Positions 1 to 43,204 of a DNA stretch of 43,204 nt are shown here, piece by piece; position 1 is the stretch's first letter, and the number at the start of each line of letters is the position of its first letter. This stretch comes from an uncultured beta proteobacterium (GTDB lineage Bacteria > Pseudomonadota > Gammaproteobacteria > Burkholderiales > Burkholderiaceae_C). Under the pieces are notes generated by a model. The model made no database searches, was not told the DNA's origin, and saw only the letters and a program-made list of their open reading frames with translations. The stretch spans positions 1 through 43,204 of the forward strand of contig CAJAVE010000120.1 of the NCBI GenBank assembly GCA_903945325.1, written 5' to 3'. The position numbers were made by a program, and so were the translations under genes.

Positions 1-738
1 CAACCACTCTGCAGATGGTCCGCTAAAGGTCAGGCTCTGAACCGGTATGGCTTCAAAGGATTGAGTTGAAACCAGGTAGTTGAACCACCAGCCCAAGGCT
101 ACCGCCATGCCGACACCGACCCCACCCAGCCACAACCAGCCGCTGCGTTTTGGGCTGCGCCAGGAGAAATATAGCGCTGCGGCCAGCCAGACCAGGCCGG
201 CAATGAGTCCACCCCATGGCCCAACGCCGCTGATGGCCAGCAGATCCCGGGAGGCACCACCCTCCACGGTCCACCATTCGCTGATACCGGTGCGTAGCGG
301 GGCCAGCGCGCCCGAAAGCGAGGCCTGTGCACTGACGGCAAAAATCAACCCCGATAACAGCGCGCGCAAATTGCCATTGGCTGATAACACTAAAAGGCGA
401 CTGGCGCAGCCACGGGTCATGATCATGCCGGCGCCAAAAACCAGACCACCAATCAGGGCGCCAGAGAGACTGCCACGCATGGCGATCTGGCGCGTGGTGC
501 TAATGTCCAGGTTGTGTGTCAACAGCAGCAACTGAACCGCGACGACCGCTGCGGAAAAAGCAAATAGCCAGACAGACAGCTTTTCACCAAATGAGCGGTG
601 CCAGAACTCGATAACTGCCGCGCGCAGGCAAAAGCGCGACCGTTGTGCAAAAAAACCAAACAGCATGCCAATTGCTGCTCCACCCGCAGCCAGCACCGTG
701 CTGTCTCCATAACGCTCCAGAATGGTTGCCAGATCCAC
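1..738 (-). CDS. YeeE/YedE family sulfur-type transporter (C-terminus cut by window edge)
   Basis: This is an integral membrane protein of the YeeE/YedE (sulfur transport domain) family, whose characterised members import thiosulfate or similar sulfur compounds. The visible 246 residues read without a stop to base 1, so the C-terminus lies outside. I chose the GTG at 738-736 because GGGGA sits six bases upstream; an in-frame TTG lies four codons further up, followed by a stop. Hydrophobic segments occur at about residues 15-31, 55-73, 90-107 and beyond. Two family-like cysteine motifs are visible: QRSRFC with C37 and GMIMTRGC with C111; such cysteines carry the substrate in studied relatives. 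The gene diverges from a metallo-hydrolase/thioredoxin pair, which supports a sulfur role. The substrate is inferred, not shown. Confidence 0.85.
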   Translation of the reverse strand, partial: MDLATILERYGDSTVLAAGGAAIGMLFGFFAQRSRFCLRAAVIEFWHRSFGEKLSVWLFAFSAAVVAVQLLLLTHNLDISTTRQIAMRGSLSGALIGGLVFGAGMIMTRGCASRLLVLSANGNLRALLSGLIFAVSAQASLSGALAPLRTGISEWWTVEGGASRDLLAISGVGPWGGLIAGLVWLAAALYFSWRSPKRSGWLWLGGVGVGMAVALGWWFNYLVSTQSFEAIPVQSLTFSGPSAEWL

Positions 739-754
739 TGCATTCCCCAATAAT
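726..754 (+). promoter_or_regulatory. Candidate sigma70 promoter for the metallo-hydrolase gene
   Basis: TTGCCA (726-731) and AATAAT (749-754) are separated by 17 bases. Each matches the -35 or -10 consensus at five of six positions, placing a start near 761, about 72 bases before the ATG at 833. The -35 box lies within the first codons of the divergent transporter gene, so the two genes share a compact control region. AGCA-AA-TGCT just downstream (756-765) is a short inverted repeat that could be an operator. Prediction only. Confidence 0.45.
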
Positions 755-832
755 TCAGCAAATGCTTATATTAATGCCAAGTGCCGCGCTTGTGTCGGGT
801 TCTTGGCTGCGGGAACTCGTAAAGGACTATTG

Positions 833-1846
833 ATGCTTCTGTTCTTCCAATCGCCCCTACCTGCGGGCGTGCGCTATGCTCTCGTTTTCATTCTGGCTAT
901 TGCCAGCGCATTTGCGTCTGCCCAGACTCCGAATAGTCCCGCGGCCGACGATAGTGACGACTTTTCGCTCACCCCACCGCGTGTGGTTGCGCGGCGCGTA
1001 GCGGATTCGTCCTGGTACGTTCAGGGTCTTGGCGCGCTTGGCAGCAGTGCCAACCAGAACTTCATCTCCAACGCTGCCTTTGTAGTAACGCCAGCAGGAG
1101 TTGTCGTGATAGATGCTCTGGGCTCACCCGTGCTTGCCGATCAACTGATGGCTGAAATCAGCAAAGTCACACCGTTGGCTGTAACCCATGTGATCGTGAC
1201 GCACTACCATGCGGACCACATTTACGGCCTCCAGTCGTTCAAGGCCAAAGGCGCGCGCATCATCGCCCACCGCGCTGCGAAGGAATACCTGCACTCTGAT
1301 ACGGCGCTGATTCGCCTGGAGGCCTCACGCCAAACGTTGGCACCCTGGATTGACAATTCCACGCGGCTCATACCGGCTGACGACTGGATCGATGGCCCGA
1401 CTGATTTGATCATAGGTGGGGTACGTTTCTTGTTGCAACCAGTGGGTCCATCTCACACCCCGGAAGACCTTGTGGTCTATTTGCCGAAAGAGAAAATACT
1501 GTTCGCAGGGGATCTGGTGTTTCGTGGACGGATTCCCTATGTGGGGCAGGCCGACAGCGGTCACTGGATCAAGTCTTTGCAGACCCTGCTGGATTTTGAG
1601 ACTGCCACCATCGTGCCGGGGCACGGTCCTCTATCCGCCCAGGCCCGTCACGACATGGAACTGACCCGCGACTACCTGGTCTTTTTGCGTGAGACCATGA
1701 GTCAGGCTGCCAAAAACATGGAGCCCTTTGATGATGCCTACCGGGCAACCAACTGGGCCCGGTTCGAGGGCTTGCCCCTGTTTCGCATTGCCAACCGCAT
1801 GAACGCCTACAACACCTATTTGCTGATGGAGAGGGACGCTCAATGA
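833..1846 (+). CDS. Secreted MBL-fold metallo-hydrolase (SoxH-like)
   Basis: This is a metallo-beta-lactamase-fold hydrolase of 337 residues. The ATG at 833 is preferred over one at 722 because AAGGA lies six bases upstream and because the protein then begins with a signal peptide (residues 1 to about 30, ending ASAFASA). Metal ligands are visible: HYHADH at 124-129, H208 in GPSHTPED, D227 in FAGDL and H264 in PGHGP. This is the full two-metal set of the fold. Relatives such as SoxH and the quinoprotein-relay hydrolases act in the periplasm, often beside sulfur-oxidation or methylotrophy genes, but their substrates are poorly known. The stop overlaps the start of the thioredoxin-like gene (ATGA), so the two are probably co-translated. 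The exact reaction is unknown. Confidence 0.85.
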   Translation: MLLFFQSPLPAGVRYALVFILAIASAFASAQTPNSPAADDSDDFSLTPPRVVARRVADSSWYVQGLGALGSSANQNFISNAAFVVTPAGVVVIDALGSPVLADQLMAEISKVTPLAVTHVIVTHYHADHIYGLQSFKAKGARIIAHRAAKEYLHSDTALIRLEASRQTLAPWIDNSTRLIPADDWIDGPTDLIIGGVRFLLQPVGPSHTPEDLVVYLPKEKILFAGDLVFRGRIPYVGQADSGHWIKSLQTLLDFETATIVPGHGPLSAQARHDMELTRDYLVFLRETMSQAAKNMEPFDDAYRATNWARFEGLPLFRIANRMNAYNTYLLMERDAQ

Positions 1847-2346
1847 CGAATCCGTACTTTCGAGCCGACAGGCGCCTGTTTTTGACGACCGCAAGCGTGG
1901 GTATGGTCGCGGCAAGCGCAGGGAGCGCGTGGGCCGCTGGATCTGTTCTGCCTGCACCGCAGTCGCTAACCGACGAATTGGCAAAGGCGTTGGAGAAGGG
2001 AAACCCGCTGGTCGTGATGGTCAGCCTGGAGGGCTGCCCGTTTTGCCGCGTGGCGCGGGATAGCTACCTGGAGCCCTTGCGGCGTCAAGAGGGCATACCC
2101 ATTTTTCAGATCGACATGCGCAGCGCACACACGGTACGCGACTTTAGCGGCGCAACCGTCACCCACGATCAATTGGTACAGGCTTGGAGAATCACCATTG
2201 CGCCTACCGTGCTCTTCTTTGGGCCGCGTGGCAAAGAGATTGTTCCCCGTATGGAGGGTGGCTATATTGCCGACTTCTATGGCGCCTATTTGGACCAGCG
2301 TGTCGAGCAAGCTCGTTCCCAGATCAAGGCAGTGAAATCAAGCTGA
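1843..2346 (+). CDS. Tat-exported thioredoxin-like protein (SoxW/DsbE-like)
   Basis: A 167-residue thioredoxin-fold protein. The N-terminus has a twin-arginine pattern (DRRLFLTT, residues 9-16) followed by a hydrophobic stretch ending about AWA (29-31), suggesting Tat export. The redox motif is C65-P-F-C68, and the cis-proline region is IAPTVLFFG near residues 120-128. CPFC differs from the CGPC of cytoplasmic thioredoxin and resembles periplasmic thiol reductases. It overlaps the upstream hydrolase by four bases and follows a divergent YeeE/YedE transporter. A role in keeping thiols of a periplasmic sulfur pathway reduced is an inference. No sox structural genes are visible in this window. 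Confidence 0.8.
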   Translation: MTNPYFRADRRLFLTTASVGMVAASAGSAWAAGSVLPAPQSLTDELAKALEKGNPLVVMVSLEGCPFCRVARDSYLEPLRRQEGIPIFQIDMRSAHTVRDFSGATVTHDQLVQAWRITIAPTVLFFGPRGKEIVPRMEGGYIADFYGAYLDQRVEQARSQIKAVKSS

Positions 2347-2381
2347 ATTGTGCCACCGGGCATCGCGCTGCGGTGTCACGA

Positions 2382-2412
2382 CTTGCGATGGAAATATTGT
2401 TTGTTTCGCAAG
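2382..2412. promoter_or_regulatory. Inverted and direct repeats upstream of sucA
   Basis: The 279-base gap before sucA holds no gene. Near its start is an inverted repeat CTTGCGA (2382-2388) / TCGCAAG (2406-2412) with a 17-base spacer. Further on, GAGACTC occurs twice, at 2434-2440 and 2454-2460, exactly 20 bases apart, about two helical turns. No convincing -35/-10 pair could be chosen. The inverted repeat could be a weak hairpin ending the thioredoxin transcript or an operator. The direct repeats could bind a regulator of the 2-oxoglutarate dehydrogenase operon. Confidence 0.3.
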
Positions 2413-2593
2413 CCATGTGTAAGGGCGCTCCGTGAGACTCCTACTGTCATAGCGAGACTCTTGAAACTTGTTTGCTGTCAATTGGTGGCACAATCAGGTT
2501 CGTAACTAGGCCCTTCCCACGCCACAGTCGCATCCGCCAAACGGTTCAGCCGTGCCGCGGAAGGTTAATTTAAATCAGCTTTAACCAGCTAAT

Positions 2594-2610
2594 GTTTCCC
2601 TCAGGGAAAC
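2594..2610 (+). promoter_or_regulatory. Perfect palindrome next to the sucA ribosome binding site
   Basis: GTTTCCCT-C-AGGGAAAC is a perfect inverted repeat with 8-base arms and a one-base centre at 2602. It ends directly against the GGAGG at 2611-2615 that precedes the sucA ATG at 2626. As DNA it looks like a repressor or activator site; as RNA it would be a short stem beside the Shine-Dalgarno sequence. The function is not known. Confidence 0.5.
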
Positions 2611-2625
2611 GGAGGTCAGCGGAAT

Positions 2626-5517
2626 ATGAGTGAATCCACGTCGCAGAAGACGAGCCCTGCGTCAGTCTATCAGGCCTACGCCAGCAATACGTACCTTTTC
2701 GGTGGCAATGCGCCATACGTCGAAGAGATGTACGAAAACTACCTTGCCAACCCCGGAAGCGTGACCGATACGTGGCGCGAGTACTTCGACGCCCTGCAGA
2801 ATGTGCCTGCTGGCGATGGAAGTGATGCGCGCGACGTGCCCCACCTGCCGGTGATCAACGCATTTGCCGAGCGGGCCAAGCAGGGCGGCACCCGGGTGGT
2901 AATGGCCACCGGTGCAGACTCTGAAATGGGGCGCAAACGCACTGCAGTGCAGCAGCTGATTGCCGCCTACCGCAACGTTGGTGCCCGCTGGGCCGATCTG
3001 GACCCGCTAAAACGCCACGGGCGTGACAACATCCCTGAGCTGGAACTGTCGTTTTATGGCTTCAGCGACGCGGACCAGGAAACCGTTTTCAATACCAGTA
3101 ACACGTTCTTCGGCCGTGACACCATGAGTTTGCGCGACCTGATGAACGCCCTGCGCGAGACCTACTGCGGTACTCTCGCAGCCGAGTTCATGTACACCAC
3201 GGACCAGAATCAAAAGCGATGGTGGCAGCAAAAGCTGGAATCCGTTCGCAGCAAGCCGCATTTCTCTGCGGAAAAGAAGAAACACATTCTGGATCGCCTG
3301 ACCGCAGCCGAAGGGCTGGAGAGATTCCTGCACACCAAGTACGTTGGGCAAAAGCGTTTCTCGCTCGAAGGTGGCGAAAGCTTTATTGCTTCCATGGACG
3401 AACTGATCCAGCAGGCTGGCGCCAAGGGCGTGCAAGAAATAGTCATTGGTATGGCCCACCGTGGCCGTCTGAACGTGCTGGTCAATACACTGGGCAAGAT
3501 GCCGGGCGATTTGTTTGCCGAGTTCGACCACACGGCGCCTGAAGACCTTCCAGCCGGTGACGTGAAATATCACCAGGGCTTCAGCTCTGACGTGACAACC
3601 CCGGGTGGTCCGGTTCACTTGTCGCTGGCGTTCAACCCTTCGCACTTGGAAATCGTTAACCCCGTGGTTGAAGGCTCGGTGCGCGCCCGTATGGATCGCC
3701 GTGGCGACACGCTGGGCAACCAGGTGCTGCCGGTGCTGGTGCACGGTGACGCGGCTTTTGGTGGCCAGGGCGTCAACCAGGAAACCCTATGCCTGGCGCA
3801 AACCCGCGGTTACGCCACGGGTGGCACAGTGCACATCATCATCAACAACCAGATCGGTTTCACCACATCTGACCCGCGCGACATGCGCTCCAGCGCCTTC
3901 TGCACTGACATCGTGAAGATGGTCGAGTCTCCAGTGCTGCACGTCAACGGTGACGATCCCGAAGCCGTGGTCTTGGCCACGCAACTGGCCTTGGAGTTCC
4001 GCCTGGAATTCCGCCAGGACGTGGTGGTGGACATCACGTGCTTTCGCAAGCTGGGCCACAACGAGCAAGACACGCCGATGCTCACGCAGCCGCTGATGTA
4101 CAAGAAGATTGCAGCGCACCCCGGCACCCGCAAGCTCTACGCAGACAAGCTGGCTGCACAAGGGTTGGGCGAAACGCTGGGCGAGGATATGAGTAAGGCC
4201 TACCGCGCCGCCATGGATGCCGGCATTCACACGGTGGACCCAGTGTTGACCAACTTCAAGAGCAAGTACGCCGTGGATTGGTCGCCCTTCCTGGGTAAGA
4301 AGTGGACGGATGCTGGCGATACAGCTATTCCGCTTGCAGAGTGGAAGCGTCTGGTCGATAGACTGACCACGCTGCCCGCCAGCGTTACCCCCCACTCTTT
4401 GGTAAAGAAGGTCTACGACGACCGGGCTGCCATGGGCCGGGGCGAGGTCAATGTGGACTGGGGCATGGGCGAGAGCATGGCCTTTGCGTCCCTGGTTGCC
4501 AGCGGTTATCCGGTGCGTCTGTCTGGCGAAGACAGTGGCCGCGGCACCTTCACCCACCGACATGCCGTGATCCATGACCAGGCGCGTGAAAAGTGGGATG
4601 CCGGCATTTACGTGCCGCTGGAAAACGTGGCCGACAAGCAGGCGCCCTTTGTTGTGATCGACTCGATCCTGTCCGAGGAGGCTGTCCTGGCCTATGAGTA
4701 CGGCTATGCATCGAACGACCCCAACACGTTGGTAATCTGGGAAGCCCAGTTTGGCGATTTTGCCAACGGCGCCCAGGTGGTGATTGACCAGTTCATTGCG
4801 TCTGGTGAAGTGAAGTGGGGTCGCGTCAACGGCATCACGTTGATGTTGCCGCACGGCTATGAAGGCCAGGGTCCAGAGCACAGCTCGGCGCGCCTGGAGC
4901 GCTTCATGCAGTTGGCGGCAGATGCCAACATGCAGATCGTGCAACCAACCACAGCCAGCCAGATCTTCCACGTGCTGCGTCGCCAGATGGTTCGTAATTT
5001 GCGCAAGCCGCTGATCATCTTTACACCGAAGTCGCTGCTGCGCAATAAGGACGCTACTTCGCCTCTGTCCGAGTTCACAAAGGGTGTGTTCCAGACCGTC
5101 ATTCCCGAGAGCAAGGCACTTAAGGCGGACAAGGTCAAGCGCCTGGTGGCCTGCTCTGGTAAGGTTTACTACGATCTGGTCAAGAAGCGCGAGGAAAAGG
5201 GCATTGATGATGTGGCCATCATCCGCATTGAGCAGTTGTATCCGTTCCCGCACAAGGCATTCGCCACGGAACTGAAGAAGTACCCGAATGCAACCGACAT
5301 CGTGTGGTGCCAGGACGAGCCGCAGAATCAGGGTGCCTGGTTCTTCATCCAGCACAACATTCACGAAAACATGACGGACGGCCAGCGCCTTGGCTACTCG
5401 GGCCGCGCCGCATCGGCTTCGCCCGCGGTGGGCTACGCCCACCTTCACCTGGAGCAGCAAAAAGCCCTGGTTGAAGGCGCTTTTGGGAAGCTCAAGGGCT
5501 ATGTCCTGAGCAAGTAA
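2626..5517 (+). CDS. sucA: 2-oxoglutarate dehydrogenase E1 component
   Basis: The thiamine-diphosphate-dependent E1 subunit decarboxylates 2-oxoglutarate and transfers the succinyl group to the lipoyl arm of E2, a step of the TCA cycle. At 963 residues it is slightly longer than E. coli SucA (933). The N-terminal segment that binds the complex is present (NTYLFGGNAPYVEEMYENYL region, about residues 19-38). MAHRGRLNVL lies near 276-285, the GDAAFGGQG thiamine/Mg region at about 374-382 is followed by IINNQIGFTT, and the transketolase-like EDSGRGTFTHRHA is near 630. GGAGG stands ten bases before the ATG. The gene heads the sucA-sucB-lpdA operon, with gaps of 42 and 67 bases. Also called odhA. 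Confidence 0.98.
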   Translation: MSESTSQKTSPASVYQAYASNTYLFGGNAPYVEEMYENYLANPGSVTDTWREYFDALQNVPAGDGSDARDVPHLPVINAFAERAKQGGTRVVMATGADSEMGRKRTAVQQLIAAYRNVGARWADLDPLKRHGRDNIPELELSFYGFSDADQETVFNTSNTFFGRDTMSLRDLMNALRETYCGTLAAEFMYTTDQNQKRWWQQKLESVRSKPHFSAEKKKHILDRLTAAEGLERFLHTKYVGQKRFSLEGGESFIASMDELIQQAGAKGVQEIVIGMAHRGRLNVLVNTLGKMPGDLFAEFDHTAPEDLPAGDVKYHQGFSSDVTTPGGPVHLSLAFNPSHLEIVNPVVEGSVRARMDRRGDTLGNQVLPVLVHGDAAFGGQGVNQETLCLAQTRGYATGGTVHIIINNQIGFTTSDPRDMRSSAFCTDIVKMVESPVLHVNGDDPEAVVLATQLALEFRLEFRQDVVVDITCFRKLGHNEQDTPMLTQPLMYKKIAAHPGTRKLYADKLAAQGLGETLGEDMSKAYRAAMDAGIHTVDPVLTNFKSKYAVDWSPFLGKKWTDAGDTAIPLAEWKRLVDRLTTLPASVTPHSLVKKVYDDRAAMGRGEVNVDWGMGESMAFASLVASGYPVRLSGEDSGRGTFTHRHAVIHDQAREKWDAGIYVPLENVADKQAPFVVIDSILSEEAVLAYEYGYASNDPNTLVIWEAQFGDFANGAQVVIDQFIASGEVKWGRVNGITLMLPHGYEGQGPEHSSARLERFMQLAADANMQIVQPTTASQIFHVLRRQMVRNLRKPLIIFTPKSLLRNKDATSPLSEFTKGVFQTVIPESKALKADKVKRLVACSGKVYYDLVKKREEKGIDDVAIIRIEQLYPFPHKAFATELKKYPNATDIVWCQDEPQNQGAWFFIQHNIHENMTDGQRLGYSGRAASASPAVGYAHLHLEQQKALVEGAFGKLKGYVLSK

Positions 5518-5559
5518 TGCTCACGCCCCACTCGATATAAACAATTCGGAAAGAACAAA

Positions 5560-6822
5560 ATGGCAATCGTAGAAGTAAAAGTACCTCAGCTCTCTGAGTC
5601 AGTGGCCGAAGCCACCTTGCTGCAATGGAAGAAGAAGGTCGGCGATCTGGTCCTGGTGGACGAGATCCTGATTGACGTGGAAACCGACAAAGTAGTGCTG
5701 GAAGTGCCAGCACCCAGTGCCGGCGTGCTCGTTGAAATTGTGGCGGCGGACGGCGCAACCGTGGCCGCCGAACAGCTGATCGCCCGCATTGACACCGAAG
5801 GCGCTGCCGGCGCTGTTGCTGCGCCCGCCGCCGCACCGACTGCTGCTGTGGCAGCGGCACCGGTGGCCGCAGTTGCCCAGACCAGCAACTCCAAGGCGGG
5901 TGTGGCCATGCCCGCTGCGGCCAAGCTGCTGGCCGACAACAACCTGACGGTCAATGCCGTGGCTGGCACAGGCAAGGATGGCCGCGTCACTAAGGGTGAT
6001 GTACTGGGTGCCGTCGCCGCCGGTTCTGCTACAAAAACAGTAGCGACTGTCTCAATCCCTACGGGGGCTCCGACCAAGGTATTGCCTCAGGTTGCGGCAC
6101 CGGCTGCTCTGCACCTGGGCGACCGACCCGAGGAGCGCGTGCCCATGAGCCGCCTGCGTGCCCGTGTGGCCGAGCGTCTGTTGCAGTCGCAAAGCACCAA
6201 CGCCATCCTGACCACCTTCAACGAGATCAACATGGCTCCGGTCATGGACATGCGCAAGCGCATGCAGGAGCGTTTCGAGAAGGAACATGGCGTCAAGCTC
6301 GGCTTCATGAGCTTCTTTGTCAAGGCTGCGGTGCATGCCCTGAAGAAGTTCCCGGTGCTGAACGCCTCGGTGGACGGCACCGACATCGTCTACCACGGCT
6401 ATTTCGACGTGGGCATCGCCGTGGGCTCGCCCCGTGGCTTGGTGGTGCCGATTCTGCGCAACGCCGACCAGATGAGCTTTGCCGAGATCGAGAAGAAGAT
6501 TGCCGAGTTTGGCCAAAAGGCCAAGGACGGCAAGCTGGGCATTGAAGACATGACCGGCGGCACCTTCTCCATCTCCAACGGCGGCACCTTCGGCTCCATG
6601 ATGTCCACACCCATCATCAACCCGCCCCAGTCGGCCATCCTGGGCGTGCACGCCACCAAGGACCGCGCCATGGTTGAGAACGGCCAGGTGGTGGTGCGCC
6701 CCATGAACTACTTTGCCATGTCCTACGACCACCGCATCATCGACGGCCGAGAAGCCGTGCTGGGTCTGGTGGCCATGAAGGAAGCGCTGGAAGATCCGGC
6801 TCGCTTGCTGTTTGATATTTGA
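5560..6822 (+). CDS. sucB: 2-oxoglutarate dehydrogenase E2 (dihydrolipoyl succinyltransferase)
   Basis: The E2 core transfers succinyl groups from the lipoyl arm to CoA. The protein has 420 residues. An N-terminal lipoyl domain (1 to about 75) carries the lipoylated lysine K44 in [10 protein letters not shown]. An Ala/Val/Pro-rich flexible linker (about 80-110) follows. The E3/E1-binding domain lies at about 113-150 ([20 protein letters not shown]). The C-terminal catalytic domain ends with SYDHRIIDG, where H391 and D395 are the expected catalytic residues. There is one lipoyl domain, as expected for a SucB rather than a pyruvate-dehydrogenase E2. It lies between sucA and lpdA in the same direction. 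Also called odhB. Confidence 0.97.
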
Positions 6823-6889
6823 GACTTTGTGGGACCGACCGCAGCTACACGAAGTGAGCTAGCTCTGTCCCCAACTGATTAGGATTTTT

Positions 6890-8317
6890 ATGAGTAAACA
6901 ATTCGACGTGATCGTCATTGGCGGCGGCCCTGGTGGCTATATCGCTGCTATTCGCGCAGCCCAACTGGGCTTTGAAGTCGCCTGTATCGACGAGTGGAAG
7001 AATGACAAGGGTGGCCCGGCTCTTGGCGGCACCTGTACCAATGTAGGCTGCATCCCGTCCAAGGCGCTGCTGCAATCCAGTGAGCACTTTGACCATGCCA
7101 ATAACCACTTCGCCGACCACGGCATTGCAGTGAAGGGCGTGACCATGGATGTGGCCAAAATGGTTGCCCGCAAAGACATGGTGGTCAAGCAGAACAACGA
7201 CGGTATCCAGTACCTGTTGAAGAAGAACAAGATTGCGTTCTTCCACGGTCGCGGTTCGTTTGTCAAAGCGGCTGACGGAGGCTACGTCATCAACGTGGCC
7301 GGCGCTGTTGAAGAATCACTGCTGGGCAAGCAGGTCATCATCGCCACGGGCTCCAACGCACGTGCCTTGCCGGGCACGCCGTTTGACGAGGAGCGCATTT
7401 TGTCTAACGACGGCGCCTTGCGCATTGGCGCGGTTCCCAAGAAACTGGGCCTGATTGGTTCTGGCGTGATCGGTCTGGAAATGGGCTCGGTCTGGCGTCG
7501 TCTGGGTGCCGAAGTCACCATCCTAGAAGGTCTGCCAACCTTCCTGGGCGCAGTGGACGAGCAGGTCGCCAAGGAGGCGCACAAAGCCTTTACCAAGCAG
7601 GGTCTCAAGATCGAACTGGGTGTGTCAGTGGGTGAGATCAAGTCCACCAAGAAGGGCGTCTCCATTGCCTACACTAGCGCCAAGGGTGAGGCACAGGCGC
7701 TTGAAGTGGACAAGCTCATCATCTCGATTGGCCGCGTGCCCAATACGATCGGCCTGAATGCCGAAGCCGTTGGCTTGGCACTGGACGAGCGCGGAGCTAT
7801 TGTTGTGGACGGCGACTGCAAGACCAACCTGCCGGGTGTCTGGGCGGTGGGCGACGTGGTGCGCGGCCCCATGCTGGCACACAAGGCGGAAGAAGAGGGC
7901 GTGGCAGTTGCCGAGCGCATGGCCGGTCAACGCGGTCACGTCAACTTCAACACTATTCCGTGGGTGATTTACACCAGCCCCGAGATTGCCTGGGTCGGTC
8001 GCACCGAGCAGCAGCTCAAGGCCGACGGCGTGGCATACAAGGCAGGCTCATTCCCGTTCCTGGCGAATGGTCGCGCACGTGCATTGGGCGATACCACCGG
8101 TTTCGTCAAGTTCTTGGCGGATGCCACGACCGACGAAATCCTGGGAGTGCACATTGTGGGCCCACAGGCCAGCGAACTGATTTCCGAGGCGGTGGTGGCT
8201 ATGGAGTTCAGGGCGAGTGCCGAGGACATTGCCCGCATCTGCCACGCGCATCCGTCTCTGAGCGAAGCCACCAAGGAAGCGGCTCTGGCTGTGGACAAAC
8301 GTACGCTGAACTTCTGA
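6890..8317 (+). CDS. lpdA: Dihydrolipoyl dehydrogenase (E3)
   Basis: A flavoprotein that reoxidises the dihydrolipoyl arm of E2 and reduces NAD+. It has 475 residues. The FAD-binding GGGPGG is at 11-16. The redox-active disulfide is C49-x4-C54 in [13 protein letters not shown]. The NAD-binding region is [12 protein letters not shown] (about 189-200), and the second FAD contact is [20 protein letters not shown]. The dimer-interface catalytic pair is H454/E459 in HAHPSLSE. It is the third gene of the 2-oxoglutarate dehydrogenase operon. The 67-base gap before it contains the 10-base palindrome GAGCTAGCTC (6856-6865) and a possible long stem GGGAC/GTCCC. Confidence 0.97.
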
Positions 8318-8330
8318 TTGTTTTGGAGTG

Positions 8331-8387
8331 AAAATGGCTTCTAGCCCTCGCAAAGTATGGGCTTGCAGCTATTTAATTGATAGCAAT
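8331..8387 (+). repeat. Dispersed intergenic repeat, copy A (lpdA-zapE gap)
   Basis: The gap between lpdA and zapE is almost filled by an element that recurs at 33154-33213 and, inverted, at 39495-39536. The 42-base core is 8331-8372. Hand alignment with the second copy gives 29 of 42 matches, strongest in CTAGCCC-CG and at the CAGCTAT end. The zapE ribosome binding site GGAG follows directly. I recall similar short repeats from Comamonadaceae genomes; this was not checked. Confidence 0.65.
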
Positions 8388-8401
8388 CTGGAGCTGTTGT
8401 C

Positions 8402-9499
8402 TTGACCGTCAAGCAGATTTACGAAGCTGAGCTAGCCATTCGGGGCTACACGCCGGACCCGGCGCAATTGCGGGCGATCGAGGCTCTCGAGCGTTGCGCG
8501 CTTGAATGGACTGCATTCAAGGAAAAGCGCTCCAATGCGCTGAAGAAACTGATCAACCGTCCAGACATTCCGCGCGGCGTCTACATGTTTGGCGGGGTAG
8601 GGCGGGGCAAGAGCTTTCTCATGGACTGCTTCTACAACGCCGTGCCACTCAAGCGCAAAACGCGGCTGCACTTTCACGAGTTCATGCGTGAGGTGCACCG
8701 CGAACTTGCGCTTCTTCAAGGCACAGTGAACCCGCTGGATGAACTGGCCAAGCGCATGTCCAAGCGCTTCCGGCTGATCTGCTTTGATGAATTTCATGTG
8801 GCCGACATCACCGACGCGATGATCCTGCATCGGCTGCTTACTGCACTATTCGACAATGGCGTGGGCTTTGTCACGACGTCAAACTTCAAACCTGATGCTC
8901 TTTACCCAGGCGGATTGCACCGAGATCGCATCTTGCCGGCCATTGCCTTGCTCAATGCACGTTTGGAAGTCATCAACGTAGACAATGGAACCGACTACCG
9001 GCGACGCACGCTGGAAGCGTTGACGCTCTACCATGTACCCAACGGGCCGCAAGCGGATGGTGCTATGGAACAGGCTTTCAACGCCTTGGAAGAAACCCAC
9101 GATGAAGACCCTGTGCTGCACATAGAAGCCCGGCAGATTCGCGCAAAGCGAAAGGCTGGCGGCATGGTCTGGTTTGATTTCAAGACTCTGTGTGGTGGGC
9201 CTCGCTCGCAGAACGACTATCTGGAAATTGCCTCAATGTTTCATACGGTTTTTTTGAGCGATGTGCCGCACATGCCCCTGCGCATGGCATCCGAAGCACG
9301 CCGCTTCACCTGGCTGATCGACGTGTTGTACGACCGAAGGGTCAAACTGGTGATGTCGGCTGCGGTTGCACCAGCTGATTTGTACACCGAGGGCCCGATG
9401 GCACATGAGTTTCTGCGCACGGTGTCGCGCCTGAGTGAAATGCAGACTCAGGAATATTTGGCGCTGGAGCGCCGAATGGTGGATACCGGACTGACATGA
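8402..9499 (+). CDS. zapE: Cell division protein ZapE (AFG1-like ATPase)
   Basis: A P-loop ATPase of the ZapE/AFG1 family, which in E. coli associates with the constricting Z-ring under low-oxygen or heat stress. It has 365 residues, the usual length. Walker A is GGVGRGKS (64-71) and Walker B is LICFDEF (124-130). VTTSNFKPDALYPGGLHRDRILPAI is split around residues 155-180 and is typical of the family. The start is TTG at 8402, with GGAG eight bases upstream; no ATG gives a better N-terminus. It follows lpdA, as in many Burkholderiales, and shares ATGA with the next gene, so that gene is probably translationally coupled. Confidence 0.92.
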   Translation: MTVKQIYEAELAIRGYTPDPAQLRAIEALERCALEWTAFKEKRSNALKKLINRPDIPRGVYMFGGVGRGKSFLMDCFYNAVPLKRKTRLHFHEFMREVHRELALLQGTVNPLDELAKRMSKRFRLICFDEFHVADITDAMILHRLLTALFDNGVGFVTTSNFKPDALYPGGLHRDRILPAIALLNARLEVINVDNGTDYRRRTLEALTLYHVPNGPQADGAMEQAFNALEETHDEDPVLHIEARQIRAKRKAGGMVWFDFKTLCGGPRSQNDYLEIASMFHTVFLSDVPHMPLRMASEARRFTWLIDVLYDRRVKLVMSAAVAPADLYTEGPMAHEFLRTVSRLSEMQTQEYLALERRMVDTGLT

Positions 9500-10107
9500 G
9501 CAAGTTGATCCGGTTTGTAGCGTTGTTCTTTACGGTATTTGCAGCATTTGCTACGAATTTTCCAACCACCGAGTCCGTAAAGGAAGACATTGATCAGCAG
9601 CGTCAGCGCATTGATGCCGCACGCAAGGAAAAAATGACAGAATTTACCGCACAGGATGCGGCTTGTTTGTCTCGATTCGCCGTCACTGATTGTCAGAACA
9701 AGGTGGGGGTGCGTCGCCGGGAGATGCTAACAGACCTAAGGCGACAGGAAGCCCGCCTCAATGAATTAGATCGACGTCAAAAAGGTGAGTCGCAAGTACT
9801 TCGCAGCCAGCACAATGCATTTGACAAAGCGCAACGCCAGTCTCAATCGCAGGTTACTTCAGATGGGAACTCGCCGCAAAAGGGGCAAAGGGGTCTAGAT
9901 GAAAAGGTGCGGAACCACAAGATTCCAATAAATGCAAGGAATTCACCCATTAACCGAACTGCATCGGGAATGGACGCAGCGTCTATTGAGAGAAATCGCC
10001 AATTGCATGCAGAAAAGCAACGTGCTGCAGAACATCGCCGTTTGGACCGCGAAAAAAGAGTACTGAATAGAGGAGGTGGGAGTACCCCGCTACCGGAAAC
10101 CCCATAA
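9496..10107 (+). CDS. Secreted, charged hypothetical protein
   Basis: No function is recognised. The 203-residue protein starts with a hydrophobic export segment (5 to about 20, LIRFVALFFTVFAAFAT). A short region with two cysteines follows (C57 in DAACLSRF and C66 in VTDCQNK), then an Arg/Glu-rich helix (RRREMLTDLRRQEARLNELDRRQ, roughly 73-95) that looks coiled-coil. The C-terminal half is low-complexity and rich in Gln, Ser, Arg and Asn. The first 95 residues resemble uncharacterised Burkholderiales periplasmic proteins with a C-x8-C pair before an RRQE helix; this is from memory. The start ATG overlaps the zapE stop by four bases. Base composition is lower in G+C than in lpdA. The cysteines could form a disulfide in the periplasm. 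Confidence 0.75.
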   Translation: MSKLIRFVALFFTVFAAFATNFPTTESVKEDIDQQRQRIDAARKEKMTEFTAQDAACLSRFAVTDCQNKVGVRRREMLTDLRRQEARLNELDRRQKGESQVLRSQHNAFDKAQRQSQSQVTSDGNSPQKGQRGLDEKVRNHKIPINARNSPINRTASGMDAASIERNRQLHAEKQRAAEHRRLDREKRVLNRGGGSTPLPETP

Positions 10108-10156
10108 TTGGGCCCGTTACCTAAGACGGTTTATTGGCATAGGGTGCAGCCCAATT
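10106..10156. terminator. Possible weak bidirectional hairpin between convergent genes
   Basis: AATTGGGC (10106-10113) and GCCCAATT (10149-10156) form a perfect 8-base inverted repeat across the 49-base gap between the convergent hypothetical gene and phosphatase gene. The loop is 35 bases and there is no clear T-run, so it is a poor match to a classic intrinsic terminator. Confidence 0.25.
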
Positions 10157-10921
10157 TCAACCTGGAGTGAGCGGTTCGAGCTTGACAACCACAATAGACA
10201 AGTTATCACCACCACCGCGACCGCGTGAGCGTGCTTTCTCAATGAGGAATTCAGTCGCCTCACGCGCCGAAAGTGTCGATAGAACAGACGCCAATTCGCC
10301 AGTGTTGAAGTAGTGCCAAACTCCATCACTACAGGCCATCAGCACATCGCCAGGTCTCAATTGTGGAATAAAGTGGAAATCAACTGGTGGATCGTTGTCG
10401 GTTCCAAGACAACCCATCAGGATGTTGGATTGAGGGTGAACAGAAGCCTGCTCTTCCGTAATCTCACCTCGGTTGACCAGCGCTTGGACATAGGAGTGGT
10501 CCATGGTGCGTTTGACAAATCGGCTGCCGTTGTAGTGGTATATCCGGGAATCTCCAGTGTGCGCCCAGTGACAGTCCCCCTTAGCATTGATCAGAAAGGC
10601 GGCCAATGTACTGTGGGGTTCCTCTTCCGAGGAAATGGCCGTCAGTTTGATAACAATGTGAGCTTCCTGTACGATTTGGGACAGGGTTGCTGCGGCATCG
10701 TCGGTGTCTGGGTCGTAGCGTTCAAACAATTGCCTGGCAGTCATCATGACCTGATCAGAAGCTTTACGTCCACCACTTCGCCCTCCCATGCCATCAGCCA
10801 CAATAGCGAGAATGCATCCGTTGATGCGTGGGTGCTTTATCAGTGCAATCTGATCCTGCTGATACTCCCGATCGCCCTTGTGCAAGCCTGTAGAAGCTGT
10901 GAGTCGGTAACCAGTGGCCAT
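10157..10921 (-). CDS. PP2C-family serine/threonine protein phosphatase
   Basis: A metal-dependent protein phosphatase (PPM/PP2C, Stp-like) that removes phosphate from Ser/Thr residues. It has 254 residues, the length of a bare catalytic domain. Metal ligands and motifs are visible: D23 in QQDQIALI, D43-G44 in VADGMGGRSGG, HTGDSRIYHY near 120, ACSDGVWHYF near 195, and D239 in GGDNLSIVVV. There is no signal peptide or membrane segment, so it should be cytoplasmic. No cognate kinase or FHA-domain gene is within the window, so the target is unknown. It stands alone on the minus strand, with a palindrome just upstream of its start. Confidence 0.92.
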   Translation of the reverse strand: MATGYRLTASTGLHKGDREYQQDQIALIKHPRINGCILAIVADGMGGRSGGRKASDQVMMTARQLFERYDPDTDDAAATLSQIVQEAHIVIKLTAISSEEEPHSTLAAFLINAKGDCHWAHTGDSRIYHYNGSRFVKRTMDHSYVQALVNRGEITEEQASVHPQSNILMGCLGTDNDPPVDFHFIPQLRPGDVLMACSDGVWHYFNTGELASVLSTLSAREATEFLIEKARSRGRGGGDNLSIVVVKLEPLTPG

Positions 10922-10927
10922 GGTGGG

Positions 10928-10941
10928 TTGCTTTGAAGCAA
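10928..10941 (-). promoter_or_regulatory. Palindrome just upstream of the phosphatase start
   Basis: TTGCTT-TG-AAGCAA, with 6-base arms, ends six bases before the phosphatase ATG (10921). It would lie in the 5' leader or at the promoter. The 111-base gap to the divergent YdcH gene also contains TATTAT/GATAAT-like boxes near 10967-10976 that could serve either strand, but no full promoter can be assigned. Confidence 0.3.
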
Positions 10942-11032
10942 TACTTTCTGCAAAAGAACGTTAAGGTCGTATTATCAAGTTCGCAAGAATCCCTGCTCAG
11001 TAGTTTAACCGCGTACTTTTCCCCACCTTCCT

Positions 11033-11236
11033 GTGCAAGTAAATCTTCATTCCCCTGAGCGTCATCTGATTGAATTACGTATTGAGCATGCCGATCTCAA
11101 TGCCATGATCGACCGTGCTGCGACTGACGCACCTGTCGATGAATTGATGATTCGTCGCTTGAAAAAGCGTCGATTGGTATTGCGAGACGTCATTGCAAGA
11201 GTGGAACGTGAGCTTGGCCCCGACGAGCCGGCCTGA
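11033..11236 (+). CDS. Small YdcH/DUF465 family protein
   Basis: A 67-residue protein of the YdcH (DUF465) family, predicted to be a short helical hairpin: two amphipathic helices around residues 9-28 and 37-62, with the Arg/Lys-rich turn IRRLKKRRLVLRD. The biochemical role of the family is not established. The start is GTG at 11033 without an obvious ribosome binding site, but the family-like N-terminus (ERHLIELRIEHADLN) supports it. It ends three bases before the helicase start, so the two are very probably co-transcribed. Confidence 0.75.
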   Translation: MQVNLHSPERHLIELRIEHADLNAMIDRAATDAPVDELMIRRLKKRRLVLRDVIARVERELGPDEPA

Positions 11237-11239
11237 CCC

Positions 11240-13243
11240 ATGGGATTGCTGGAGGCTGTTGCACGTATCTTTGACGCGAAAGGGCCGCTGGCACAAAGTG
11301 TCAACGGCTTTTCGACTCGGTCTGGCCAGACTGTGATGGCTCAAGCAGTTGCGGGGGTAATTGAAAATGGGGGTGTGCTTGTGGTCGAGGCTGGTACTGG
11401 TGTGGGAAAAACCTATGCGTATTTGGTGCCGGCATTGCTCAGCGGTAGACGGATACTGTTGTCCACTGCGACCAAAACACTCCAAGACCAACTATTTGGG
11501 CGCGATATTCCCCGATTGACAGCTGCTTTGGGTATGCCCGTCCGTGTCGCGTTGCTGAAAGGGCGCAGCAGCTATTTGTGTATGCATCGTTTGGGCTTTG
11601 CAAGGCACGATTTGCGAGCCATGCACCCCTCGGCCCAGGCCGATCTGGCAGGGATTGAGCGGTGGTCCTACACCACAACTTCAGGCGATCTGGCAGAGCT
11701 GCCCCTGTTGGATGAGCGCTCAACCATCATTGCGTTGGTTACTTCGACACGTGAAAACTGCCTGGGTCCAAAGTGTCCGCAACTCAATACCTGTCACGTT
11801 AATCTGGCAAGGCGCGAAGCCATGGCTGCTGACATTGTGGTTATCAATCACTACCTATTTTTCGCCGATATGAACATTCGCGGGTCAGGTTTGGCCGAAT
11901 TGTTGCCGACTGTGCACGCGGTCGTGTTTGATGAGGCGCATCAGCTCAATGAAATAGGTGTTCAGTTCTTGGGTCGCCAGTTGACGACTGCGCAGTTGGA
12001 TCACTACGCCCAAGATTTGGCATCTTGCGGGAGTCTTTTTGTGTTGAAGGACAGTGATTGGGGACGGATCGTCGAGGAACTCATGCAGGGCGTTGCCGGG
12101 CTGGAGTCGATTTGCCGGTCGGGCGAGAGTGGCCTAAGGCACGTGTGGTTTGAAAGTAACCCTCCAGGTGTGGATGCCGTTTCATGGGAATTGGCGATGG
12201 AAGCACTGCATACCGCACTCCAAAAAACAGAAATGCTTCTTCGCAGCCTAGCGGACGGGTCACCTGCGTTGCTGGGGCTTAGAGAGAGGGCATCACAGTT
12301 GGCGGCGAAGTTGGATGTATTTTCAAATCCAGTTCAAGAGGCTTGGGTTCGATGGATTGAAATGGGTGAGCGAGTGAAGTTGGTGCAATCACCGCTGTAC
12401 ATTGCCGACACGATGCGCTCTAAATTTACTCCAAATAGCTCCGGTAGTGAGGGTACCCAGTCTTGGATTTACACCTCCGCGACTCTGGGTCACGACGCCA
12501 CGCTGGCGCAGTTTGTGGAGTCATGCGGTTTGCAGGGCGCTCAGGTGCTTCAAGTTCAAAGCCCTTTCGACTATCTATCACAGGCGGCGCTCTATGTCCC
12601 CGCAAACATGCCCAAACCTTCAGATGCCAATCACAGCGCGCGTGTTGCTGCTCTCGCCGCAAAAGGAGCTGCGATTTTGGGCGGGCGAACCTTGGTGCTC
12701 ACTACCACACTGCGTGCGATGCGCGACATTGCCGAAAAACTGCGACAGCACTTTGCTGAGTCTTTGGATATTGAAGTGATGGTGCAGGGCGAATTATCGA
12801 AGCGGGAATTGACAGACCGATTTCGCCGCGTCCCTTGTGGCGATACAAGAGGCTCTATTTTGGTCGCAACGGCATCGTTTTGGGGGGGTGTTGATATCCC
12901 AGGGGAAGCGCTACAAATGGTGATCATTGACAAGTTGCCATTCCCGCCCCCCAATGACCCTCTGGTGGCGGCGCGATGCAGAAATTTGAAAGAAGAAGGT
13001 AAAAATCCATTCCAATATCTGCACGTTCCTCAAGCAACCATCGCATTAAAGCAAGGTGCTGGTCGTCTGATTCGCAGTGAATCAGACCGTGGTGTATTGG
13101 TTGTGTGCGACGTTCGACTGACCCAAATGGGTTACGGCCGTCGCATGCTAGCGGCGCTACCTGCCATGAACATGATCACTTCTGACGAAGCGTTTGTTCA
13201 GGCGTTGCACGCACTCACCATACCTTCCACCACGGCTCGCTGA
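11240..13243 (+). CDS. YoaA/DinG-type ATP-dependent DNA helicase
   Basis: A superfamily 2 (XPD/DinG-like) iron-sulfur DNA helicase of 667 residues, closer to YoaA (about 636 in E. coli) than to DinG. Walker A is AGTGVGKT (51-58). Four cysteines, C114, C174, C179 and C185, match the 4Fe-4S cluster site. The DEAH box is 231-234 in VVFDEAHQLNE. The C-terminal helicase motifs include TASFWGGVDIPGE and the QGAGRLIRSESDRG motif VI. Such enzymes unwind DNA during repair or stalled replication. Its last 29 bases overlap the end of the convergent bamD gene. Calling it YoaA rather than DinG rests on length and on the tight neighbour. Confidence 0.93.
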   Translation: MGLLEAVARIFDAKGPLAQSVNGFSTRSGQTVMAQAVAGVIENGGVLVVEAGTGVGKTYAYLVPALLSGRRILLSTATKTLQDQLFGRDIPRLTAALGMPVRVALLKGRSSYLCMHRLGFARHDLRAMHPSAQADLAGIERWSYTTTSGDLAELPLLDERSTIIALVTSTRENCLGPKCPQLNTCHVNLARREAMAADIVVINHYLFFADMNIRGSGLAELLPTVHAVVFDEAHQLNEIGVQFLGRQLTTAQLDHYAQDLASCGSLFVLKDSDWGRIVEELMQGVAGLESICRSGESGLRHVWFESNPPGVDAVSWELAMEALHTALQKTEMLLRSLADGSPALLGLRERASQLAAKLDVFSNPVQEAWVRWIEMGERVKLVQSPLYIADTMRSKFTPNSSGSEGTQSWIYTSATLGHDATLAQFVESCGLQGAQVLQVQSPFDYLSQAALYVPANMPKPSDANHSARVAALAAKGAAILGGRTLVLTTTLRAMRDIAEKLRQHFAESLDIEVMVQGELSKRELTDRFRRVPCGDTRGSILVATASFWGGVDIPGEALQMVIIDKLPFPPPNDPLVAARCRNLKEEGKNPFQYLHVPQATIALKQGAGRLIRSESDRGVLVVCDVRLTQMGYGRRMLAALPAMNMITSDEAFVQALHALTIPSTTAR

Positions 13244-14021
13244 TGGTGCGAGAGCCTTTGGCAAGTAGTTCGGACTGGGGATAGTTCTTTTCCAGAACTC
13301 TTTTTGTGTCATCTCGAAGCTGCGTTAAACCAAGCGAATCATATGATCGATAAAGAATGTAAAGCGCCTCTTCAATTGCTGGAACTTCGCGGTAATCGGA
13401 AACCGCCAGCTGCGCACGATTCACCGCTGCGAGGTAGGCACCACGCTTGTAGTAATAGCGAGCAACATGCACTTCGTATTGAGCCAAGGAACTCACTATG
13501 TAGTTCATGCGTTGACGGGCGTCGGGGGCATAGCGCGAGTCGGGAAAGCGGTCAACCAGTTCTTTGAAAGCTTCAAAAGACTCTTTCGAAGCTTTTTGGT
13601 CGCGCTCAGAGAGATCCTGCCGTGTAAATCGCGCAAACAATCCCAAATCGTCGTTGAAACTGATCAGGCCTTTGAGGTAAATGGCATAGTCCATTGCCGG
13701 ACTAACCGGATGCAACTTCATAAACCGGTCCAGTGTGGCCAATGCTTGGGCCGGTTCAGAAGATTTGTACTGGGAATAGGCTTTGTCCAGCTGAGCCTGT
13801 TGGGCCAGTGGCGTACCTGCTGCACGCCCTTCGAGTTTTTCCAGCAACAGCGTAGCGCGCTCCCATTGACTGGCCGCCATTTCTTCCTTGGCTTCGGCAT
13901 ATATCTTGGCGGTGCTCATATTGGCGGTCTTATCTACCGGCGTGCTGGAGCAACCCACAATCAAGAGTGCGCCGGTCGTTAGCAACGAAACGCAAACGAC
14001 CGATAATTTGACACGAAGCAT
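13215..14021 (-). CDS. bamD: Outer membrane assembly lipoprotein BamD
   Basis: An essential lipoprotein of the beta-barrel assembly machine that docks unfolded outer-membrane proteins onto BamA. It has 268 residues, slightly longer than E. coli BamD (245). The signal peptide ends in a lipobox IVGC with C24 as the lipidated residue. Five TPR-like helical repeats follow (about 35-245), including the family-typical YAIYLKGLISF and RFPDSRYAPDARQRM. It is alone on the minus strand, convergent and overlapping with the helicase gene by 29 bases and divergent from rluD, an arrangement common around bamD/rluD in proteobacteria. A perfect TATAAT lies 33 bases upstream of the start. Confidence 0.95.
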   Translation of the reverse strand: MLRVKLSVVCVSLLTTGALLIVGCSSTPVDKTANMSTAKIYAEAKEEMAASQWERATLLLEKLEGRAAGTPLAQQAQLDKAYSQYKSSEPAQALATLDRFMKLHPVSPAMDYAIYLKGLISFNDDLGLFARFTRQDLSERDQKASKESFEAFKELVDRFPDSRYAPDARQRMNYIVSSLAQYEVHVARYYYKRGAYLAAVNRAQLAVSDYREVPAIEEALYILYRSYDSLGLTQLRDDTKRVLEKNYPQSELLAKGSRTISEPWWKVW

Positions 14022-14053
14022 GTTAGGAAACTTTCTTGAGACACAGCAGTGGA

Positions 14054-14059
14054 ATTATA
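14054..14059 (-). promoter_or_regulatory. Candidate -10 box for bamD
   Basis: On the minus strand this is a perfect TATAAT, about 33 bases upstream of the bamD ATG at 14021, inside the 53-base bamD-rluD gap. The -35 region at 14076-14082 is a poor match, so the promoter may depend on an activator. The same stretch must hold the rluD leader. Confidence 0.35.
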
Positions 14060-14074
14060 TCGGTCCCCCCAATA

Positions 14075-15049
14075 ATGTCTGAGTCTGAAGAGACCGACGA
14101 TGTATTGTGTGAGGTGGAGTCGCGTCAGTTTTTTGTCGCCAATGGTCAGCATGGTGGGCGATTGGACCGAGCGCTGGTGGACGCTGCACCTGAATTTTCG
14201 CGTAGTTATTTGCAGCAGCTAATCGAGATGGGACTCGTCGCGGTCAATACACAAGTGATTCGAAAGGCATCTAGCAAAGTCAAAGCCGGTGATATGCTGC
14301 TTTTGGAACTGCGCCCGACACCACAGAGCCAAGCCTTTACTCCGCAGACCATGGACTTAAACGTGGTTTTTGAGGATGAACACATTTTGGTGATCAACAA
14401 GCCTGCCGGCTTGGTCGTTCATCCGGCGCCAGGAAATTGGAGCGGAACCCTACTCAACGGGCTATTGGCCTATGACAAGGGAATCGCATCGGTGCCGCGA
14501 GCTGGTATCGTGCATCGGCTGGACAAAGATACCAGCGGACTGATGGTGGTGGCGCGATCACGTACCACTATGGATTCGCTTGTTCAAGCCATTGCTGCCA
14601 GAGAGGTGAGCAGACAGTACTTGGCCGTTGCCCACCGCCCCTGGATCGGACAATCCCGTCAAACCGTTGACGCCCCTATTGGCAGAGATCCGCGAAATCG
14701 GTTGCGAATGGCGGTCGTAGACTTAGAAAAGCAATCCGGCAAGACCGCGAAGACGGACCTTGTCCTGATTGCAAATGGTGAAAATGGGTGCCTGGTTCGT
14801 TGTATCCTACATACAGGGAGGACCCATCAGATCAGAGTTCATATGGCCTCGTTGGGACATTCGCTGGTTGCAGACACGGTTTACGGCGGTACCTGTCTAC
14901 CTGACATGACTCGTCAGGCGCTGCATGCGACGTATTTGGCTTTTTTGCATCCGGTTACGCGGGAGTCAATTGTTTGCATGGCGCCACCGCCCGATGATTT
15001 TGTTTCGTTGTTGCAATTTTGGGGCCTGCGTTACAATGAAGAATCGTAG
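14075..15049 (+). CDS. rluD: 23S rRNA pseudouridine synthase RluD
   Basis: It converts uridines of helix 69 of 23S rRNA (1911/1915/1917 in E. coli) to pseudouridine. It has 324 residues from the ATG at 14075; a TTG at 14036 would add 13 residues unlike the family. An N-terminal S4 RNA-binding domain is at about 25-85 (RLDRALVDAAPEFSRSYLQQ). The catalytic motif HRLDKDTSGL carries the essential aspartate D150. The C-terminal segments TGRTHQIRVHMASLGH and PVVAD-like SLVADTVYGG are characteristic. It is divergent from bamD. RluD is favoured over RluC by the bamD neighbour, but the paralogues share these motifs. Confidence 0.92.
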   Translation: MSESEETDDVLCEVESRQFFVANGQHGGRLDRALVDAAPEFSRSYLQQLIEMGLVAVNTQVIRKASSKVKAGDMLLLELRPTPQSQAFTPQTMDLNVVFEDEHILVINKPAGLVVHPAPGNWSGTLLNGLLAYDKGIASVPRAGIVHRLDKDTSGLMVVARSRTTMDSLVQAIAAREVSRQYLAVAHRPWIGQSRQTVDAPIGRDPRNRLRMAVVDLEKQSGKTAKTDLVLIANGENGCLVRCILHTGRTHQIRVHMASLGHSLVADTVYGGTCLPDMTRQALHATYLAFLHPVTRESIVCMAPPPDDFVSLLQFWGLRYNEES

Positions 15050-15095
15050 GCTCAAGGTCTGCGGTTACCCCGCGATGAGGCCGGGTGTAGGCACG

Positions 15096-15156
15096 GTGAT
15101 ATCGTCACATCTGCTGCCGTCCATTTGGAATTACGTTGACTTGTCACCTAGGTGAC
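15096..15156. promoter_or_regulatory. Two GTCAC-type inverted repeats upstream of scpB
   Basis: The 127-base gap between rluD and scpB contains GTGA-tatcg-TCAC (15096-15108) and, 34 bases later, the perfect 14-base palindrome GTCACCTAGGTGAC (15143-15156). The latter overlaps the spacer of a possible promoter with -35 TTGACT (15136-15141); the -10 is weak (around 15159-15168). The shared GTCAC half-sites suggest a dimeric regulator binding twice. No regulator candidate is adjacent. Confidence 0.4.
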
Positions 15157-15176
15157 GCTTCCAATAAAGCCGTACT

Positions 15177-15845
15177 ATGAACATGGTGGATGCAAAGCGT
15201 GTCCTTGAGACTGCGTTGATTTGCTCTCAGCAACCTTTGCCGTTGCGGGATATGCGGGCACTTTTTAATGATTCGCTTGGCGTCGATTCGCTCAAGAGCT
15301 TGTTAGATGAACTGAGAGACGAATGGTCTGTCCGAGGCGCTGAATTGATCTGCGTTGCGACTGGGTGGCGCTTTCAAAGCAGACCGGAAATGCGAGAGTA
15401 CCTTGATCGGCTTCACCCTGAGAAGCCGCCTCGATATACACGCGCGACCCTGGAGACCCTGGCCATCATTGCTTACCGTCAACCGGTAACCCGCGGTGAT
15501 ATGGAAGACATCCGAGGAGTTACTATCAACTCGCCGCTGATTAAACAATTGGAGGACAGGGGCTGGGTCGAGGTGATTGGCCACAGAGAAGCCGCTGGAC
15601 GCCCGGCGCTCTATGCTACGACACGACAGTTTTTGGATGACCTCGGACTGCAATCATTGGATCAACTGCCATTGCTGGACAGTGTGGCGAACCAGGCAGA
15701 CGTTTTCGGCGCGGTAACTGAATCGGCTGCCGCTAGCCCATTTGAAGTAACTTTGAATTTGGATGTAGAACGCCGCGCGAGCACGCAAATTGTTATGGCC
15801 CTGGAGCCCCAGTTGACGGAAACGAATCCATTAAATGGAATATGA
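15177..15845 (+). CDS. scpB: Chromosome segregation and condensation protein ScpB
   Basis: A kleisin-associated winged-helix subunit of the SMC-ScpA-ScpB condensin, which organises and separates newly replicated chromosomes. It has 222 residues. Two winged-helix domains are expected, at about 5-80 and 85-165. The family signature is visible in [23 protein letters not shown], split around residues 95-120, and in [21 protein letters not shown] (about 128-148). The last 60 residues look unstructured. ScpA is not in this window, although scpA-scpB pairs are common. It overlaps rluB by four bases (ATGA), an association seen in many bacteria. The start at 15177 has no strong ribosome binding site; ATG at 15183 is an alternative. 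Confidence 0.93.
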
Positions 15846-17227
15846 GAATGAATGAAACAAATCCTGCTGTACAGATTCCGCTGCTTATGGACGAAGACGA
15901 CACTGCTTTGAAAGGTCAAACTATCTTCCAAGCCAACGCTGAAACTTCACCTGAACTGGCGGCGGCGGCGATGAATGGCGTGACGAAGGCGACGGGTGAT
16001 GCGGCCGTTGCATCGCGACCTGAAGTCATTCAGGATATGCAGAACCGGTTCAACGACGTGGTGTCGGGCCAATTTGACGCAGATGAGGATCTGGATGAGT
16101 TGACTCCACCAAAACGGGTGTTGGCTCCCATGGCGGAAACACCAAAGCTACACAAGGTTCTGGCCCAGGCAGGTATGGGATCGCGGCTTGAAATGGAGCA
16201 GCTCATCTTGGAAGGACGTATTTCGGTCAACAATGAACCTGCACACATTGGACAACGTATACAGTTCGGTGACAACATAAAAGTCAACGGAAAACCTATC
16301 CGGTTTCGAATCGATCAGCCACCAGCACGCGTGATCGCTTATCACAAGCCTGTCGGGGAGGTCGTTACGCACGATGATCCTCAGAATCGACCAACTGTTT
16401 TTCGCCGTCTCCCAAAATTACATCAGGGTAAGTGGCAGTCGGTTGGACGCCTCGATCTGAATACTGAAGGACTTCTGCTTTTTACCAACTCTGGTGAACT
16501 TGCCAACAACCTGATGCATCCTCGGTTTGGTCTCGAGCGTGAATACGCCGTTCGCGTTTTGGGTTCCTTGAATAAGGAAGAAAAACAGATGTTGCTAGCT
16601 GGCGTCAAACTAGATGACGGTATCGCTCATTTTGGTGCAATTGAGGACGGCGGTGGCGAAGGCTCCAACTGTTGGTACCGAGTGACCATTTCTGAGGGGC
16701 GAAATCGTGAGGTTCGTCGTATGTTTGAGGCGGTCGGCCACGCAGTGAGTCGCTTGATTCGCATTCGCTATGGCGCGATGGTTTTACCCAGGGGACTCAA
16801 GCGCGGCGCCTGTATGGAGCTTGATGAGTCAGACATTCGTGCGCTAGTGCATGCGGCGGGCGGTCGTGGTTCATCAATTGCCGACGGGGAAATTGTTGCT
16901 CCTCGCAGAAATCCCCAAAATCCGGGTCAACGGCGCTCGGGCCGAACTGGCGGACCGCGTGGTGCGAACAATGGACAACGGAGCACATCGCAGGGTGGTT
17001 ACGGGTCATCAAACGGCCCCGCCAGTGCATCCAAAACCGGCAGCAGAACGGACGGAAACCGTTTTGAGAAAGCAGGTGACCGGCGTGGAGGGGTGTCTCA
17101 GCCCGATCCAATGAAAACAGCCTTTGGATACATCGGCGCAGACAGTTTTACGCGCCAACGCCAAGACGCAGGCCAAAAGACACGTGCCGGACAGGGTAGC
17201 GGGCAGCGGCGAAAGGGGCGCGGTTGA
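15842..17227 (+). CDS. rluB: 23S rRNA pseudouridine synthase RluB
   Basis: An RsuA/RluB-family enzyme that modifies U2605 of 23S rRNA. At 461 residues it is much longer than E. coli RluB (291). An acidic N-terminal extension (1 to about 98) is followed by the S4 domain ([14 protein letters not shown], about 101-114). The catalytic core has [19 protein letters not shown] with the essential D205 and [15 protein letters not shown] (about 284-298). From about 345 the tail is low-complexity and rich in Gly, Arg, Ser and Gln ([27 protein letters not shown]), like RNA-binding or disordered tails of other betaproteobacterial RluB proteins. It is translationally coupled to scpB. Confidence 0.93.
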
Positions 17228-17272
17228 AACTCTTCGAATGCTAAAATCAAAAGCTTTGTTTCAGGTTGAAAC
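17222..17272 (+). promoter_or_regulatory. ndk promoter region with GGTTGAAAC repeats
   Basis: GGTTGAAAC occurs at 17222-17230, spanning the rluB stop, and again at 17264-17272, exactly 42 bases (about four helical turns) apart. The second copy is half of an inverted repeat GTTTCA-GGT-TGAAAC (17258-17272). Between them is an extended -10-like TGCTAAAAT (17238-17246), which would place a start near 17253 with the inverted repeat in the early leader. No -35 is evident. This suggests that ndk has its own regulated promoter. Confidence 0.4.
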
Positions 17273-17308
17273 AAGAATACTGCCTACCTATCCAGTTGAG
17301 GAAATATT

Positions 17309-17734
17309 ATGACAATCGAACGTACTCTATCTATCATCAAACCAGACGCTGTCGCCAAGAACGTAATTGGTCAAATATATGCACGCTTTGAGGCTGCTGG
17401 CCTGAAGGTAGTGGCGTCCCGCATGGCGCACTTGTCGCGCGTTGAAGCGGAAGCGTTTTATGCTGTCCATAAGGCGCGCCCTTTCTTCAAGGATCTTGTG
17501 GACTTTATGATTTCCGGTCCCGTCATGATCCAGGCTCTGGAAGGGGACAACGCTATTTTGAAGCACCGCGACCTCATGGGTGCAACTGACCCCAAGAAAG
17601 CTGCCCCCGGAACGATCCGCGCCGATTTCGCAGACAGTATTGATGCCAATGCTGTACACGGTTCTGATGCTGCTGAAACTGCCGCGGTGGAAATCGCGTT
17701 CTTTTTTGCTGGCATGAACGTGTACTCTCGCTAA
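17309..17734 (+). CDS. ndk: Nucleoside diphosphate kinase
   Basis: It moves the gamma phosphate of ATP to nucleoside diphosphates, balancing NTP and dNTP pools through a phosphohistidine intermediate. It has 141 residues, the normal bacterial length. The N-terminus [12 protein letters not shown] contains the nucleotide-binding Lys11. The active-site histidine is H117 in [12 protein letters not shown], the same position as in E. coli. GAGG stands before the ATG at 17309 (seven bases). It is followed after eight bases by rlmN, the conserved ndk-rlmN order of proteobacteria. Confidence 0.98.
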
Positions 17735-17742
17735 ACCTCGCA

Positions 17743-18906
17743 ATGACGGCCAACCTGCTTGATTTTGATCTCGACGGATTGGCCGCTTTTTGTGAACGGC
17801 TTGGGGAAAAGCGTTTTCGGGCAACGCAATTGTTTCGATGGATTCACCAAAAAGGAGCCGCAGATTTTGATGAAATGAGCGATCTGGCAAAGTCTTTGCG
17901 CGAAAAGCTCAAGACCAGTGCTGAAGTCACTGCCATTCCATTGCTGGCGCAGCACATATCTTCGGACGGAACGATCAAATGGCTTTTTGACGTTGGAGGT
18001 GGAAACGCGATAGAGACGGTTTTTATTCCTGACGACGACAGGGGGACATTATGTATTTCATCGCAAGCTGGGTGCGCTGTTGCCTGTAGGTTTTGTTCGA
18101 CGGGGCATCAAGGTTTTAGCAGGAACCTGACCGTCGCGGAAATCATTTCCCAACTGTGGTTCGCCGAGCATTTCTTGCGCAAACATTTGGGCCAAAGTGA
18201 CCGCGTCATATCGAATGTCGTGATGATGGGCATGGGCGAGCCGCTTCAGAACTACGCAGCTCTGGTGCCAGCTCTGCGCGTCATGTTGGATGACCATGCC
18301 TATGGGCTGTCTCGGCGTAGAGTGACGGTGTCTACCTCCGGCGTCGTGCCGATGATCGACCGGCTCGGGCGGGACTGCCCAGTTGCATTGGCTGTCTCGT
18401 TGCATGCCAGTAACGACGCCTTGAGAGACGAACTCGTTCCATTGAATAGGAAGTATCCACTGGCAGATTTATTGCAAGCTTGCAAGCGCTATCTGGAGGT
18501 CGCGCCACGGGATTTCGTAACATTTGAATATTGCATGCTCAACGGAGTAAACGATACGATTGCGCATGCGGACGAACTCGTAGAACTGGTTCGCTCGTAC
18601 GGTGCGCACAAAGCTTGGTGCAAGTTCAATTTGATACCCTTCAACCCGTTTCCTGCGTCGGGCTTGACCCGGTCTTCAGTAGCTGCAGTTGCTTCGTTTG
18701 CAAAAATCCTGAGTGACTCGGGAATTGTGACTACGATCCGCAAGACCCGTGGTGATGATATTGATGCCGCTTGCGGACAATTGGCTGGTGACATCAAGGA
18801 TCGAACGAATGTTCGTACTCGGCTGAGTAAGCATAGGCTTATCACGATTAACCAAGACAAAAGACCAACCCGCGTTGGCAAAGAGGACACAGTCAATGAC
18901 TGCTAA
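17743..18906 (+). CDS. rlmN: Dual-specificity 23S rRNA/tRNA methyltransferase RlmN
   Basis: A radical-SAM enzyme that methylates C2 of A2503 in 23S rRNA and A37 in some tRNAs. It has 387 residues. The 4Fe-4S-binding CxxxCxxC is C111-C115-C118 ([10 protein letters not shown]). The methyl-accepting/resolving cysteine pair is expected to include C344 in [21 protein letters not shown] (about 165-175) and VSLHASND (about 221-228) are family motifs. It overlaps the next gene (pilW) by 11 bases and follows ndk by eight, so it sits in the middle of a tightly packed operon. Confidence 0.97.
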
Positions 18907-19723
18907 GTTGCGAATTGGCGTTACAGCGCTTTCATGCGTGTTGTGGTCGTGTCTGATGTGTACATTTGTCGTCTTTTTGACGGGGTGTGCGTCCAATGCA
19001 TTGAGCACAAGTATGAACTCTGACCTGGTGACGGACTCTGATGAGCCTGAAACGCGCAAACGTGCCCGCTTGCGACTGGAATTGGCAGTGGCATATTTCG
19101 ACAAAGGGCAGACTACCGATGCACTTGATCACCTGAAGCAATCAATTTTAGCAGATCCGAATCTATTCGAAGCCTATAACCTTCGAGGTTTGATCTACAT
19201 GCGTCTAAATGACGTGCCACTCGCTGAAGAGAGTTTTCGACGAGCGCTTGCAATAAACCCCAAATCGGCTTCGGTTCAGCACAATTACGGCTGGCTATTG
19301 TGCCAGCAAGCACGACTGCCAGAAGCGGTCCAATTGTTCGGCAGTGCGCTTGCGAACCCGAATTATGGAGACCGGGCGAAAACTTGGATGACTCAGGGTC
19401 TTTGTCAACAAAAGTATGCGCAGCATGCAGATGCTGAGGCCAGTTTTTTGAGATCGTATGAGCTGGATGCCGGAAACCCAATCACGGCTTACAACCTTTC
19501 ATTGCTTTTGTATCAGCGAGCAGATTTCGTCCGGGCGCAGTTTTATGTGCGACGACTGAACAACAGCGAGCTTGCAAATGCAGAATCGTTGTGGCTTGGA
19601 ATCAAGGTAGAACGTCGACTGGACAACCGTGAAGCGACTTTACAACTTGGAGCCCAGCTTAAAAAGCGATTCCCTCAGTCACGGGAGTATCTGGCGTTAG
19701 AACGAGGTGCGTTCAATGAGTGA
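18896..19723 (+). CDS. pilW: Type IV pilus biogenesis/stability lipoprotein PilW (PilF)
   Basis: An outer-membrane pilotin that places or stabilises the PilQ secretin of type IV pili. It has 275 residues from the ATG at 18896, which has GAGGA eight bases upstream; a TTG at 18875 is rejected. The signal peptide ends in the lipobox FLTGC with C31 lipidated. Tandem TPR repeats run through about 60-250 ([43 protein letters not shown] and similar, each a typical 34-residue unit). It lies between rlmN and a rodZ-like gene, the conserved rlmN-pilF-rodZ-ispG order. Confidence 0.92.
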
Positions 19724-20654
19724 ACTGAACTTGTCCGGATCGCCAGTTGAAATCGCTGACGTCAGTGGGGTTGCTGGATTGACGGCTGGTGTGATTTTGC
19801 GCAACGCGAGGGAAGCCGCTGGCTTGCACATAGCTGCGTTGGCAGTTTCAATGAAAATCCCCGTAAAAAAGCTGGAGGCGTTGGAAGGTGACAGACTTGA
19901 GTTGCTACATGACGCAGTTTTTATACGAGCCTTGGCTGCGAGTGTTTGCCGGACACTAAAAATTGACTCTGCGCCAGTGTTGGCGAAACTTCCATCGAAT
20001 ACAGCACCTCGACTGAATTCTGATGAACGTGGAATAAACGAACCATTCCATCCAGCGGGCAACAAGAAAGGGCTTTCTATCCCCGCAATTTTTACCAGGC
20101 CGCAGGCATTGATAGTATTGTTTTTACTAGCAGGAATCGTTGCAGTCTTCCTCTTGCCCCAGGAAAAAATAGCCCAAAACACACCTGACCCGTCGCTTCA
20201 GATGCCAAAAGTGGGTGACCAATCGGATTCACCTTCGTCTGGCGTGCCCGAAGGCGCTACAAGTGTTCCATCTGTAGCTCCTTCCGGTGTGGCATTAATC
20301 GGTGGCAAAGAAAATGGTGGAGTCAATGCGATCCCTCCACAAGTGGCACTGAATACAGTGTCCGGTCCAACGCCACTGGAAATAAATGCCATCGCCGGTA
20401 GCCCTGTAGTGTCAAGATCTGGCACCATTGTTTTCACAGCTAAAGCTGCCTCTTGGGTCAAGGTGGTTGATTCAGCTGGAGTCGTCCAATTGAGCAAGAC
20501 ATTGGCAGACGGCGAGGTCGCAAGTGCGTCCGGATCGGAACCGCTGTCGATTGTCGTCGGACGAGCGGATGTTGTTGATGTTGAGGTTCGCGGCAAGGCT
20601 TTCAATTTGACAGCCATTGCCAAGGAAAATGTTGCTCGATTTGAGGTGAAGTAG
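19716..20654 (+). CDS. rodZ: RodZ-like membrane protein with HTH and DUF4115 domains
   Basis: A bitopic inner-membrane protein that links the MreB cytoskeleton to cell-wall elongation and helps maintain rod shape. It has 312 residues from the ATG at 19716, with GAGG eight bases upstream; GTG at 19707 is less likely. An N-terminal helix-turn-helix (23-93, [19 protein letters not shown]) is followed by a basic segment, one transmembrane helix (129-147, about [19 protein letters not shown]), a Pro/Ser/Gly-rich periplasmic linker and a C-terminal beta domain (about 225-312). The four-base GTG/stop junction with ispG suggests coupled translation. Betaproteobacterial RodZ is divergent, so the function rests on architecture and position. 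Confidence 0.85.
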
Positions 20655-21922
20655 TGGATTCCCGTGCACCGATAGCCCTTTCGAATCCCGTTCGGAGAGA
20701 TGCATTGCAGGCTCGCGTGGCGTGGGGCTCGCGTATTGTGACTGTCGGTGGCGACGCTCCCGTGCGCCTGCAGTCGATGACTAATACCGATACGGCGGAC
20801 GCTATTGGTACGGCCATTCAAGTCAAGGAGCTTGCCATTGCAGGGTCGGAGTTGGTTCGCATCACAGTTAATACCCCGGAAGCGGCTCAGGCGGTTCCCT
20901 ATGTGAGGGAGCAATTGGACCGCATGGGTATTGATGTACCTTTGATCGGTGATTTCCATTTCAATGGCCACCGCCTCCTTACTGACTACCCCGAATGTGC
21001 AAAAGCGCTTTCCAAGTATCGGATAAACCCTGGGAACGTTGGTAAGGGTGACAAGAGGGATCATCAATTTTCTCTAATGATCGAAGCTGCCTTGCGATGG
21101 GACAAGGCTGTTCGGATAGGCGTAAATTGGGGTAGTTTGGACCAGGAACTATTAGCCCACTTGATGGATGAAAATAGTCAGCGGTCCGTCCCTTGGGGGG
21201 CCAAACAGGTGACGTATGAAGCTTTGATCACGTCAGCAATCTCGTCGGCCAAAAGGGCCGAAGAAATTGGCATGGACGCCAGTCAGATTCTACTTTCCTG
21301 CAAGGTTAGCGGAGTTCAGGATTTAGTTGCGGTCTATCGCGAATTGGGAAAACGTTGTAGATATCCCTTGCATTTGGGACTTACTGAAGCAGGAATGGGT
21401 TCGAAAGGCACCGTGGCTTCTTCTGTTGCTCTGGGGGTTTTGCTGCAAGAGGGCATTGGTGACACGATTCGGGTTTCGTTGACTCCAGCCCCTGGTGAGG
21501 CACGCTCGCAGGAGGTTGTCATTGCTTCAGAGATTCTGCAAGCATTGGGTCTGCGCAATTTTGTACCGAGCGTCACCGCTTGTCCGGGCTGTGGACGCAC
21601 AACCAGTACGACGTTTCAGGAGTTGACGCAGCAAATCGATGATTTTTTGAGGGCAAAGATGCCTGTTTGGCGTGAAAGTTTTCCCGGCGTCGAAAATCTC
21701 AAGGTTGCTGTGATGGGTTGTATCGTTAACGGCCCTGGGGAGAGCAAACATGCCGATATTGGTATCAGCCTGCCTGGTACGGGGGAGGCACCAGCTGCGC
21801 CTGTATTTATCGATGGCGAGAAGCGAATGACGCTGAGGGGAAATTCCATTGCGACCGATTTTCAGGTCGTGGTCGAGAATTACATCCAGCAGCGCTTTGG
21901 CACCGGTTCAGCAACAATTTGA
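20654..21922 (+). CDS. ispG: 4-hydroxy-3-methylbut-2-enyl diphosphate synthase IspG
   Basis: It catalyses the penultimate step of the MEP isoprenoid pathway, reducing MEcPP to HMBPP with a 4Fe-4S cluster. It has 422 residues. The TIM-barrel start [19 protein letters not shown] and [12 protein letters not shown] are family hallmarks. Cluster ligands are in CPGCGRTT (two cysteines, about 308-311) and [16 protein letters not shown] (about 353-368). The start is GTG at 20654, whose G is the last base of the rodZ stop codon. The gene ends immediately before hisS. The order rodZ-ispG-hisS matches that in E. coli. Confidence 0.97.
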
Positions 21923-21930
21923 GAGTTCGC

Positions 21931-23244
21931 ATGGTCGAAAAATCTACTTCCAGTAGAGTGGAAAAGCTTTACGCTGTTAAAGGCATGAATGACATATTGC
22001 CGTCGGACTCCTCTCATTGGGAGTGGTTCGAAGAGCAGGTGCGCAGTCAAATGGTACGGCATGCGTACCGCAATATTCGTACGCCGATCGTTGAGCCAAC
22101 CGCTTTGTTTGTCCGAGGAACGGGTGAAACAACGGATATCGTCGAGAAGGAGATGTATGCCTTTGAGGACAAGCTCAATGGTGAGGCCTTGACATTGCGT
22201 CCCGAAAATACGCCAGGCGTCGTGCGAGCAGCCATTGAACACAACCTGACATACGATGGTGGAAAGCGCCTGTACTACATGGGGCCCATGTTTCGACATG
22301 AGCGTCCACAAAGGGGGCGTTACCGTCAGTTCTATCAGCTGGGTGCAGAGGCGCTAGGATTCGCCGGCCCTGAAATTGATGCCGAATTGATGTTGTTGGC
22401 ACATCAACTGTTGAGCAGTTTGGGCGTACATGGTGTTCGGGTGGAACTCAATAGTTTGGGTGTGGCCAGTGAACGGCACGCCCACAGAGCGGCACTAATC
22501 GCATACTTTCAGAAGCACGCAGATATGCTGGATGCTGACGCGAAGCGCCGTCTGCATGCCAATCCGTTGCGCATTCTTGACTCCAAAAACCCTGCAATGC
22601 AGTCAATGGTGGACCAGGCTCCTCAATTGCTGGATTTTCTCGGTGACCCATCCATGAAGCACTTTGACACGGTCAAAACATTGCTTAGTGCTTGTGGAGT
22701 GCAGTGGAGCGTGAATCCGCGCCTAGTGCGTGGCTTGGATTACTACAGCCATACGGTATTTGAATTCATTACCGATGAATTGGGCGCGCAAGGTACTTTG
22801 TGCGGCGGTGGTCGATACGATGGACTGTTCGAACTGCTAGGTGGCAAACCGACGCCCGCCGTCGGTTGGGGAATGGGTATCGAGCGGGTTCTTGAATTGT
22901 TGAAAGTCCAAGGTTGTTCAAACGTGATTGCATCACCAGACGCCTACGCCATCGTTGCTGAGTGTGGTGGTTTTTCGGTCGCGATGCAATGCCTGCGGGT
23001 CTTGCGGGCGGAAGGTGTCAGTGTTCAGATGCACGGCAGCACGTTGGAGGGGATGGGTAGCATCAAATCCCAATTCAAGCGCGCAGATGCCTCTGGCGCA
23101 CGTTTTGCATTGATTTTTGGTCCGGATGAAATTGCCCAAGGTGTTGTCACGATCAAGTCGCTTCGCGACGGAAGTGGAGCTCAGTTGACACAGGCCTTGA
23201 ACCAACCGTCGCTATGGGCCAGAAGCCTACAATCCCCCGCTTAA
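21931..23244 (+). CDS. hisS: Histidyl-tRNA synthetase
   Basis: A class II synthetase that charges tRNA-His. It has 437 residues from the ATG at 21931; TTG at 21919 overlapping the ispG stop is possible. Motif 1 includes [14 protein letters not shown]. Motif 2 is [20 protein letters not shown], near 110-130. The histidine-specific signatures are [15 protein letters not shown] (about 265-279) and [14 protein letters not shown] (about 290-303). Motif 3 is [13 protein letters not shown]. The C-terminal anticodon-binding domain is at about 335-425. It is distinct from hisZ in this same window, which keeps only the catalytic-domain fold. Confidence 0.97.
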
Positions 23245-23256
23245 CTGAATACTCTC

Positions 23257-23940
23257 ATGGCAAATCATTTAGATCTCGAAGAACAAGAACAGCTTGATCA
23301 GCTCAAGCATTTCTGGAAGCAATATGGCAATGTGATCACTTGGACTTTGATCGCCGTTTTGGGTGTTGTGGCCGCCTGGAATGGTTTCAATTTTTGGCAG
23401 CGAAATCAATCGGTGCATGCGGCTGCTATGTACGACGAAGTGGAGAAAGTGGTGAGAGGTGGTGATCCGCTGAAAGCGGAAAGAGCCTTTTCAGACATGA
23501 AGGAGCGATTTCCATCAGCCGTCTACACGCAGCAAGCCGGATTGCTGGTGGCGAAGATGGCGCATGAAGCTGGCAAGGCTGATTCCTCCCGGGCAATTCT
23601 GGTTTGGCTTGTCGAAAATGCCAGTGATAAGGGCTACTCCTCGGTCGCCAGATTGCGTTTGTCCGCTCTGCTCATTCAAGTCAAATCTTTTGATGATGCA
23701 CTCAAGTTGCTGAATTCAGGTATTTCTGGAGAGTTTTTAGCTTTGGCTGATGACCGCAGGGGTGATATCTACATTCTTCAGGGGAAAAAAGTCGAGGCAA
23801 AAACCGAATATCAAAAAGCGTTCAAGGGATTCGATGAGCAAACCGAATATCGGCGCTTAGTCGGAGTCAAGCTCAGTGCGCTGGGTGTCGACCCGGTGCT
23901 TCTCGACCGACCGAAGTCGGTGACCGAAGGGGCAAAGTGA
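23257..23940 (+). CDS. yfgM: YfgM-family periplasmic chaperone-like TPR protein
   Basis: An inner-membrane-anchored TPR protein. In E. coli, YfgM works with PpiD at the SecYEG translocon to hand over secreted proteins. It has 227 residues: an acidic N-terminus (MANHLDLEEQEQLDQLKHFW), one transmembrane helix at about 25-45 (VITWTLIAVLGVVAAWNGF), then TPR-like helices in the periplasm. It lies between hisS and bamB, exactly as in E. coli. It overlaps the bamB GTG start by four bases. Confidence 0.9.
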   Translation: MANHLDLEEQEQLDQLKHFWKQYGNVITWTLIAVLGVVAAWNGFNFWQRNQSVHAAAMYDEVEKVVRGGDPLKAERAFSDMKERFPSAVYTQQAGLLVAKMAHEAGKADSSRAILVWLVENASDKGYSSVARLRLSALLIQVKSFDDALKLLNSGISGEFLALADDRRGDIYILQGKKVEAKTEYQKAFKGFDEQTEYRRLVGVKLSALGVDPVLLDRPKSVTEGAK

Positions 23941-25076
23941 TTTTTATGTCATTCATTCGCAAATTATTTCTTAAGCTGTCTCTGACCCTAAGTGCAGTGC
24001 TGGTGTTGACGGGCTGTGCGGGTACCGAAAAGGCGAAGCAGCTTGATTTGGGTCCCAACGTGCCACTTATTGGTGTGCGTTCCGCATGGACGTCCAATAT
24101 TGGGGCGGTAGCATTCCCTTTACAAATTCGCGTTGTAGATAATTTGGTATTTGTTGCTGGATCAGACGGCAATGTTGCAGCCATTGACGCCCGCACTGGT
24201 GGAGACCTTTGGCGGGTGACCTTGGGCGTCAAGTTATCTGCTGGAGTGGGAAGCGATGGCCGGTTTTCGGCGGTGGTCACACGCGACAACGAACTTATTG
24301 CGCTCGACGGAAGCAAAGAAGTTTGGCGCCAAAAATTGGGCGCTGTTACTCTGACCGCTCCGCTGGTTGCGGGTGGCAGGGTGTTCGTATTGTTAGCCGA
24401 TCGATCTGTTGCAGCCTTCGATGCAGCGGGCGGACGCAAGCTATGGCAACAACAACGCAGCGGTGACGCCTTGGTGCTCGGACGATCCGGCATCGTTATG
24501 GCAGTTGGGGACACGTTGGTAACGGGTTTGGGTGGGCGGCTGGTTGGCATGAATCCAATGAATGGAAAATCTCGCTGGGAAGCGCAGGTAGCCAACAGCC
24601 GGGGTACCAACGAAGTTGAGCGACTGGTGGATCTGGTATCCGGCGTGAGCCGCGAGGGCGATATGCTCTGTGTCCGCGCGTTCCAGTCTTCGGTGGGCTG
24701 CGTCGATGCTGCAAAGGGAAATGCGGTTTGGACAAAACCCGCATCTGCGGCCACGGGGTTGGATGGCGACGGTTCTACGATATTCGGAGCCGAGAGCGAT
24801 GGCAGGGTCATTGCTTGGCGTCGCGCAGATGGAGAGCGACTCTGGACGTCTGAGCGTCTGCGTTTTCGCAACTTGAGTGCCCCCCTTCTTATTGGGGACT
24901 CAATTGTCATTGGCGATGAGGTAGGGACACTGCATTTCCTGTCGCGCAATGATGGTGCTCCGCTGAATAGACTCTCAACCGACGGATCACCTATTGTTTC
25001 GAATCTTGTGTTGGTCGGCAAGACAGTCGTCGCTGTCACTCAACGTGGTGGCGTCTTTGGCTTTAGGCCTGAATAA
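23937..25076 (+). CDS. bamB: Outer membrane assembly lipoprotein BamB
   Basis: An eight-bladed beta-propeller lipoprotein that supports BamA in folding outer-membrane proteins. It has 379 residues. The signal peptide ends in LTGC with lipidated C27 (numbering from the GTG at 23937). PQQ-like blade repeats are visible: VFVAGSDGNVAAIDARTG, RVFVLLADRSVAAFDAAGG, TIFGAESDGRVIAWRRADG. The start is uncertain: GTG at 23937 has AAGGGG four bases upstream and overlaps the yfgM stop, while ATG at 23946 gives a shorter N-terminus with a distant ribosome binding site. It is placed before der, as in E. coli. Confidence 0.93.
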   Translation: MIFMSFIRKLFLKLSLTLSAVLVLTGCAGTEKAKQLDLGPNVPLIGVRSAWTSNIGAVAFPLQIRVVDNLVFVAGSDGNVAAIDARTGGDLWRVTLGVKLSAGVGSDGRFSAVVTRDNELIALDGSKEVWRQKLGAVTLTAPLVAGGRVFVLLADRSVAAFDAAGGRKLWQQQRSGDALVLGRSGIVMAVGDTLVTGLGGRLVGMNPMNGKSRWEAQVANSRGTNEVERLVDLVSGVSREGDMLCVRAFQSSVGCVDAAKGNAVWTKPASAATGLDGDGSTIFGAESDGRVIAWRRADGERLWTSERLRFRNLSAPLLIGDSIVIGDEVGTLHFLSRNDGAPLNRLSTDGSPIVSNLVLVGKTVVAVTQRGGVFGFRPE

Positions 25077-25094
25077 CAGCCTGATCCGTAAAGA

Positions 25095-26438
25095 ATGAAA
25101 CCTGTTGTAGCCCTGGTAGGTCGACCCAATGTGGGTAAATCGACCCTTTTTAACCGACTTACAAAAACCCGCGATGCGATCGTGGCCGATTTTGCCGGAC
25201 TGACGCGGGATCGACATTACGGGAACGGAAAGCAGGGTTCGCACGAATACATCGTCATTGACACAGGCGGCTTTGAACCGGATGCAGCCTCTGGCATCTT
25301 CAAGGAAATGGCCAAACAGACTCGGCAAGCGGTTGCGGAGGCAGACATTGTTTTGTTTGTGGTTGATGCGCGGGCGGGTCTTTCAGCGCAGGATCATGAC
25401 ATAGCAAAGTATTTGCGGAAGTTGGGCAAGCCCTGTGTTTTGGTCGCCAATAAGGCTGAGGGGATGACCGCCGGAGCGCAACTCGTGGAGTTTTTTGAGT
25501 TGGGGCTGGGTGAGGTCTTTCCTGTTTCGGCTGCGCACGGTCAAGGTACCAAGCAGTTGGTGGATGTGGCGCTTGAGCGGCTGGCTCTCCCTGAAGTTGA
25601 TGAGGATGCACCGGAGCAGGATCCGGGCGTCATCAAATTGGCGGTAGCCGGGCGCCCTAATGTTGGCAAGTCAACGCTGATTAACACTTGGCTCGGTGAG
25701 GAGAGACTGGTTGCGTTTGATCTGCCAGGTACAACCCGTGACGCCATTTCTGTTCCGTTTGAACGAAACGGGCAGCGGTTTGAGCTGGTTGATACAGCGG
25801 GTCTGCGACGCAGGGGACAAGTATTTGAAGCGATTGAGAAGTTTTCGGTCGTCAAAACGCTGCAAGCTATTGAGTCGTCAAGCGTTGTGCTGTTGTTGAT
25901 TGACGCAACACAGGGTGTGACCGATCAGGATGCCCATATTGCAGGCTATATTCTTGAGTCGGGACGTGCAGTCGTGCTCGCAGTCAATAAATGGGATGCC
26001 GTTGACGAGTACGCAAGAGAACTCGTCAAACGATCCATTGAAACGCGTTTGGGATTCCTGAAGTTTGCGGCCTTGCATCTAATTTCGGCACAAAAGCGGC
26101 AGGGACTTGGCCCGTTGTGGGACTCGATTGCGCAGGCACATAGGGCGGCAAATTGCAAAATGTCAACTCCTGTGCTGACGCGATTGTTGCTTGAAGCGGT
26201 TCAATTTCAGACACCCAAAAAGACCGGCATGTACCGGCCCAAACTTCGATACGCCCATCAAGGTGGAATGAACCCGCCAATCATCATCATTCACGGCAAT
26301 TCACTCGAACACGTGACGGACGCGTATAAGCGCTTTTTGGAAGGCAGGTTCCGTAAGGAGTTCGATCTGATAGGTACTCCCTTACGCATTCAAATGAAGT
26401 CATCCTCGAATCCCTATTCGGGGAAGGACGGGTCTTGA
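25095..26438 (+). CDS. der: Ribosome biogenesis GTPase Der (EngA)
   Basis: An essential double-G-domain GTPase required for maturation of the 50S ribosomal subunit. It has 447 residues. The first P-loop is GRPNVGKST at 9-17, with DTGGFE and NKAEG as later G motifs. The second is GRPNVGKST at 186-194, with [10 protein letters not shown] and NKWD. The C-terminal KH-like domain is at about 360-440 ([20 protein letters not shown]). It ends the ndk-der cluster; hfq begins 118 bases downstream, a gap without a clear terminator. Confidence 0.98.
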
Positions 26439-26556
26439 ACTCAGTCAACTTGGACATGCCCCCTCGATAGGCACAGGTTTATTGTTTGCCGACAAAATCC
26501 TGTAGGTTCGTGTGTTATCGTCCACTCTTCTTAATTTTTTGAACACGGAGAATATC

Positions 26557-26805
26557 GTGAGCAACAAAGGTCAGCTATTGCAGGACCCATTTCTCAATGC
26601 TTTGCGTCGGGAACATGTGCCAGTGTCTATTTATCTGGTCAATGGCATTAAATTGCAGGGCCAGGTTGAGTCCTTCGACCAATACGTCGTATTGCTGCGC
26701 AATACGGTTACCCAGATGGTTTATAAACACGCCATTTCAACCATCGTTCCAGGTCGGGCGGTCAACCTATCCGCACCGGGCGGAGATTCAACTGAAGCGT
26801 CTTGA
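26557..26805 (+). CDS. hfq: RNA chaperone Hfq
   Basis: A hexameric Sm-like protein that pairs small RNAs with mRNAs. It has 82 residues from the GTG at 26557, supported by GGAG six bases upstream and by the standard N-terminus [13 protein letters not shown]; an upstream ATG-like extension at 26512 is not family-like. The Sm1 region [19 protein letters not shown] and the Sm2 signature [10 protein letters not shown] (56-65) are intact, including Q8 and F40 of the RNA-binding faces. The C-terminal tail is short (about 15 residues), as in other betaproteobacteria. It is followed by hflX after 54 bases, the conserved hfq-hflX order. Confidence 0.97.
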
Positions 26806-26859
26806 GTATTCGGGCCTCATTGGCCCGTCGTCAGAAAAGTCAGCGTTTCCATACTCCAT

Positions 26860-28029
26860 TTGGCTACAGATCCTTCAACGGCGAACACACCAACCATTTT
26901 GGTCGGCGTTGATTTGGGTGCACCCAACTTCGATGGCGAGCTTGACGAGTTGGCGCTGTTGGCTCAATCGGCCGGGATGGTTCCGGTCGCCCGTGTTACT
27001 TGCAAGCGGCGAGCACCGGATGCGGCTCTGTTTATCGGGTCGGGCAAGGCTGATGAAATTAAACTGTTGGCCACTCAATTCGGCGCAAAAGAAGTTTTGT
27101 TCGACCAAAGCCTGAGTCCAGGGCAACAGCGAAACCTGGAGCGCCATCTTGAGCTGCCAGTCAATGATCGGACATTTCTGATTCTGGAGATATTTGCCCA
27201 GCGTGCGCGCAGCCATGAGGGCAAATTGCAGGTCGAGTTGGCCAGATTGCAGTACTTAAGTACTCGCTTGGTACGACGGTGGTCACACCTGGAGCGCCAG
27301 AGCGGTGGTATCGGAATGCGCGGTGGCCCCGGGGAGGCGCAAATCGAGCTCGACCGCCGGATGATCGGCGAAACTATCAAGCGCACCAAAGAGCGCTTGA
27401 GCAAGGTCAAGCGCCAGCGGCAAACGCAAAGGCGGCAACGCGAACGTCGTGACGCATTCAACATTTCGTTGATCGGCTATACCAATGCCGGCAAGTCCAC
27501 ACTCTTTAACGCATTGGTCAAAGCCCGTGCGTACGCCGCTGATCAACTGTTTGCCACTCTAGATACGACAACCCGTCAGCTTTACCTCGGTGAGGCGGGT
27601 CGATCCGTGTCGCTCTCAGATACAGTCGGATTTATCAGGGATTTGCCTCACGGACTGGTCGATGCTTTCCAGGCGACACTGCAGGAGGCCATTGACGCTG
27701 ACTTGTTATTGCATGTGGTGGACGCCGCCAACCCAGGCTATGTTGAACAAATCGAACAGGTGCAGCGTGTGCTCAAAGAGATTGGCGCTGATGAAATTCC
27801 TCAGCTGTTGGTGTTCAATAAAGTGGATGCCTTGGACGCTGACCATCAACCAACCCGATGGGAAGATGATTTTGAAATAGAGGGCACGCAGACTCCCCGC
27901 ATTTTTGTGAGCGCCCAGGAATCCATCGGACTGCCGCTTTTGCGCCTTCGGTTGGCTGCCATTGCCTCCAGACCGGAGGCGAGCAAACCGGCACTTCATG
28001 CCCCTGAGACCTTCGGGGATGAAGTCTGA
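26860..28029 (+). CDS. hflX: Ribosome-associated GTPase HflX
   Basis: A GTPase that splits stalled or stress-arrested ribosomes. It has 389 residues. The N-terminal HflX domain includes DQSLSPGQQRNLERHL (about 85-100) and the glycine-rich GGIGMRGGPGEAQIELDRR (about 148-166). A coiled-coil segment follows, then the G domain with GYTNAGKST at 206-214, DTVGFIRDLPH and NKVD. The start is TTG at 26860 with no clear ribosome binding site, so the first residues are uncertain. It lies between hfq and hflK, as in E. coli. Confidence 0.95.
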   Translation: MATDPSTANTPTILVGVDLGAPNFDGELDELALLAQSAGMVPVARVTCKRRAPDAALFIGSGKADEIKLLATQFGAKEVLFDQSLSPGQQRNLERHLELPVNDRTFLILEIFAQRARSHEGKLQVELARLQYLSTRLVRRWSHLERQSGGIGMRGGPGEAQIELDRRMIGETIKRTKERLSKVKRQRQTQRRQRERRDAFNISLIGYTNAGKSTLFNALVKARAYAADQLFATLDTTTRQLYLGEAGRSVSLSDTVGFIRDLPHGLVDAFQATLQEAIDADLLLHVVDAANPGYVEQIEQVQRVLKEIGADEIPQLLVFNKVDALDADHQPTRWEDDFEIEGTQTPRIFVSAQESIGLPLLRLRLAAIASRPEASKPALHAPETFGDEV

Positions 28030-28053
28030 TTCGGCACAATTGGGCCTAGATTT

Positions 28054-29436
28054 ATGAAAAATGACGAAATGAAAACTTCCATTCGCGCGCTGACCGCCAA
28101 TGTTTTCTCTCGCCCACTGTGGCTTGAAAGAATGTTCAACTTGAACGACTCACGTTGGGGACGAGGAGACGACAAGGCAGGAGACACCGAAAAACCCGAT
28201 AGTAAACCGCCCGCTGGAGAGCCGACACTACCTCCTGTTGAAAATAACAGACCGACGTCGCGCCCCAATTCTGGCCCTCCGGATCTTGACGAGCTCTGGA
28301 AAGATTTCAATCGCAAGTTGGGGGGGCTTTTTGGGAAGCCATCTCAGCCTCCACGTGGGAGTAACGGCGGAGGAGGCGGGTTTCAGCCAGACATGAAGAA
28401 TGCCGGAATTGGTGCTGGACTCATTTTGGGTGTCATTGCATTGATTTGGCTGGGGACCGGTTTTTTTATTGTGCAGGAAGGTCAGCAAGCGGTTATCACC
28501 CAGTTTGGCAAGTACAAGAGCACGGTATATGCTGGTTTTAATTGGCGACTGCCGTACCCCATACAGCGCCACGAGCTGGTGTTTGTCACGCAAATCCGCT
28601 CAGTGGATGTCGGGCGTGACACTGTGCTCAAGGCCACCGGTCTTCGCGAGTCAGCCATGTTGACACAGGATGAAAACATTCTTGACATCAAATTTGCTGT
28701 TCAGTACCGACTGAGTGATGCGCGCGCTTTTCTGTTTGAGAGCAAAAACCCGGCTGAAGCCGTCGTCCAGGCCGCGGAGACTTCCGTGCGCGAGGTCCTG
28801 GGCAAAATGAAAATGGATGCAGCGCTGTCGGAAGAACGCGATCAGATTGCGCCCCGCGTGCGGGCCATGATGCAGACCATTCTGGACAAGTACAAAGTAG
28901 GTATCGAGGTTGTGGGTATCAACTTGCAACAAGGCGGTGTGAGGCCGCCAGAGCAGGTTCAGGCGTCTTTTGACGATGTACTGAAAGCGGGGCAGGAGCG
29001 TGAGCGTGCCAAGAATGAAGCTCAGGCCTATGCCAACGACGTGATTCCGCGGGCGGTTGGTTCCGCGTCACGCCTGAAGGAAGAGGCCGAGGCCTACAAG
29101 GCGCGCGTTGTTGCGCAGGCGCAGGGCGATGCACAACGTTTCAGGTCTGTATTTGTTGAGTACCAAAAGGCACCGCAGGTTACACGCGACCGTATGTATC
29201 TCGATGCCATGCAACAAATTTACAGCAATGTCACCAAAGTGGTTGTGGACTCAAAGCAGGGTTCCAATTTGCTGTACCTGCCGCTAGACAAAATCATGCA
29301 GATGGGCGCTGCCGGAGGGGAGACGGGTGCTACCCCTCCCACCGCCGTTCCAGCCAACACCGTGCTGCCAAACTCGGCCGCCAATGATGCCCGTAGCCGC
29401 GAAGCGGCCCGTACGCGCGAACGCGAATCTCGCTAG
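28054..29436 (+). CDS. hflK: FtsH protease regulator HflK
   Basis: An SPFH/prohibitin-family membrane protein that forms a large cage with HflC around the FtsH protease and limits its access to substrates. It has up to 460 residues. The Gly/Pro-rich cytoplasmic N-terminus is followed by one transmembrane helix (about 120-140, GAGLILGVIALIWLGTGFFI) and the SPFH domain (VQEGQQAVITQFGKY onward). A long charged helix (about 300-365, ERERAKNEAQAYANDV) and a Pro/Ala-rich tail complete it. The ATG at 28132, before FNLNDSRWGRG, is a credible alternative start; neither has a strong ribosome binding site. hflC follows after nine bases. Confidence 0.94.
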   Translation: MKNDEMKTSIRALTANVFSRPLWLERMFNLNDSRWGRGDDKAGDTEKPDSKPPAGEPTLPPVENNRPTSRPNSGPPDLDELWKDFNRKLGGLFGKPSQPPRGSNGGGGGFQPDMKNAGIGAGLILGVIALIWLGTGFFIVQEGQQAVITQFGKYKSTVYAGFNWRLPYPIQRHELVFVTQIRSVDVGRDTVLKATGLRESAMLTQDENILDIKFAVQYRLSDARAFLFESKNPAEAVVQAAETSVREVLGKMKMDAALSEERDQIAPRVRAMMQTILDKYKVGIEVVGINLQQGGVRPPEQVQASFDDVLKAGQERERAKNEAQAYANDVIPRAVGSASRLKEEAEAYKARVVAQAQGDAQRFRSVFVEYQKAPQVTRDRMYLDAMQQIYSNVTKVVVDSKQGSNLLYLPLDKIMQMGAAGGETGATPPTAVPANTVLPNSAANDARSREAARTRERESR

Positions 29437-29445
29437 GAGCACCCC

Positions 29446-30348
29446 ATGAATCGGATTGGTTTGATTTTTTCATCGCTGCTGGTGCTGATTGCGCTGGCAA
29501 GTTCTACCTTGTTTGTGGTTGATCAGCGCCAGTTTGGCGTGGTGTACGCCTTGGGTCAAATCAAGGACGTGATCACTGAGCCTGGGCTGAACTTCAAGCT
29601 TCCGCCGCCCTTTCAAAACGTGTCGTACATCGACAAGCGGCTGTTGACGCTGGACAGTACGGACTCCGAGCCCATGCTGACGGCGGAAAAGCAGCGCGTC
29701 GTGATTGACTGGTATGTGCGCTGGCGCATTTCGGAGCCCACCGAGTACATTCGCAATGTTGGCCTGAATGAAGGTGCAGGCGCGAGCCAACTCAATCGCG
29801 TGGTTCGCAATGCATTTCAGGAAGAAATCAACAAGCGAACGGTGAAGGAACTGCTATCACTCAAGCGCGAGGACTTGATGACTGACGTGAAAACCGAGGT
29901 GCTGTCCAAAGTGCGTGGTACCAAGCCTTGGGGTGTTGATGTGGTTGATGTTCGCATTACACGGGTGGACTACGTAGAGGCCATCACGGAATCGGTTTAC
30001 CGCCGGATGGAAGCCGAACGCAAGCGCGTGGCGAACGAGTTGCGCTCGACCGGTGCAGCTGAAGGGGAAAAAATTCGTGCCGATGCCGAGCGACAGCGCG
30101 AAGTCACCATTGCCAATGCGTATCGTGATGCGCAGAAGATTAAAGGTGAGGGTGATGCCGAGGCGGCTCGCATTTATGGTGAAGCCTTTGGCCGGGATCC
30201 CCAGTTCGCCCAGTTTTACCGTAGCCTCGACGCCTACAAGGCAAGCTTTGCCAACAAGAGTGATGTGATGGTGCTTGACCCGTCAACATCCGATTTCTTC
30301 AAGGTTATGCGTGGTGGCGTGGCTCCCGCAGGAAACCCCAAGAAGTGA
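29446..30348 (+). CDS. hflC: FtsH protease regulator HflC
   Basis: The partner of HflK in the FtsH-associated cage. It has 300 residues: an N-terminal transmembrane anchor (4-24, IGLIFSSLLVLIALASSTLFV), the SPFH domain beginning at VDQRQFGVVYALG, and a C-terminal helix with GEKIRADAERQREVTIANAY (about 206-225). YGEAFGRDPQFAQFYRSLDAY near 244-264 is family-typical. AGGAG stands upstream of the ATG. It is co-transcribed with hflK and followed after three bases by a DUF2065 gene. Confidence 0.96.
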   Translation: MNRIGLIFSSLLVLIALASSTLFVVDQRQFGVVYALGQIKDVITEPGLNFKLPPPFQNVSYIDKRLLTLDSTDSEPMLTAEKQRVVIDWYVRWRISEPTEYIRNVGLNEGAGASQLNRVVRNAFQEEINKRTVKELLSLKREDLMTDVKTEVLSKVRGTKPWGVDVVDVRITRVDYVEAITESVYRRMEAERKRVANELRSTGAAEGEKIRADAERQREVTIANAYRDAQKIKGEGDAEAARIYGEAFGRDPQFAQFYRSLDAYKASFANKSDVMVLDPSTSDFFKVMRGGVAPAGNPKK

Positions 30349-30351
30349 ATT

Positions 30352-30543
30352 TTGAGTAGCGATACCTTCTGGCTGGCACTTGCAATGGTTCTGGTGATCG
30401 AGGGCCTTTTCCCTTTTGCGTCTCCAGACGGCTGGCGGAAAATGTTTGCACAATTGCTGACGCTCAGTGCGGGTCAAATCCGTTTCTTCGGTCTCTTCAG
30501 CATCATCTGCGGTCTGGTGATGATTTGGTGGATTGCTCCCTGA
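30352..30543 (+). CDS. DUF2065 small membrane protein (YjeT-like)
   Basis: A 63-residue inner-membrane protein of the DUF2065/YjeT family. It has two hydrophobic helices (about 4-19 and 42-61) joined by a loop with the conserved EGLFPFASPDGWRKM motif. Its function is unknown. It follows hflC directly, as yjeT does in E. coli between hflC and purA, which suggests a link to the HflKC-FtsH system or simple operon conservation. The start is TTG at 30352, three bases after the hflC stop. Confidence 0.88.
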   Translation: MSSDTFWLALAMVLVIEGLFPFASPDGWRKMFAQLLTLSAGQIRFFGLFSIICGLVMIWWIAP

Positions 30544-30597
30544 GAATCGGGTGACAAGCCCGGTAAAATCAGGGTTTTAATAGCCCTCACTTTTTAC

Positions 30598-33140
<2,543 letters not shown>

Positions 33141-33153
33141 TTGCAGTTTTTAA

Positions 33154-33213
33154 GAAAAATTGGGCTCTAGCCCCCGTAAACATTGCGTAACCAGCTATAA
33201 ATATAGGAGCAAA
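33154..33213 (+). repeat. Dispersed repeat, copy B (purA-phosphoribosyltransferase gap)
   Basis: This is the second copy of the element seen at 8331-8387. Core 33157-33198 matches the inverted copy at 39495-39536 at 37 of 42 positions and copy A at 29 of 42 (hand alignment). Shared blocks are CTAGCCC-CG and CAGCTAT. The 3' end of the element contains AGGAG, which serves as the ribosome binding site of the gene starting at 33216 (six bases away). Confidence 0.75.
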
Positions 33214-33215
33214 TC

Positions 33216-33740
33216 ATGTTGACTGAAGACGGCAAGCACCTTTACGTGAGCTATGACGAGTACCACAACCTGATTGAAAAACTGGCGATCAAGATCCACC
33301 AGTCGGGATGGGAGTTCGATACCATCCTGTGCCTGGCCCGCGGTGGCATGCGCCCCGGCGACATCCTCTCTCGGGTGTTTGACAAGCCGCTGGCCATCAT
33401 GTCCACCAGTTCCTACCGTTCCGATTCGGGTACCGTACAGGGTAATCTGGATATTGCCCACTACATCACGACGCCCAAGGGGGAAATAGCGGGAAAAGTG
33501 CTATTGGTCGATGATCTGGCGGACTCGGGTCACACCCTCAACGCCGTCATACACCAGCTCAAGCATAACTACACGCCTATCACCGAATTGCGCAGTGCCG
33601 TGATTTGGACCAAGGCGCTCTCCATCTTTACACCCGACTATTCGGTTGAATTCCTGCCCACCAATCCGTGGATCCATCAGCCATTTGAGAGCTACGACGC
33701 CATGCGTCCAGAGCAACTCATCCAAAAGTGGAGCGTATAG
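33216..33740 (+). CDS. Phosphoribosyltransferase (purine salvage-type)
   Basis: A type I phosphoribosyltransferase of 174 residues. The PRPP-binding motif VLLVDDLADSGHT spans 95-107, with the two acidic residues in tandem. CLARGGMRPGDILSR (39-53) is the flexible-loop/PPi region, as in Gpt-like enzymes. The C-terminal PTNPWIHQPFES resembles xanthine-guanine and related phosphoribosyltransferases. The likely substrate is a purine base, but this cannot be fixed from sequence. Its place after purA fits purine metabolism. The ribosome binding site comes from the repeat element upstream. Confidence 0.85.
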   Translation: MLTEDGKHLYVSYDEYHNLIEKLAIKIHQSGWEFDTILCLARGGMRPGDILSRVFDKPLAIMSTSSYRSDSGTVQGNLDIAHYITTPKGEIAGKVLLVDDLADSGHTLNAVIHQLKHNYTPITELRSAVIWTKALSIFTPDYSVEFLPTNPWIHQPFESYDAMRPEQLIQKWSV

Positions 33741-33890
33741 CTAGGGAACACCCCCCGGCTTGCCCACTGCGTGTGGCCGCTTTCCCCCTTGCAGGGGGCG
33801 ACACCAGTGGCCTGGCAAAACCAGTTCCACGTTGTCGTTGGTAAGGGTCACGCGCTACGGCACTTACTTAGGTGCTACGCACTTTTTTGA
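33741..33890 (+). repeat. Intergenic repeat-like element before metC
   Basis: The 159-base gap has no gene. It contains CCCCCT-TGC-AGGGGG (33786-33800 region) and two near-copies of GCTACG-(G)CAC, one near 33855-33864 and one near 33874-33882. The overall pattern (a CCCCCGGCTTGCC start, the C/G hairpin, then GGGTCACGCGCTACGGC) resembles intergenic sequences I recall recurring in Comamonadaceae genomes. No second copy is present in this window, so the repeat status is an inference. Confidence 0.4.
33870..33888 (+). terminator. Terminator-like hairpin and T-run just upstream of metC
   Basis: GGTGC-TAC-GCAC with flanking A/T and G-T pairs makes a six-pair stem, followed by TTTTTT (33883-33888). 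This fits a short intrinsic terminator for the phosphoribosyltransferase transcript. It ends only 11 bases before the metC ATG, so it could also influence metC expression. Confidence 0.45.
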
Positions 33891-33899
33891 GAAGTTGAT

Positions 33900-35105
33900 A
33901 TGCAGAACAAGATCACCGCCTTGATTCACCACCCATACGTTGCGCCTGCCGGATTTGAGGCACCCCAACCGGGTGTTTTCAAGGCATCCACGGTGTTTTT
34001 TCCAACTGTTGCCGCCATGCGAAGCCGGGAATGGAAGGACAAGTCAGCCTACACCTACGGGTTACACGGCACGCCCACCACGTATGCGCTGGAGGAGCGG
34101 CTGTGCACGCTGGAGGGCGGGCTGCAGTGCGTATTGGTACCCAGCGGATTGGCTGCGGTGTCTCTGGTGGCCCTGGCTCTGCTCAAGCAGGGTGACGAAG
34201 TTCTAATCCCCGACAACGCCTACGGCCCGAACAAGGCCCTGGCGGAGGGGGAGTTAAAAGACTGGGGCATCACGCACCAGTACTACGATCCCATGAACCC
34301 GCAGGACCTGGCTGCCCGGATGTCTAACCGAACCCGGCTTGTGTGGGTTGAAGCGGCAGGTTCGGTCACACTTGAATTCCCTGATTTGGCGGGCCTTGTG
34401 CGCATAGCCAAAGACAAGGGAGCCCTGGTGGCATTGGACAACACCTGGGGTGCCGGTCTGGCATTTGCACCATTTGATTTGCTGCCCGAAGCGGAGTCGC
34501 CGCTGGGTGTTGATATTTCGGCCCATGCACTGACCAAGTACCCCAGTGGGGGTGGTGACATCCTCATGGGCAGCGTGATCACCCGTGACCCTGGTTTGCA
34601 TCTGCGGGTCAAACTGGCCCATATGCGATTGGGCCTGGGAGTTGGGGCTAACGACGCCGAGGCTGTTTTGCGCGCCTTGCCCAGCATAGATCTGCGGTAC
34701 CGAGCGCACGATGAAGCAACCCGTATCCTGGCCCAATGGGCAAATGCCCAACCCGCATTTGTGCAAGTGCTGCATCCGGCTCTGGGTGACTCGCCTGGGC
34801 ATGCGCATTGGAAATCCCTGTGCAAAAACGTCCCAGGTGGAGCTGCAGGCTTGTTCAGCGTGGTTATTGACGCCTGCTACAGCCAGAGTCAAGTCGATGC
34901 CTTTTGCGATGCCCTGTGCCTCTTTCGCCTGGGGTACAGCTGGGGTGGCCCCATCAGCTTGGTGGTCCCCTACGATTTGGCTTCGATGCGAATCGCCTGG
35001 CCCGCACACATCGCGCACGGAACACTGGTGCGCTTCTCCATCGGGTTGGAGGCTGTGGAAGATTTGCAGGCAGACATTGCGCAGGCGCTGCAGATATTGC
35101 GCTGA
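33900..35105 (+). CDS. metC: Cystathionine beta-lyase (MetC-like)
   Basis: A PLP-dependent trans-sulfuration enzyme that splits cystathionine into homocysteine, pyruvate and ammonia in methionine synthesis. It has 401 residues. SAYTYGLHGTPTTYALEERL (about 51-70) and VPSGLAAVSLVALALL (about 81-96) are family motifs. The Schiff-base lysine is K213 in SAHALTKYPSGGGD. TWGAG near 182-186 is also typical. A weak GAGAAG precedes the ATG. Other Cys/Met-metabolism enzymes of the same fold (MetB, MetZ) cannot be fully excluded, but the sequence looks most like the proteobacterial MetC group. Confidence 0.88.
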   Translation: MQNKITALIHHPYVAPAGFEAPQPGVFKASTVFFPTVAAMRSREWKDKSAYTYGLHGTPTTYALEERLCTLEGGLQCVLVPSGLAAVSLVALALLKQGDEVLIPDNAYGPNKALAEGELKDWGITHQYYDPMNPQDLAARMSNRTRLVWVEAAGSVTLEFPDLAGLVRIAKDKGALVALDNTWGAGLAFAPFDLLPEAESPLGVDISAHALTKYPSGGGDILMGSVITRDPGLHLRVKLAHMRLGLGVGANDAEAVLRALPSIDLRYRAHDEATRILAQWANAQPAFVQVLHPALGDSPGHAHWKSLCKNVPGGAAGLFSVVIDACYSQSQVDAFCDALCLFRLGYSWGGPISLVVPYDLASMRIAWPAHIAHGTLVRFSIGLEAVEDLQADIAQALQILR

Positions 35106-35157
35106 TTCAGTGTTTTCCTGAATAGGCGAGGCGGGGTGCAGCCGCTAAGCTATTGAC

Positions 35158-35994
35158 ATGAGTCAAACGTTCAACAGCCAATCCTCTGTCGATTCTTTAG
35201 GCGCACCCTACGTTCCCCCGCCCTCGGACGCGCCCCGAAAAACGATACGGCCGTTGCGCCCAATACATTTATGGCATTGGCTTGTTGCGGGCTGGCAGGA
35301 TATGCGGGCTCACCCTGGCATTAGCGTGTTCTACGGTATCTCCTTTTGTTTGATGGCGCTGGTCCTGGGTGCTGTTTTTCAGTCCAAGCCCGAGTACACC
35401 ATGTCGATTGCCTCCGGTTGCTTGTTGTTGGGGCCCTTCCTGGCGATGGGACTGTATGAAGTGAGCCAGCGGCGCGAGCGCGGTGAACGCCCCGGCTTGG
35501 GCAGTTCGTTGACCTGTTGGAAATCCCATTTGCGCAGCATGGCCATGCTGGTTCTGGTGCTTATCGTTTTGGAACTGCTATGGGGCAGGGCCTCGCTGGT
35601 GGTATTTGCGGTGTTCTTCAACACCGGTATGCCATCGACTGCCAGTGTGATGCAAGCCGTGTTTAATCCGGAAAACTGGGAGTTTGTTGCCGCATATACC
35701 GTTGTCGGAGGGGCGTTTGCCGTGTTGGTTTTCGCGATTTCTGTTGTGTCCATACCCATGATTCTTGATCGGGATACGGACGCCATATCGGCCGCCATCA
35801 CCAGCATAGAAGTCTTCTTTCACAACACGGGTGTCATGCTGTTGTGGGGCGCATTGATCGCAATACTGATTGTGCTGTCGTTGTTGATCCCCTGGTGCCT
35901 GGGCTTGTTGTTCAGTGGCCCACTTCTGGGCCATGCCAGTTGGCATGCGTACCGTGGTGCAGTGGAATGGCCCAATGAATCGGCTGATGCCTGA
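35158..35994 (+). CDS. DUF2189 multi-pass membrane protein
   Basis: A 278-residue inner-membrane protein of the DUF2189 family; no function is known. A Pro-rich soluble N-terminus (1-40) precedes the recurrent motif WLVAGWQDMRAHPGISVFYG (about 41-60). About six hydrophobic helices follow (near 59-75, 80-97, 121-155, 175-200, 218-245). LGPFLAMGLYEVSQRRERGE (about 91-110) is characteristic. Operon partners are not evident: metC ends 52 bases before it and a tiny lysine-rich gene begins 41 bases after it. Confidence 0.88.
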   Translation: MSQTFNSQSSVDSLGAPYVPPPSDAPRKTIRPLRPIHLWHWLVAGWQDMRAHPGISVFYGISFCLMALVLGAVFQSKPEYTMSIASGCLLLGPFLAMGLYEVSQRRERGERPGLGSSLTCWKSHLRSMAMLVLVLIVLELLWGRASLVVFAVFFNTGMPSTASVMQAVFNPENWEFVAAYTVVGGAFAVLVFAISVVSIPMILDRDTDAISAAITSIEVFFHNTGVMLLWGALIAILIVLSLLIPWCLGLLFSGPLLGHASWHAYRGAVEWPNESADA

Positions 35995-36035
35995 CGCTTA
36001 AATGGTAAAGTGTTGGCAACTACAGAAAGCACACC

Positions 36036-36218
36036 TTGGCAACACCCAATTACGGATACGAAAAACGCCAGAAAGAACTGGCCAAGAAGAAGAAAAAAGA
36101 AGAAAAACTGAAGGAAAAGAACGAGCGCAAGATTCACGGCCACGTTGAGGGCGATGCAGCACCAGACGATGAGCCAGCCGAAGAGGGATCGCCATCTCCC
36201 GATACCAGCGCAAGCTAA
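36036..36218 (+). CDS. Small lysine-rich hypothetical protein
   Basis: A 60-residue protein: a basic N-terminal half (KRQKELAKKKKKEEKLKEKN) predicted to be one long charged helix, then an acidic tail (DAAPDDEPAEEG). The only available start is TTG at 36036, because an in-frame stop lies ten codons upstream. The sequence NYGYEKRQKELAKKKK looks like small conserved proteins of Burkholderiales seen in earlier annotations (memory, unverified). It could bind nucleic acid. Its stop codon overlaps that of selU on the opposite strand. Confidence 0.6.
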   Translation: MATPNYGYEKRQKELAKKKKKEEKLKEKNERKIHGHVEGDAAPDDEPAEEGSPSPDTSAS

Positions 36219-37267
36219 TTCAATATTTGTAACGCCAGTCGTCGCATCGCTGGAACAGACCTGTCATCGGGTGAAATAGCTCTGGCCTGCCCGTACTGTA
36301 CAAAATTACGCCGCATGGACTGCAGGTACACCGGGTCATAGTGCTGCGTCAACAATTCGTGCACCACGCCACGGACTTGACCCGCTATCACCTGCTCCTT
36401 CCAGCCATTTACGACCGCTTTTCCGCGCATCTCGGTCAGCACATCCAGCCGGTCACAGAAGTGTGCAGTGTCCTGCACAAAGAAGTCATAGTCTTCCATC
36501 AGCAAGCCCACGCGCTCATCCATTGGCAGGGTCAGGTCCAGGCAGGGGCTTGCGCGCATGCGCTCTACCAACGCCGTTGGAATGGCCACATTACCGACCT
36601 TTTTACTCTCGCTCTCGACATAGACGACACGCTGCGGGTCAAACTGGCGCAGCGCGTCCCACACCAGTGAATCAAAGTGTTTCTGCGAAGGCTGTGGCCG
36701 ACCCGGGATGGCGCCCAGCACCGAACTGCGATGGCTTGCCAGGGCCTCCAGATCCAGTACTTGTGCCCCTGCTGAAGCCAGTTCCTGCAACAGCCGTGTT
36801 TTGCCTGAGCCGGTGGTGCCACAAATCACCTGAAATTGGAGTCGCTCCACCCGCAGTGGGATGTCAAGCAACATGGCCGCGCGAAAGGCTTTGTAGCCGC
36901 CGGCAACCAGGGTCACCCGAAAGCCAATCTGGTCCAGTATCAACGACAGAGAGCCGCTGCGCTTGCCGCCCCGCCAGCAGTAGGTGAGGGGTTTCCAGTC
37001 TTTGGGTTTGCTGATGACGTGTCGCTCAATGTGGTTGGCAATATTGCGCGCTGCCATCGCAGCACCCCGCTTTTTGGCCTCAAATTGATTGACTTGCACA
37101 TACATCGTGCCGATGAGAACGCGCTCTTCGTCATTGAGGGTTGGCCAATTCACCGCGCCGGGCAAATGGTCCAATTCAAACTCACTTTCGCTGCGCGCGT
37201 CGATGATGGTGTCGTAGCTGCCAAGCTGCGCCAGTACGTCAGCCGCGTTCAAAATAGTCAAACTCAT
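36215..37267 (-). CDS. selU: tRNA 2-selenouridine synthase (SelU/MnmH)
   Basis: It replaces the sulfur of 2-thiouridine at the wobble position of tRNA-Lys, -Glu and -Gln with selenium, using selenophosphate, by way of a geranylated intermediate. It has 350 residues from the ATG at 37267. The N-terminal rhodanese domain has catalytic C97 in TYCWRGGKRSG, the same position as in E. coli. The C-terminal P-loop domain has GTTGSGKT at 150-157. A longer frame from 37294 lies inside tesA and is rejected. It overlaps the tesA stop (ATGA), so the two genes are coupled. It implies a SelD enzyme elsewhere in the genome. Confidence 0.95.
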   Translation of the reverse strand: MSLTILNAADVLAQLGSYDTIIDARSESEFELDHLPGAVNWPTLNDEERVLIGTMYVQVNQFEAKKRGAAMAARNIANHIERHVISKPKDWKPLTYCWRGGKRSGSLSLILDQIGFRVTLVAGGYKAFRAAMLLDIPLRVERLQFQVICGTTGSGKTRLLQELASAGAQVLDLEALASHRSSVLGAIPGRPQPSQKHFDSLVWDALRQFDPQRVVYVESESKKVGNVAIPTALVERMRASPCLDLTLPMDERVGLLMEDYDFFVQDTAHFCDRLDVLTEMRGKAVVNGWKEQVIAGQVRGVVHELLTQHYDPVYLQSMRRNFVQYGQARAISPDDRSVPAMRRLALQILN

Positions 37268-37920
37268 GGGATCAGCTTCTTGATGGTGGGCCACACGTTA
37301 TTCAAAATAATGGGGTGCGCCGATTCGTTGGGGTGAAGTCGGTCGTTCTGAAACAGACGCTGCGCGTCTGGTACGTCCGCCACGTCTTTCAGCATGAAGG
37401 GCACCAGTGCGGCCTTGTTCGCTTTGGCCACCGTTGCAAAGGTCGCTGCAAAGCGACTGGTGTAATCCTGTCCGTAATTGGGCGGCACTTGCATGCCTAT
37501 CAGCACGACTTTGGCGCCTGCGCCTTGTGCTGCCACTGCCATGGCCTGCAGATTGTCCTGTGTCATCTGCAGTGGCAAGCCGCGCAGAGCATCGTTGCCA
37601 CCGAGTTCAATCACCACCAGCGCGGGCTTGTGCGTTTGAAGCAGCGCCGCCAGGCGCGAGCGACCGCCCGAAGTCGTGTCGCCACTGATACTGGCATTGA
37701 CCACTTTTACGCCTGGTTTTTCCCTGGTCAGGCGTTGCTCCATGAGCGCAACCCAGCCAGTGCCACGTTTGAGTCCATACTCGGCGCTCAGTGAGTCACC
37801 GACCACCAGAATGGTGGGGTTGCGCACTTGCGGCATTGCAGCCCATGACGGGAAAGTCCCCGCGAAGCTTGCCGCTATGCCAAGCGCGATACAGTGTCGT
37901 CGAATCAAAGAGAGCCCCAT
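37264..37920 (-). CDS. tesA: Periplasmic GDSL esterase/thioesterase TesA
   Basis: A multifunctional SGNH hydrolase (thioesterase I / arylesterase / lysophospholipase L1). It has 218 residues from the ATG at 37920. Signal peptide: residues 1 to about 28 (IALGIAASFAGTFPSWAA). Catalytic serine S43 lies in VVGDSLSAEYG, block III is GGNDALRG and the D193/H196 pair is in NDRLHPNE, the full SGNH set. The start codon overlaps the divergent ABC-transporter start by two bases, so its promoter and ribosome binding site must lie inside that gene; no clear Shine-Dalgarno is seen. tesA divergent from ybbA is also the E. coli arrangement. Confidence 0.94.
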   Translation of the reverse strand: MGLSLIRRHCIALGIAASFAGTFPSWAAMPQVRNPTILVVGDSLSAEYGLKRGTGWVALMEQRLTREKPGVKVVNASISGDTTSGGRSRLAALLQTHKPALVVIELGGNDALRGLPLQMTQDNLQAMAVAAQGAGAKVVLIGMQVPPNYGQDYTSRFAATFATVAKANKAALVPFMLKDVADVPDAQRLFQNDRLHPNESAHPIILNNVWPTIKKLIP

Positions 37921-38587
37921 GAGTGAAGTAATTATTTCTGTTGAACACGTTTGTAAATCGGTAACCGACTCTACCGGCACACTGGAGATTTTGCGTGATA
38001 TCGATTTTGCGCTTAATGCCCGAGAGACTGCGGCCATTGTCGGTGCCTCCGGTTCCGGCAAAAGCACACTGTTGTCCATCATTGCAGGCTTGGATACCCC
38101 CACAACCGGTACGGTTCGTCTGGCCGGAGCCGATCTGTTTGAACTGGACGAGGACGATAGGGCCGGTCTTCGGGCCAGTAAGGTGGGCTTTGTGTTCCAG
38201 AGCTTCCAGTTGCTGGGCAACCTCACTGCCCTGGAAAACGTGATGCTGCCGCTGGAGCTTGCCGGGCGTAAAGATGCACGCAAAGCCGCCACCGAGATGC
38301 TGGCCCGTGTGGGCTTGTCGCAGCGGCTCACCTCTTACCCTAAAGTGCTCAGCGGTGGCGAACAGCAACGAGTGGCACTGGCGCGGGCATTTGTGGTGCA
38401 CCCCGCCGTTTTATTGGCCGATGAGCCCACGGGCAGCCTGGACTTTGCAACCGGCGAGACCATCATGGAGCTGATGTTTGACCTGAACCGCGAGCAGGGC
38501 ACCACGTTGGTTCTGGTCACCCACGATCGCTCGATTGCCGCACGTTGTGATAGGCGCATCACGATCGAGGCGGGCAAGCTGGTCTGA
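37919..38587 (+). CDS. ybbA: ABC transporter ATP-binding protein (YbbA-like)
   Basis: The ATPase subunit of a MacB/LolD-type transporter. It has 222 residues, the usual length. Walker A is GASGSGKST (42-50), Q-loop FVFQSFQLL, signature LSGGEQQRVALARA (about 138-151), Walker B VLLADEPTGSLD (about 157-168) and H-loop VTHD. The start is chosen at 37919 (GAGAG upstream); a longer frame from 37676 is antisense to tesA. In E. coli the permease ybbP follows, but here the next gene is rlmB, so the ATPase has no visible membrane partner. Confidence 0.93.
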   Translation: MSEVIISVEHVCKSVTDSTGTLEILRDIDFALNARETAAIVGASGSGKSTLLSIIAGLDTPTTGTVRLAGADLFELDEDDRAGLRASKVGFVFQSFQLLGNLTALENVMLPLELAGRKDARKAATEMLARVGLSQRLTSYPKVLSGGEQQRVALARAFVVHPAVLLADEPTGSLDFATGETIMELMFDLNREQGTTLVLVTHDRSIAARCDRRITIEAGKLV

Positions 38588-38682
38588 GGAGCCTGGGCGC
38601 CAGAGCGTTCTGCGCAGGTCAAGGAGGAGCCCACGCAGTGGGCGGGGGACACGTAGCAGAACGCTCTGCCGCCCAGGCTCCT
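38587..38682. repeat. Large inverted repeat between ybbA and rlmB
   Basis: Arms of 27 bases (38587-38613 and 38656-38682) pair with a single mismatch. The 42-base interior holds a second perfect hairpin, GCCCAC-GCA-GTGGGC (38629-38643), and the string GGTCAAGGAGGAG. The arm begins at the last base of the ybbA stop codon and ends 18 bases before rlmB. It could act as a terminator for both directions or be a small palindromic mobile element. I recall GGTCAAGGAGGAG-type cores from Comamonadaceae intergenic regions. Confidence 0.75.
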
Positions 38683-38700
38683 TGCCCCGATAATCACAAA

Positions 38701-39471
38701 ATGTCATCACCTAAAGTTCTTTTCGGCTTCCACGCCCTGGGCGTGCGTCTCAAGACGGCCCCCCAATCCATTATTGAAATCTATTTTGAGCCGACCCGGC
38801 GCGATGCCCGCATGCGCCAGTTTCTGGACCGGGCCACAGAGTCTGGCGTCAAGCTGATCGAGTCCGACGGCGCGCGCCTGTCCAAAATGTGTGGTGGTCA
38901 TGGTCACCAGGGTGTTGCGGCGCGCGTGCAGGCCATCGCCCAGGTGCATTCGCTGGACGAGCTGCTGGAAGACCTGGAAGCCGCCAATGCGGATTTGCCG
39001 CTGGAGCAACGCAACCAACCCCTGATTCTGGTGCTCGACGGCGTGACCGACCCTCACAACCTGGGCGCCTGCCTGCGGGTGGCAGATGGTGCCGGCGTGC
39101 ACGCCGTGATTGCACCCAAGGACCACGCGGCCGGGATCAATGCCACCGTGGCCAAAGTCGCCAGCGGCGCGGCAGAAACGGTGCCCTATTTCATGGTGAC
39201 CAATCTGGCCCGAACGCTCAACGAACTCAAGGAGCGCAACATCTGGATCATTGGTACCAGCGACACGGCTCCCGTCACGCTGTACCAGGCCGACCTCAAA
39301 GGCCCGGTGGCTCTGGTGCTGGGCGCAGAAGGCGCAGGCATGCGCCAACTCACCGCCAAGACGTGTGATGCACTGGTCAGCATTCCCATGCGCGGGGCGG
39401 TCGAGAGCCTGAATGTGTCCGTGGCCAGCGGCGTGTGTCTGTACGAAGCCCTGCGCCAACGTACCGTTTAA
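38701..39471 (+). CDS. rlmB: 23S rRNA 2'-O-ribose methyltransferase RlmB
   Basis: A SpoU-family (SPOUT) enzyme that methylates the ribose of G2251 in the peptidyl-transferase P loop. It has 256 residues from the ATG at 38701. An N-terminal substrate-binding domain (1 to about 90, including KVLFGFHALGVRLK) is followed by the SPOUT knot domain with motif 1 LDGVTDPHNLGACLRVADG (about 113-131), motif 2 LVLGAEGAGMRQL (about 206-218) and motif 3 IPMRGAVESLNVSVASGV (about 228-245). No ribosome binding site is visible; GATAAT lies only seven bases upstream, so the mRNA might be leaderless. Confidence 0.95.
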   Translation: MSSPKVLFGFHALGVRLKTAPQSIIEIYFEPTRRDARMRQFLDRATESGVKLIESDGARLSKMCGGHGHQGVAARVQAIAQVHSLDELLEDLEAANADLPLEQRNQPLILVLDGVTDPHNLGACLRVADGAGVHAVIAPKDHAAGINATVAKVASGAAETVPYFMVTNLARTLNELKERNIWIIGTSDTAPVTLYQADLKGPVALVLGAEGAGMRQLTAKTCDALVSIPMRGAVESLNVSVASGVCLYEALRQRTV

Positions 39472-39485
39472 GAAGGGATTTAACT

Positions 39486-39833
39486 ATGAAAAAGATAGCT
39501 GCTTACGCAATATTGACGGGGGCTACAGCCCTATTTCTTGTAGGTTGTACGCAAGAACAACAAAACAAGATCAGCCGCGACATCCAGAACTGGACCGGCA
39601 CCAACGGAGTGCTGGAGATCTATGCCGGTGACAAACTGGTACGCCGCTTCATCAAGGTTGACAAGCTCAGTACCGCCATGGGAACCGACGACAACAAGCC
39701 GCGCCCTTACCGCTATGGCTATGGCGTACTGGACGAGAACTTCAATTTTGTGGTCGACCCGGGCGAGAAGAAGGTCTATTTCGAAATCAGCGACTACGCC
39801 TCGAACTACCTGTTCTTCGAGAGCCCACGCTGA
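39486..39833 (+). CDS. Small lipoprotein with a repeat-derived signal peptide
   Basis: A 115-residue predicted lipoprotein of unknown function. The ATG at 39486 has AAGGG eight bases upstream. The lipobox is FLVGC with C21 lipidated. The mature part begins TQEQQNKISRDIQNW and ends YASNYLFFESPR; it is soluble, with no known motif, and looks well conserved in style (many aromatic and charged residues). The hydrophobic core of the signal peptide (residues 4-17) is encoded entirely by an inverted copy of the dispersed repeat found at 33157-33198. It follows rlmB by 14 bases, so it is probably co-transcribed. Confidence 0.8.
   Translation: MKKIAAYAILTGATALFLVGCTQEQQNKISRDIQNWTGTNGVLEIYAGDKLVRRFIKVDKLSTAMGTDDNKPRPYRYGYGVLDENFNFVVDPGEKKVYFEISDYASNYLFFESPR
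39495..39536 (-). repeat. Dispersed repeat, copy C, inverted and inside a gene
   Basis: On the minus strand this 42-base stretch matches copy B (33157-33198) at 37 of 42 positions by hand alignment, without gaps, including an 8-base block TAGCCCCC plus GT, the block ATTGCGTAA and the CAGCTAT end. It lies wholly within the first 17 codons of the lipoprotein gene. Confidence 0.8.
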
Positions 39834-39845
39834 CGCAAGGGCTGG

Positions 39846-40442
39846 CTACAAAACCCCCATAGCACCCAAAAGTGCACCCATGCCCAGCAGCCAGAGCATA
39901 TGCAATTGGGTGCGCCACACAATTACGGCTGTGATCGAAGTCAGTAGCCAGGGTCGCCAGTGTTCCGTGGGACTGCCCGCGCTGGAGGCCAAAATCCACC
40001 CGGTTGCAACCAGAAGGGCAATGACAACAGGAGCCATGCCCATCTTGAAAGCCCGCACTGCGCGCAACTCGCGGTTGCGGTGACCCCAGCGCGCAGCGGC
40101 AAACGTGAGCGTGGTGCTGGGCAGCAAAATTCCGACCATGGCAACACCGACGCCTGCCAATGCTAGCCACCAGGCACCTGGGCCTGCGTTGATGCCACCA
40201 CCCGCATTCATGCCCACATTCCATCCCAGCAGTGCGATAAAGAGAACATTGGGCCCCGGTGCCGCCTGCGCCAGGGCAATCGATGAGGTGAATTGCGCCT
40301 CGCTCAACCAAGCCTTGTCGTTGACCAGGTAGCTGTGCATGGCCGGTGCCGTGGTGATGGCACCGCCAATGGCCAGCAGCGACAGCGACAGAAAGTGCGT
40401 CAACAAGGCCAGCCAGTCAGCGCCGGTAAACGCCACCGTCAT
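39846..40442 (-). CDS. chrA2: Chromate transporter, second half-size subunit
   Basis: A CHR-family membrane protein of 198 residues, half the length of fused ChrA (about 400). About six hydrophobic helices are present. The CHR motif set is visible: FLSLSLLAIGGAITTAPAMHS (about 17-37) and the PGP signature ALAQAAPGPNVLF (about 57-69). The ATG at 40442 overlaps the stop of the upstream chr gene (ATGA). Two-gene chr systems of this kind export chromate, with both proteins required in studied cases. The substrate is inferred from family only. Confidence 0.88.
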   Translation of the reverse strand: MTVAFTGADWLALLTHFLSLSLLAIGGAITTAPAMHSYLVNDKAWLSEAQFTSSIALAQAAPGPNVLFIALLGWNVGMNAGGGINAGPGAWWLALAGVGVAMVGILLPSTTLTFAAARWGHRNRELRAVRAFKMGMAPVVIALLVATGWILASSAGSPTEHWRPWLLTSITAVIVWRTQLHMLWLLGMGALLGAMGVL

Positions 40443-41053
40443 TGCGCCACCCGGGTTTCTCGCGCTCGCCCCAACTGCCGATTGGCCCACAGACTCGCCA
40501 GGCTCCCCACACCCAGCAAGACAGACACCAGCGGCAGGCGCAGCCACGCGATGGCAACAAAACTCACCACTGCCACACCCCAGCAAACCGGCAAGCCCAT
40601 GGGGTTACCCTTAAGTGCGCCGATCAGTTTGAAGCCGGTGGCGGTAATCAAACCAGCTGCCACTGCGCCCATTCCGCGCAAGGCACCCTGAACGGCAGGC
40701 GCATCTGACACACCGCCCAAAAGCGCCGCCAGGGCCAGCACAATCACCAGCGGAAAGGTCAACATTCCTGCCAGGGCCGCCAATGCACCCGCAAAGCCAA
40801 AATACCGGTCCCCGATCATCAGGGATAGGTTGACCACATTGGGACCAGGCAAGATCTGGGCAACCGCCCAGTCTTCCAGAAACTCTTCACGCGTCAACCA
40901 TTTTTTTTTCTCCACCAGCTCGCGTTGCACCACGGCCAGCACCCCCCCAAAGCCCTGCAAAGCCAGCAGCGAGAATGAAATGAACAGGTCGGCTCTGGAT
41001 TTCGGGTGATTGCCCACGGTGGGGGCCTGTTGCTTGGCTGAGTCGAAAGTCAT
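40439..41053 (-). CDS. chrA1: Chromate transporter, first half-size subunit
   Basis: The partner half-size CHR protein, 204 residues. FISFSLLALQGFGGVLAVVQREL (about 24-46) and the PGP signature QILPGPNVVNLSLMIGDRYFG (about 67-87) match the family N-terminal pattern. Five or six hydrophobic helices follow. It is translationally coupled to the second subunit. The start is the ATG at 41053, divergent from the CpdB gene with a 90-base gap that contains no confident promoter. No ChrB-type regulator is adjacent. Confidence 0.88.
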   Translation of the reverse strand: MTFDSAKQQAPTVGNHPKSRADLFISFSLLALQGFGGVLAVVQRELVEKKKWLTREEFLEDWAVAQILPGPNVVNLSLMIGDRYFGFAGALAALAGMLTFPLVIVLALAALLGGVSDAPAVQGALRGMGAVAAGLITATGFKLIGALKGNPMGLPVCWGVAVVSFVAIAWLRLPLVSVLLGVGSLASLWANRQLGRARETRVAQ

Positions 41054-41143
41054 GACCAGACTTTATCGGAATCTGCAGATGTGTCGCGCAGATTGGTTAC
41101 AGTCGCGCTTTGCCAAAAGCTTGCAGGACTACAGGAGCTATCC

Positions 41144-43114
41144 ATGCACAAAGGTTTGTTGAACACTTTCGTCCTTGTCCGGACTTTCGGGGTTGGGTTC
41201 TTTGCAATGGTGCTGAGCACCACTGGGCAGGGTGCCGAAGTGCGCCTGCGCATCCTGGAGACGACCGATGTGCACATGAACCTGTTGAGCTACGACTACT
41301 ACCAGGACAAGACCACGGACCAGTACGGCCTGTCACGCGCCGTTTCGCTCATCAAAGCGGCGCGGGCCGAGTCGCCCAACAGCCTGCTGTTTGACAATGG
41401 TGACCTGTTGCAGGGCAACCCCATGGGCGACTACGTGGCCAAGGTCAAGCCGTTAAAGGACGGCGAAACGCATCCGGCCTACCGTGTCATGAACCAGATG
41501 GGTTACGACGCCGCCAACATTGGCAACCACGAATTCAACTATGGGCTGGAATTTCTGCGGCGCTCCCTAAAGGGGGCAAACTTCCCCTATGTCAACGCCA
41601 ACATCTATGAGGATGACAAGGACGCCAGCAGCGATCAGGCCAAACATGCGTTCACACCCTACGTCATTCTGGACCGGCAACTGGTCGATGCCCAAGGCAA
41701 GTCGCACGCCATCAAGGTGGGTGTCATTGGCTTTGCACCGCCGCAAATCATGCTGTGGGACAAGGGCCATCTGGAAGGCAAGGTGGTTGCCCGCGACGTA
41801 CTGGAGACCGCCAAAAAGTATGTTCCTCTCATGCGTGCCCAGGGTGCACAGTTGGTGATTGCCATTCCCCATGCCGGGTTCGAGAAGGGGTCGGTTTCTG
41901 CGTTTTCCGAGAATGCCGTCGGCCCGCTGACCGAAATCGCCGGCGTGGACGCGGTTTTGTTTGGCCACTCGCATGCCGAGTTTCCCAGCAAGGCCTTTGC
42001 CTCGCACCCGAAAGTGAACCTGGAGCGCGGCACCATCAATGGTGTTCCGGCAGTTATGCCCGGGCGCTGGGGCGACCACCTGGGCGTGATCGACTTCACG
42101 CTGGACAATGCCAGCGGAAGCTGGAAAGTGGTGGACAGCAAGGCATCCATACGCCCCATTTACGACCGAACCGCGCGCAACTCGGTTGCAGCGGCGGACC
42201 CCATGGTGGAGCAATTGGTGGGGGATGTGCATGCCGCTACGCTGGAGTACGTGCGTGACAAGGTGGCATTCAGCAGTGCACCGATTTATAGCTACTTCGC
42301 GTTGGTGGGTGACGACCCGTCGGTTCAGGTGGTGTCCAATGCCCAGATTACCTATGTCAAGCGGGCCATGCAGGGTACCGACTACGAAAAATACCCGGTG
42401 CTGTCGGCTGCAGCGCCGTTCAAGACGGGGGGGCGCCAGGGCTGGGACTACTACACCGACATACCCGCTGGCCCTATTGCCATCAAGAACGTGGCCGACC
42501 TGTATGTCTACCCCAATACGCTCAAGGCCATGCTGCTCACCGGCGCTGAAGTGCAGGAATGGATAGAAATGTCGGCCGGGCAGTTCAACCAGATTGATCC
42601 CAAGGGTGATGCGCAGCAGAGTCTGTTGAACGCCGGGTTTCGCTCTTTCAACTTCGATACGCTGGACGGTGTGACCTATGAGTTTGATGTAACCCAGCCA
42701 GCACGGTATGACACCAATGGCAAGCTGGTGGCACCGGACGCCCACCGGGTGAAAAAACTCAGCTATCAGGGCAAGCCCGTTCAGCCGGATGCCAAATTCA
42801 TAGTCGCCACTAACAACTACCGTGCCTTTGGTGGGGGCAATTTTCCGGGTCTCAACGGGAGCAAGGTGGTGCTGGAAGCCCCGGAAGAAAACCGACAGGT
42901 GCTCATTGAATACCTGCGCATGATGGACATGCTGTCCGCCAACAAGCAGGTCAACCCCAGCGCTGACGGCAACTGGCGCATTACGCCGGTGCCGGGTGTG
43001 CGCCTCACCTTTCTGTCCGCCAGCACCGCACAACGCTACCTGGCGGGCCACCCGCAGGTTCGTCTGATCAAGGACAACGGCGACGGCTCGTCGCTGTATG
43101 AACTGGTGCCCTGA
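41144..43114 (+). CDS. cpdB: Periplasmic 2',3'-cyclic-nucleotide phosphodiesterase / 3'-nucleotidase
   Basis: It hydrolyses 2',3'-cyclic nucleotides and 3'-nucleotides in the periplasm for nucleoside and phosphate salvage. It has 656 residues from the ATG at 41144, with AGGAG seven bases upstream; the frame extends to 41081 but that gives no signal peptide. Signal peptide: residues 1-31. The calcineurin-like metal site shows D42/H44 in ETTDVHMNL, D87 in DNGDLLQGN, N128-H129 in GNHEFNYG, then PHAGF and FGHSHAEFP. The 5'-nucleotidase C-terminal domain (about 350-600) follows. Length agrees with E. coli CpdB (647). Confidence 0.94.
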   Translation: MHKGLLNTFVLVRTFGVGFFAMVLSTTGQGAEVRLRILETTDVHMNLLSYDYYQDKTTDQYGLSRAVSLIKAARAESPNSLLFDNGDLLQGNPMGDYVAKVKPLKDGETHPAYRVMNQMGYDAANIGNHEFNYGLEFLRRSLKGANFPYVNANIYEDDKDASSDQAKHAFTPYVILDRQLVDAQGKSHAIKVGVIGFAPPQIMLWDKGHLEGKVVARDVLETAKKYVPLMRAQGAQLVIAIPHAGFEKGSVSAFSENAVGPLTEIAGVDAVLFGHSHAEFPSKAFASHPKVNLERGTINGVPAVMPGRWGDHLGVIDFTLDNASGSWKVVDSKASIRPIYDRTARNSVAAADPMVEQLVGDVHAATLEYVRDKVAFSSAPIYSYFALVGDDPSVQVVSNAQITYVKRAMQGTDYEKYPVLSAAAPFKTGGRQGWDYYTDIPAGPIAIKNVADLYVYPNTLKAMLLTGAEVQEWIEMSAGQFNQIDPKGDAQQSLLNAGFRSFNFDTLDGVTYEFDVTQPARYDTNGKLVAPDAHRVKKLSYQGKPVQPDAKFIVATNNYRAFGGGNFPGLNGSKVVLEAPEENRQVLIEYLRMMDMLSANKQVNPSADGNWRITPVPGVRLTFLSASTAQRYLAGHPQVRLIKDNGDGSSLYELVP

Positions 43115-43204
43115 TCACTTGCGAACAATGCGACCGGAAGCGATCTGGTCAACGGCTTTGGGGTTGTCACGCAGCCATTCTTCAAAGGCATCAATATCCG
43201 GGCC
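43115..43204 (-). CDS. C-terminal end of an unidentified gene
   Basis: The last 29 codons plus stop of a minus-strand gene that enters from beyond the window. The frame is open to base 43204. The C-terminus includes AFEEWLRDNPKAVDQIASGR and is not recognised. It starts directly after the cpdB stop with no gap, so the genes converge. The assignment as coding rests on the open frame and adjacency alone. Confidence 0.45.
   Translation of the reverse strand, partial: GPDIDAFEEWLRDNPKAVDQIASGRIVRK

Follow-up and report, generated by a model that had tools for sequence, protein, structure and literature searches.

The Rickettsia palindromic elements are small dispersed repeats of 105–146 bp with long stem-loops, described as lying both between genes and, in frame, within the genes of conserved proteins (PMC2229807). 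The repeat that we report here resembles them in having many dispersed copies, some of them in frame within conserved genes (e.g., UvrA, with 17 extra residues). It is unlike those longer elements, with their long stem-loop and terminal inverted repeats, in being 57–59 nt long and forming short hairpins; moreover, its copy in a LolD-like gene overlies local sequence and leaves the length unchanged. Signal-peptide use, which is predicted here, forms no part of the Rickettsia account in the passages of PMC2229807 that deal with the elements.

The enterobacterial elements RU-1/ERIC and RU-2/YPAL, of 127–168 bp, provide reading frames that are fused to genes (Delihas 2007, PMC2759123). In one Yersinia protein, RU-2 constitutes residues 1–30 of a predicted 41-residue signal peptide, similar proteins of other genera having signal sequences unrelated to RU-2; a second locus is named, with a weaker prediction (PMC2759123). 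Whereas one case is detailed in that account, the present repeat is predicted to form the n- and h-region of some 14 protein families, in common to many species.

Among Comamonadaceae, pairs of motifs have been listed as potential novel motifs, mostly intergenic and sometimes in genes (PMC5217627). They include GCTTAT(N)5AAGCG in Acidovorax ebreus and ATAGCT(N)22CAAAAG in Polaromonas naphthalenivorans, and R. ferrireducens T118 had the most motif pairs (140) (PMC5217627). We found the A. ebreus pattern inside copies of our looser pattern (ATAGCTGCTAGCGCTTATGGGACAAGCGCTA in genome G211); the Polaromonas pattern was not matched to the repeat consensus. The description of the motif pairs in PMC5217627, unlike the present data, makes no link to signal peptides where the pairs are listed. 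The BRE element (~90 bp and 69% GC in Bordetella, sometimes tandem) is dispersed in Betaproteobacteria including Rhodoferax and Polaromonas, with some copies in coding sequence and 4 copies in R. ferrireducens (PMC3110155). It differs from our repeat in length and copy number, and we set the two apart by description, not by sequence. REP sequences are defined by a GTAG or CGTC tetranucleotide at one end of a 20–40 nt palindrome (PMC3733652). Unlike them, our consensus ends, as judged by eye, in TTTGCTAT and CCTATTT. Another criterion for REP with the GTAG or CGTC tag is a partner RAYT transposase in the genome.

Insertions and deletions of whole signal peptides have been reported among orthologues in Enterobacterales, and a test with ISEScan of transposable elements as the cause detected none near the N-termini (PMC5952966). 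The cases below are similar, in that the whole signal peptide differs among orthologues, and dissimilar, in that a repeat element lies at the N-terminus. Our search of the open-access literature turned up no previous report in which this repeat serves as a signal peptide. Small repeats that code for protein are thus already known; what is new is recurrence over many protein families and many species, with a signature of selection. The origin of new signal peptides is an open question, and one short repeat appears to lie behind the export signals of about 14 protein families.

A Repeat Copy at the Start of a Predicted Lipoprotein Gene

The features of the window, i.e., the whole 43,204-nt stretch of DNA analysed (contig C120 of an own genome of 4.69 Mb in 394 contigs), are collected in Table 1. 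An AAGGG at 39473–39477, as read from the sequence, precedes the ATG of the lipoprotein gene by 8 nt. The predicted N-terminus, MKK-IAAYAILTGATALF-LVGC, has the positive n-region, the hydrophobic core and the lipobox before Cys of an SPase II type signal peptide. The lipoprotein gave no Pfam or NCBIfam family above the cut-off.

Table 1. Coordinates of the repeat copies in the window and of the genes discussed with them
Feature	Position	Strand	Evidence
Repeat copy, taken as signal-peptide DNA including the start codon	39479..39537	+	matrix 76.4 bits; consensus; own-genome DNA search
Predicted lipoprotein CDS, 115 aa, stop included (MKKIAAYAILTGATALFLVGC, then TQEQQNKI..)	39486..39833	+	ORF and translation
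Predicted 20-residue signal peptide and lipobox Cys codon (39546-39548)	39486..39548	+	sequence; orthologue comparison
Intergenic repeat copy between purA-like gene (ends 33140) and phosphoribosyltransferase-like gene (starts 33216)	33156..33214	-	matrix 78.3
Third copy, intergenic, between the 6890-8317 and 8402-9499 genes	8330..8388	-	matrix 38.4
Probable decayed in-frame copy in apparent linker of 2-oxoacid dehydrogenase E2-like gene	6024..6082	+	matrix 1.2 (chance maximum -15.7)
rlmB/SpoU-like methyltransferase gene 5' of the lipoprotein gene, start taken at the MSSPKV Met	38701..39471	+	ORFs

A first-pass annotation had matched 39495–39536 (+) to an intergenic element at 33157–33198 (–) in 37 of 42 ungapped positions, and had proposed a 42-nt dispersed repeat that encodes the core of the signal peptide. 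Realignment gave the same count. A pattern built on this pair matched the window at these 2 places and nowhere else, and had 0 matches in 100 dinucleotide shuffles. Read from the ATG at 39486, the 42 bases do code for residues 4–17 (IAAYAILTGATALF) of MKKIAAYAILTGATALFLVGC, followed by LVGC, but the extent first assigned was too short, as the family consensus runs from about 39479 to 39537. The start codon at 39486 itself therefore lies inside the repeat. Beyond what had been noticed at first, then, the repeat also gives the start codon here and builds the predicted signal peptides of many other genes. Two more places in the window had likewise gone unlisted, the copy at 8330..8388 and the probable decayed one at 6024..6082.

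The Repeat Family and Its Spread

The same annotation had suggested a DNA search of the genome and had allowed that the match might be due to chance, with no further copies. The search returned 286 places (129 + 157) within 3 mismatches of ATAGCNGCTTGCGCANNNNNNACGGGGGCTA, as against 0 for a reversed-pattern control. From 63 own-genome copies we derived a consensus of 57–59 nt, approximately TTGCTAT.aatTTgATAGCTGCTTGCGCAaTaTc.ACGGGGGCTAgAGcCCtATTT, and a 59-column matrix from which the lipoprotein copy was left out. This copy nonetheless scores 76.4 bits, the median of the 63 copies being 72.4 and the chance maximum –15.7 bits (20 simulated windows, order-1 Markov, one strand).

The nearest named orthologue of the lipoprotein belongs to a Rhodoferax MAG (97%), and the other 79 named loci are mostly from Rhodoferax, other Comamonadaceae and unplaced Betaproteobacteria; by inference from these matches, the genus of the repeat-bearing genomes would be Rhodoferax. 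The core pattern has at least one copy in 53 of 103 genus genomes and none in 50. A looser pattern matches at least once in 56 of 150 family genomes (counts of 1–2 per genome being about the control level of 0–3) and reaches 182 places in one genome of another genus, and this pattern reveals related repeats with other core sequences in many other genera of the family. Repeat DNA is also present in 4 plasmid records (Rhodoferax, Diaphorobacter, Polaromonas and a Comamonadaceae bacterium). Querying plasmids with the encoded peptide returned only 2 weak matches (Priestia, Streptomyces), of no relevance, and phage records yielded no repeat.

Some intergenic positions carry a copy in one species and are empty at the orthologous place in others (e.g., L126 vs L094 and L100). 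Of the two marks of a MITE, terminal inverted repeats and a target-site duplication, the first was not seen by eye in the consensus, and for the second the junctions are too diverged from copy-free relatives for a duplication to show. The consensus folds into short hairpins only (z = –2.08 as DNA, –1.84 as RNA), and the stem pairs in 85 copies had neither covariation nor an excess over the column make-up. Secondary structure as the main function was rejected on these grounds, the hairpins being short and the stem pairs about as frequent as the column make-up predicts. One variant copy (L026, own genome C95), which follows the SCO1 signal-peptide copy downstream and lies on the opposite strand, has an extended hairpin (GCGCAAGGCGCTACAAT..ATTGTAGCGCCTTGCGCA) and is absent at the same place in relatives.

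Lipoprotein Orthologues and the Direction of Change

We examined 108 loci that have a lipoprotein orthologue, or 91 after removal of 17 duplicates, and the rlmB-like gene lies upstream at 96 of the 108. The signal peptide is repeat-like (matrix > 0) in 50 of the 91, scores below –45 bits in 35 and falls between in 6. Stops are absent from all 50 repeat-like signal peptides, and 46 of them fit a loose lipobox. The 35 low scorers have the same mature lipoprotein (CTQEQQN..) behind signal peptides of 18–30 residues that score down to –86 bits; they include Noviherbaspirillum L133, Herbaspirillum L137 and L057 of another family. Distant orthologues thus carry different nucleotides at this place, and not the shared ones that the first-pass annotation had counted as evidence against itself; its suggested comparison of orthologues did bring out signal peptides without the repeat. 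Of its two readings, one had a non-coding repeat being recruited as an export signal, and the other had the repeat inserting into a pre-existing signal peptide that went on functioning. We favour the latter: since 35 of 91 orthologues combine the same mature part with an unrelated signal peptide, the repeat most likely took over from an older lipoprotein signal peptide, not the reverse.

In 41 of the 50 repeat-like orthologues the repeat stands at offset –70 from the Cys codon, or at –67 in the window species and two others; the remainder are at –49 or –79/–82 and look as if they had been separately captured or rearranged. The ATG is inside the repeat in the window species and just 5' of it in relatives with 24-residue signal peptides. 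A tree of rlmB plus the mature lipoprotein (77 rows, leaving out 12 rows without rlmB and two long rows, and not counting five ambiguous rows) has at least 8 state changes, 6 of them forced by supported branches, among which gains and losses are not separable.

At a few loci (L110, L124, L126 and L156, and also L155 and L169) the repeat is truncated at its 3' side and lies 21 nt nearer to the Cys codon; at the first four of these loci, the residues that precede Cys miss even the loose lipobox (e.g., GAGC, SVSC).

Other Predicted Signal Peptides Made of the Repeat

Read in one frame, the repeat gives approximately F-A-I-K-x-I-A-A-C-A-I-L-T-G-A-T-A-L-F. With its brief run of positive charge, its hydrophobic core and its small residues, this peptide comes near to being an n- and h-region as it stands. 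In the own genome, this frame is found at the N-terminus of a SCO1/SenC lipoprotein (MMKKRFAIKTIAICALFSGATALFTAC), of GspD (MQIPPFVRQRNAIILIAGCAILTGATGLFSINSWAQ) and of a polysaccharide deacetylase (MDNRQSFLFAIFTIAACAISTGSGAANA). A search with the encoded peptide of 16 other repeat-rich genomes led to 30 loci, 17 of which were judged signal peptides, as were 20 of 40 further stretches from those genomes (2 of the 20 without a matrix copy); signal and non-signal were told apart by eye, from start codons and coding scores. These added DUF1775, SLT transglycosylase, TctC, cupredoxin, M16 peptidase, SIMPL, LivK-type binding protein and DUF3047 (family names from Pfam), as well as one protein without a Pfam family and another that we take to be chalcone-isomerase-like. 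For SIMPL and the protein without a Pfam family, a GTG or TTG start is needed. Three stretches that had been tagged by script (L293, L311 and L326) were judged non-genes, and two of the three have Arg at codon 15. Altogether, the repeat is the predicted signal peptide in about 14 protein families of the genus, in one common frame, and some of the captures appear common to many species.

No signal peptide was accepted among 30 loci chosen for closeness to the core pattern (L061–L090), nor among 20 further own-genome stretches, so that signal-peptide use concerns a small share of copies. Such use may reflect tolerance rather than preference.

In the lipoprotein, SCO1 and GspD, the repeat signal peptide follows the repeat load of the genome. 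Comparing genomes with at least 20 copies to those with fewer, it is present in 14/14 vs 0/13 for the lipoprotein, 22/22 vs 1/8 for SCO1 and 20/21 vs 1/9 for GspD, all raw counts in which kinship is ignored. The lipoprotein set comprises 27 of the 28 loci L031–L058 (L057, lacking a copy count, was left out), and the SCO1 and GspD sets are the best 30 loci of 59 and 52 matching genomes, respectively, out of 61.

Apparent Selection on the Encoded Peptide

The family consensus places AGA (Arg) at codon 15 of this frame, halfway along what would be the core. This Arg occurs in 0 of 41 lipoprotein copies (a set that pools related copies, kinship being ignored) and in 0 of 14 signal copies taken one per family, compared with 28 of 61 non-signal copies collected by DNA similarity and 24 of 67 collected by the same peptide query as the 14 (a query that itself has Thr at codon 15). 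A charge or a stop in codons 9–17 was seen in 2/41 and 0/14 signal copies and in 44/61 and 47/67 non-signal copies. Likewise, the mean hydropathy of codons 6–17 was 1.72 and 1.64 in the signal copies, and 0.65 and 0.90 in the non-signal ones.

Of the 81 non-signal copies in the own genome, 64 likewise have the frame open, so that an open frame alone is no evidence. The absence of charge from the core of the signal copies, on the other hand, supports their use as an export signal: an uncharged core would be demanded of a working signal peptide and is not expected of a silent relic. We infer that the repeat peptide directs export.

Proposed Capture of the Repeat and Alternative Explanations

We consider it probable (roughly 0.87) that the signal peptide of the window lipoprotein is an old, still translated copy of the 57–59 nt dispersed repeat, which was captured in frame and whose core has been kept uncharged by selection. 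Where a gene encoding an exported protein came to have a copy in this frame at its 5' end, the existing signal peptide would have been displaced; the lipobox or the cleavage site would come from the host gene, and the start from an ATG that flanks the repeat or lies within it. Selection would afterwards exclude charged residues from the core. Besides the window lipoprotein, some 13 further protein families of the genus would have undergone such capture.

If so, the repeat points to a concrete route by which bacteria obtain new signal peptides. As species with and without the repeat are available, the origin of signal peptides from non-coding DNA becomes directly testable. The repeat also offers natural evidence on the permissiveness of signal-peptide sequence and, for annotators, a warning that a real gene can begin with repeat DNA.

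The codons of these signal peptides stay AT-rich. Third-codon GC is 0.35 in the repeat signal peptide vs 0.77 in the mature part (0.63 and 0.70 in orthologues without the repeat), and at the four-fold sites of repeat signal peptides the third base is that of the family consensus in 189 of 229 cases. With rising divergence, four-fold identity in SCO1 was 0.80/0.70/0.66/0.76 for the signal peptide and 0.79/0.59/0.49/0.34 for the mature part, the groups being set by genome copy number, as grouping by score favours similar rows. In GspD both fall (signal 0.91/0.71/0.67/0.62; mature 0.83/0.62/0.64/0.54), and the lipoprotein, in the load-defined set, is mixed (0.72/0.71/0.59 vs 0.86/0.60/0.60). Under load-defined groups, then, a plateau holds for SCO1 and not clearly for GspD or the lipoprotein. 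In signal peptides without the repeat, four-fold identity falls along with the gene.

Gene conversion between signal-peptide and genomic copies is possible. That recurrent non-allelic conversion keeps the signal peptides repeat-like, with decay once the family is lost (concerted evolution), is an idea that we hold as tentative and on balance doubtful. The SCO1 plateau is in its favour, and repeat signal peptides are nearly confined to repeat-rich genomes, although shared ancestry is contained in those counts and GspD and the lipoprotein have no clear plateau. At a Gly codon where the repeat has two subtypes (GGGGGCTA or GGGCGCTA), the lipoprotein signal peptide agrees with the genomic majority in 12 of 14 genomes, but 4 of these genomes offer one or two places to judge by, and the change of subtype, being synonymous, can arise with no conversion. 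Concerted evolution found no support in the diagnostic variant CCATAAGCG of the signal peptide of genome G025: this genome has it at 2 places, counting the signal peptide itself, and shows no enrichment.

An extension of this idea, which we regard as speculative, is that the repeat acts as a standing genomic reservoir of signal peptides, installing export signals on unrelated genes and re-seeding them by gene conversion while copies abound. If true, unrelated proteins of a genome would have signal peptides that evolve jointly with the repeat and drift apart once it is lost.

It is unlikely that a role at the DNA or RNA level (protein binding, translation start, message stability) retains the repeat and that export is a by-product. 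The match of four-fold third bases to the family consensus would suit such a role, as would the SCO1 signal peptide holding level against a falling mature part when non-repeat signal peptides fall with the gene. However, GspD falls with its gene, the lipoprotein is mixed and the stems lack covariation; furthermore, low-GC codons are common at gene starts in general.

The direction could also be the reverse, the repeat family having been born from signal-peptide coding DNA that spread. The open frame of most other own-genome copies would agree with this, and the non-repeat SCO1 signal peptides L249 and L253 resemble the encoded peptide, aligning without gaps with the repeat ones at the protein level. 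Yet nearly half of the non-signal copies found by DNA similarity have Arg in the core, the lipoprotein orthologues with unrelated signal peptides include other families, and the related repeats in many other genera differ in their core sequences; we deem this origin very improbable. Finally, although low complexity and an abundance of Ala, Leu and Ile codons are usual in signal peptides, so that AT-rich hydrophobic codons might resemble intergenic sequence by accident, such chance or convergence is refuted by the genome copies with their empty control and by the score obtained with the copy itself left out, far above both the chance maximum and the 35 unrelated orthologue signal peptides.

Copies Inside Other Proteins and Further Features of the Window

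In-frame copies were also noted in conserved cytoplasmic proteins of the own genome, namely LolD-like (L061, C22), FolM-like (L003, C245) and UvrA (L020, C131) proteins. Among 25 candidate internal frames (the first copies read), 13 use the other strand, in the frame ..LAPV..AQAAI... With respect to solved relatives, UvrA has its extra residues at the repeat (another gap, of 22 residues, lies elsewhere in the alignment), no gap falls on the repeat in the LolD-like protein or within it in the FolM-like reductase, where a gap of 2 residues follows directly, and the TruB and TatD/YjjV-like proteins exceed their relatives by 4 residues. Simple insertion as the sole mode was rejected, as it fits UvrA but not the gap-free LolD-like copy or the FolM-like one, gap-free within the repeat. 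The gap-free internal copies look like replacement rather than insertion.

As for the other genes in Table 1, those flanking the 33156..33214 copy are presumed from their translations to be purA-like and phosphoribosyltransferase-like, and those flanking the 8330..8388 copy we take to be dihydrolipoamide dehydrogenase-like and an AFG1/ZapE-like ATPase, in that order. The probable decayed copy presumably lies in the gene for a 2-oxoacid dehydrogenase E2 subunit, and 38701..39471 presumably encodes an rlmB/SpoU-like methyltransferase.

Rfam, run on the whole window at the gathering threshold, had nothing at the repeat and a single match elsewhere, the sucA RNA motif (RF01070) at 2528–2621 (78.3 bits). 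An inverted repeat with 27-nt arms, 96% complementary and 42 nt apart (38587–38613 / 38656–38682), is placed between an ABC-transporter gene and the rlmB-like gene.
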